DNA of 49,223 nucleotides from Nitrosotalea sp. (GTDB lineage Archaea > Thermoproteota > Nitrososphaeria > Nitrososphaerales > Nitrosopumilaceae), in the NCBI GenBank assembly GCA_023251295.1, contig JAHEYZ010000004.1, positions 1 to 49,223 of the forward strand, read 5' to 3'. Both the position numbers and the translations under genes were made by a program. How positions within the stretch are numbered: the stretch's first letter is position 1; each line of letters begins with the position of its first letter. The notes beneath the pieces are model-generated. The model worked only from the letters and a program-made list of their open reading frames with translations, was not told the origin of the DNA and searched no databases. Of the stretch, positions 1 through 49,223 are shown one piece after another.

Positions 1-753
1 TTCTGCCCAGAACCATATTGCAAGTAAAATTATTGTAATTACCATTCTTACAAGCCAAGTCGTACCAAACCCAGTTTTTATTACTTCAAAGGCTGTAGTT
101 TGTAGAGTTATGGCTTGAACTGCTAACATCAAAATGTTTGATCCCAAAACCAAAAGCAAACCAATCCCAGTTAATTTTAAAAATAAATGAGAATGGGTTT
201 TCTCTAAAACATCAAGGTTTTCTTTTATAGTTTTTTTTGTTTTAAGGGATCTCCAAATCAATAAAGAAGATAGAACAAAGCCTAACACGACTACCTGTCC
301 AACTAAACCTGGAAATCGTGCTGCTGCTTCTGGGAAATATATTGATGGTCGTTGTGTTTTTTCTTCCAAAAGGGATGGTGGTATTTTTGCATTTCCCGCA
401 GAAAAGACAAAAGCATCATTTACAACATGTCCATCCACTTTAGAAAGTACTCTACTTGTTACTGTATACACCCCATCATTCAATGGTTTTGTAGTAACAA
501 TAAGTGAATTTTCACTATCAAAGTATTTTGTATCCTTGTTATCTACTTGATTTCCAGTGTTATCAAGAATTTTGATTGTACTAAATTCAACTTCTACTGT
601 TTCAGAATAACGAATTATTACTTGGGTTATTCCTACGGAAACGTTTGAAAATTGTATGGGTTCTGTTATTTTTATCTCTGGATGAGCATATGCTGAACCA
701 ATACTAATACTAGAAACAATAATTATGGAAATAAGAAATAGAAGTTTTCTCAC
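1..753 (-). CDS. CopC/CopD-like copper resistance domain membrane protein (3' end truncated by window edge)
   Basis: Reverse-strand reading from GTG at 753: MRKLLFLISIIIVSSISIGSAYAHPEIKITEPIQFSNVSVGITQVIIRYSETVEV...; signal peptide, mature N-terminus HPEI as in CopC, Ig-like domain, then TM helices. Not in the ORF track because it runs off the edge. Confidence 0.75.
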   Translation of the reverse strand, partial: MRKLLFLISIIIVSSISIGSAYAHPEIKITEPIQFSNVSVGITQVIIRYSETVEVEFSTIKILDNTGNQVDNKDTKYFDSENSLIVTTKPLNDGVYTVTSRVLSKVDGHVVNDAFVFSAGNAKIPPSLLEEKTQRPSIYFPEAAARFPGLVGQVVVLGFVLSSLLIWRSLKTKKTIKENLDVLEKTHSHLFLKLTGIGLLLVLGSNILMLAVQAITLQTTAFEVIKTGFGTTWLVRMVITIILLAIWFWAE

Positions 754-851
754 AGTTCCAAGATCTTCTTATGATAATTTAAACAATTGATTACTATGTA
801 TGTAACCAGAATTGAGCAAAGATAATAACACGTTATAGTTAGACGTTATTA

Positions 852-1493
852 ATGAACAACATCTCTTCATTTGTTCTTATTATATCATTATTACTTGTTA
901 GTGGATTATCCTCAGCTTATGCACATACTAATGTAACGGTGGAAAATCTTGTGATTGAAGTGGGTTGGCAGGAAGAACCCCCACTTGTTGGTTTTATAAA
1001 TGCGATTACTTTTGAAATAAATGAAAACACATCGGATGGACAAAGTGGTGTAAAAAATGCGTTCAAAAATCTGATAGCAACTGTAAAATCTGGCGGATTG
1101 GAAAAAACACTTGACATTGATTCTGACTCACAAGCAGGACATTATCATTCTAAAATTATTCCAACCAGAACAGGAAGTCTTGTTGTAGTGTTAAAGGGAG
1201 ATATTAATGGAATTCCAATAGATTCTGAAATCACAGTTGAAGATGTAGAGGATAAATCGTTACTTGCATTTCCTGATACCACTGGTTCCTCAGATCAAGA
1301 TGTTGTAGCATTAAAGAATGCCATGTCTGGATTACAAAAAGAAATTACTTTACTTAAATCTAGGATTAGTGGACTGGATACAACCTCAGGTAATTTTAGT
1401 GCAGAAACTGCCTACAATTTTGGCGTTTTTGGCCTTTCTCTTGGTGCAGCTGGAGTAATCTTAGCGATAGTTGCAATGATAAAAAGAAAATAA
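852..1493 (+). CDS. Secreted/membrane-anchored protein with N-terminal signal peptide and C-terminal TM helix
   Basis: ORF 213 aa; signal peptide ending SSAYAHTN, C-terminal hydrophobic segment followed by KRK. Confidence 0.7.
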   Translation: MNNISSFVLIISLLLVSGLSSAYAHTNVTVENLVIEVGWQEEPPLVGFINAITFEINENTSDGQSGVKNAFKNLIATVKSGGLEKTLDIDSDSQAGHYHSKIIPTRTGSLVVVLKGDINGIPIDSEITVEDVEDKSLLAFPDTTGSSDQDVVALKNAMSGLQKEITLLKSRISGLDTTSGNFSAETAYNFGVFGLSLGAAGVILAIVAMIKRK

Positions 1494-1497
1494 AGGT

Positions 1498-2373
1498 TTA
1501 GAGCTTTGGAATAACTCTATTCTTAGCAGTTACTGCAATGATGCTCACTATACTAATTGCAAGCACTAGTGCTGCAATAGTGCCAAATTCTGGAACTACT
1601 TTCAAGGAAACCATATCGCCTTTAGGACCTGTCCAACTTGCTTCCTGATCTGGAAGTCCGATTCCAAGAATTGTTACTTGAACATCGACTGGACTGTCAG
1701 AGGCCAAAGCGCTCGTAGTATGTTCTCCTTCACCGGTATGTTCATGAACACCTGATTCAGAAAGAACTTCTACACCATCTTGCATTGCAGTAATGTCATA
1801 ATTGATGTGTGAAATTGCTTTCCCGTCAGCATCTGTGAATGTAACATCCATTGACATTTCTTTTCCAGCAGCTGGAGTGCCTGCTCCAATTTTTACATCC
1901 ACTGAACCATCAGCAGACATTGCACTTGCATATGTTTCGTTTTCTTCCTCAGGAGTTTCTTCTTCCATCGTTTCAGCTTGAACAGTTACTATGCCAGTCA
2001 TCCATGGATGAACCTGGCAGAAGTATGGAAATGTTCCAGCTTCTTCAAATTTTTTGGAAAATGTTTTTCCTGGGCCAAATAAACTGCTGTCAAATTCAGT
2101 TCCAACATTGTCAGGATCATTTTGAAGATCACCACTTGTAGCGGTATGTGCCGCTGTATCGGTGTTTGTCCAAGTGACTTGGCCACCTACATCAACAACA
2201 ACCTCATAAGGATCGTAACAAGATTTTGTTTCCTCACAACCAGGCGTTGCCGCACCTTTTGCTATGCTTACATCAACTTTGGTATGGTCAGCAAAAGCAC
2301 TTGGTGCAATTGCAATCATTCCAGCTACAAGGGTCAAAACAACAAAGAATGAACCTATTGATTTTGACTTCAT
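1498..2373 (-). CDS. Plastocyanin/cupredoxin-domain protein with PEFG-type C-terminal sorting segment
   Basis: VTWTNTDTAAHTATSG...FPYFCQVHPWMTGIVTV (type-1 copper H...C..H...M ligands); C-term VPEFGTIAALVLAISIVSIIAVTAKNR. Confidence 0.9.
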   Translation of the reverse strand: MKSKSIGSFFVVLTLVAGMIAIAPSAFADHTKVDVSIAKGAATPGCEETKSCYDPYEVVVDVGGQVTWTNTDTAAHTATSGDLQNDPDNVGTEFDSSLFGPGKTFSKKFEEAGTFPYFCQVHPWMTGIVTVQAETMEEETPEEENETYASAMSADGSVDVKIGAGTPAAGKEMSMDVTFTDADGKAISHINYDITAMQDGVEVLSESGVHEHTGEGEHTTSALASDSPVDVQVTILGIGLPDQEASWTGPKGDMVSLKVVPEFGTIAALVLAISIVSIIAVTAKNRVIPKL

Positions 2374-2395
2374 GTTGTGAATATTTAAAATGGGC

Positions 2396-3385
2396 TTATA
2401 AAAAGATGATCTTCATTTTCTGTACTGATTTCCAAATTGCCCATGAGGAAAACATCGCACCAGTTCCTACAAATGACAATACTAATGCTGATGTTGAAAT
2501 CATCATAAATTGTACATTTCCAATCACACTTGAAATTAATGTTAGAGCTAACGCTATAGAAATTACTATAATTGCAGTTTTAATTCTAGATCTAAAACCT
2601 TTTCTAATGTATTTAGACGCAAGACCTACTGGCCAAAGATAAGTAGCGCCAATAAGAGATGATGCTATCATACCTGATGTTATCAATGAAATCTCACCAT
2701 TGTCAACACTAGTAAGCTTTGTAATTTGTAATATTCCAAGGAGAGGTGTAATTCCTGCTCTGACTAATTCCTGAAAGATGGAATTGTTTCTTTCAACATC
2801 TGCTACTGAAGGACTAAAAGTATAGTACACAGTATTAAATGCATTAATGAAGCTTGAACCAACCGCCGTTGACATTATTATATCGTCTCTATACTCTCTG
2901 AGAAACTGAACTTGGGGAGAAAGCTCAGAACCAAATGCTGCTGTAGCTATAAGACATCCATTTTTTGGTTGAGATTCTTTTCCAACAGAAATTGTAAATG
3001 AGGCAGTTTCTGTGGGAATTGGTTGAAATACTATTCCTTGTACATCAATTGAAACTTTGTATTCCCCTGCTTCTTGAAATTCATATGGAATCGTAACAGA
3101 ACCAATGGCAGTGTGAGTTAACGGAATTCCAAATACCTGTTTATCATCTTTAGTAACAGTTACTGAGTAATCTACGTGTTCTTGAATTGTTTTTGAACTT
3201 TTATTTATGAAATCAATTTTTAATTTAGTTTGTTCTCCTGTTTGTGGATGTGCTGGAATTGTTGACAATCCCACTTGTAGGGTGCCTTTATCAGTTAAAG
3301 CGACTAGTTGTTCAGATTGTTCCTGAGCAAAAGCAGGAAAAATTACTAAAGTTAACAAAACTATTGTTAAAAGGATCTTCAACAC
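2396..3385 (-). CDS. Membrane protein with CFI-box-like (CLIATAAFGSELSPQVQFLREYRDD) domain
   Basis: Signal peptide, beta-rich ectodomain, motif NGCLIATAAFGSELSPQVQFLREYRDDIIMSTAVGSSF, then TM helices. Confidence 0.65.
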   Translation of the reverse strand: MLKILLTIVLLTLVIFPAFAQEQSEQLVALTDKGTLQVGLSTIPAHPQTGEQTKLKIDFINKSSKTIQEHVDYSVTVTKDDKQVFGIPLTHTAIGSVTIPYEFQEAGEYKVSIDVQGIVFQPIPTETASFTISVGKESQPKNGCLIATAAFGSELSPQVQFLREYRDDIIMSTAVGSSFINAFNTVYYTFSPSVADVERNNSIFQELVRAGITPLLGILQITKLTSVDNGEISLITSGMIASSLIGATYLWPVGLASKYIRKGFRSRIKTAIIVISIALALTLISSVIGNVQFMMISTSALVLSFVGTGAMFSSWAIWKSVQKMKIIFL

Positions 3386-3456
3386 ACTTAATCTCTCTTA
3401 ATACAAATAAGAATTTTACCAGTCTTTATTGTTTGATATAAATAATAAAATCTGAA

Positions 3457-4620
3457 TTATGAGCCTGCTTGCGGATTTACCACGTGTAATGATATTGCAT
3501 GATCATCTACAAGGGCACCCACTCCTACCGATACATCTTTTATTCTAAGTACGACTTTGGTCAAATCTTCAGAGGGGAGATTGTACTTTTCAGCTAGAAT
3601 ATTCTTTATTCTAGTTTCAGTATTTGAAATCTTATTGAGCTCAGAAGGCATAGTAACATCAAGTGGTTTACGTATTATCTCCTTTGGAATCAAACCACTT
3701 CCATCCTGAATTATATAAAATGAAATCTTGTCTAATATGACTTCATGTGGTAGAGTAGGAAGTGCATTTGCTGTATAAAATACCTGAACATCAAGCAGAT
3801 TGATCTCATCTTTAGAGATGTTTCTTAATATTTTACTGTCTTCAGTTCCAAGCATGGAATCTAACTGAATTCTAATTATTGCAAAACCCTCTACCAGTTT
3901 TTCGTTGTTGTGGCCAAGACCAAGCAAGTCTCTCATCTGTTTACAGACTATAGTAGTAGATGTTTCCTCATCCAAATTTTTTAAAATTGAGTTTGAGCTG
4001 GCTCCGTCATTTATCACAACATTCCATAGTATTTCAATTGGGAAATTTTGTTTGTTGAATATGCTAATATCTGTGTCATAATGACCAGGTCTTACCGGTC
4101 CTTCATCTCCAAAAACAGAACCGCAGACAAATTTTGCAGTGTATGTGATGTTTCGTATAGAATTATTTCTATCTGAATCAATTGTCTCAGGATTGTTTGT
4201 AAACGATGCAACTGCAGAAGAATCTTTTATTTCGATTATCTTTGAAAATTTGTCTAAGGAATATCCAGAAGGTATTCCTATCTGATTGACAGTATAATTT
4301 CCGTTTTTTACACCTGATACTGTGATAATTCCATTGTTATCTTTTTCAGAATCTAATGAAGAATTATCTTTAATTGTTAAAGTTCCAGTCATCTTGTATG
4401 GATCTGGTGTAATAGAATATCCTCCTTCAGAAAGTAAGATATTATCATTTGTTAGTGTAATTATGGTAATTGAAGAATTCTGAGCAAAAGCAAAATTCTG
4501 AACATCACGAGAGTCAAAATTCAATAAAAAATAAGAAACTAATCCTAGTGTACATAGTACCAGAACAAAGGAAAATTTTTTCCAATTCTTCATTTTCTTA
4601 TTCTTGCCTTTAATCCTCAT
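3457..4620 (-). CDS. Hypothetical secreted/anchored protein
   Basis: ORF 387 aa with N-terminal hydrophobic anchor after KKMKNWKK. Confidence 0.55.
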   Translation of the reverse strand: MRIKGKNKKMKNWKKFSFVLVLCTLGLVSYFLLNFDSRDVQNFAFAQNSSITIITLTNDNILLSEGGYSITPDPYKMTGTLTIKDNSSLDSEKDNNGIITVSGVKNGNYTVNQIGIPSGYSLDKFSKIIEIKDSSAVASFTNNPETIDSDRNNSIRNITYTAKFVCGSVFGDEGPVRPGHYDTDISIFNKQNFPIEILWNVVINDGASSNSILKNLDEETSTTIVCKQMRDLLGLGHNNEKLVEGFAIIRIQLDSMLGTEDSKILRNISKDEINLLDVQVFYTANALPTLPHEVILDKISFYIIQDGSGLIPKEIIRKPLDVTMPSELNKISNTETRIKNILAEKYNLPSEDLTKVVLRIKDVSVGVGALVDDHAISLHVVNPQAGS

Positions 4621-4685
4621 TCATTTATATCATTAGTAGAAATCTGACTAAGAATTAAATAGAATCCTCTCAGTGCTTTCAACAT

Positions 4686-6317
4686 ATGCATTTTATTTCT
4701 AATAATGTTTTTACAATAATTTGTTCTCTCATACTTCTTTCCATCACATCTTCTGTTATACATTTTGAGGCTTATGGAGATGGTCTTACCATGGAAAATT
4801 TGCCTCCTGCAAGTGTAGGTAATAGGCAAGCAAGTCTTTTCATTCAAGTAAGTCCACCGATTTTAACTTCAGATACCGCTCAAGATACATTTTTGAAGCT
4901 GAGATTGTTTGACGCAAATAATAATCAAACAATACAATCCAATTCATTTTTTGTTAAAGTAACAAAAGACGAACAACTTCTAATGAGAGAGCTATTCTAT
5001 ACAAAATCTGGTGTTTTAACTATTAAATTCAAGCCAATCAACACACCAGGCAAATGGCAAGCTTATGGCGATATAGAACCCACTCTAGGTGGATGGACTG
5101 CAACTAATGATCAGGTACGAGTAGATGCTCCTGTCTTTTTAGAAGGAGGACTTTATCATTTTGAAATCAAATTCATTGGTATTGATGCAGCTAAAAATAT
5201 CTTCAAACAAGGTGATGAACCTACTTTTAATTCCTATCTAAGTGTAGGAGATGTTTTCAAAAAATCAGTTACTTATCAGGCAAAATCTTATGATACTACG
5301 ATTATCTCCTACTATGATAGAATAAAAGATTTTAAGTTCGATGAATCTAAAAAACTCATTTCCTTTTACATGCCATTTAATTGGAATGTATCAAGAATAG
5401 AAGGTCAAAACATCTTTGTTCATGAAGAAATCCAGATTCCAAAATCATTTAAAGACTTTGCAGACAATACATCATTTTCTGCTAAAGTAAATGGAATCCC
5501 ACTGGTTGGAAGAATGCTGGCCGTAGATCCCTACTCAAAAGAAGATGAATTGATTCTTCATTATTTAATAAACAAAAATGATATCCTAGAAATGTCAAAA
5601 AAAGTACCACCTACTACGAAGACTATGGATTTCACACTTTCTCCGGGAAATGTAGATGCTCAGACTTCCACCGAGATATTAACTGATTTTGGAGGATTCA
5701 GAGCTGAACTTGGATGGTCGCCAACGGATCTAAAAACAAACACAAAGACAGATCTCAAAGTGATTTTCTTTGATGCATTTTCAGGTAAACAGGTAGCTGG
5801 TGATGTAAAATATGATCTAAAGATACTTGATAAAAATGGTAATCCAGCATTTTCTAAAGCGAATCTTAATGCAATAGGAGCCACAGATACTCAATCGATT
5901 AATTTTGCAAACAACGGCGTTTACACGTTAGAAATAGATATCAAATCAATCACAATAACCGGAAAAACTGATTCTAGCAGACTAGGCATTGCTAGAGGTT
6001 ATGTTATCATACCATCAACTATTACTTCTAGTAATCCTACAGACGTAATTAAAATTCCTGACTGGGTTAGAAATAATGCAAAGTGGTGGTCAGAAGGTTC
6101 TATTGGTGACAAAGACTTTGCATCAGGAATTCAATACATGATTAAACAAGGAATAATCATAATACCTGTATCAGAAAATGGTGGATCTAACCAAAACATC
6201 AAGATTCCTGACTGGGTTAGAAATAATGCAAAGTGGTGGTCAGAAGGTTCTATTGGTGACAAAGACTTTGCATCAGGAATTCAATACATGATCAAGATGG
6301 GTATAATTACTGTATAG
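4686..6317 (+). CDS. Secreted protein with two C-terminal tandem W-rich repeats (IPDWVRNNAKWWSEGSIGDKDFASGIQYMIK)
   Basis: ORF 543 aa; signal peptide; two near-identical C-terminal repeats. Confidence 0.7.
   Translation: MHFISNNVFTIICSLILLSITSSVIHFEAYGDGLTMENLPPASVGNRQASLFIQVSPPILTSDTAQDTFLKLRLFDANNNQTIQSNSFFVKVTKDEQLLMRELFYTKSGVLTIKFKPINTPGKWQAYGDIEPTLGGWTATNDQVRVDAPVFLEGGLYHFEIKFIGIDAAKNIFKQGDEPTFNSYLSVGDVFKKSVTYQAKSYDTTIISYYDRIKDFKFDESKKLISFYMPFNWNVSRIEGQNIFVHEEIQIPKSFKDFADNTSFSAKVNGIPLVGRMLAVDPYSKEDELILHYLINKNDILEMSKKVPPTTKTMDFTLSPGNVDAQTSTEILTDFGGFRAELGWSPTDLKTNTKTDLKVIFFDAFSGKQVAGDVKYDLKILDKNGNPAFSKANLNAIGATDTQSINFANNGVYTLEIDIKSITITGKTDSSRLGIARGYVIIPSTITSSNPTDVIKIPDWVRNNAKWWSEGSIGDKDFASGIQYMIKQGIIIIPVSENGGSNQNIKIPDWVRNNAKWWSEGSIGDKDFASGIQYMIKMGIITV
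6054..6142 (+). repeat. 89-bp direct repeat, copy 1
   Basis: ATTCCTGACTGGGTTAGAAATAATGCAAAGTGGTGG...CAATACATGAT identical to 6204-6292. Confidence 0.95.
6204..6292 (+). repeat. 89-bp direct repeat, copy 2 (150 bp offset)
   Basis: Identical by eye to 6054-6142. Confidence 0.95.
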
Positions 6318-6368
6318 ATTCTTGTCTACAAATATTATTATACAAAACAATTAGTGATGTATTATTGA

Positions 6369-7100
6369 ATGCTGCCTATCAAGGATGAAAATCCAAAGCC
6401 GGTTGGATATAGACCATTAGTTACTTATTTCTTAATTGCCACAAATGTAATAATTTTTTTGTATGAAGTTACCGTAACTGGACAATTCTTCGAATTTACA
6501 AATCAAAATGCAGCACAATTATTTTATCAACATGCAACAGTTCCATCTGAAATAATTAGAGGTCTTATTGACAAGGATTACAGTGTAATACAACCACTTT
6601 TTTCTTCTATGTTTCTCCATGGAGGCATAATACATCTTGGTGGAAACATGCTTTTTTTGTATATCTTCGGTGATAACATTGAATTAAAATTTGGAAGAAT
6701 AAAATTTCTTCTTCTCTATCTATTTTGGGGATTAGTAGCAGATTTTGTCCACATAATGTCAGATCCATCCAGTCAAATTCCTGCACTAGGTGCGTCTGGA
6801 GCAATATCTGGTGTTCTTGGAGTTTATCTTATATTGTTTCCTCGAACGAAGATAGTAACTTTTATCTTCATGGGATTCTTTGCAAGAATGGCTCGCATAT
6901 CAGCAATGTGGTATCTTCCGTTTTGGTTCCTATTTCAAAATGTATTACCTGCAATAATAGGGTCAAGCGGTTCTGGCGTTGCATTTCTTGCTCATATTGG
7001 AGGATTTGTGGTAGGTTTGGCAACAGGGTTAATCTATAAACAAACTCACCGTTCAGAGTTCTTTTATGGAAAAAGATATGGTTGGAAAGGAGATAGTTAA
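6369..7100 (+). CDS. Rhomboid family intramembrane serine protease
   Basis: GASGAISGVLGVYL catalytic Ser motif, FLHGGIIHLGGNMLFLYIFGDNIE, AHIGGFVVGLATG catalytic His. Confidence 0.9.
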   Translation: MLPIKDENPKPVGYRPLVTYFLIATNVIIFLYEVTVTGQFFEFTNQNAAQLFYQHATVPSEIIRGLIDKDYSVIQPLFSSMFLHGGIIHLGGNMLFLYIFGDNIELKFGRIKFLLLYLFWGLVADFVHIMSDPSSQIPALGASGAISGVLGVYLILFPRTKIVTFIFMGFFARMARISAMWYLPFWFLFQNVLPAIIGSSGSGVAFLAHIGGFVVGLATGLIYKQTHRSEFFYGKRYGWKGDS

Positions 7101-7147
7101 TCAAATCAATTTGTAAGGAATAAATCTATCACTATGTTTGAAAACAT

Positions 7148-7324
7148 ATGCCATTGATCACAGTTTCAATGTATCCTGGCAGGACACAAAAACAAAAGGA
7201 AGATTTTGCAAAAGCAATTACAAAATCTGCAGTAGAGATCCTAAAAACAAAAGAAAACCATGTAATAGTAGTCTTTGAGGAAAACCCAAAAGAAAATTGG
7301 TACATGGCAGGGAATCCTCTTTAA
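7148..7324 (+). CDS. 4-oxalocrotonate tautomerase family protein (58 aa)
   Basis: Translation MPLITVSMYPGRTQKQKEDFAKAITKSAVEILKTKENHVIVVFEENPKENWYMAGNPL; catalytic Pro directly after Met. Missed by ORF track length cutoff. Confidence 0.8.
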   Translation: MPLITVSMYPGRTQKQKEDFAKAITKSAVEILKTKENHVIVVFEENPKENWYMAGNPL

Positions 7325-7359
7325 ACTACCTTTTTATTTTAAATCAATTTACCTGACTC

Positions 7360-8169
7360 ATGACAAAAATTGCTCTAGTACAATTCAAAGCTAATGTTGA
7401 CAAAAACAAAAATCTAATAAAAATAACTGATTATATAAGTAAAGCAGCAAATAGAGGTGCAAAATTATGTGCATTTCCTGAATTTATGATGTGTTACACA
7501 CCCTCTTCACAATCTCCAAAAGAACTAGCAAATTTAGCTGAAAGAATTACTGGGGAATTCGTTTCCAAAATTTCTAAAAGTGCAAAGCAAAACTCAATCC
7601 AAGTTGTGGGGACCATTTACGAGAAAAGCCCAATGACAAATCGTGTTTATGATACTTCTTTTCTAACAGATAATAAAGGAAAAGTTGTTTCAAAATATAG
7701 AAAAATTCACCTCTATGACGCATTAGGAATGAAAGAATCTAAAAAATTGTATCCCGGTTCTCAAATCTCAAAACCTATAAAGACAACCATAGGTATGGTC
7801 GGGATGATGATTTGTTATGATCTCAGATTTCCTGAGATGTCAAGAATATTATCATCAGCAGGATCAGAATTTTTAGTTGTTCCCTCGGCTTGGGTGCAAG
7901 GTGAGATGAAGGAAGAACATTGGATAACTATCAATAGGACACGTGCAATCGAAAATGGTTGTTATGTTGTTGCCCCTGATCAAGTTGGTAATATCTACTG
8001 CGGAAGAAGTTTAGTAATTGATCCATATGGAAAAATATTATTAGATATGAAAAAGAAAGAAGGAATTGGAATCGTAGATGTTTCACTTGATAGAATTAAA
8101 CAAGTGAGAAAAAATCTTCCACTTTTAAAAAATAGGAGAACTGATATATATTCAAATTTTAAGTTTTAA
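7360..8169 (+). CDS. Carbon-nitrogen hydrolase (nitrilase/omega-amidase type)
   Basis: FPEFMM (Glu), YRKIHLYD (Lys), MICYDLRFPE (Cys) catalytic triad. Confidence 0.9.
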   Translation: MTKIALVQFKANVDKNKNLIKITDYISKAANRGAKLCAFPEFMMCYTPSSQSPKELANLAERITGEFVSKISKSAKQNSIQVVGTIYEKSPMTNRVYDTSFLTDNKGKVVSKYRKIHLYDALGMKESKKLYPGSQISKPIKTTIGMVGMMICYDLRFPEMSRILSSAGSEFLVVPSAWVQGEMKEEHWITINRTRAIENGCYVVAPDQVGNIYCGRSLVIDPYGKILLDMKKKEGIGIVDVSLDRIKQVRKNLPLLKNRRTDIYSNFKF

Positions 8170-8620
8170 TTTGTCTACTCTCACATTTTATATTACAACA
8201 TTGTCTTGACCATTTTTGTTTTCTAGTGTATCTAAAAAGAATTATTGGCCATGCACAGGTGTTACAAGGAATTTTGGTTGTGCAAATCATTCCTCTTTGT
8301 ATTAAAGGAGATGATGCTCTACAACCGTTATAATAATTTGAACATCCAATAAATCTTTTTTTTGTTTTTCTAGATCGAATAACCATTAATTTCCCTATAT
8401 GACATTCTGGACATTCCAATAATCCATTGCTTGGTAAATTTGTTCCAAGTATTACATATTTTCTTTTTCTTTCGGACCAAGAGAGATATCCATTTTTATC
8501 GTAATACTGTATTATTTCATTTTTCATTTTAACAATTTTTCTTTTAGAAATTTTAATAGAGTTTCTTGGAACTAAAATCTCATTTTTTGCAACAATAGAT
8601 TTCCCTTTATTGAACTTCAT
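8159..8620 (-). CDS. Topoisomerase-type C4 zinc-ribbon protein (stand-alone)
   Basis: CPECHIGKLMVIRSRKTKKRFIGCSNYYNGC resembles C-terminal Zn ribbons of topoisomerase I; second CNTC...C...C ribbon. Confidence 0.7.
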   Translation of the reverse strand: MKFNKGKSIVAKNEILVPRNSIKISKRKIVKMKNEIIQYYDKNGYLSWSERKRKYVILGTNLPSNGLLECPECHIGKLMVIRSRKTKKRFIGCSNYYNGCRASSPLIQRGMICTTKIPCNTCAWPIILFRYTRKQKWSRQCCNIKCESRQIKT

Positions 8621-8692
8621 AGTGTGTCAATCATCTTCTTATAATTGGAGATTAATGAAGAATTTTTATATGGAATATGGTCAGCGAGATTT

Positions 8693-9847
8693 ATGGAAAA
8701 AGTCTGTGTTATTGGCGCCGGAAGCACAAAATACGGAAAATTACAAGATAGCATTACAGATATTGCTGTTCAGGCATCTGTTGAAGCTATTGAGAACGCT
8801 GGCATTGAACCAAAAGAACTTCAAGCAGGATACATATCAAATGTCTTTGGTATCGCAGATAAACAGGTTCACTTGGGACCTGTTATTATGAGTAATCTTG
8901 GCATTGCAGAAGTACCATCATTGACAATTGAATCCGCATGTGGAAGTGGCTCTGTTTCATTTAGAGAAGCTTACGCTAATGTTGCTGCAGGATTTTATGA
9001 TGCAGTTTTGGCAACAGGTGTTGAAAAAGTAACTCAAACTGGAACGGAATGGACTACAACATATTTTTCTTATTGCTCTGATTTCTTTTATGAAGGTGGA
9101 GCTGGTGCATCATTTCCAGGATTATTTGCATCGATGGCTCGAGCTTACCTTGCAGAATTTAAAGCAACAGAAGAAGATCTTGCATTGGTTGCAGTAAAAA
9201 ATCACGACAATGGTTTCGCAAATCCAAAAGCACATTTAAGAAAAAAAATTACAGTTGATGATGTAATGAAATCTGCAGTCGTCGCCAGTCCTCTCAAGTT
9301 ATATGATTGTTGTCCATTTTCTGATGGTGCAAGTGCAGTGATCCTATGCAATGAAAAATTTGCAAAAGAGCATACAAAAAACTACATTCAAGTTATTGGA
9401 TCTGGGAGAGGCGGTTCACCAGCTGCTTTGCAAGGACGTGAACATATTACAACAATACCAAGTACAAAAATTGCAGCTCAAGCTGCATATAAAATGGCTG
9501 ATGTTACACCAAAAGATATTGATTTTGCAGAAGTACATGACTGTTTCACAATTGCAGAATTAGTTGATACTGAAGACTTGGGATTTTTTGAAAAAGGAAA
9601 AGCAGTTGAAGCAGTACGACAAGGAATGACAAAGCTAAACGGTACCATCTCTATCAATCCATCTGGGGGATTAAAATCAAAAGGCCATCCAATTGGTGCA
9701 ACTGGAATTGGTCAGGTAGTTGAAGTATATGATCAACTTACAGGAAAAGCTGGTGAAAGAACAGTAAAGGATGCAAAAATTGGTTTAACACATAACTTTG
9801 GCGCAACAGGTGCAAGTTGCGCTGTACATATATTCAAAAGTGTATAA
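8693..9847 (+). CDS. Thiolase family protein (acetyl-CoA C-acetyltransferase-like)
   Basis: MEKVCVIGAGSTKYGK..., ESACGSGSVSF active-site Cys, NPSGGLKSKGHPIGATG, HNFGATGASCAVHIF. Start placed 16 codons inside the track ORF. Confidence 0.9.
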   Translation: MEKVCVIGAGSTKYGKLQDSITDIAVQASVEAIENAGIEPKELQAGYISNVFGIADKQVHLGPVIMSNLGIAEVPSLTIESACGSGSVSFREAYANVAAGFYDAVLATGVEKVTQTGTEWTTTYFSYCSDFFYEGGAGASFPGLFASMARAYLAEFKATEEDLALVAVKNHDNGFANPKAHLRKKITVDDVMKSAVVASPLKLYDCCPFSDGASAVILCNEKFAKEHTKNYIQVIGSGRGGSPAALQGREHITTIPSTKIAAQAAYKMADVTPKDIDFAEVHDCFTIAELVDTEDLGFFEKGKAVEAVRQGMTKLNGTISINPSGGLKSKGHPIGATGIGQVVEVYDQLTGKAGERTVKDAKIGLTHNFGATGASCAVHIFKSV

Positions 9848-10214
9848 TTTGTCTGCAAAAGAAGAATTTGTTAATAATGCCAAATCAGGCAAGATTCTTG
9901 CCCGAAAATGCACAAAATGTGGTTATTTGCACCTTGCCACTACCTATTTCTGCCAAAATTGTGGAAATAAAGGATTTGAGAATGTCTCAATTGAAGGTAA
10001 AGGCACAGTTGTAACCTATACCATCATCACAGTTCCTCCAGCAGGATATGAAAAGTATACTCCATATGCTTGGGTTGTAATAAAACTGGATGGAGTGGAT
10101 CTTAAAATATCTGGTTTTATGCAAAATATTGCCTTACCTTCAGATCTACCACTTGGCGCAAAAACCAAAGTTGCTGGTTTTGATGAACGTGGTATATTGA
10201 TAGAAAAACTGTAA
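9840..10214 (+). CDS. DUF35-type Zn-ribbon/OB-fold protein partnered with thiolase
   Basis: ARKCTKCGYLHLATTYFCQNCGNKGFENVSIEGKGTVVTYTII; overlaps thiolase stop. Start (GTG 9840 or TTG 9849) uncertain. Confidence 0.85.
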   Translation: MYNLSAKEEFVNNAKSGKILARKCTKCGYLHLATTYFCQNCGNKGFENVSIEGKGTVVTYTIITVPPAGYEKYTPYAWVVIKLDGVDLKISGFMQNIALPSDLPLGAKTKVAGFDERGILIEKL

Positions 10215-10286
10215 ATCAAATTTATTAAACTGATTAAAAAAAACCCAAAACAGTTCTTTTATAACATTAACAAAGAACGATCACAA

Positions 10287-10448
10287 TTGTCAGTTGATGT
10301 TGTTTGTGGGAAATGTGGAACAAAAATAGCAAATATGCGAATGTTAAAATCTGTTAAAGAAGTTGTAAGACCATATAATAATAAATGTCCATCTTGTGGA
10401 CAAACTCTTTCCACATCTGAATTTTCTGTAGATGTACAAAAAAACTGA
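10287..10448 (+). CDS. Small zinc-ribbon protein (53 aa)
   Basis: TTG start; LSVDVVCGKCGTKIANMRMLKSVKEVVRPYNNKCPSCGQTLSTSEFSVDVQKN, two CxxC pairs. Absent from ORF track because short. Confidence 0.6.
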   Translation: MSVDVVCGKCGTKIANMRMLKSVKEVVRPYNNKCPSCGQTLSTSEFSVDVQKN

Positions 10449-10509
10449 TTAAAAATGTAACTATATGATCTATTTCGTCACAAATCTTATTTACTGATGC
10501 TATCTAGAC

Positions 10510-12609
10510 ATGCCTATGGAACTAAGCGAAGATTTTGAAGATCAAAAACGGGGAGGAATATTACAATCCGCATCAAAGCGTGTAAGAATGATCTTTTCTG
10601 TGATGGCAAGTCCAAACAGGATCGATATACTACGTATTTTAAACTCAAAGGGACCACTTACTTATTCCGAACTAAAATCGCTTGCTGGTTTTAAATCAAA
10701 AAAGGAAAGTGGGAAATTTGCATATCACCTTAGAAAACTATTAAGACAATCTCTCGTGGCTCTAAATAAATCTGAAAGACGATACACTATCACAAACCTA
10801 GGAAAACTTGTTCTAAGTCTTGCAAGACAGATCGAGGAACGCTCTATTATAGAGAGTGGGAAGATGTATGTACGAACATCGCACGAGGCAATAGAGGAAT
10901 TTAACTCTCATAAGATAATACAATCTCTTGTACGAGAGGGCAGCCTTCCTTTAGAATTAGCACAAAAGATAACTGAAGAAGTAGAAAATCGCATCTACAA
11001 ATTCCAAACTACTTACCTCACCTCCTCACTTATACGTGAAATGGTCAATGCTGTTCTTTTAGAGCACGGTCACGAGGAATATAGGCATAAGCTTGCTAGA
11101 TTAGGTCTTCCTGCGTATGATATTCATGAAATGATTACAAACGTAGATGGTATACATAATGGCGTAGAAGGGTTACTTTTTAAGACTGGTCAAACAGTCT
11201 TTGGGGAACATCTTGTCCTTAACACATTACCAAAGGATGTAGCAGATTCACATCTTTCCGGTGATATACACTTAACAAATACTGGAATCTGGTCACTCTT
11301 ACCAGATACAATATTTGTAAACATAAAAGAACTACTTGAAGACGGAATTGATCTCCGTGGCAAATTCCTTGGGGTGACAAGAATGCCACCAATTAAGACA
11401 CTTGATGACCTTATAACATCACTATCATTAGTTACATCCTTACTGCTTAAGGAGGTATCACAAGAGGTAATTATAGATGGTTTAGTAACCGTTTTGCAAA
11501 AATTTTCAAAAAATCTTTCAGAAGTTGAAGAAAAAATTGCAAATGCCTTTGCAATAACATCAACCGCACCAAAATATAACGAAAATTCAGCACTAGCATC
11601 ATTTAGGATCCCACTTGGTTCTGATTCCAAGATAATAGCTGCTATACTTGCTGGCTACAAGAAATACATCAAATCAACACCACTTCCACATATTGGATTG
11701 ATAATTGATTATGAAAAAGGCAAAATCATGGAGTTTTCTGATCTGCTTTCAGAGATTATAGTATTAGGAGGCCGAATAATCTTCTCCAAAAGTCATATAT
11801 CTAACCATGGAATATTACGTGGAGATACAAAAAATACAGGAACATCAATTAACTTACAAGCACTCTCAATAAACCTACCACGACTTGCATTTGAATCCAA
11901 TAAAGATGAAACCTACTTTAGGGCACGTCTTGCAATTTTGATGAAGCCTGCACTTGCAGCAATGTCGCTTAGAAAGAAAGACATCTCCGATCTTACTAGA
12001 AGAGGACTAAATCCGATTCTTGCAAGCAACACCCAATATATGCAAAAGGGATCAGTAACCCTTGTTGTTAATCTATTAGGCCTAAAGGAGGCCGTATTAG
12101 GCATACTTGGCTATGAAAACAACAAAGCAGGAAACGAAATCATGACTAAGGTGCTTGAAACAGCTATAGAGGTCGCAGCCAAGAAGGGAAAAGAAATGGG
12201 TGATAATGTTACCATATCAATGACTGAAAGTGATGCTGCTACAAGATTCTCTACACTAGATGGAGAAAAATACGGTAAGATGTCTATTCACCAATTCGTT
12301 GAAGGTGATGCATATAGTGCTGGGATGACGTTAAATGCCTCAGAAATAGAGGGAATGACTCTAAAGACTGACAAGATTGCAGAATGTAATCATATATCAA
12401 AGATGCTGAACGGTGGGTTATTGATCCAACTAAAAATATCTAATGAAATGGACACAGTAGGAATTAAAAAAGCAATAGAAAAAACAAGTGAACTTGTAGG
12501 ATCATTTAGGCCGATCAGAAAAGTGTCTATATGTGGTAACTGTGGCCTAAAAGACGAAAAGATCACAGACAAGTGTCCTACATGCAAATCTCCATACATA
12601 TTAGCATAA
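10510..12609 (+). CDS. HTH + ATP-cone + NrdD-like (non-catalytic) + Zn-ribbon protein; candidate nucleotide-sensing regulator
   Basis: N-term ArsR-like wHTH (MASPNRIDILRILNSKGPLTYSELKSL); ATP-cone-like VRTSHEAIEEFNSHKIIQSL...IREMVNAVLLEHGHEEYRHKLARLGLPAYD; NrdD-like SGDIHLTNTG, SINLPRLAFES, LVVNLLGLKEAVLGILGYE, TESDAATRFSTLDGEKYG; C-term CGNC-x9-CPTC with no RxxGYLG glycyl-radical tail. Confidence 0.7.
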   Translation: MPMELSEDFEDQKRGGILQSASKRVRMIFSVMASPNRIDILRILNSKGPLTYSELKSLAGFKSKKESGKFAYHLRKLLRQSLVALNKSERRYTITNLGKLVLSLARQIEERSIIESGKMYVRTSHEAIEEFNSHKIIQSLVREGSLPLELAQKITEEVENRIYKFQTTYLTSSLIREMVNAVLLEHGHEEYRHKLARLGLPAYDIHEMITNVDGIHNGVEGLLFKTGQTVFGEHLVLNTLPKDVADSHLSGDIHLTNTGIWSLLPDTIFVNIKELLEDGIDLRGKFLGVTRMPPIKTLDDLITSLSLVTSLLLKEVSQEVIIDGLVTVLQKFSKNLSEVEEKIANAFAITSTAPKYNENSALASFRIPLGSDSKIIAAILAGYKKYIKSTPLPHIGLIIDYEKGKIMEFSDLLSEIIVLGGRIIFSKSHISNHGILRGDTKNTGTSINLQALSINLPRLAFESNKDETYFRARLAILMKPALAAMSLRKKDISDLTRRGLNPILASNTQYMQKGSVTLVVNLLGLKEAVLGILGYENNKAGNEIMTKVLETAIEVAAKKGKEMGDNVTISMTESDAATRFSTLDGEKYGKMSIHQFVEGDAYSAGMTLNASEIEGMTLKTDKIAECNHISKMLNGGLLIQLKISNEMDTVGIKKAIEKTSELVGSFRPIRKVSICGNCGLKDEKITDKCPTCKSPYILA

Positions 12610-12757
12610 ACATACTGAATAATCCTTGCTCGCTATAGTTAATACAGATCTTTTTTAAAAAAATTAAAAAATGGGATCATATTTTTCTGAAATTTATAAT
12701 AATATTTTTTTTGTTTTATTTAGAATCGATCAAATCCTCTGTGCAAATTGAAACGAT

Positions 12758-12772
12758 GTCAATAAAATTGAC
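12758..12772. promoter_or_regulatory. Perfect inverted repeat GTCAAT-AAA-ATTGAC upstream of nrdJ
   Basis: Read directly; about 79 bp upstream of the 12851 start codon and about 40 bp upstream of a TATA-like TTTATTATA (12812-12820). Confidence 0.5.
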
Positions 12773-12850
12773 GCAAAAATCAATTTTAGAAAAATATTTT
12801 TTGCCTCAATCTTTATTATACTCTATTTTCTTACTGTTGCGGGGAGACGT

Positions 12851-15508
12851 TTGACAGACTTTGCACAAATAGAAAACTCGATCATCGAAGTTAAAAAAAG
12901 AGATGGACGAGTATTAAATTTCCAGAAGGATAAAATCTCAAATGCAATATACAAAGCACTAGTTGCTTGTGGAAGACCAGATCATAGCCTAGCCGATAAA
13001 CTGGCTGAAGGAGTTATGATGCGACTTTTTAAACAAGGATTTTCAACGTCTTCTCCTCCAAGTGTAGAAGATGTTCAGGATATGGTTGAATCTATCCTAA
13101 TTGATGAAGGACTAGGTGAAATTGCCAAATCATACATACTTTACAGACACGAACGAAGAAAAATTCGGGAAGAAAAGATGAAGATTCTAAATGCAAAATT
13201 ACTTGATGATGTGTCAAAGAAATTTGACATTAATTGCCTAAGGGTCTTAGCATCTCGCTACCTATTTCGTAATAACAAAGGGGAAATAATCGAAAGCCCA
13301 GGGGAGATGTTTGAACGTGTGGCAGTCCTAGTTGGAATTGCAGATGTACTAAAAGATAATTCTGTTTTTGAAGTTAACGGTGGAAAAACCCAAAATTTAG
13401 AGGAGGCTAAAAAATATCTAGATAAACTTGACGATTTTAACTACAAATTCAAGATAGGCAAATACCACCTTAACAAGTGGCACTTTAGAGGATTAATCTC
13501 TCACTATATTGATCTTGCAAAGCGAGGTCAGATGAAAGTAAGTATAAAAGAATTTCTTACTATGCTTGCAGCAAAACAATTCGAACATTATGCAGAAAGA
13601 ATCTCAGAATATTATGAAATGATGGTATCTCAAGACTTTCTACCAAACTCTCCAACCATGATGAATGCTGGTGGGAGACTAGGACAGCTATCTGCATGCT
13701 TTGTACTTGCCATGCCTGATGATATGGAACAAATAATGAAATCATCTTCAGATGCTGCCTTAATCTTCAAATCAGGTGGAGGAGTTGGAATCAATTACTC
13801 TGATCTAAGAGAAGAAGGCGATATGGTTGCATCTACATCTGGTGTTGCTTCTGGACCGGTTTCTTTCATGAATATCATAAACACAGTAACAGAAGTTGTT
13901 AAGCAAGGAGGAAAACGCAGAGGTGCAAACATGGGAATAATTGAAGCATGGCATCCAGATATTGAAAAATTTATTACTGCAAAAACAAAACCGGGGGTTT
14001 TAGAAAACTTCAATGTGAGTGTTGGAGTGTGGGAAGACTTGTGGAGCTCACTTGTAAATTCTAATGATGGAAAATACATGCTTCGTAGTCCGCGTGACAA
14101 GAGTCCAGTACGTGAAGTAAACGCCAATCAACTCCTAGATCTAATAGCACTATCAGCTTGGAAGAGTGCCGAACCTGGATTAATCTTCTTTGATCAAATT
14201 AACAAATACAATGTATTTGCAAAAGCACGTGGTGGACCATTACGAGCAACTAACCCATGTGGAGAACAAAGTTTGTATCCTTATGAATCATGTAATCTTG
14301 GATCTATCAATCTTTCAAACTTTGTAAAAAGAAAAGCCGATGGACAGTACGAATTTGATTGGCAAAGATATGAAGAAGTAATAAGAAAGACTACAAGATT
14401 CCTTGATGATGTAATCGATGTAAATAATTATCCAATACCCGAGATCAATGAGGCCTCAAAAGATTCACGTAGAATTGGACTTGGTGTTATGGGTGTCGCC
14501 GATCTTCTATTCAAGCTGCGAATTCCATACAACTCACGAGAGGGTTATGAATTCCAAGAAAAACTAGCAGAGGCTCTGAGCTATTACTCGATGGAAGAAA
14601 GTGTAGCTCTGGCAAAGACACGAGGGGCATTTTCGCTTTGCGGAAAAACCGAGTATCCTGAAGGAAAAATTCCAATTGCAGGTTATTATGAAAAACCAAA
14701 GAGTACCCATTATTATGATTGGGATGCACTTGTTGAAAAAATCCAAAAACACGGAATAAGAAATGTGCTTACATCTACAGTAGCTCCTACAGGAACACTT
14801 TCTATGATAGCTGATTGTTCTAATGGAATGGAACCAATGTTCGCACTTGTATTTGAAAAGCGTGTCACCGTTGGTAGATTTTTCTATACTAACAAGATTT
14901 TTGAATCTGTTCTAAAAGAACATGGACTGTACAATGATCAAATCTTAGAAAAGATTGCAAACAATTATGGATCAGTAAAAGGAATTCCAGAAATTCCAGA
15001 ATGGATACAGAACATATTCGTGACTGCAATGGACATACACTGGACTGATCACTTGATGGCACAAGCTGTATGGCAAAGATGGATTGGAAATGCAATAGCT
15101 AAAACAATCAATATGCCAAATGATGTAACAGCGGATGATGTTAAAGCGTCATATTTGTTAGCCCATGAGCTTGGACTAAAAGGAATCACTGTATTTAGAG
15201 ATGGTTCACGACACGAACAAGTTCTTCACATGACTGGTGACAACGTACAAAAAACATTCCAAGTAGTACCAAGCACCTTCCTGACAGATTACATTGCAAA
15301 AGGTGTTACTAATCCGTATTTGAAAGCTCAGATTGAAAAAGCACTACAAATCAAGATTCCTGATAGTGAAGTAAAACTACAACAAAACCAACTTACACAA
15401 GAACAAATGGAAGAAAGATTGTGTCCTACATGCAAAAATAATCTAGTTTTTGCAGAAGGATGTAACATCTGTATAGAATGTGGATATAGCGGCTGTACCT
15501 CAGGATAG
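12851..15508 (+). CDS. nrdJ: Adenosylcobalamin-dependent (class II) ribonucleoside-diphosphate reductase with N-terminal ATP-cone
   Basis: IIEVKKRDGRVLNFQKDKISNAIYKAL ATP-cone; SACFVLAMPDDM; NPCGEQSLYPYESCNLGSINLSNFV; TSTVAPTGTLSMIADCSNGMEPMFALVFEK; C-term CPTC..C..C. TTG start. Confidence 0.95.
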   Translation: MTDFAQIENSIIEVKKRDGRVLNFQKDKISNAIYKALVACGRPDHSLADKLAEGVMMRLFKQGFSTSSPPSVEDVQDMVESILIDEGLGEIAKSYILYRHERRKIREEKMKILNAKLLDDVSKKFDINCLRVLASRYLFRNNKGEIIESPGEMFERVAVLVGIADVLKDNSVFEVNGGKTQNLEEAKKYLDKLDDFNYKFKIGKYHLNKWHFRGLISHYIDLAKRGQMKVSIKEFLTMLAAKQFEHYAERISEYYEMMVSQDFLPNSPTMMNAGGRLGQLSACFVLAMPDDMEQIMKSSSDAALIFKSGGGVGINYSDLREEGDMVASTSGVASGPVSFMNIINTVTEVVKQGGKRRGANMGIIEAWHPDIEKFITAKTKPGVLENFNVSVGVWEDLWSSLVNSNDGKYMLRSPRDKSPVREVNANQLLDLIALSAWKSAEPGLIFFDQINKYNVFAKARGGPLRATNPCGEQSLYPYESCNLGSINLSNFVKRKADGQYEFDWQRYEEVIRKTTRFLDDVIDVNNYPIPEINEASKDSRRIGLGVMGVADLLFKLRIPYNSREGYEFQEKLAEALSYYSMEESVALAKTRGAFSLCGKTEYPEGKIPIAGYYEKPKSTHYYDWDALVEKIQKHGIRNVLTSTVAPTGTLSMIADCSNGMEPMFALVFEKRVTVGRFFYTNKIFESVLKEHGLYNDQILEKIANNYGSVKGIPEIPEWIQNIFVTAMDIHWTDHLMAQAVWQRWIGNAIAKTINMPNDVTADDVKASYLLAHELGLKGITVFRDGSRHEQVLHMTGDNVQKTFQVVPSTFLTDYIAKGVTNPYLKAQIEKALQIKIPDSEVKLQQNQLTQEQMEERLCPTCKNNLVFAEGCNICIECGYSGCTSG

Positions 15509-15546
15509 AATTCTAGTTATCATTTTATATCGACTAAAAACGGGTA

Positions 15547-15612
15547 TAAGAGAAAACGTGCGCGAGAAAACCTAGCGCACAAATCCTGGCCGGAAAACTC
15601 TTACACTGTTTT
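15547..15612 (+). ncRNA. Candidate small structured RNA (nested stems, T-rich end)
   Basis: Outer TAAGAG(15547-15552)/CTCTTA(15598-15603), inner GTGCGC(15558-15563)/GCGCAC(15575-15580); TATA-like TTTTATAT at 15523-15530; GTTTTT at 15608-15613. Confidence 0.35.
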
Positions 15613-15715
15613 TAATTAATAAGATAACAATTAACAACACAATAAATACTAAGTCGATTTTTCTTATTCATTTTGATCCAAAGTTTTTTACTATAGATCC
15701 ACGGAGAAAACTTTA

Positions 15716-16807
15716 TTGAATAAAAAAATTCTTAGTGGTGCAATAGCTGCAGGTGTGATGGTTATTGTAATTGCAATAGCGTTCTTACCAACACAAACTA
15801 CTGTAATACAAAAAAACGAAAAACTTGGTTTGTACATAATGACTCCATCAGCTACACCAACAATTTCAGAACTAAAAGATGCCTATGCGGATGCCTCATC
15901 TACAGGAATCGGTAGGAGTAATGTCTACATTTTCTGGTCTACGCTGGAACCACAACAAGGACAATATGATTGGAAAATTCCTGATACTCTAATGAGTCTC
16001 AACAAACAAAATGATCTTAAAGTAACTTTGTATTTTTCAATAATTAATAGTCGTGTTTTCGGTCCATTTCCAGCTTGGATGGGAACGCCGCAACTTGATG
16101 ATAATCTAAAGGAAAAAACTGTTAAAATTCTTGATGATATTTTATCAAGATATAATATCATTGATCACGTGATAATAGGTGGGGAAATAGACGCATATTT
16201 CCGTGAACATGAAAGTGAGATCACAAAATATGAGGAATTTTTTACAGGTGTATATAATGAACTTAAAGAGAAACACCAAAATGTAAAATTTGGAAACTCT
16301 TTTTCACTCCATGGTGTGTTAAATCATAAACAAGAAGACCTTGTTGGGAAATTAAATCAGGGAGATTTTATTGGTTTCACATATTTTCCCGTAAATGTAC
16401 TAAATGAAATAGACAAAACTCCAGAAGATGCAGGCAAAAATCTTGAAAGAATCTTAGATCTGGTAGATAACAAACAGATTGCTTTGATGGAAATAAGCTG
16501 GTCTACAGCAGAATCAATTGGCGGAAGCAAAGATGGCCAGATAAAATTCATGAAAATAGTGTATGATTTTTACCGAAAAAATGAACCGCGATTTGAATTT
16601 CTTTCTTGGTTTAGGCAATATGATAGACCAATAGATAGTTGTATGAAGAGTCTTAATCCAAGTTTTGATATCAGTTTTGGCAATGAGTTTGTAGTACAAC
16701 GCACTGCGGAATACATTTGTAGTGCTGGATTAATTGACATTGATAAAAATCCAAAGCCTGCATGGGATGAATTTAAAAAACAAGTACAAATCAATCCTAA
16801 CTCTTAA
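15716..16807 (+). CDS. Membrane-anchored TIM-barrel glycoside-hydrolase-like protein
   Basis: N-terminal signal anchor; YIFWSTLEPQQGQYDW, HVIIGGEIDAYF and QIALMEISWSTAE look like clan GH-A beta-strand motifs with two Glu. Confidence 0.55.
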   Translation: MNKKILSGAIAAGVMVIVIAIAFLPTQTTVIQKNEKLGLYIMTPSATPTISELKDAYADASSTGIGRSNVYIFWSTLEPQQGQYDWKIPDTLMSLNKQNDLKVTLYFSIINSRVFGPFPAWMGTPQLDDNLKEKTVKILDDILSRYNIIDHVIIGGEIDAYFREHESEITKYEEFFTGVYNELKEKHQNVKFGNSFSLHGVLNHKQEDLVGKLNQGDFIGFTYFPVNVLNEIDKTPEDAGKNLERILDLVDNKQIALMEISWSTAESIGGSKDGQIKFMKIVYDFYRKNEPRFEFLSWFRQYDRPIDSCMKSLNPSFDISFGNEFVVQRTAEYICSAGLIDIDKNPKPAWDEFKKQVQINPNS

Positions 16808-16834
16808 TTATTGTATGAAGGAGATTCTGTATAC

Positions 16835-18016
16835 TTGAGATATTCGACATTTCTTGTCATATCGCTACTATTTGTAAATTTTATTCCTGTATTTGGTGAT
16901 GATTACATTTCTCCCACAACACAAGAACAACAACTATACGAAAAATTACTTTCGGAATTTATGAGACTCAATATTGAAAAAAAGGATGTAAGCCAAGTTC
17001 TTGAAACGTTTGAAAAACCATTAGTGATTTCTTTTCCATGTAATTCAACCGATAAAATTAATCAAGTAGTTAGCGTAATAAAAACAAAATTGACAAGATT
17101 TGATGAGACACAAACACATGAAGAAGGAGTAATCACGGGTGGAACATACACTTGGAAATGTACTGTTACAACTATGGAAGGAAAGGTAACCATGGATTGT
17201 AATAATGAACTTAAAATAAATTCTGATTATATAATGCATGATGTACAAAAAGATTCAAGAATAAAAAAAATTGAAAATCAAATCATGATGTATCATGAAT
17301 TTCTTCATGGTGAGTTAATGATTGATGCTATAACATCATCTGAAAAATGGAGAGAGGATACATGTAACAAACCATCGGGAGAAAAAATAGATTATTCATA
17401 TTCGGACAAAACCCATAAAATAATTAATCCACTTCAACAAGAATTTGCTTCTCAATTAATAGAACAAGCTGGTGGTAAAATGGTTGTGAAAGAAATTCCC
17501 GTAGAAGAGACTAATGGTGGTTCATTTGCCAAAAAAGTAGGAAGTCTAAACGATTTCCCACAATTTATCAAAAATGGAATTAGTGTTAGTTTACGTGGAA
17601 CGAATCTTTTTAATACAAAATTCTCGTCACAAGACTCTGATATTATTCTATATGGCAATCTCATAAACAAAACTGAATCTGGAATTGCCTGGCTTTACAT
17701 TTTTGGTATGCAGGCGGAACAACCAGGTGATAAGCAATTAACAGAAACTAAAATCCACATTCCAGAATGGATTAAGAAAAACGCTGGTTGGTGGGTAGAT
17801 GGTTCAATAAATAACACGGATTTTCTTAAAGGAATTGAATATCTCATACAACACGGTGTAATATCTTTACCACATACTGAAAAACAACATAATGTAGATA
17901 AAATTCCAAACTGGGTAAAACAAAATGCCGCTTTGTGGTATGAAGGAAAGATAGATGATAAAACATTTGCCGCAGGTATTCAATACCTTATATCGATTGG
18001 AATTATCTCAGTTTAA
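16835..18016 (+). CDS. Secreted protein with two C-terminal W-rich repeats
   Basis: TTG start giving LRYSTFLVISLLFVNF signal peptide; IPEWIKKNAGWWVDGSINNTDFLKGIEYLIQHGVI and IPNWVKQNAALWYEGKIDDKTFAAGIQYLISIGII. Confidence 0.65.
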   Translation: MRYSTFLVISLLFVNFIPVFGDDYISPTTQEQQLYEKLLSEFMRLNIEKKDVSQVLETFEKPLVISFPCNSTDKINQVVSVIKTKLTRFDETQTHEEGVITGGTYTWKCTVTTMEGKVTMDCNNELKINSDYIMHDVQKDSRIKKIENQIMMYHEFLHGELMIDAITSSEKWREDTCNKPSGEKIDYSYSDKTHKIINPLQQEFASQLIEQAGGKMVVKEIPVEETNGGSFAKKVGSLNDFPQFIKNGISVSLRGTNLFNTKFSSQDSDIILYGNLINKTESGIAWLYIFGMQAEQPGDKQLTETKIHIPEWIKKNAGWWVDGSINNTDFLKGIEYLIQHGVISLPHTEKQHNVDKIPNWVKQNAALWYEGKIDDKTFAAGIQYLISIGIISV

Positions 18017-18025
18017 CATAAAAGA

Positions 18026-18099
18026 TGCGGTCGCCGGGATTTGAACCCGGGTAACGGGCTTGGAAGGCCAGTGTACTAACCAAACTATACTACGACCGC
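18026..18099 (-). tRNA. tRNA-Gly (anticodon TCC)
   Basis: Reverse complement GCGGTCGTAGTATAGTTTGGTTAGTACACTGGCCTTCCAAGCCCGTTACCCGGGTTCAAATCCCGGCGACCGC(A): 7-bp acceptor stem, T-arm CCGGGTTCAAATCCCGG, anticodon loop CTTCCAA. No encoded CCA; one apparent anticodon-stem mismatch. Confidence 0.93.
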
Positions 18100-18120
18100 T
18101 TAACACTGCCAATCTTTAAT

Positions 18121-18789
18121 CTACATAATAATTCTTTTTTCACACTCATATAATATACGAGAAATCACTACATGAGCTTCCAAAGTATTTCTGTCAACAG
18201 TAACCAGATCATCGATCTTTTTTAATATCTGATCAGAAAAATGTCCTTTTGAAAATCCACCAATAACTATACATGAATCTCTTCCAATTTCTCCTGCAAT
18301 TCCATCATATGTCCTTTTTTGCCCCTCTGTAGAAAAACCAATTACTTTTTTTGCACCAATCTTTTCAACTAGTTCACAAAAAGTCATACTCCTTATCTCA
18401 AGTAATTTCTTGCCATCACGTTCTACCTTTTTCTCAGTGTATAGTTTTTCAATCAAACCAACAAATCTATGATAAGATTTTGGTAGTCTAACATTGTCTC
18501 CAATAAAAATTACCTTATCGTCTATGGTATGAACATAAACACGAAGTTTCTTTTCAAAATACAAAGGAATAGTACAGCATTCAAGCAAACAAAAATGAAC
18601 CAAGTCTGGTCTGCCTCGTTTTATCTCATTCTTAATTCCCTTCATTGCAGCAAAATGCCAAGATACGTCCAGGATAACTTCAGATGGTTTTTTCCCCATC
18701 TTTTCACTATATCTAAGTACGGAGTTATGTCTCTGTAGTTCTTTAGGAACCAATTCAAGTGCTGATTCTGCAAGAATCAATGACAACAA
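18121..18789 (-). CDS. nep1: Nep1/Emg1-type rRNA pseudouridine N1-methyltransferase (SPOUT)
   Basis: LILAESALELVP...HNSVLRYSEKMGKKPSEVILDVSWHFAAMK...RGRPDLVHFCLLE...VYVHTIDDKVI. Confidence 0.9.
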   Translation of the reverse strand: MLSLILAESALELVPKELQRHNSVLRYSEKMGKKPSEVILDVSWHFAAMKGIKNEIKRGRPDLVHFCLLECCTIPLYFEKKLRVYVHTIDDKVIFIGDNVRLPKSYHRFVGLIEKLYTEKKVERDGKKLLEIRSMTFCELVEKIGAKKVIGFSTEGQKRTYDGIAGEIGRDSCIVIGGFSKGHFSDQILKKIDDLVTVDRNTLEAHVVISRILYECEKRIIM

Positions 18790-18824
18790 GATTGTATTTT
18801 AAGGATAAGACGTTATTTAACTTC

Positions 18825-19133
18825 ATGAAAGCTGTAATACGTCAGATTGCCATAGAAAGAATAGGAATCCTTATTCAAAATGCTATATCAAACTCAAGAT
18901 CTAATCCAGCATTAGCACAAAGACAAGCAAATCTTGCAAAAAAAATTAGTACTAAATACAGAATAAGAATGCCTTATCACATTAAGATGAACTTTTGTAA
19001 AAAATGTAAAAAATTTATTGTCCCTGGAATTGGTGCAAGAATTAGAATGGGCCGTTCTTCTGTAAAATCAATTCGCATAACATGCAGTTTCTGTAATTAT
19101 ACATATAGAAAGATCATATCTAAAGCTCAATGA
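18825..19133 (+). CDS. rnp4: RNase P protein component 4 (Rpr2/Rpp21 family)
   Basis: ERIGILIQNAI...LAQRQANLAKKISTKYRIRMPYHIKMNFCKKCKKFIVPG...CSFCNYTYRKI. Start set 22 codons inside the track ORF. Confidence 0.85.
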   Translation: MKAVIRQIAIERIGILIQNAISNSRSNPALAQRQANLAKKISTKYRIRMPYHIKMNFCKKCKKFIVPGIGARIRMGRSSVKSIRITCSFCNYTYRKIISKAQ

Positions 19134-19164
19134 TTTATAAGACGAACTAAAAACTTTCATTTTC

Positions 19165-19617
19165 ATGGCCAAAGCATATGATGTGCCAGCTGATGTACTG
19201 ATTAACAAACTATCGGAGATTCTAAAAAATGAAGAAATCTCTACTCCAAGTTGGATTCCATTTGTTAAGACTGGTCCGCATGCAGAAAAACCACCACAAA
19301 AAAATGACTGGTGGCATACAAGATGTGCGTCACTTCTCAGAAAAATATATCTTCATGGTCCTATTGGTGTAAAAGATCTTAGAGGTATGTATGGAGGAGT
19401 AAAAGCAGTTGGATATGGTGGAAATCATCACCGAGATGCTGGTGGCGCCATAATCAGAACAGCCATACACAATCTAGAAAAACTTGGCTACATTGACAAA
19501 GTGGAAGGAAAAGGAAGAACTATTTCTCATCAAGGAATGAAAAAAATTGATGGAATCGCCACAGAAATCCTAAACGAGTTGGTTGTTAAAAATCCAAATC
19601 TCAAAAAATATTCCTAA
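19165..19617 (+). CDS. rps19e: 30S ribosomal protein S19e
   Basis: AYDVPADVLINKLSEILK...WWHTRCASLLRKIYLHGPIGVKDLRGMYGG... Confidence 0.95.
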   Translation: MAKAYDVPADVLINKLSEILKNEEISTPSWIPFVKTGPHAEKPPQKNDWWHTRCASLLRKIYLHGPIGVKDLRGMYGGVKAVGYGGNHHRDAGGAIIRTAIHNLEKLGYIDKVEGKGRTISHQGMKKIDGIATEILNELVVKNPNLKKYS

Positions 19618-19626
19618 CGTGGTTTT

Positions 19627-19905
19627 ATGAGTAACCCAAACCAAGGTAATGAAAGAGAACCTACTGAAGCTGAAGTTAATGTAATGAAAGAACAAGCATT
19701 ACGGACTTTACTTGAACCACAGGCAAGACTTAGGCTAAATAACGTCAGGCTGGTTAAACCAGAACTTGCTGCAATGGTTGAAAATTATCTGATTGGTATG
19801 GCATCACAAGGTAAACTAAACACACAGATTTCTGATGATCAACTAAAACAAATCCTACAATCAGTCCAACAACCAAAACATGATTTTAAAATTAATCGAA
19901 AATAG
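19627..19905 (+). CDS. PDCD5-family DNA-binding protein
   Basis: EQALRTLLEPQARLRLNNVRLVKPELAAMVENYLIGMASQGKLNTQISDDQLKQIL. Confidence 0.9.
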   Translation: MSNPNQGNEREPTEAEVNVMKEQALRTLLEPQARLRLNNVRLVKPELAAMVENYLIGMASQGKLNTQISDDQLKQILQSVQQPKHDFKINRK

Positions 19906-19947
19906 ATTAGCGAAAATATATTAGGGGCAAATCAATCGTCTGTAAAT

Positions 19948-21018
19948 ATGAAGGCAGTGGTATACGACGAATATGCGCCTGATGATAATTTTAAAAGAAT
20001 TTTAAAAGTAAAAGATATTTCTGAACCAAAACCAAAGCCAGATGAAGTAGTCTTCAAAGTTAAAGCAGCAGCTTTAAACTATAATGATATTTGGGGAATG
20101 AGAGGGCAACCAGTTGCAGTACCATTGCCTCATGTTTCGGGTTCTGATGCAGCAGGAGAAGTTATCGCAGTAGGTGAAGATGTTAAAAATTTCAAAGTAG
20201 GTGACAGAGTTGTTTCACATTCAAACATGTCATGCAGAGTTTGTTCTGCATGTACGGATGGACGAGAATTTGATTGTATTAAAAGAACGATCTGGGGATT
20301 TCAAACGGGTCCAACATGGGGAGCTTTTTCTGAAATAACTCATTTACCAGAAGTAAATGTTGCAAAAATTCCTGAAGGAGTCAGTTTTGATGAAGCAGCA
20401 GCAGCATCAATGACATTGCTTACATCATGGCACATGCTTGTAGGTAGAGCAAAGATACGACCAGGTCAAACTGTACTTATCATGGGTGGTGGTTCTGGTG
20501 TTGGAAGTTTTGGTATTCAAATTGCAAAACTTTACAATTGCACAGTGATTTCAACCGCAAGTCCTGACAAACTAGACAAGCTAAAAGAACTTGGTGCTGA
20601 TTATGCTGTAGATCATAGGAAAGAAGATTGGGGCAAAGAAGTTTTTAAGATTACAAAAGAAATTAGCGCTAAAACAGGTGTAATTCCTGGAATTGATGTT
20701 TCATTTGATCATATTGGACAAACACACTGGAACCAACAGCTTACTTTGTTAAAGTACGGCGGAACTCTTGTTTCATGTGGTGCAACAACTGGTTATGATG
20801 CAAAAACTGATCTAAGGCACATCTTCTTCAAAGGAACTAACATACTAGGCTCTACGCAAGGAACTAAAGCTGAATTAGAACAAGGATTATACTGGATGGG
20901 TAAAGGTAAGATAAAAGCGGTAATTGATTCAACATATTCGTTTGAACAGGCTGCAGAAGCACACACAAAGATGCTGACTGGCAAAGGCCTATTCGGTAAA
21001 ATCTTAATGAAACCCTGA
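19948..21018 (+). CDS. Zinc-dependent medium-chain dehydrogenase/reductase
   Basis: GroES-like domain, GDRVVSHSNMSCRVCSACTDGREFDC Zn loop, GGGSGVGSFGIQIAK Rossmann motif. Confidence 0.88.
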   Translation: MKAVVYDEYAPDDNFKRILKVKDISEPKPKPDEVVFKVKAAALNYNDIWGMRGQPVAVPLPHVSGSDAAGEVIAVGEDVKNFKVGDRVVSHSNMSCRVCSACTDGREFDCIKRTIWGFQTGPTWGAFSEITHLPEVNVAKIPEGVSFDEAAAASMTLLTSWHMLVGRAKIRPGQTVLIMGGGSGVGSFGIQIAKLYNCTVISTASPDKLDKLKELGADYAVDHRKEDWGKEVFKITKEISAKTGVIPGIDVSFDHIGQTHWNQQLTLLKYGGTLVSCGATTGYDAKTDLRHIFFKGTNILGSTQGTKAELEQGLYWMGKGKIKAVIDSTYSFEQAAEAHTKMLTGKGLFGKILMKP

Positions 21019-21027
21019 GTCTATTTC

Positions 21028-21888
21028 ATGGCTAGACTTTTGCGAAGCCTCATTTTTGTTCCAGGGAATAATCCTAGATTTTTAGAAAAGGCAAAGACTC
21101 TACCTGGAGATATAGTGTGTTTTGATTTAGAAGATTCTGTTCCACTAAATGAAAAAGATTCTGCTAGAAATCATATCAAAAAAGCCTTGACAGAACGCTC
21201 TGAATACAAAGCTGAAGTATATGTACGAACAAATTCACCAGTCTCTGGACTAATTCCTTATGATTTACGCCAAATAGTTCAGAAAGGAATCAATGGAATA
21301 ATTATTCCAAAAGTGAATAATATAAAAGAATTTAAAAAAATAGAAAAACTTCTTGCGGCTTTGGAGAAAAAACGTAAACTAAAACCGATTGAACTAATAC
21401 CATCGATAGAATCTGCTGAAGGAGTGGTAAACGCGTACAATATTGCGTCATCAAGCAAGAGGATATCTTTTCTGATTTTTGGCGTATTTGATTTGTTAAA
21501 TGACATGAGTATAGAATATTCAAAGCAAGCAGATGGTGCAAAATATGCGAGAGCCAAAATCCCACTTGATGCAAAAGCAGCTGGAAAGTATGCAATGGAT
21601 GCAATATGGCAGGATCTAAATGATGAGTCTGGTCTAGAACAAGATTGTATAATTGGAAGAAATCTAGGATATGCAGGAAAAAGTGTCATTCATCCAAATC
21701 AGATATCAGTTGTGCACAGGATATTTCGTCCCACCAAAGAAGAGATAGAGTGGGCAGAAAAAGTATTCAAAGTATACATAGAGTCAACAAAGAAAAACAA
21801 AGGCGCAACAGTAGTAGAAGGAAAAATGGTTGACGAAGTTCATTTTAAGCGAGCTAAGACACTATTGGATTCAATAAAGAGCGTTTAG
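21028..21888 (+). CDS. HpcH/HpaI aldolase family, CitE/malyl-CoA lyase-like
   Basis: RSLIFVPGNNPRFLEKAKTLPGDIVCFDLEDSVPLNEKDSARN...; IPSIESAEGVVNAYNIA; GKSVIHPNQISVVHRIF. Confidence 0.9.
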   Translation: MARLLRSLIFVPGNNPRFLEKAKTLPGDIVCFDLEDSVPLNEKDSARNHIKKALTERSEYKAEVYVRTNSPVSGLIPYDLRQIVQKGINGIIIPKVNNIKEFKKIEKLLAALEKKRKLKPIELIPSIESAEGVVNAYNIASSSKRISFLIFGVFDLLNDMSIEYSKQADGAKYARAKIPLDAKAAGKYAMDAIWQDLNDESGLEQDCIIGRNLGYAGKSVIHPNQISVVHRIFRPTKEEIEWAEKVFKVYIESTKKNKGATVVEGKMVDEVHFKRAKTLLDSIKSV

Positions 21889-21930
21889 AATAAACGTAGG
21901 CACAAAATCAACAGAATAAAAAATAAGTAA

Positions 21931-21937
21931 TTTATAA
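21931..21937 (+). promoter_or_regulatory. Archaeal TATA box upstream of ribE
   Basis: TTTATAA starting 28 bp before the GTG start codon. Confidence 0.6.
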
Positions 21938-21958
21938 GCTTTAGAATAATTTTATCAA

Positions 21959-22549
21959 GTGTTTACAGGAATAGTAGAAGGTATTGGGATAGTAAAGAAA
22001 CTTGATAAGAAAACAAATAATCGAAGTGCTGCCAAAATTAAAGTAGATCTAGGTAACCTTTCCAAAGGACTGAAAGTTGGTCATAGTGTTGCATTAAATG
22101 GGGTATGTCTTACTGTTACAAGAATTTCTAAAGAAGTAGCAGAATTTGAAATGATTGGAGAAACTATAAAAAAAACTGATCTTGGAAAACTTGAATCCGG
22201 AGATAAGGTAAACATAGAACGTAGCTTGAAAGTTGGTGATAGAATGGAAGGTCATTTCGTCCTAGGACATATAGATGGCACTGGAAAAATAATAAACATA
22301 GAAAAATTACCCAAAGAAATCAAACTCTGGATCGAACTTCCAAATTTTCTAACAAAATATGTTGTTAAGAAAGGATCAATTGCAATTGATGGAATAAGCT
22401 TAACATTAGTTGACGTAATAAAAAATAAAATTTCTGTATGCATTATACCACATACATTAAAAATTACAAATCTTGATTCTAAAAAAATTGGCGAGAAAGT
22501 TAATATTGAAACCGATATTCTTGGTAAATACACAACTGCTAAAAGATGA
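21959..22549 (+). CDS. ribE: Riboflavin synthase alpha chain (bacterial-type, duplicated lumazine-binding domain)
   Basis: MFTGIVEGIGIVKK...VALNGVCLTV; second half EGHFVLGHIDGTGKI...IAIDGISLTLVDV. GTG start. Confidence 0.95.
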   Translation: MFTGIVEGIGIVKKLDKKTNNRSAAKIKVDLGNLSKGLKVGHSVALNGVCLTVTRISKEVAEFEMIGETIKKTDLGKLESGDKVNIERSLKVGDRMEGHFVLGHIDGTGKIINIEKLPKEIKLWIELPNFLTKYVVKKGSIAIDGISLTLVDVIKNKISVCIIPHTLKITNLDSKKIGEKVNIETDILGKYTTAKR

Positions 22550-22591
22550 TAATTTACCACTTTTTTGGTAGTAACTAATTATGTAGTAAGC

Positions 22592-22598
22592 TTTATAA
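22592..22598 (+). promoter_or_regulatory. Archaeal TATA box upstream of ribB
   Basis: TTTATAA starting 31 bp before ATG. Confidence 0.55.
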
Positions 22599-22622
22599 TT
22601 AATAAATCATAATTTTTATTTA

Positions 22623-23303
22623 ATGTCTTTAAATGATGCAATCTCTTCTTTGAAAAGAGGCGACTTTATTCTTCTTCATGATGAAGGAAAACGTGAGAAT
22701 GAAGTGGATATGGTAGTTGCGGCAGAATTTGTTACTTCTGCACACATAGCACGGATGCGTCAACACGCGGGGGGCCTTGTTTGTGTTTCTATTAACCACT
22801 CATTTGCTCAAACCTTAGGACTACACTACATGCACGATATTCTTTCTAATTCACAAAAAGTTGATAATGAATCTAAAAAAATGATTATGGGCAAAGCACC
22901 ATATGGAGATCAACCTTCTTTTTCAATTTCGATAAATCATGTTCAAACTTACACTGGTATAACTGATAGAGATAGGTCTCTAACAATAAAAGGAATGGCG
23001 AGTCTTTATAAAAATCAAAAAGAAAATAAAAAGCAAGAATTCATTTCTTCTTTTAAAACCCCTGGACATGTACCTGTGTTAATAGCAAAGAATGGATTGT
23101 TATCAAAAAGGCTAGGTCATACAGAAATGTCTGTATATTTAATGGAACTCTCTAAACTGTCACCTGTTGCAGCAATTTGTGAAATGTTAGATTCAGAATC
23201 ATATGCGGCCTTGTCTGTAGAAAAAGCTAAAACATATGCAAAAGAAAACGCGATTCCATTTCTTGAAGGCAAAGAACTTCTAGAATTCTCTAGGGTGCAT
23301 TAA
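22623..23303 (+). CDS. ribB: 3,4-dihydroxy-2-butanone-4-phosphate synthase
   Basis: LLHDEGKRENEVDMVVAAEFVT, TGITDRDRSLTI, TPGHVPVL, GHTEMSVYLMELS. Confidence 0.95.
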   Translation: MSLNDAISSLKRGDFILLHDEGKRENEVDMVVAAEFVTSAHIARMRQHAGGLVCVSINHSFAQTLGLHYMHDILSNSQKVDNESKKMIMGKAPYGDQPSFSISINHVQTYTGITDRDRSLTIKGMASLYKNQKENKKQEFISSFKTPGHVPVLIAKNGLLSKRLGHTEMSVYLMELSKLSPVAAICEMLDSESYAALSVEKAKTYAKENAIPFLEGKELLEFSRVH

Positions 23304-23305
23304 TT

Positions 23306-23719
23306 TTGAATATTGCAATTGTGACGGCGGAATTCAATCAAGAAGTGACTTCAAAAATGTTTGACGTGGCACTTGAAAAGGCGAAAAATCTTAAACTAAA
23401 CATAAAATTTACTTGTAAAGTTCCCGGTATATTCGATATGCCAATTGTGATCGATGCATTATTACAAAAAAATGAGGTCGATGCGGTTGTGACGCTTGGT
23501 GCTGTGATAAAAGGTGAAACAAAACATGATGAACTCATTGCAAATGCAGTTGCACAATCTTTGACCCAACTTGCCATAAAATACAAAAAACCTGTAACTC
23601 TAGGAATAACAGGTCCAGGCATGACAGAAAGACAAGCTTTGGCTAGAATAAGACCTGTAGCAGAAAGAGCAGTTGATGCCGTAATAAAAATAGCAAATCA
23701 ATTAGGAAGTATAAAATGA
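23306..23719 (+). CDS. ribH: 6,7-dimethyl-8-ribityllumazine synthase
   Basis: IVTAEFNQEVTSKM...VPGIFDMPIVIDALL...VVTLGAVIKGETKHDELIANAVAQSL...PVTLGITGPGMTERQALAR. TTG start. Confidence 0.95.
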   Translation: MNIAIVTAEFNQEVTSKMFDVALEKAKNLKLNIKFTCKVPGIFDMPIVIDALLQKNEVDAVVTLGAVIKGETKHDELIANAVAQSLTQLAIKYKKPVTLGITGPGMTERQALARIRPVAERAVDAVIKIANQLGSIK

Positions 23720-24465
23720 TCCAGCTTACTATCATCAAAATAACAGGATATGGACCATGGACTGTTACTCTTGGTAGTGACAGAGAACACAAACTCCAGA
23801 TGCTCCAGTCATCGTTATATCAAGAAATGCAAAAACTCTTCTCAGAAAAAAATTGTCTTGTTTTTGCAAACAGGTTTGATGAATTATTTGCAATTTCAAA
23901 TGGTCTTTCTCTAAATGATCATGTGGAAATTCAAAAGAAACTAAAAGATTCCTTCAAACTCGAATTTTCTATGACTATAGGATACGGACAGTCCCCATTT
24001 GAAGCAAATCTTCAAGCAGATTACGCGAGAAAATCAAAGATTATCCTAAACAGAGAACTTGGAATATTTGGTCTTGTTGATGGAAAATCAGAACAAACTG
24101 TAAGCATAATTCATATGGACATAGACGGTTCAACATCGATATCGGCAAGAAAATCCCCATACGAAATTTCTTTGTTAATATTTAAATTATATTCTAAAAT
24201 GTCGGAATTCTTCCTAATACAAAACTCACTCACATTTTTTATGGGTGGAGATAACTTTATGATTATTTCATCATCAACTGCAAAAGAAAATTTAACAAAA
24301 TTTTTGGAACTAATAGAGAAAAAATATGGTATCTCTATGAATTGTGGAATAGGAACCGCAAAAACAGCCCGAGAAGCTGCTAATCTTGCAACAAAATCTC
24401 TGGACACCATACGAGAAATGAGAAATTCTGGTAATACGCAACGAGTTCTCGAATTAACATGCTGA
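23716..24465 (+). CDS. gch3: GTP cyclohydrolase IIa/III (archaeal type)
   Basis: MIQLTIIKITGYGPWTVTLGSDREHKLQMLQSSLYQEMQKLF; HMDIDGSTSISA; MGGDNFMIIS; NCGIGTAKTAREAANLATKSLDTIR. Confidence 0.93.
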   Translation: MIQLTIIKITGYGPWTVTLGSDREHKLQMLQSSLYQEMQKLFSEKNCLVFANRFDELFAISNGLSLNDHVEIQKKLKDSFKLEFSMTIGYGQSPFEANLQADYARKSKIILNRELGIFGLVDGKSEQTVSIIHMDIDGSTSISARKSPYEISLLIFKLYSKMSEFFLIQNSLTFFMGGDNFMIISSSTAKENLTKFLELIEKKYGISMNCGIGTAKTAREAANLATKSLDTIREMRNSGNTQRVLELTC

Positions 24466-25652
24466 TAAAAAATGTTAGTGTGCTTTATGGAAAGGAACTA
24501 GAGTATATCCAAAGTACAAATATCCGTATTTCAGGTCAATATATTGAAAAACTAGATTCTACTCTGAAGCCAACAAAAAAAGAAGAAGTTCATGATTGTG
24601 AAGGACTTTTAGTAATGCCGGGTTTGATTAACTCACACACTCATGTAGGTGATTCTATAGGAAAAGATTTAGGTATAGATTATGGAATAGAAGAAAAAAT
24701 CCATCCTGTTATGGGACTTAAACAAAGAATTTTACAAAATACTAAACCATCTCATCTTTCCAGTTTTATCAGAAACTCGTGCATCTCTATGATGAGAAAA
24801 GGAATAACCACCTTTGTTGATTTTAGAGAAGGAGGGTTTGAAGGAATAGTTATCCTGCAAAAGGCGATATCAAATCTTCCAATAAGATCCATTATCTTAG
24901 GGAGGATAGATTATTATCAAGACTACAAATTAATTAAAAATAACCAATCATTACCTAACTCTAAAAAGACTGAACTTTCTGCATTATTAAAAAAATGCGA
25001 TGGACTTGGAATAAGCGGCCCAAATGAGAACAGTGACTCAGTACTGAGATATTACTCACAAACCAAAAAAATTAGAGCAATCCATTCTGCAGAAACAACT
25101 GAAAGTTGTAAAGTCTCAAAAAAAACAACAGGAAAAACAGAAACTCAAAGAGCTATGATCCTAAGACCACATTTATTAATTCACATGACACACGCATCAA
25201 AAAAAGACCTTCAACTTGCTTCAAAAAATAAAGCAAGTATTGTCGTTTGTCCTAGAGCCAATGCTTCTCTTGCAGAAGGAATTCCTAATGTGAATTTAAT
25301 GATTCAATGTGGCTGTAACATTACCATGGGAACTGATAACGTAATGATTAACTCACCAGACATGTTTAGAGAAATGGATTATCTTTGGAAAGTCTCTATG
25401 GGTTTGCAAAAAAGGCGAGTTTCTCCAAAATCTATACTAAAAATGGCCACAGTGAATGTAGGAAATATGCTTCAAAATAGAAAATTAGGTTCAATTCAAT
25501 CCAATAGTTTAGCCGACTGTATTTTCATTGATAAACACGAAATAGATTTAGAGCCAATGCATGATCCTCATGCTTCAATTGTGCACAGGGCATCTGAAAC
25601 CGTAATCAAAGCAGTGATGATTGGTGGTAAAATAATACATGGTAAAATCTAG
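24459..25652 (+). CDS. Amidohydrolase-superfamily deaminase-like metalloenzyme
   Basis: GLINSHTHVGDS metal HxH, IHSAET, LIHMTHAS, CPRANASLAEGIPNV, MGTDNVMIN metal Asp; overlaps gch3 and ribD-like gene. Confidence 0.88.
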   Translation: MLIKNVSVLYGKELEYIQSTNIRISGQYIEKLDSTLKPTKKEEVHDCEGLLVMPGLINSHTHVGDSIGKDLGIDYGIEEKIHPVMGLKQRILQNTKPSHLSSFIRNSCISMMRKGITTFVDFREGGFEGIVILQKAISNLPIRSIILGRIDYYQDYKLIKNNQSLPNSKKTELSALLKKCDGLGISGPNENSDSVLRYYSQTKKIRAIHSAETTESCKVSKKTTGKTETQRAMILRPHLLIHMTHASKKDLQLASKNKASIVVCPRANASLAEGIPNVNLMIQCGCNITMGTDNVMINSPDMFREMDYLWKVSMGLQKRRVSPKSILKMATVNVGNMLQNRKLGSIQSNSLADCIFIDKHEIDLEPMHDPHASIVHRASETVIKAVMIGGKIIHGKI

Positions 25653-26292
25653 ACCGTATGTAATACTCCGTTCATCAATAAGTTTAGATGGAAAGATAGC
25701 AACAAAAACTGGAAACTCTAACCTATCTTCAAAAAAAGATCTTTTAAGAGTACATAAACTTAGATCAAAAGTCGATGCAATTTTAATTGGAAAAAACACA
25801 ATGACGATCGATGATCCTCTTTTGACAGTAAGACATGTAGTGGGAAAAAACCCTGTTAGAGTTATTTTAGATTCAACTGGTTATGTAAAATCTAATTCTC
25901 AAATAATTCAAACATGCAGAAAAATTCCAACAATTATTGCCGTTTCTGAAAAGATCTCCGAAAAAAACATTGCTAGATTACAACGATATGGCCTAGAGGT
26001 AATAAAATGTGGTCATAAAAAAATAAACTTGAAAAAATTATTATACATATTAAAAAAGAAAAATATTAAAAAACTTTTAGTTGAAGGTGGGGGGACAACT
26101 AACTGGTCATTTTTCAAAGATGATCTTGTTGATGAAATTATAATTACAATCACTCCATACATAATTGGTGGAAAGAATGCAATTTCATTAGTACAGGGAA
26201 ATGGTTTTAACAAAATCTTAAAATCCCGTTCCCTCAAACTAAAAAACATTCATCATTTAAAAAATGAGTTAATACTTAGATATCTCGTTTAG
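25639..26292 (+). CDS. 2,5-diamino-6-ribosylamino-pyrimidinone 5'-phosphate reductase (RibD C-domain-like, archaeal)
   Basis: SISLDGKIATKTGNSNLSS...VDAILIGKNTMTIDDPLLTVR...LLVEGGGTTNWSFFKDDLVDEI. Confidence 0.92.
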   Translation: MVKSRPYVILRSSISLDGKIATKTGNSNLSSKKDLLRVHKLRSKVDAILIGKNTMTIDDPLLTVRHVVGKNPVRVILDSTGYVKSNSQIIQTCRKIPTIIAVSEKISEKNIARLQRYGLEVIKCGHKKINLKKLLYILKKKNIKKLLVEGGGTTNWSFFKDDLVDEIIITITPYIIGGKNAISLVQGNGFNKILKSRSLKLKNIHHLKNELILRYLV

Positions 26293-26807
26293 TGCTTCAA
26301 GTCCTCATGCAATTCATCAATCTTATATTGTAGTGCTTTCTTGAGTTTATCATTTTTTATTATGTTTACCAGTTTCCCACAAGTAGGACATTTAAAAGAT
26401 AAATCCAAAGCCTTTTCAAAGGTTAATTTTGTGCAATCTTCATTTCCACAATGATAAAATTCAGCAGAACTTTCATAATCCAATCTTTGTTGAAGTCTTT
26501 CTGTAATTTTCTTTTTTTGATTTTCTATAAAATTATCTACCTCATCCTTTCGTGCACGCCATCTATAGACAAACCACCCTTTTTTCTCATCTTTTACTCT
26601 AATCCCTGTAATCAGGGCCTTTCCAAAAAGATCATATAAGACTTTTCTTACTATGTTTATTCTCAGACCTGTAGAGCTTGCAATTTCTTCATCAGTGGCA
26701 TCTTCTGTATTTAAAAGTGAGCGAGCAACTTTAAGATATTCGTCCCCGCCAATCAACGCTGCTATTTTTACAAAAGGATCTTCATGGCTAACTGTCATTG
26801 TGGTCAT
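26289..26807 (-). CDS. tfe: Transcription factor E, alpha subunit
   Basis: DPFVKIAALIGGDEYLKVARSLLNTEDATDEEIASSTGLRINIVRKVLYDLFGKALI... wHTH + CGNEDC...CPTCG Zn ribbon. Start taken at internal MTTMTVSHED. Confidence 0.88.
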   Translation of the reverse strand: MTTMTVSHEDPFVKIAALIGGDEYLKVARSLLNTEDATDEEIASSTGLRINIVRKVLYDLFGKALITGIRVKDEKKGWFVYRWRARKDEVDNFIENQKKKITERLQQRLDYESSAEFYHCGNEDCTKLTFEKALDLSFKCPTCGKLVNIIKNDKLKKALQYKIDELHEDLKH

Positions 26808-26823
26808 TAGTTGGAATCTATAT

Positions 26824-27351
26824 TTATTCAATTGTTTTATCTTGTACTTTTTTTCCTTTTTTAGTAGGAATGATTTCCTTCTGAGAATTTTCATGTTTCT
26901 TAAGAAATTGTCTTCCTTGCAAAATCCTATCTAAAAATACTGCTAAGGCACTGATCTCAGAATGAGGTTGATTGCTAACAGCTACATTATAATCCGCAAG
27001 ATCATAAACTTCACGTGGGACTTTTTCGGCTCCTACCACAATAAGAACCTGCTCCTCTTGTCTTATCTTATCGACAACAGAATCAATATTCTCTCCATAC
27101 ATTGTAAGATGAACAACATTGAAAGAGCTCTTTTTTGATTTTAGAACTTTTTTCCAGTTATCTATGATTTCGACCTCAAAGTTGCCTCCCCATGTTTTGT
27201 TTACATCAGATATCGTTTTTTTGATTTCTGGGTTTACTTCTTGCATGAGTATTTTCGAAGCTCCAAAAGCTCTTGAAACAAGAGCAACATGCGTTGTTAC
27301 TCTATCATCACGTACTAGTCTTTGACCTATTCTTAAGACTTCAATCTTCAT
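26824..27351 (-). CDS. trm56: tRNA (cytidine-56-2'-O)-methyltransferase
   Basis: [73 protein letters not shown]. Confidence 0.9.
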
Positions 27352-28468
27352 AATTAATCTTGAATTCTGATTGTGGTGGTTTCAACTTTTCAGTCACAAT
27401 CGGTTTACTCTCTAAAAATATTAACAGAAGATCCTTTAATTGTGAAATATTTTGTTTTGTTACCGCGGAGATAGGTATCAATTTTTTGTTTTCCTTTAAT
27501 CCAAGATAATCTATTTTTTCCATAATTTCATCTGCTAGTACAAGATCTGACTTATTTAACACAAAAATTATTTTGTCTTGGTCTACACCAAGTTCTTCCA
27601 AGGTACCTATGCAACTTCTGAATTTCTTTTTTAATTCAAAAATAGGGTCACTTATGTCAATTACGAGGATTACCACATCTGTGTAAATAAGTTCCTCAAG
27701 TGTAGATTTGAAAGCTTCAATCATGTATGCAGGAAGTCTGCTTATGAATCCGACCGTATCTGATATTAGCACTTCAATTTTTGTAAGTTTAATTTTTCTC
27801 GTTGTTGTAGAAAGAGTTGTGAAGAGCTTTACATTCTCTTCTTGTTTTTCCCCCGTTAAAGCATTAAAGAGAGTTGTTTTTCCAGCTGACGTATAGCCTG
27901 CAAGAGAGATAGTTTTGAATCCCATTCTGTCTCTACTTTGTCTATGTAATGCGCGTTGTTTTCCAGCTTTTACCAGTTTTGATTTGATGGCCGTCATTCG
28001 ATTCTTTATATCGTTGAAATAAACATCAACTTCAAATTTGCCAATTCCCATGAAACCTGGTTGTTCCCCCATTTTTGCCAATCTAACTTTTTCCTTTGCA
28101 TGTGACATTTCATATCTTAATTGTGCCATCTTTACCTGTAATTTTGATTCTGAACTTGTTGCATTACGATCAAATATCTCAAGAATCAAAGACTCTCTGT
28201 CCATTATGTTGGTTTTCAGTTTGGAAGCAAGGTTATAGTTCTGACTAGGCTTGAGATATTCATCAAAAATTATGACATCTGGTCTTGTTGATTTTATTAA
28301 TTCATTTATTTCCTCTACTTTTCCTTCACCTATGCCAAATTTGGCTTTATTAAGAAATTTCTGCTTGATTATTTTGAAAACGTGATATCCTGCTGATTCA
28401 CAAAGGGCAAGGGCCTCTTTCACAATGTCTTCCCTTTCATAGGTAATCAGGATTGCCTGGCTTTTCAT
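27341..28468 (-). CDS. hflX: GTPase HflX
   Basis: [52 protein letters not shown]-terminal HflX domain. Confidence 0.92.
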
Positions 28469-28493
28469 ATTTTAAAAGTGATACATTCGTGTC

Positions 28494-29552
28494 TTATTGC
28501 TTTCGCAAAGTCTTCTCTATTGTCATATTCATGACTATTTCAGCTATGTCACTTGCATATTCTGAAACTCTCCGTATGTTTTCTATCATTCTCCTTACAC
28601 GATAAACCTCTTCGTCGTCTCGTAACGATTTAATGTTCTCTAATAACTTTTTTTCATATCTTGTAATCTCAACTGTTTTTTGGATAGCAATCTCTGCTTG
28701 AACAAAATCCTTCTTGAACAGAGCTAGACATGCCTCATCAAGTACAGATAGGGAAAAATTGCTCATCTCACGGATCCCATCCATCACTGATTTTCTTACC
28801 GGTTTTTTAAACTCTAAAAGATCCTTTGCTATACCGACTGCATGATCCCCGACTCTCTCTATGTTTTTTACAATTACTCTATATCCAAGACAGCTTCTAG
28901 CATTTTCAAACCCCATTTCTTTTAACATATGTTCATTTTGAATTGCAATCTTTAGCTGTCTTATGATGTAGAAGCTAAATCTGTCCACCTCATCATCACT
29001 ATTAATGACCTCATTTGCAAGATCAAAATTTGCCTCTTCAAGTGCAAGGAGTGCATCATTCTGCATAGATTTTGCGATAAGGAGCATTCTTTTGAATGCC
29101 CCATCTATTGTGAGCTCAAACAGATTTATCAATACTTGAATTGTAATGCCATCAGTAGAATCTGCAATTATTTCAGTTCCCATAAGAACTCTTTTGACAG
29201 CATCTTTCACTGCTAATCTTTGCGATGTTTTCAATCTACCTACTTTTGGTTTTACATTAATGGTTTTGAAACCAAGGAAATATAGCGAAACTAACTTGCG
29301 TACAATCACTGAACTTTCATCATCAGGATTTATTTCAAAGGTAGCATCCTCAGTCTCCATTACTTTTGTATGATGTCTTGATGGAGTGATTTGTAACGTT
29401 GACGTTCCTTGTCTTACTATTGTAACTTGATCACCTTGTTTTAATCCCAAATCCAATACCCATTCTTTTGGCAGTGAAACAATATAGGAAGATTTTCCAG
29501 TAAACTGAATTTTTCTCAATTCTTCGTTATTTGTCATAAAACACCTTTTCAT
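28494..29552 (-). CDS. PhoU-domain phosphate regulator with N-terminal AbrB/SpoVT domain
   Basis: RKIQFTGKSSYIVSLPKEWVLDLGLKQGDQVTIVRQG plus two PhoU helical repeats (ERVGDHAVGIAKDLLE; RRVSEYASDIAEIVMN). Confidence 0.88.
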   Translation of the reverse strand: MKRCFMTNNEELRKIQFTGKSSYIVSLPKEWVLDLGLKQGDQVTIVRQGTSTLQITPSRHHTKVMETEDATFEINPDDESSVIVRKLVSLYFLGFKTINVKPKVGRLKTSQRLAVKDAVKRVLMGTEIIADSTDGITIQVLINLFELTIDGAFKRMLLIAKSMQNDALLALEEANFDLANEVINSDDEVDRFSFYIIRQLKIAIQNEHMLKEMGFENARSCLGYRVIVKNIERVGDHAVGIAKDLLEFKKPVRKSVMDGIREMSNFSLSVLDEACLALFKKDFVQAEIAIQKTVEITRYEKKLLENIKSLRDDEEVYRVRRMIENIRRVSEYASDIAEIVMNMTIEKTLRKQ

Positions 29553-29641
29553 ATCCCTACTATATAGTTATTCTAAAATGCTATATAGTAAGTTGATAAA
29601 TTGGAAAAACAATTACAGCCCCATAACTACAACCTGTTGAT

Positions 29642-30100
29642 TTGGATTCAATTCTAAAACTCAAGTGTACCATTGATGCACTTTTTGGTACTGGTGCGTC
29701 AAAATATCTCCCAAAAGAAATTGTGATAAAATATTCAAAAAGAACTGGACGCATTCAACATGTATTCCAAAATGAAAAACTTCTTTGTACCTTAAGAATA
29801 GATGGAGGCCTTGCAATTACACCACATTTTGCACAGATGTTGTTGAAAAGAAAAAAATTCAAAGAAAACTGTCTTAAAGTAGACGAAGATTCAAAACCAT
29901 TTGTAGAAAAGGGAAGCTCTGTCTTCTGTAAACATGTAGTTTGGTGTGGGAAAAATATACTGATTGGAGCAGATGTTCCAGTTCTCTACAATGATACTGT
30001 CATTGCAGTTGGTAGATCTGTTCTCTCTTCCCGAATGATTAAAAGCCTAAAACACGGGGTGGCCATAAAGATCAGAGATAGTTTAAAAAGTCCAACCTGA
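29642..30100 (+). CDS. Pre-PUA/PUA domain RNA-binding protein
   Basis: LRIDGGLAITPHFAQMLL...VFCKHVVWCGKNILIGADVPVLYNDTVIAVGRSVLSSRMIKSLKHGVAIKIR. Confidence 0.8.
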   Translation: MDSILKLKCTIDALFGTGASKYLPKEIVIKYSKRTGRIQHVFQNEKLLCTLRIDGGLAITPHFAQMLLKRKKFKENCLKVDEDSKPFVEKGSSVFCKHVVWCGKNILIGADVPVLYNDTVIAVGRSVLSSRMIKSLKHGVAIKIRDSLKSPT

Positions 30101-30114
30101 TCAGTGGATAATAC

Positions 30115-30456
30115 ATGATGCGTGGCGGCAACCGCGAGATGCGGAGAATGTTAGACAAGATGGGCCTAGAGATGAAAGAAATCCCTAACGTACAGGAAGT
30201 AATCATCAAGACGGATAAAAAGGAGATTATTATTCAAAAACCTGCAGTATCAGAAATGAAATCTAAAGATAATTCCATTTTCCAAGTCATTGCAGAAAGT
30301 TATGAAGAGCGGGAATTAGAAGTGCCTATATTTAGCGAAGAAGACATAATGTTAGTTTCACAGCAAGCTGGTGTCTCACAAGAAGCAGCAAATAATGCCC
30401 TTGTGGAAGCCAAAGGAGATCTTGCAAGAGCAATCTTGTTACTTACAACCAAATGA
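30115..30456 (+). CDS. nac: Nascent polypeptide-associated complex protein
   Basis: MMRGGNREMRRMLDKMGLEMKEIPNVQEVIIKTDKKEIIIQKPAV... and C-terminal UBA (VSQQAGVSQEAANNALVEAKGDLARAILLLT). Confidence 0.95.
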   Translation: MMRGGNREMRRMLDKMGLEMKEIPNVQEVIIKTDKKEIIIQKPAVSEMKSKDNSIFQVIAESYEERELEVPIFSEEDIMLVSQQAGVSQEAANNALVEAKGDLARAILLLTTK

Positions 30457-30491
30457 AGGATTTAATAACAGGATTTTGAGGTGTAGCCATA

Positions 30492-30824
30492 ATGAGTGAA
30501 GTCGCTGTTTCTAAGGTTGAAGGGATAATCAAGACTCTCTCTGAACTAGAAGAGAACATTGACTCCTTAAATGAAAAAGTCGCAGATATGAAAAAGAATC
30601 TTCATACAAAAGTCGAAAATGAGATAGAAACTCTTCGAGAAAAGATAATTGAAATGGCTACAAAAGAATCTGAATTTATGATATCAAAGACAAGAGATGC
30701 TGCAAGTCAAGAAGCAAAGAAAATACTAAATGATGGTGAAAAGAGCCTTGCCGAAATTAAAACCAAAATAAGCGAAAAATTTGACGAGGCTGTAGACGAA
30801 ACTGTTTCTTCTATATTGAAATAA
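30492..30824 (+). CDS. Coiled-coil protein, V/A-type ATPase subunit H-like
   Basis: Long heptad helix with EAKKILNDGEKSLAEIKTKISEKFDEAVDETVSSIL. Confidence 0.5.
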   Translation: MSEVAVSKVEGIIKTLSELEENIDSLNEKVADMKKNLHTKVENEIETLREKIIEMATKESEFMISKTRDAASQEAKKILNDGEKSLAEIKTKISEKFDEAVDETVSSILK

Positions 30825-30886
30825 GAATAAAACCTTAAATTTTGCTGTAGTCAAGATAAACCATAGCCTATCATACTAAAAACAGT

Positions 30887-31516
30887 ATTGCGGTAGCAAC
30901 AGTTTATGGCAGATCTTATTTCAAATTCGTAAAGACGTTACAATTCTTAAAGATAAAGTATGATTCTATACTCCCAAATGAAATTAACAAATCAGATAAA
31001 AGGCTTATTCTTACAACAATAAATGATGTACCAAATATTAATAATAAATTGGTATTATATGACGAAGAGTTTAATGCAGATCCTACAGTAATCAGAGCAT
31101 TGATCATTCAAAAACTTGAATCAGGCATGCATGAAAATTCTCTTGTAATAGGAATAGATCCTGGTAATAGAATCGGATTATCTATTTTTTATCATCAAAA
31201 AGAGATCGAACGTTCAATATACACATCGCTTGATGAATTGATATCTCACGTTGTAAAAATTTTATCTGGGTTAAAGGCTGATAGAAAAATTGTAAAAATA
31301 GGAAATGGAAACTTGAAGATAGCTAAACAAATAACTAATCTCTTAAATCTAAAATTCTGTTCACATTTTGAATTAGAATTTGTTGATGAACGTAGAACCT
31401 CCTTGAGAACAAAAAATTATAACAAAAGGGGAGAACGTGACAAAATGTCTGCAAGATATATCTCACAAAGAGAAGGATTTCGTCATCTTGTTTTGCCATT
31501 ATCCAGAACAGGCTAA
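30887..31516 (+). CDS. RuvC/YqgF-like RNase H-fold protein; start codon uncertain (ATT 30887 or TTG 31049)
   Basis: SLVIGIDPGNRIGLSIFY (first acidic strand), VDERRTSLRTK; ORF stays open upstream of the track start, coding for IAVATVYGRSYFKFVKTLQFLKIKYDSILPNEINKSDKRLILTTINDVPNINNK. Confidence 0.6.
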   Translation: MAVATVYGRSYFKFVKTLQFLKIKYDSILPNEINKSDKRLILTTINDVPNINNKLVLYDEEFNADPTVIRALIIQKLESGMHENSLVIGIDPGNRIGLSIFYHQKEIERSIYTSLDELISHVVKILSGLKADRKIVKIGNGNLKIAKQITNLLNLKFCSHFELEFVDERRTSLRTKNYNKRGERDKMSARYISQREGFRHLVLPLSRTG

Positions 31517-31784
31517 TTTTGAAATTTTTCTGATGAACTCATTCCTTAAAAAAATCTTTATTAAGAAGCATCGAAATTTCTTGTAAAAAATATTAATTTG
31601 TTATTTTTAAAAAAACATACATTTTTATATAGCTTTTTTGTTTTTTTCTGAAAACTATGTAATGGTTCAAGAAGGACCAATGTAATTTTTCAATAAAATT
31701 ATCATTAATCATATAAAAAATTGTGATCCACCCTTAAATAGTTAGTATTACTATAAGTAATTACATAAGGAAAGTGAATGAAAA

Positions 31785-32138
31785 ATGACATGTAAAGGAA
31801 TATGCACAAGATACAAGGCACAAAAGCCAGTTGGTACGGGTCGCTATGCATCAGGTCAGAAAAGATGCCAGATTTGTGAAATTTTCATAAAGTGGGAAGG
31901 GCTCTGGTGTCCATGCTGTGGATACAGGTTGCGAACAAAACCAAGAAACCTAAAATACAAAGCAAAATTGCGTGCTAGAGTCGAAGCTGATTCTCAGCTT
32001 GAATCTGTTGCCGTAAAAGCTGCAGAGGTAGAAGAGATAGAAGTGGAGGCAGTAGTAAAAAAGCCTACAAGAAGGGTTAAGACTAGAAAAGATATCGTGA
32101 AGAAAGTAGCCATGGCTCCGGTAGCAATAAAGGCCTAA
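31785..32138 (+). CDS. Small zinc-binding protein (CxxC/CxxC, basic tail)
   Basis: MTCKGICTRYKAQKPVGTGRYASGQKRCQICEIFIKWEGLWCPCCGYRLRTKPRNLKYKAKLRAR. Confidence 0.7.
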   Translation: MTCKGICTRYKAQKPVGTGRYASGQKRCQICEIFIKWEGLWCPCCGYRLRTKPRNLKYKAKLRARVEADSQLESVAVKAAEVEEIEVEAVVKKPTRRVKTRKDIVKKVAMAPVAIKA

Positions 32139-32151
32139 CTGTCGTAGACGA

Positions 32152-32490
32152 TTGGTGTCACAAGTAGGTTATAAGAAAAAAACCGTTAAAGTTGAAAATA
32201 GGGAATTCTTGGTTCAGATAGTTCCATTTGATAATGGTAATTTTATTTCAATAACTGAAGGGAGAGAAAAGATTGGTGCTATGGTTGTGTCAATCGGCTC
32301 TGGACCTCGTACCAGTGCAGTTACAGTAATACCATCCAAATCTGAATCTCTTTTTGTTAAAATGATCTCGGAACGTATAGCCTTGATTATTAACGGAATT
32401 TGTATTGTTTCTATTAGTACACTAAAAGATCTTGGATTGGAAGATATGAAAATCATCATGAATGAAATAATGGAGATTGTTAAACAATGA
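32152..32490 (+). CDS. Hypothetical protein, possibly PAC3/PAC4-like proteasome-chaperone fold
   Basis: 112 aa immediately upstream of ubiD; fold suggestion is weak. Confidence 0.5.
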   Translation: MVSQVGYKKKTVKVENREFLVQIVPFDNGNFISITEGREKIGAMVVSIGSGPRTSAVTVIPSKSESLFVKMISERIALIINGICIVSISTLKDLGLEDMKIIMNEIMEIVKQ

Positions 32491-33815
32491 CAGATCTTAG
32501 ATCTTATATTGATCAGATAAAAAATCTGAATCAACTACATGTAATAAAAAAGAAAGTTTCTACAAAATATGAGATTGCAGCGTTGACTTCAAAAGTGGAT
32601 GGAACAAATGCAATTTTGTTTAAAAATATTAAAGAAAGCAAATTCCAACTAGTAGCAAATTTAGTAGGTACAAGAGGGAGATTTGCAAATGCGATAAACG
32701 CAGAAGAATCAAACATACATGAAAAGGTAATTTCTGCAATAAAACATGCTAAAAAACCAAAGACTGTTTCTGAAGGGAAATTCATGGAAAATAGGTCCCA
32801 AGATCTATCAATTTTACCAATAGTAACACACTTCGAAAAAGAGCCAGGTCCATTCATCACTTCTTCTATAATCTATACCGTAAATCAGGAAAAAAATACT
32901 CAAAACTCATCCTTTCATAGACTGCTGCCTCTCGATAAGACGCACTTTTCTGTGAGAATGGTGGAAGGAAGACATTTACATCGTTCATTTTTGTACGCCA
33001 AAGAGCACGGTGATGACCTAAAAGTGGCAATCACAGTTGGCGTCCACCCTGCTGTATCAATTGCTGGAGCGTATCAAGCGGAATGGGGAGAAGATGAGTT
33101 ACAAATAGCAAATACTCTCTTAGGAAATAAATTGACATTATCAAAGCTGCCATACTCTGGAATGAAAGTCCCATCAAATGCGGAGATAGTTATGGAGGGA
33201 AAGATCCTAAAAGACAAGACGCACAAAGAATGGATGGTTGAAATGCTTAGAACATATGATTTTAAAAGAGAACAACCAGTGTTTGAGCTAGAAAATCTCT
33301 ACTTTAGAAATAATGCCATTTTTCATGACATACTTTCAGGTTATTCTGAACATCGTCTACTAATGGGAATGCCAATAGAATCTAAATTAAACCGTGATGT
33401 CAGAAAATCATTTCCTCGAACAAAAAAAGTAGTCATGAGTGATGGAGGATGCAATTGGCTTCATGCTGTAGTGCAGATTACAAAAAAAAGGGATTCTGAT
33501 GCAAAGAAAGTGATCGAAAAAACATTTGCTGCACATAGATCGTTGAAAATGGTAATTGTAGTTGACAATGATATTGATCCTAGCAACGCAGTTGGTGTTG
33601 AATATGCATTAGCTACCAGATTCCAAGCTGATGAAGACTTAATCATTATAAACAAGGTAAGAGGTTCAAGCCTTGATCCATCAAGTGATCAAAAGAACTT
33701 GCTCACTGCAAAACTTGGCATTGACGCAACTAGGCCTTTATCAAAAAGAGCAGAAGGTTTTGAGATTGCTAAAATTCCTAACGAAGATAAAATCTCATTA
33801 AAGGATTATCTTTAA
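32487..33815 (+). CDS. UbiD-family decarboxylase
   Basis: DLRSYIDQIKNLNQLHVIKKKV...; PSNAEIVMEGKI; EWMVEMLRTYDFKREQPVFELENLYFRNNAIFHDILSG; DDNDIDPSNAVGVEYALATRFQADEDLIII-like C-term. Confidence 0.92.
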   Translation: MTDLRSYIDQIKNLNQLHVIKKKVSTKYEIAALTSKVDGTNAILFKNIKESKFQLVANLVGTRGRFANAINAEESNIHEKVISAIKHAKKPKTVSEGKFMENRSQDLSILPIVTHFEKEPGPFITSSIIYTVNQEKNTQNSSFHRLLPLDKTHFSVRMVEGRHLHRSFLYAKEHGDDLKVAITVGVHPAVSIAGAYQAEWGEDELQIANTLLGNKLTLSKLPYSGMKVPSNAEIVMEGKILKDKTHKEWMVEMLRTYDFKREQPVFELENLYFRNNAIFHDILSGYSEHRLLMGMPIESKLNRDVRKSFPRTKKVVMSDGGCNWLHAVVQITKKRDSDAKKVIEKTFAAHRSLKMVIVVDNDIDPSNAVGVEYALATRFQADEDLIIINKVRGSSLDPSSDQKNLLTAKLGIDATRPLSKRAEGFEIAKIPNEDKISLKDYL

Positions 33816-33845
33816 TCAATCTCATTTATCTAAAAGATATCCTAG

Positions 33846-34775
33846 TTATAACCCAGAATCAACCATTAAGGCAATGAACAATATTGCAAGATATGGGCTA
33901 GAAAATTTGAACAGCATCCATGATGCCTTTTCAGTTGGTTTGGTCAAGACCAAAACACTAAGAGCAAGCATCAAAACGCCAGTTGCTATTGCAGTATAGA
34001 GATAAACTTCATGCATTACTGGTTCGTTAGTATTTGTAGTCAAGAAAAATGGTACAATACTGAACAAAACCATCATCACTGTAGATCCTGCAATCACTCT
34101 AGCCGATGTCTTTTCAGATTGGACAGCAGTCAACATTGGAACATTAACTTTGTTATAATCTTCCTTAAAATGCAAAGTAAGAGCCCAAATGTGCATCGGA
34201 ATCCAAATAAACACAAGTCCTGCCATAACTAGCCCAAGATCCCAAAGTCCATGCATGGTAACTGCAACATAACCAATCATTGGTGGAGCACCACCACAAA
34301 GTCCTCCTAAAATGATATTTAATCTACTTTGTCTTTTTAGGGCATAGCTATACACCAAAACATTATTCGCTAATCCAAAAGCTATGAAGCCAGTGGCCCA
34401 GAGTCCTTGTTCCAAAGTGGTAGTAAACGAAATTCCAAATACGGTGCACAAACTTATTGCTGTTAATACCAAACCAAAATCTCTTGCCTTTTCTGCCGGA
34501 AAGATTCTTCTACTAGGAATTGGTCTGTTTTTTGTTCTTTCCATGATAGCGTCAATATCTCTGTCATGATAATTAGTTAGGGTATTAGCAGCAGCTGATC
34601 CAGCAGCAACACTGCCTAACATCAAAGCCCAAGTTATAGGTGAAACCTGAATATCGTAAATATTAGAGGCAGTAACGGTTGCGCCAAAAGCAGTGAAAAC
34701 TAGAAGATACCAAATTTTTGGTTTAGTCAACTCATAATATGTCTTAATTCTTGAACTCGTTTTACTTGTTAACAC
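33846..34775 (-). CDS. ctaB: Protoheme IX farnesyltransferase (heme O synthase)
   Basis: UbiA-type: TLTNYHDRDIDAIMERTKNRPIPSRRI; GGAPPMIGYVAVT; FIWIPMHIWALTLHFKEDYNKVNVPM. Confidence 0.95.
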   Translation of the reverse strand: MLTSKTSSRIKTYYELTKPKIWYLLVFTAFGATVTASNIYDIQVSPITWALMLGSVAAGSAAANTLTNYHDRDIDAIMERTKNRPIPSRRIFPAEKARDFGLVLTAISLCTVFGISFTTTLEQGLWATGFIAFGLANNVLVYSYALKRQSRLNIILGGLCGGAPPMIGYVAVTMHGLWDLGLVMAGLVFIWIPMHIWALTLHFKEDYNKVNVPMLTAVQSEKTSARVIAGSTVMMVLFSIVPFFLTTNTNEPVMHEVYLYTAIATGVLMLALSVLVLTKPTEKASWMLFKFSSPYLAILFIALMVDSGL

Positions 34776-34833
34776 ACTAACTCATCTTTTTATTCGTTGT
34801 TTGATATTTATAGGTTGAAAAAATCAAAGTAAT

Positions 34834-35262
34834 TCATTGTTTGTATGGCATTGGCTTAGCCGTTTTTTTCATCTCTATAAAACTCTCAGAACGTTGTACA
34901 CCTTGAATGCGACCCAAACTTTCTGATATCAATCTGTGCATTTCGTCTAGATTTCTTGCATACATTGTAACTATAATATCAAATCTCCCAGTCACTTCGG
35001 AAATCTCTCTTACTTGAGGTATTTTTAATAATTCTTCAATTACATTATCACGAAGCTTCGAGTCCATGTTTAATCCGGTCAAAGCTTTTACTGTATAGCC
35101 AAGTTCTCTTTCATTTACTACTATAGTAAAACGTTCAATAAGCTTTCTTTTAATCAGTCGTTTAATTCTACTGTATACGACAGATGAATTGACATTAATT
35201 TTTTTTGAGATTCTAGGAACTGAGATATTTGCATCTGCGGCAAGTTCAGAAAGGATTGTCAT
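34834..35262 (-). CDS. Lrp/AsnC family transcriptional regulator
   Basis: wHTH ANISVPRISKKINVNSSVVYSRIKRLIKRKLIERFTIVVN plus RAM domain ISEVTGRFDIIVTMYARNLDEMHRLI. Confidence 0.92.
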   Translation of the reverse strand: MTILSELAADANISVPRISKKINVNSSVVYSRIKRLIKRKLIERFTIVVNERELGYTVKALTGLNMDSKLRDNVIEELLKIPQVREISEVTGRFDIIVTMYARNLDEMHRLISESLGRIQGVQRSESFIEMKKTAKPMPYKQ

Positions 35263-35363
35263 ATCTAAATCGTCTACTTTTACCGTTCAAAACACCAATT
35301 ATTGTGAATAAAAATGGGGTTAATAAAGTTATAATTGCAATTTTTCTGCAAATTTTATATCAA

Positions 35364-36440
35364 TTATATCATGCCCTTTTTGTAGAGCATTTCGGCTAAA
35401 AGTACAGCCCCTTTTGCAGAACCCATCTTCTCATTATGAGAAAACAAGACATACTTTATTCCGTTTTCAAAAACAGTATCTTCACGTAGTCTACCTACTA
35501 CTGTAGACATACCACCGCTCATCTCTCTGTCCAATCTTGGCTGTGGTCTTGTAGGATCTTCATGTACCATAAGATATTTTTCTGGAGCAGACGGAAGACC
35601 TATGACACTGATTTTCGCAGAAAACTCTTGCATAGCTTTTTTGACTGATTCTGGATCTGCATGTTTTGTAGTTTCAACAAATACGGATTCTGTATGTCCA
35701 TCAATCACTGGCACTCTGGTACAGGTACAACTCACTTTAATATCTGCAGGTATGATTTTTCCATCAGTTAGTTTACCAAGAATCTTTCCAGTTTCTAGCC
35801 TAACTTTCTCTTCTTCTTTTGGAATGTAGGGAATTATATTATCAGTAATATCCAATGCTGAAACTCCAGGTGATCTACCAGCACCAGACATTGCTTGCAT
35901 GGATGTCATGATAATTTTTTGTGCCCCAAATTTGTCTAGCAGTGGCTTCATAGTTATGGCAAGTCCAGTGGTAGTACAGTTTGGAAGCGGTGCCACAAAT
36001 CCTTTCCAACCACGGTTTTTGCGCTGTACGTTTAGTAATTCTGCATGATCATCATTTATTCCTGGAATAAGTATTGGTACATCTGGTTCGTATCTATATG
36101 CTGAAGATGTACTAATTACAGGTACATCCTTTGCAAATTTCGTTTCGATATCACGTGCAGCTTCACTTTCTACTGAGCTGAATATTAAATCAAGATTTTC
36201 TGGTTTAATGTCATCTACTGATTCAACTATCATGTTCTTGACATATTCTGGTACCTCTTCTCGTAAATGCCATTTTAGAATGCCACTATTTGGATCTCTT
36301 ATAGCATCAACAAATTTTTTTCCCGAAGAACGTTCAGAAGCAGCGATCTGTTTTAACTCAAACCATGGGTGTTTGTTTAATGCTAGTACAAATTCTTGGC
36401 CTACTGCACCGGTAACACCTATGATCGCAACTCGTTTCAT
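35364..36440 (-). CDS. asd: Aspartate-semialdehyde dehydrogenase
   Basis: RVAIIGVTGAVGQEFVLAL; PLPNCTTTGLAITMKPLLDKFG; VSCTCTRVPVIDGHTESVFVET. Confidence 0.95.
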   Translation of the reverse strand: MKRVAIIGVTGAVGQEFVLALNKHPWFELKQIAASERSSGKKFVDAIRDPNSGILKWHLREEVPEYVKNMIVESVDDIKPENLDLIFSSVESEAARDIETKFAKDVPVISTSSAYRYEPDVPILIPGINDDHAELLNVQRKNRGWKGFVAPLPNCTTTGLAITMKPLLDKFGAQKIIMTSMQAMSGAGRSPGVSALDITDNIIPYIPKEEEKVRLETGKILGKLTDGKIIPADIKVSCTCTRVPVIDGHTESVFVETTKHADPESVKKAMQEFSAKISVIGLPSAPEKYLMVHEDPTRPQPRLDREMSGGMSTVVGRLREDTVFENGIKYVLFSHNEKMGSAKGAVLLAEMLYKKGMI

Positions 36441-36523
36441 GCGTAATTTTCACTTTATACAATTAATATTCCTTTAGCATGAAAACCAAAACACACTAAA
36501 TCCCTATTGCAATATCTCATGAT

Positions 36524-37606
36524 GTGAAATTTAATCTTGAAAGAAACATTTGCAATCATACTATAGTACCACACGGTGGAATATATTCAACTAACTTCAA
36601 ACTTGATCCTAAAATAATAGATTTTAGCTCAAACGTAAACCCCCTAGGTTTTCCGTATCAAGTAAAAAATATAATTAAAAAAAATACATCTCTCATATCT
36701 GCCTATCCTGATCCTAATTCTTCAGATCTTAAAGATAATCTTGAAAGATACACAGGCATCCCAAAAAGACAAATAATTGTTGGAAATGGTGCAACAGAAA
36801 TAATTTATTATTTCTGTAAAGCATTTATCAAGAAAAATAATCAAGTCATAATACCAATTCCCACATTTGGTGAATACGAAGCAGCTGTACTATTGCAAGG
36901 AGGGCGTGTTTCTTATCTTAAAACTATGAATCTAAATGAAAGTATACAAGAACTTCAACACATGATCACAAAAAATAATTGCATTTTTCTTTGTAACCCA
37001 AATAACCCCACTGGTTACTTGATAAAAAGAAAAAACATGTTAAAGATTTTAGAAACCGCATATAACAAATCTGCATTGGTGTTTTTAGACGAATGTTTCA
37101 TAGAACTTGCCACAGAATCAAATGAATCTCTTATATCGAATCTGAAAGAATTTGATAATCTCTTCATCTTGCGTTCTCTTACAAAATCTTTTGGATTGGC
37201 AGGATTAAGAATCGGTTACGGTTTTGGTAGCAAGAAAATGGTAGATGTGTTAACCCGAATAAAGATCCCATGGAACGTAAATGCATTGGCACAAAAAGCA
37301 GGAATTACAGCTCTCTCAAGTAAATCTCATCTCCTTAAAACAAGGAAATTGATAAAGAATGAACTCACTTTTCTAATCTCTTCTATATCAAAAATTAGGA
37401 ACTTTACATGTTATCCTTCTTCAACTAATTTCATTTTACTTGAATCAAAAATAAACTCTAAAACAGTTCAAAAAAAACTCATAAAGAAAAAACTGTTAAT
37501 ACGAGACTGTAGTACTTTTCGTGGTCTTGATAATAAATTCCTACGAATTGCTGTCCGTACACATAAAGAAAATGTGAAACTGGTAAAAGCATTGGAAGAA
37601 ATTTAA
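36524..37606 (+). CDS. PLP aminotransferase fold; likely threonine-phosphate decarboxylase (HisC/CobD family)
   Basis: HGGIYSTNFKLDPKIIDFSSNVNPLG; CNPNNPTGYLI; RSLTKSFGLAGLRIGYG PLP-Lys; cobalamin operon context. Confidence 0.85.
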   Translation: MKFNLERNICNHTIVPHGGIYSTNFKLDPKIIDFSSNVNPLGFPYQVKNIIKKNTSLISAYPDPNSSDLKDNLERYTGIPKRQIIVGNGATEIIYYFCKAFIKKNNQVIIPIPTFGEYEAAVLLQGGRVSYLKTMNLNESIQELQHMITKNNCIFLCNPNNPTGYLIKRKNMLKILETAYNKSALVFLDECFIELATESNESLISNLKEFDNLFILRSLTKSFGLAGLRIGYGFGSKKMVDVLTRIKIPWNVNALAQKAGITALSSKSHLLKTRKLIKNELTFLISSISKIRNFTCYPSSTNFILLESKINSKTVQKKLIKKKLLIRDCSTFRGLDNKFLRIAVRTHKENVKLVKALEEI

Positions 37607-37607
37607 T

Positions 37608-38450
37608 ATGACAAAAACATTGATGATACAAGGAACTTCATCCGGTGCTGGTAAAACAACCCTTGTCACTGCATTATGCAGAATATTTGCAAACTCTGGA
37701 TATCGAGTTGCTCCGTTTAAATCCCAAAACATGTCATCATATTCGTACAAACAGGACGGTTTTGAAATTTCAAGGGCCCAAGCAATACAAGCAATTGCTG
37801 CAAAAACAGCAATAGATCCGCGTATGAATCCAATTCTTCTCAAACCGCTTGGGAGCTATAGAAGTCAAGTCATGATAAATGGAAAATTCTACAAAAAAAT
37901 GTACGCAAAAGAATATTACACAAAGTTTGCACTTTCAAAAGGATTAACTACTATTAAGAAATCATTTGACTGGTTAAAACAAAACTATGATTTGGTAATT
38001 ATAGAAGGAGCTGGTTCTCCTGCAGAATTTAACTTGGAAAAATATGATATTGCAAACATGCGAATTGCTGAATACACAAATGCACCTGTAATTCTTGTCT
38101 CTGATATTGACAGGGGTGGGACTTTTGCAAGCATTGTTGGTACATTGGAGATAATCGATAAAAAATACAGAAAATTCATTCAAGGGTTTGTGATCAACAA
38201 ATTTAGAGGAGACAAAGATATTCTGCAACCAAGCCTTTACAAGCTAAGAAAAAAAACAGGAAAACCTGTATTAGGCACGATTCCTCTCACGAAATTTGAT
38301 ATCCCAGAAGAGGATTCACTTCACTCCAGTCCAAAACATGTACAGTGGAACAAAAAATACTTGAAATCCTTGGAACTGGAAATAGAAAATTTAAGTCAGG
38401 TGGTAAAAAATAGCATGAACATGAAAGCAATAAATGAGTTACTCAAATGA
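37608..38450 (+). CDS. CobQ-like cobyric acid synthase, N-terminal synthetase domain only (280 aa)
   Basis: QGTSSGAGKTTLVTALCRIFANSGYRVAPFKSQNMSSYSY; LLKPLGSYRSQVMINGK; IEGAGSPAEFNL; VSDIDRGGTFASIVGTLEI; ends shortly after IPEEDSL. Confidence 0.85.
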   Translation: MTKTLMIQGTSSGAGKTTLVTALCRIFANSGYRVAPFKSQNMSSYSYKQDGFEISRAQAIQAIAAKTAIDPRMNPILLKPLGSYRSQVMINGKFYKKMYAKEYYTKFALSKGLTTIKKSFDWLKQNYDLVIIEGAGSPAEFNLEKYDIANMRIAEYTNAPVILVSDIDRGGTFASIVGTLEIIDKKYRKFIQGFVINKFRGDKDILQPSLYKLRKKTGKPVLGTIPLTKFDIPEEDSLHSSPKHVQWNKKYLKSLELEIENLSQVVKNSMNMKAINELLK

Positions 38451-39442
38451 TCCTTGAAACAATTCTGGCAGTAGTATTTGCTATTACAATAGACTTTACA
38501 GTAGGTGATCCAAAAAATAAATTTCATCCAACTGCATGGATTGGAACACTGATTGGAAAACTCGTTCATCTTACAAAGAATAATCCAAAAAAAACTACTA
38601 GACTTTCAGGAACGATTCTTACAATTTCGGCTGTAACACTAGTTGCGGTAACACTTTATTTCATTAATACTGGATTAATCTCTCTAGAATTAGCAAAGAC
38701 TGATTTTGGATTGTATGATCTTATTGTTACTACACTAGTTATTATAATCACAGGAATTTTACTCAAGACTACAATTGCAGTAAAAGGAATGCAACTACAT
38801 GCACAATTGATCATGTGTTCACTTTCAAAAAATGATCTTGACGATGCAAGAGCAAAACTGTCAATGATAGTTAAAAGAGACACAAAAAACTTGGATAGAA
38901 AACACATTATTTCAGCAACTTTAGAAAGTATAAGTGAAAACACTGTAGACGGAATTACAGGACCTCTCTTCTATTTTGCAATTTTTGGATTGCCTGGAGC
39001 ATTTGTTTACAGAACAATAAACACCATAGATTCTATGATAGGTTACAAAACGGAACAATTTAGAAATCTAGGATGGTTTGGTGCAAACTGTGACAAAATA
39101 CTCAATTATCTGCCATCAAGATTGACCAGTCTTGTTATGGTGTTTGCTGTAATGATTCTTGGAAAAAATTGGAAGCACTCTCTAGAAATAATGAGACGAG
39201 ACGGCCAAAAGACAGAAAGTCCCAATGCAGGGTATCCAATGTCTACATTAGCAGGTGCTCTGGGAACAAGATTTGAAAAGATAAATCATTATGTTTTGGG
39301 AGATGGAAAAATGGAATTTACGGAGGATCACTTTAAATCAGCAATATCAATAATGAAACTAACAACAATTCTATTTTGTATTATTATTACAATTCCAATG
39401 ATTCTAGTACTTTCGAATCTTGGATGGTGGTTGTATGCTTAA
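38447..39442 (+). CDS. cbiB: Adenosylcobinamide-phosphate synthase
   Basis: DFTVGDPKNKFHPTAWIGTLIGKL; SISENTVDGITGPLFYFAIFG; AGYPMSTLAGALGTRFEK. Confidence 0.93.
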   Translation: MILETILAVVFAITIDFTVGDPKNKFHPTAWIGTLIGKLVHLTKNNPKKTTRLSGTILTISAVTLVAVTLYFINTGLISLELAKTDFGLYDLIVTTLVIIITGILLKTTIAVKGMQLHAQLIMCSLSKNDLDDARAKLSMIVKRDTKNLDRKHIISATLESISENTVDGITGPLFYFAIFGLPGAFVYRTINTIDSMIGYKTEQFRNLGWFGANCDKILNYLPSRLTSLVMVFAVMILGKNWKHSLEIMRRDGQKTESPNAGYPMSTLAGALGTRFEKINHYVLGDGKMEFTEDHFKSAISIMKLTTILFCIIITIPMILVLSNLGWWLYA

Positions 39443-40163
39443 AGGAATAATCTCTGTAATTTCATTTCTTACAATACTTCCTTCAACAAAAAATGTAGAA
39501 CTTGATACAGTTGCAAAAAACATGTATCTGTTTCCTGTTGTAGGTGCTATAATTGGCTTGATAATTGGTGCAGCTGGATTTGGTCTATCATCATTTCTTG
39601 ATCCATTAATAGTTGGACTACTGCTTACTGGCTCTGTAGTAATTATAACTGGAATACATCATACTGATGCGCTTTGTGACTTTGCTGATGGCATTATGGC
39701 AAAAGGCACAAAAGAAAAAAAATTACAAGCTATGCGTGATCCGGCTGTAGGATCATCTGGTGTGATAACAATAGTGTTGTATGCCGGAGGGATGATTATA
39801 GCTCTCTCTATGATGAAAGGGTTTACACTTTTTCAAGCAATCTTACTAAGTGAACTTCTTGCCAAATTTGTTATGGTATTACAAGCAAACAGAGGTTCTT
39901 CAGCATGGCATGGACTTAGTTCTCCATTCACACAATCCATGAAAGAAAAAAAGAAACTTGTCATAGCAACTGCAATAACTGTTATTCCTATAATTCTGAT
40001 TGGTGGAATAACAGGTGTCATTGTTATAATAGCTGGTGTGACATTGTCACTAGTACTTCTCACGGTTGCAAATCGAAGTTTTGGAGGAATATCAGGCGAC
40101 GTTTTTGGAGCTACAAATGAGCTTGTTAGACTATCGTCTCTTCTGATCTTTGCTTCAGTATGA
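39435..40163 (+). CDS. cobS: Adenosylcobinamide-GDP ribazoletransferase
   Basis: LPSTKNV; HHTDALCDFADGIMAKGTKEKKLQAMRDPAVGSSGV; GGISGDVFGATNEL. Start moved to second Met. Confidence 0.93.
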   Translation: MLKGIISVISFLTILPSTKNVELDTVAKNMYLFPVVGAIIGLIIGAAGFGLSSFLDPLIVGLLLTGSVVIITGIHHTDALCDFADGIMAKGTKEKKLQAMRDPAVGSSGVITIVLYAGGMIIALSMMKGFTLFQAILLSELLAKFVMVLQANRGSSAWHGLSSPFTQSMKEKKKLVIATAITVIPIILIGGITGVIVIIAGVTLSLVLLTVANRSFGGISGDVFGATNELVRLSSLLIFASV

Positions 40164-40744
40164 TAGGACTAGTAATGTGTGGTGGCAAGGGCACAAGAAT
40201 GCATACATCCAAGGAAAAACTTCTTCTAACATACAAAAATCCAATCATACAGCATGTTATATCATCTCTACAAGAATCTGGCTGTTTTTCAAAAATCGTG
40301 GCAGCCACAAGTAATAATGCACCAAGAACAAAAGAATTTCTAATAAATTTGGGTGTATTTACGATGGATACTTCGGGTAAAGGTTACGTTTATGATCTTA
40401 ACCAGATCTTATACAACTTTGATGAACCTGTATTTGTAATATCTGGAGATTTACCACTTTTAGATCCAGAAATAATAAAACAAATAGTTCAGAAAACTGG
40501 TACAGATGATACCTGGACTACAGTTATTATCAGTAAAGAATTCCTCGAATCCCTTTCTTTAAAACAAGAATATACTATAATCTACAACAAAAAACAATAT
40601 TCCTACAGCGGAATATCTATAGTAGATCCAACTAAAGTAACGAATATGAAACCTGTAAATGAATCATATGTAATATTAGATGACAAAAGAATAGCACTTA
40701 ATATAAATACAAAAGAAGATTATGATTTACTCTGCGCTTCCTAA
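40160..40744 (+). CDS. cobY: GTP:adenosylcobinamide-phosphate guanylyltransferase, archaeal CobY type
   Basis: MIGLVMCGGKGTRMHTSKEKLLLTYKNPIIQHVI nucleotidyltransferase motif; FVISGDLPLLDPE. Confidence 0.88.
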   Translation: MIGLVMCGGKGTRMHTSKEKLLLTYKNPIIQHVISSLQESGCFSKIVAATSNNAPRTKEFLINLGVFTMDTSGKGYVYDLNQILYNFDEPVFVISGDLPLLDPEIIKQIVQKTGTDDTWTTVIISKEFLESLSLKQEYTIIYNKKQYSYSGISIVDPTKVTNMKPVNESYVILDDKRIALNINTKEDYDLLCAS

Positions 40745-40924
40745 TATCTTGCCATTTATCTTTGCGCGAGAACCAGTTGATTCTGCAAGAACGTTACCAC
40801 ATGATTTGCATGTGACATTTGTAGCTACATGAGAATATACTACACTTTCTTCATTACACTCATTACACTGTACTCTTTGAAACTTGCTAGCTGGTTTTGG
40901 AATTAATATCTGACCTTTTTTCAT
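40727..40924 (-). CDS. rps27e: 30S ribosomal protein S27e
   Basis: RVQCNECNEESVVYSHVATNVTCKSCGNVLAESTGSRAKI. Confidence 0.95.
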   Translation of the reverse strand: MKKGQILIPKPASKFQRVQCNECNEESVVYSHVATNVTCKSCGNVLAESTGSRAKINGKILGSAE

Positions 40925-41202
40925 TATGCTACCAACTCGAACTTTCTTAGTCTGATACCTGGTTTATTAAACTTCTTTTTACATTCTGGACACGTCAATA
41001 TTTGTGTGGCCTTCTTTGTAGTCTTTGCAGGCTTGGCAAGTTTTGGGAATTTTTGACCCCCATAGCCTTTCTTATCTTCGGCATGTCTTCTCTCACCTAT
41101 AGCTGAACCTCTTCTCTTTCCTGCTTTGTATATAGAGACCTTTTGCAGTGTGTGTTTCTTGCACTTTGGACAATATCGTCTGACCTCCTTTGGCATGTTC
41201 AT
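40924..41202 (-). CDS. rpl44e: 50S ribosomal protein L44e
   Basis: MPKEVRRYCPKCKKHTLQKVSIYKAGKRRGSAIGERRHAEDKKGYGGQKFPKLAKPAKTTKK...CPECKKKF. Confidence 0.95.
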   Translation of the reverse strand: MNMPKEVRRYCPKCKKHTLQKVSIYKAGKRRGSAIGERRHAEDKKGYGGQKFPKLAKPAKTTKKATQILTCPECKKKFNKPGIRLRKFELVA

Positions 41203-41277
41203 AAATGAAGACCGTGCTTGACCGTAATTTAAACATCGCTTTGAATCTATAATAGTATCAAAAGCTGATTCTTACTT

Positions 41278-43050
41278 GTGAGATCAACTTCACTTGCTAC
41301 CATGATTTCATCATTGAATTCTGTAGCAATGGGCAAGAGAAAAGCTGATCTAGTCTTGAAAAATTGTGTTCTCATTAATGTGTATTCTAGAGAAATAACT
41401 TCTGGAACAGAAATTTCTATTTTTAAAGACAGAATTGCGTACGTAGGAAATGATGCATCGCACACAATTGGAGAGAAAACTATAGTTATTGATTTGGAAA
41501 AACGATATGTTACACCAGGATTTGCAGATTCACATACTCATGTTGACAAGTATGTTTTACCATCTGAGCTTGCAAAAAAATCTCTTCTTTGCGGAACCAC
41601 ATCATTATTTTCAGATCCCATAGATATTGTGAGTGTTTGTGGCTACAAAGGTTTTAGAGAATTTACTAAACTAACAGAAAATCTACCAATAAGATTTTTT
41701 CATGTTATTCCAGGTGGTCTGCCAGTAGATAGAAAATTCAGCCACGCAAGGACATTGAGTCAGATTGAAGAAAGAATGGCATTACGTTTAGAAAATGTAT
41801 TAGGTCTTGGCGAAGTCTTTTCTTGGACCAAAGTTACAAACTTGGATGCAAAAACAATGAAGACTTTGAAAAACATGTTAGAAAATGATCATATCATAAA
41901 TGGCCATACGGCAGGTGCAAGTGACAAAAAACTAAATGCCTACATTGCATCAGGAATTCTTTCATGTCATGAACCAATTGACTTCGATCAAGTCGTTGAG
42001 AGACTTAGACTTGGTATGTGGATAATGATGAGAGAGGGGTCTATTAGAAGAGATTTAGACAAAATAATTCCAAAAATAATTGCAAACGGAACTTATCTTG
42101 ACAGACTAATGTTTTGTTCTGATGGAGTAAACCCAAAAGATCTATTAGAGTTTGGTCACATTGATCATTGTATAAGAAAATCTATCAGTCTTGGGCTGGA
42201 CCCTATTGACGCAATTACTTTGGCTACAAAAAACTGCTTTGACTATTACAACATGGGAAAAGATTATGGCGGAATTGCACCAGGCAAAATTGCAGACATC
42301 TTAGTCTTTGATGACCTCGATAAACTAAAACCAACAAAGGTCTTTGTAGGAGGTAATCTTATTGTATCACATGGTTCAATAGTTACAAAACTAAAAAAAC
42401 CAAAGATTCCATCATGGATTACAAAAACTGTTAAAGTTAATCGCAGGTTTATAGAAAAAGACTTTATCATTAAAAGTTCAAAACCTTCTGTTCAAGCACT
42501 AGTAATTAGACTAGATACAGAAATAATTACTCAAAAAAGTTTTGAGGAATTGCAAACAAAAGATGGTAATGTGATCCCATCTATAGACAAAGATGTATGG
42601 AAGGTTGCAGCCATTGACAGAACATATGGAACAGGAAAATATACCGTTGGATTCTTGAAAAACTTTGGTGCAGACATTGGCGCCTTTGGCTCGACTTCAA
42701 CGTTTCATGAAAACGACATGGTGGTTATTGGTTCTAATGAGAAAGACATGGCATTTGCAGTAAATGTCTTAAATGAAATACAGGGAGGAGTGATAGTAGT
42801 AAAAGATGAAAAGATTCTTGCTAGATTTGCCCTTTCATTTGCCGGATTGATATCGACTTTACCATTTGATGAGGCACTCTTGGAATACCTACAAGTGAAC
42901 TCGAAAATAGTCGAAGCAGGTTGCAAATTCAAAAATCCTTATCTTATTCCACTCTTTCTTCCATTCCTTGCTTTGCCAGAGATACGGATTCTATACACTG
43001 GAATTGTAGATGTAAAAAACAGAATGTATCTGAACGTTCTAGTTCAATAA
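41278..43050 (+). CDS. ade: Adenine deaminase
   Basis: ADLVLKNCVLINVYSREITSGTEISIFKDRIAYVG; PGFADSHTHVDKYVLP; INGHTAGASDKKLNAYIASGILSCHEP; MFCSDGVNPKDLLEFGHIDHCIRKS. Start uncertain. Confidence 0.92.
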   Translation: MRSTSLATMISSLNSVAMGKRKADLVLKNCVLINVYSREITSGTEISIFKDRIAYVGNDASHTIGEKTIVIDLEKRYVTPGFADSHTHVDKYVLPSELAKKSLLCGTTSLFSDPIDIVSVCGYKGFREFTKLTENLPIRFFHVIPGGLPVDRKFSHARTLSQIEERMALRLENVLGLGEVFSWTKVTNLDAKTMKTLKNMLENDHIINGHTAGASDKKLNAYIASGILSCHEPIDFDQVVERLRLGMWIMMREGSIRRDLDKIIPKIIANGTYLDRLMFCSDGVNPKDLLEFGHIDHCIRKSISLGLDPIDAITLATKNCFDYYNMGKDYGGIAPGKIADILVFDDLDKLKPTKVFVGGNLIVSHGSIVTKLKKPKIPSWITKTVKVNRRFIEKDFIIKSSKPSVQALVIRLDTEIITQKSFEELQTKDGNVIPSIDKDVWKVAAIDRTYGTGKYTVGFLKNFGADIGAFGSTSTFHENDMVVIGSNEKDMAFAVNVLNEIQGGVIVVKDEKILARFALSFAGLISTLPFDEALLEYLQVNSKIVEAGCKFKNPYLIPLFLPFLALPEIRILYTGIVDVKNRMYLNVLVQ

Positions 43051-43095
43051 GGTATTAAAAGGGGAATCAAACTATCACAAAAAGAGAGATTAATT

Positions 43096-44721
43096 TTGGC
43101 TTCAATTCAACAAACTCCACAAGGTCCGGTTTTAGTTTTAAGGGAAAGTGCACTACAACAAAAAGGCAGGGATGCACAGAAAAACAATATAGCAGCTGCT
43201 AAGCTTGTAGCAGAACTTGTACGCACAAGCCTAGGTCCAAGGGGAATGGACAAGATGCTTGTAGATTCACTTGGTGACGTAACTATAACAAATGACGGTG
43301 CAACAATTCTAAAAGAAATCGACGTGCAACATCCAGCTGCGAAAATGATGGTAGAGATTGCAAAGACGGTAGACAATGAAGTAGGGGATGGTACTACATC
43401 ATCCGTAGTGTTTGCTGGCTCATTGTTGACAAAAGCTGAAGAGCTTTTGGAAAAGAATGTACATGCTACTGTAATAATAGAAGGATATCAAGCAGCAGCC
43501 GAAAAGGCCCTCTCACTTCTTTCTGAACTGGCTAAACAAGTAGATCCACAAGAAAAAGAAATTCTACTCAAAATTGCAAGGACAAGCATGGAATCTAAAC
43601 TTGTTTCTGAAGACAGTGTAATGCTTTCCAAGATTGTGGTAGACTCGATCTTACAAGTGATAGAAAAACAAGGTGAGAACTACAAGGTAGATTTGGATAA
43701 TGTTAAGGTAGAAAAGAAAGCAGGTGGCTCAATACGAAATACTTCACTCATTAAAGGAATTGTTTTAGACAAAGAAGTAGTTCACAGCGGAATGCCAACT
43801 AACATAGAAAAGGCAAAGATTGCACTTGTAAATGCACCTCTTGAAATTGAAAAAACAGAGATGAGTGCAGAAATTAGAATAACTGACCCAACTCAAATGC
43901 AGATGTTTCTTGAAGAGGAAAACAGAATGCTCAAAGCAATGGTCGATAAAATAATAGAAGTAGGGGCAAATGTTCTAATCTGTCAAAAAGGGATTGACGA
44001 CATTGCACAACATTATCTTGCAAAGGCAGGAATACTTGCTGTTAGGCGCGTAAAAGAAAGTGATCTGACAAAGCTTGCCAAAGCAACTGGTGGAACAATC
44101 AGCACAAACCTTGATGATCTAACATCAAAAGATCTTGGTTCGGCAGAACATGTAGAGCAAAAAAAGGTTGAAACAGACAAGTGGGTGTTCATAGAAGGTT
44201 GCAGAAATCCTCATGCGGTAACACTTCTTCTAAGAGGAGGCTCACAAAGAGTAGTTGATGAAGTTGATAGATCACTACATGATTCTTTGATGGTTGTTAA
44301 GGATGTAATTGAAAAACCAGCAATTGTTGCTGGCGGTGGAGCTCCAGAAGCGTATCTAGCTTCAGGTCTTAAAGACTGGGCAGATCGCTTTGAGGGACGA
44401 GAACAACTCGCAATTAAAAAATATGCAGAAGCATTGGAAATAATTCCACTTACAATTGCAGAAAATGCTGGAATGGATCCTATAGATACCATGATTACCC
44501 TAAGAGCAAAGCAAGCACAAGGCAAAAAGTGGACTGGAATAGACGCGCGAAACACACGCATAGCTGACATGTATTCTCTTGATATCGTTGAACCAGTAGC
44601 AGTAAAAGAGCAGATTATAAAATCGGCAACAGAAGCTGCCTGTATGATTCTAAGAATAGACGATGTAATTGCCTCATCCGGTGCCAAGGGCGGACATTCA
44701 CCTCATCCACCAATGGGCTAA
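43096..44721 (+). CDS. thsB: Thermosome (group II chaperonin) subunit
   Basis: [88 protein letters not shown] start. Confidence 0.97.
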
Positions 44722-44730
44722 AAATTTCTC

Positions 44731-45741
44731 ATGTTAGAGAAACTACAGAATCTTAACATTGTTGGTTCTGTGGTTGTTTTAAACGATTTTTTTCTAGACA
44801 GAATAATAAAGATAAAAAACATTGCTACACTTTATGATCTAATTTCAAAAAAGAGTCAATTGGGTGGAAGCATAAGGGGAATTCCACAAACAGATCTAAA
44901 AGGTGGAAATGCAACAAATGTTGCATACGCGCTTGCAAAACTTGGTGCTCCAGTCTCGTTAATTACAATAGCAAACAAATCAAACTCTCACCTTTTACAC
45001 GAAACATTTTCTGAATTTCCGAATTGTTCGTTGTTTTTAGTTGACGGAAATCCTGGCAGAACTACATCACTTGAATTTAGTAATAATGGGCAACCTGTAA
45101 ATATAATGCTCTCTGATCTAGGTGACAATGAAAATTTTGGACCAGAAAAACTAGGCCAAGAGGAACAAATCGCAATTCAGAATGCAGATGCAATTATAGT
45201 TACAAACTGGGCAAGCAACGAAAAAGGCACGGAACTATCAAAATTCGTATTTGATAAATCTGCAAAATCACTTCATTTTCTAGATCCTGCAGACATACAA
45301 TCAAGACCAGGTGAATTCAGAGAAGCCATATTAGAACTGGCTTCAAACCTGGATTCTCTATGTCTAAATGAGAATGAATGCAATATTTTATTGAAACAAT
45401 TTGATCTAGGAGTTATCTCAAATGAAGAAAAAACTAAAAAACTAGTTTCTAGTCTTTCAGAAAAAATCTCTGTCACAGTAGATTTACACACATCAGCTGG
45501 TGCATTTTGGTCAAATGGAAAAGAAGTAGAATTTGTAAAATCCTTCCCTATAGAGGCAAAGTTTGTTACTGGTGCAGGTGATGTTTGGGATGCTGCAAAT
45601 ATCTTGGGCTATCTTGCAGATCTTGAAGTTACAGAAAGACTGCTTTTTTCAAACGCTGCTGCATTACTTTATGTTAACAGTTCAAATGGAATTCCTCCTA
45701 CAATGCAAGAAACATTATCATATGTTACTGCGGTTCGATAG
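44731..45741 (+). CDS. PfkB-family sugar kinase
   Basis: GGNATNVAYALAKLGAPVSLI; VTGAGDVWDAANILGYL. Confidence 0.88.
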   Translation: MLEKLQNLNIVGSVVVLNDFFLDRIIKIKNIATLYDLISKKSQLGGSIRGIPQTDLKGGNATNVAYALAKLGAPVSLITIANKSNSHLLHETFSEFPNCSLFLVDGNPGRTTSLEFSNNGQPVNIMLSDLGDNENFGPEKLGQEEQIAIQNADAIIVTNWASNEKGTELSKFVFDKSAKSLHFLDPADIQSRPGEFREAILELASNLDSLCLNENECNILLKQFDLGVISNEEKTKKLVSSLSEKISVTVDLHTSAGAFWSNGKEVEFVKSFPIEAKFVTGAGDVWDAANILGYLADLEVTERLLFSNAAALLYVNSSNGIPPTMQETLSYVTAVR

Positions 45742-47248
45742 TAGCAGGCGGTTTACTTGAAATTACATAACTGACCCACGAAGCACCATCTATCTCATTT
45801 GTAATTCTATTGCTTATCCTTTCCAAAACTTCTGGTGGTAGTCTTGTCCAGTCTGCAGTCATTGCATCTATGGAATTTACAACACGCACAATAACAATAT
45901 GTCCATACTTTCTTTCATCTCCTACTACTCCAACTGCCTTATCATCTCCTACTGCGGCATATGCTTGCCAGACTTTATCATACCATCCAGATGCCAAAAG
46001 TTCGTCTTCTACAATTTTACTTGCAAGTTTACAAATCTGTAATTTTTCTGGGGTCACTTCTGCAATTATTCTAACCGCAAGACCAGGTCCTGGAAATGGA
46101 TGACGATTTGAGAGTTTGTCTGGTACCCCAAGTGCCTTTGCAACTTTTCTTACCTCGTCTTTGTAAAGAAAACGTAATGGTTCCAAAACCTGCATATTTA
46201 GCCAAGAAGGCAAACCGCCAACATTGTGGTGTGTTTTTATCACAGCCGCAGGTCCCTTTGAGACACCACTCTCAATCACATCTGGATATAGCGTCCCCTG
46301 CGCAAGCCACTTGAAAGGACCATTTTTTTCAGCAAACTCTGTAAATATCTGAATGAATTGTTCGCCTACTATCATTCTTTTTTGCTCTGGATCTTTTACC
46401 CCCTTTAACTTTGAAAGAAAACCTTCCTTTGCATCTATACGTGTAAAATTCACTGCAAAATTGTTCTTGAACATGTCCTCCACTTCATCTTCCTCGTTTA
46501 ATCGTAAGAGACCATTATCTACAAAGACACACTTTAGTCGACTTCCTATTGCTTTTTGAATTAATAGTGCAGCTACTGTAGAATCTATTCCTCCACTAAT
46601 TCCACACAATACATTGCCATCAATTTTTGAAATTTCATTTACTGTGTTTTCTATAAAATTTTCTACTGTCCAATCTTGTTTGGCTTGACAAATGTTTATT
46701 ACAAAATTTTTTAGAATTTCAGTACCTTTTTCTGTATGTACTACTTCTGGATGAAACTGTATGCCATAGATTGACCTCTGTCTGTTCGCTATAGCTGCGG
46801 CGTAGGAGTTTTCAGTATGACCGATTATTTCAAAACCACTTGGGATCTGTTCTGCTGCATCGCCATGACTCATCCATGCTCTAATAGATTTTCCCATACC
46901 TGAGAATAAATCAGAATCATTATCTATTGAAAGTGATGATGATCCATATTCCTTGTTTGCACGTTTTACTTTACCGCCAAAATTATTTATAATCAATTGA
47001 TGACCATAACAAATTCCTAAAATAGGTAATCCTAGATCAAACATTCCATTTTGTGGTTTGGGTGAATCGCTATTGTATACACTGGAAGGACCACCTGCGA
47101 AGATTACCCCCTTAGGATTTATCTTTTTTAATTCCTCAAGTGATATATCAAAAGGTACAAGTTCAGCATATACAGAAAACTCTCGAATTCTTCTACAAAT
47201 CAAGTGACTATACTGAGAGCCAAAGTCTAAGACAACTATCTTATCCAT
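45725..47248 (-). CDS. guaA: GMP synthase (glutamine-hydrolysing)
   Basis: MDKIVVLDFGSQYSHLICRRIRE; GICYGHQLI; FHPEVVHTEKG; CGISGGIDSTVAALLIQKA; PFPGPGLAVRI; DGASWVSYVISSKPPATIE. Start taken at MDKIVVLD. Confidence 0.95.
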   Translation of the reverse strand: MDKIVVLDFGSQYSHLICRRIREFSVYAELVPFDISLEELKKINPKGVIFAGGPSSVYNSDSPKPQNGMFDLGLPILGICYGHQLIINNFGGKVKRANKEYGSSSLSIDNDSDLFSGMGKSIRAWMSHGDAAEQIPSGFEIIGHTENSYAAAIANRQRSIYGIQFHPEVVHTEKGTEILKNFVINICQAKQDWTVENFIENTVNEISKIDGNVLCGISGGIDSTVAALLIQKAIGSRLKCVFVDNGLLRLNEEDEVEDMFKNNFAVNFTRIDAKEGFLSKLKGVKDPEQKRMIVGEQFIQIFTEFAEKNGPFKWLAQGTLYPDVIESGVSKGPAAVIKTHHNVGGLPSWLNMQVLEPLRFLYKDEVRKVAKALGVPDKLSNRHPFPGPGLAVRIIAEVTPEKLQICKLASKIVEDELLASGWYDKVWQAYAAVGDDKAVGVVGDERKYGHIVIVRVVNSIDAMTADWTRLPPEVLERISNRITNEIDGASWVSYVISSKPPATIEPQ

Positions 47249-47252
47249 AACT

Positions 47253-47813
47253 TCACTTTTTAGAATTTTCAATCATACGGGAAAAAGACCAGGCGGCCGT
47301 GTTTATTATTTCGTTTACTCTTTCTCGTTCACGGTAATTTTTGATTAAAATCTCCCTTATCATGTTGCCATCTTTGTTTATGATGCAATTTATCACTGAA
47401 TCTGGATCTATCTTTCCATTCTGGACATCCAAATTATCTTTGTTTTCCATACCTGCAATTATTCTTCCTAAGAAGAATGATTTGAATGGTTGTGTTTCTA
47501 CGTCTAGTTTAACATCATCTGATGGAATGATCACGACTTCTTTTGCCGTAACTCGTGCATTTGCGATTATTGCATTATTCCCAGTTTTAATTGGTATAAC
47601 AGAACCATCTTTATCTGATGTTACTTGGATGACCTTTTCTTTATTTTGCTTTAAGGATGATGCTTTACTAAAGCTCGATTGTTTTAAAACTGAATCTAAT
47701 ATTGCAAGATTATTCTTTAGTTTTTCAATTTCACCCCTACGTTTTTCAACTTCATCTGAAAGCCACTCTTTCAATTCTAAAATCTCACGAATCTGATCTT
47801 CTGAATAATCCAT
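47253..47813 (-). CDS. Hypothetical coiled-coil protein
   Basis: ORF 186 aa, N-terminal coiled coil, ends adjacent to guaA start. Confidence 0.6.
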   Translation of the reverse strand: MDYSEDQIREILELKEWLSDEVEKRRGEIEKLKNNLAILDSVLKQSSFSKASSLKQNKEKVIQVTSDKDGSVIPIKTGNNAIIANARVTAKEVVIIPSDDVKLDVETQPFKSFFLGRIIAGMENKDNLDVQNGKIDPDSVINCIINKDGNMIREILIKNYRERERVNEIINTAAWSFSRMIENSKK

Positions 47814-47848
47814 GTATTTTTTACCGGTACATAGATAATAAATATTAA

Positions 47849-48276
47849 AACAAGTTTAAAGTTGGTATAAGCAGTTTTTTTGGGGCTACCTGCACCGCCT
47901 TACAATCGAGTTTGCTGAATGTAATTAGATCCATTCCAGAACTATATCAGAAGAACGAGAACGGAAGAAATAGTATTCATTTTCATGCCTTTAGAGCATG
48001 GTTTAAAACGCAGGTAACTAATGCCCATCATTCTGACTTTGCAGAGCCTTGATGGGTCATCAAAGTGTGAAACTCATGTACTATAGAAATAATCCAAAGG
48101 ACAGGTTAAAGACCTACCTGGAAGTTGAATCAGTCCTTACTGTATCTGACCTGACAACTGTAGAAAACACAGTAGAGGATTTGCAGAAAAAGGTAGAGTT
48201 TCTTACAACTGAACTTGAGAAAGTAAAGCAATGGAGGGAGATTTCAGACAGATATGAAAAGATCCATCGCAATTAG
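47849..48276 (+). pseudogene. Remnant of tyrosine recombinase/integrase (C-terminal catalytic part, frameshifted)
   Basis: Frame 1 ...NVIRSIPELYQKNENGRNSIHFHAFRAWFKTQVTNAHHSDFAEP then TGA at 48050; continuing in the next frame from 48049 as LMGHQSVKLMYYRNNPKDRLKTYLEVESVLTVSDL. HAFR and LMGH...YY resemble HxxR and downstream GH..Y motifs. Confidence 0.7.
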
Positions 48277-48391
48277 GTTAAGAGTTGATACCATTGAACG
48301 ATTGGCATCCATAAAACAAGAGGATGAGAGTGTAGAGTCTATAATCAGAAGGCTTTTGAAAACATGGGAAAAAGATTATTGTCGATCGTGA
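48254..48391 (+). CDS. 45-aa small protein, possibly ribbon-helix-helix-like
   Basis: MKRSIAIRLRVDTIERLASIKQEDESVESIIRRLLKTWEKDYCRS; overlaps the recombinase remnant. Confidence 0.5.
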   Translation: MKRSIAIRLRVDTIERLASIKQEDESVESIIRRLLKTWEKDYCRS

Positions 48392-48407
48392 GATACTATA
48401 GCAAAAG

Positions 48408-48962
48408 TTATTTTTTTGCTAGAAGATCTTTTTTCATTTGAGAAAACTCTTCTTCTGTTATTGCGCCTTGTTCTTTTAGCTTCGCGAGTTTTGAAAGCTC
48501 ATCTGCTAAAGAAAAGTTTTGAGTAACTGTCGGTTGTTGCGATTCTTTCTTTAGGAGCTCCACTCCTTTTTTTATTGCATTAACAATTTGTTCTGCTTTG
48601 TCTTTCGGAATGGCATCTATTTCCCCTCTTCCGCCATGGCCCCACCGGATAACTCCAAAACCCCTACTCATATCACTCAAGCCAGGTGCAGTAAGTGAGA
48701 TGCACGATGAAAACATTCCCTTTTCTAACTTTACACTGCTTATCTTGTCATAAGTTATGTCGTCGACATTCTCTCTGAGTCCCAACGCAGTTGGGTTCCT
48801 AATCAATAGTCGTTTGTTCGTTACAAAAATAGTACTTGGTGTAGTAATTGAGCCTCCTGGTTTGAATCTTGATTGCTTTGCAATAACTACGACTTCTTCA
48901 CCGGCATTAAGCATGTGTTTAATTTTATCCAGCTCACCTTGTTCTGTCGGATCCAATATCAA
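48408..48962 (-). CDS. PH-domain plus C-terminal SHOCT-domain protein
   Basis: PH-like IFVTNKRLLIRNPTALGLRENVDDITYDKISSVKLEKGMF...; SHOCT LSKLAKLKEQGAITEEEFSQMKKDLLAKK. Confidence 0.8.
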   Translation of the reverse strand: MILDPTEQGELDKIKHMLNAGEEVVVIAKQSRFKPGGSITTPSTIFVTNKRLLIRNPTALGLRENVDDITYDKISSVKLEKGMFSSCISLTAPGLSDMSRGFGVIRWGHGGRGEIDAIPKDKAEQIVNAIKKGVELLKKESQQPTVTQNFSLADELSKLAKLKEQGAITEEEFSQMKKDLLAKK

Positions 48963-49223
48963 CTCAGCCTCAATTTAGGTAATAAAGTCTCTGATCCAAA
49001 CTAGGAATATGAATGTCATAATTCAAGTTCGAATCTGTTGAGATTAGTGACTATTTTGTTCAATTTATGTTTCCAAATAGAATTTGCATTTTATCAGTGG
49101 AATATTGATGTGTTGCAATCATTACTCAAGTCCAAACTGTTTAACAATAATTAAAACACGATCTAATCTAAGATAATTTTCTCTAGATTGGAAGGACGTA
49201 TTCTACAAAATCCTTTGATTGGT

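Follow-up and report, generated by a model that had tools for sequence, protein, structure and literature searches.

Three described systems come closest to the protein considered here. NrdR, the bacterial repressor of ribonucleotide reductase (RNR) genes (TIGR00244), is a protein of about 150 aa, which senses nucleotides through an ATP-cone and binds DNA with an N-terminal Zn ribbon. The class III RNR, NrdD (PF13597/TIGR02487; T. maritima 4coi, P. copri 8p23), also has an ATP-cone, together with a full-length barrel and a Zn ribbon, and in the P. copri enzyme roles have been described for Cys171, Cys416, Gly711, and the NxN flap (PMC11226230). The classical members of the ArsR/SmtB-type regulators (HlyU, 3jth; CadC, 1u2w; CzrA, 1r1u) are metal or redox sensors of about 100 aa with a winged helix-turn-helix (HTH). 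To our knowledge, there is no account of how dNTP supply is controlled in archaea without NrdR; no paper on this subject was found in the open-licence literature, nor any description of an architecture in which an HTH, an ATP-cone, and a catalytically dead NrdD are joined.

Such a protein is encoded in the window, that is, the whole 49,223-nucleotide stretch of Nitrosotalea sp. DNA that was analysed, which belongs to a 953-kb, 69% complete assembly near Nitrosotalea-like Nitrosopumilales. A homologue with 96% protein identity is present in Nitrosotalea sp. nzgw12. The gene and the parts of its product are the following:
10510..12609, + strand: HTH-ATP-cone-pseudoNrdD gene, candidate RNR regulator, 699 aa (ORF call and Pfam domains)
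10573..10824, + strand: ArsR-type winged HTH, residues 22-105, with the recognition-helix region ESGKFAYHLRKL (Pfam and profiles)
10861..11109, + strand: ATP-cone, residues 118-200, with a VRTS variant of the KRDG loop (Pfam and alignment)
11110..12504, + strand: NrdD-like catalytic-barrel domain without catalytic residues, residues 201-665 (hhalign, alignment, and Foldseek)
12532..12585, + strand: Zn ribbon, C675xxC678-x10-C689xxC692 (cysteine positions and alignment)

The protein would share with NrdR its presumed job, that is, control of RNR genes with nucleotide sensing by an ATP-cone, and a Zn ribbon is found in both, but the presumed DNA-binding part of this protein is a winged HTH, its ribbon corresponds to the C-terminal one of NrdD, and a whole dead NrdD barrel is added. 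With NrdD it has in common the ATP-cone, the full-length barrel, and, in most family members, the ribbon, while it differs by the added HTH and by the lack of both catalytic cysteines, the NxN flap, and the glycyl radical. Its N-terminal winged HTH resembles those of the ArsR/SmtB-type regulators, whereas the putative sensor is the ATP-cone with the pseudo-RNR. Judged from its sequence, the protein belongs neither to the NrdR family nor to the NrdD enzymes. We consider it quite probable that it controls RNR specifically, as a one-component transcription regulator that senses nucleotides; it would be NrdR-like in its role and based on a pseudoenzyme. Since a dead RNR has been joined to a DNA-binding domain, and its gene mostly lies beside that of a working enzyme, the protein probably senses nucleotide levels and controls the adjoining RNR gene; we infer both its DNA binding and the nucleotide as its ligand.

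The matches to the winged HTH (DUF7347, E 2e-10; HTH_20, E 6e-8; residues 28-102), the ATP-cone (PF03477, residues 119-191, E 8e-9), and NRDD (PF13597, residues 437-694, E 5e-24) were all above the curated Pfam cut-offs, in agreement with the first-pass annotation, which had read an ArsR-like winged helix and an ATP-cone-like segment from the letters of the DNA. The N-terminal part of a profile built from HTH-bearing members also matched ArsR-type structures (HlyU 1e-3, CadC 5e-3, and CzrA; E 1e-3 to 6e-2). The same profile (24 members) aligned with that of eight true archaeal NrdDs over 665 columns at 20% identity (hhalign, E 1.7e-109) and matched the class III RNR structures 9d3x (4e-35), 4coi (3e-33), and 8p23 (6e-30). 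The AlphaFold2 model of the window protein, made from a shallow alignment of Nitrosopumilales sequences only, was weak (mean pLDDT 51.6, pTM 0.43), thus the homology to NrdD rests on the profiles, although the best 28 PDB matches of this low-confidence model in Foldseek were all class III RNRs. The NrdD likeness noticed earlier in several motifs was upheld by these comparisons, but it is wider than the motifs listed and extends from about residue 201 to the C-terminus. The window protein scored 81.9 bits against the NrdD equivalog TIGR02487, below its cut-off of 326.35, and the NrdR model TIGR00244 was not among its NCBIfam matches.

The whole 699-aa protein has five cysteines, of which the first, C626, lies in AECNH, as had been stated, and the other four (675, 678, 689, and 692) form the Zn ribbon. 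The ribbon itself was correctly recognised in the first-pass annotation; its spacing is, however, CxxC-x10-CxxC and not x9. The chain stops 7 residues past the last Zn cysteine, where the glycyl-radical loop would start, and no glycyl-radical segment was found in the C-terminal sequence, so the missing radical tail was also read properly. The ATP-cone carries VRTS instead of the canonical KRDG, as do active NrdDs of the same phylum (L094 and L115).

The loss of catalytic residues was followed in an alignment of 40 diverse family members and nine true NrdDs of the same phylum; in two of the 40 the N-terminus is missing from the contig and the HTH is not visible. All nine true NrdDs have both active-site cysteines, the NxN flap, and the radical glycine. 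No member has a cysteine in the Cys1 column or in the Cys2a column (0/40 vs. 9/9 in both), which bears out the earlier claim that the catalytic cysteines are gone, and a single one has it in the neighbouring, poorly aligned Cys2b column. A residue aligned with the NxN flap was found in 0/40 members compared with 9/9 true NrdDs, while glycine occupies the radical column in three members, none with the TGYYQ motif, and in 9/9 true NrdDs. The full catalytic set was present in none of the 40 members and in each of the nine NrdDs. In the window protein the Cys1 position is T267, the Cys2 position falls at about N432 in a weakly aligned loop, and the NxN flap is absent. The Zn-ribbon cysteines were retained in 30/40 members, and the remaining ten have no ribbon. 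In a tree built without the HTH part, which is unrooted and has several long branches, 39 members and the nine true NrdDs stood on opposite sides of one branch with a support of 100/100. Some members without a Zn ribbon (L101-L105 and L108-L110) are also shorter, 535-602 aa, and in L108 no Pfam match to the ATP-cone or NRDD is left; these short members suggest further decay toward a minimal regulator.

Matches to the protein were found in 109 of 121 genomes of the class and in 113 of 151 genomes of the phylum Thermoproteota, where some of them are weak or belong to true NrdDs. The family occurs in nearly all of the ammonia-oxidising archaea that were examined and in many related Thermoproteota. 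A recent pseudogene was ruled out, as the reading frame is uninterrupted and conserved: 93 of the 94 good-quality genomes of the class have a match. By these matches and the alignment columns, the HTH-ATP-cone-pseudoNrdD proteins are an old, near-universal family in the class, in which the catalytic features were lost. NrdR exceeded the TIGR00244 cut-off in 0/41 family genomes, while the controls were positive in 9/14. Phage records gave only distant NrdD-like matches.

As the first-pass annotation had pointed out, the next gene of size downstream encodes the class II RNR:
12851..15508, + strand: nrdJ, class II (adenosylcobalamin) RNR, presumed target (NrdJ_Z, E 7e-220)
It starts 241 bp downstream of the regulator gene on the same strand, and its product has an N-terminal ATP-cone-like segment of its own (KKRDG). 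The search for the architecture and its linkage to nrdJ showed that the family is widespread in Thermoproteota and that nrdJ adjoins the regulator on the same strand in 73/76 Nitrosopumilales loci, some of which derive from one genome or from closely related ones. Of the three other loci, two are truncated by contig ends, and in the third, from a divergent genus, about 2 kb downstream are free of nrdJ. Outside Nitrosopumilales, nrdJ adjoins the regulator in further families of the same class (f39, f40 with six loci, f41, f42, and f45). The adjoining NrdJ of f41 is distant, with 32% identity to that of the window; at this locus (L140:6768-11335) it occupies the same position beside the regulator, as if the enzyme gene had been swapped and the regulator kept. 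In f45 the two genes are convergent on opposite strands, 5 to 150 bp apart, at 3/3 loci (L142, L143, and L152), therefore the linkage there is not an operon. The order is regulator then nrdJ in f15, and in four families (f24, f34, f38, and f26) the adjoining gene is a true nrdD. Altogether, 11 family codes showed linkage to an RNR gene, and two RNR classes and two orientations are represented among them, while about 20 other family codes, about two thirds of those sampled, had no RNR gene within the stretch examined. With two or three RNR genes per approximately 1,600 genes, adjacency in 11 families is far beyond chance, by a rough estimate in which the families are partly dependent.

The domains of the protein are not conserved to the same extent. 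Mean pairwise identity among diverse members was 61.7% in the ATP-cone, 44% in the HTH, and 30-32% in the barrel, and within Nitrosopumilales it was 95%, 99.9%, and 71-85%, respectively. True NrdDs differ in this respect, as their barrel is conserved as strongly as the cone. Thus, the ATP-cone and the HTH are the best conserved parts, as predicted by a role that combines a sensor with DNA binding. The same pattern bears on an alternative that we regard as unlikely, namely, that the protein is a regulatory pseudo-subunit, which binds the NrdJ or NrdD protein, for example, via the ATP-cone or an NrdD-type dimer interface, and modulates its activity, the HTH serving as a protein contact. NrdD is a dimer and RNR oligomerisation is mediated by ATP-cones (PMC11226230), physical partners are often encoded by linked genes, and in four families the partner would be a homologous NrdD. 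However, the Nitrosopumilales genomes, in which NrdJ, a distant class II enzyme, would be the partner, gave no second NrdD-like match; the linkage also persists with very different nrdJ genes, and the HTH, which is the best conserved part in this group, is a winged helix of the ArsR type and thus what DNA recognition would call for.

Two elements were located in the leader of nrdJ:
12757..12771, + strand: candidate operator TGTCAATAAAATTGA, in this genome a GTCAAT-AAA-ATTGAC inverted repeat with a single occurrence, conserved in nrdJ leaders
12812..12820, + strand: putative nrdJ TATA box TTTATTATA, 40 bp downstream of the candidate operator
The latter is what we take to be a TATA box from the archaeal promoter consensus. 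In the nrdJ leaders of Nitrosopumilaceae, the partial inverted repeat TGTCAA-N5-TTGA is conserved 40 bp ahead of the TATA box, and the pattern TGTNAA-N5-TTGA occurred exactly in 64 of 73 Nitrosopumilales nrdJ leaders, mostly 83-97 bp ahead of the start codon. In genome-wide searches allowing up to three mismatches, G000, G029, and G089 each had a single copy of the candidate operator, which lay in the nrdJ leader. When 21 family genomes were searched, matches were mainly in the nearer relatives of the window, and most three-mismatch matches are probably due to chance. The TGTCAA-N5-TTGA element is confined to Nitrosopumilaceae; other lineages showed a weak enrichment of the TGTCAA half-site (resampling P 0.001-0.014), in which few loci drive the signal, and L143 has a TTGTCAA-N6-TTGACAA repeat. 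The same operator is not claimed for these lineages, as the half-site enrichment is weak. Autoregulation through this element was also rejected, since no copy of TGTCAA-N5-TTGA was seen ahead of the gene that encodes the regulator. We infer that the regulator binds the TGTCAA-N5-TTGA element. Archaeal regulator sites that precede BRE/TATA more often serve activators. Because the candidate operator lies 40 bp upstream of the TATA box, a position more typical of an archaeal activator than of a repressor, we lean slightly to activation as the sign of the control.

It is also improbable, in our judgement, that the protein, as a transcription factor responding to nucleotides, governs a wider or another set of genes (replication, repair, or growth state), with RNR being only one target or an inherited neighbour. 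Many families without an adjoining RNR gene would fit this explanation, as would an nrdJ-leader element that is not assignable to the regulator from sequence alone; on the other side, this element is single in the three genomes where the site could be placed, and inheritance of a neighbour alone explains poorly a linkage that in 11 family codes spans two RNR classes and a changed orientation. A still active ribonucleotide reductase with relocated catalytic residues was rejected on the catalytic columns and is hardly conceivable, because, despite being a full-length NrdD homologue, the first cysteine of the window protein is residue 626, both the glycyl-radical segment and the NxN flap are absent, and the neighbouring gene encodes a complete NrdJ.

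The reading as a dedicated RNR regulator, which the first-pass annotation had proposed in the form of a nucleotide-sensing regulator reusing an RNR fold, gains support from two independent tests, namely, the conserved family of dead NrdDs and its linkage to RNR genes of either class. The family probably arose from a class III RNR to which an ArsR-type winged HTH was added N-terminally; catalysis would then have been lost with both cysteines, the glycyl radical, and the substrate flap, while the ATP-cone and the NrdD fold were kept. Occupancy of the ATP-cone by ATP or dATP could alter the oligomeric state or the spacing of the HTHs, and the former specificity site of the dimer may receive a dNTP as a further input. 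The changed oligomer or HTH spacing would determine how the protein binds an operator in front of the RNR gene, here presumably the TGTCAA-N5-TTGA element upstream of the nrdJ TATA box. A more far-reaching version, which we put forward tentatively and rate slightly short of even, is that the whole dead RNR acts as the sensor. It would read ATP/dATP at the cone and possibly the other dNTPs at the former specificity site; a frozen copy of the living enzyme's allosteric logic would thereby govern the genes of that enzyme. The protein would then be a core dNTP regulator of ammonia-oxidising and related archaea, with one origin from NrdD, and kept later beside different RNR classes. Control of RNR genes by this protein would add to NrdR a second type of ATP-cone transcription regulator that is unrelated to it. 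It would also show clearly how an enzyme can become the sensor of its own pathway, and some of the most abundant archaea would have in it a conserved control gene.

Two further observations were made in the window. Just upstream of the regulator, a mini-ORF with a TTG start (10287-10448, + strand) encodes a 53-aa CxxC...CxxC zinc-ribbon protein, which is conserved at that place in Nitrosopumilales, has tblastn matches in some other lineages, and is possibly co-transcribed with the regulator. At 4686-6317 and 16811-18016 (+ strand), two otherwise different predicted secreted proteins are encoded, which have tandem C-terminal modules of the IPDWVRNNAKWWSEGSIGDKDFASGIQYMIKQGII type in common.
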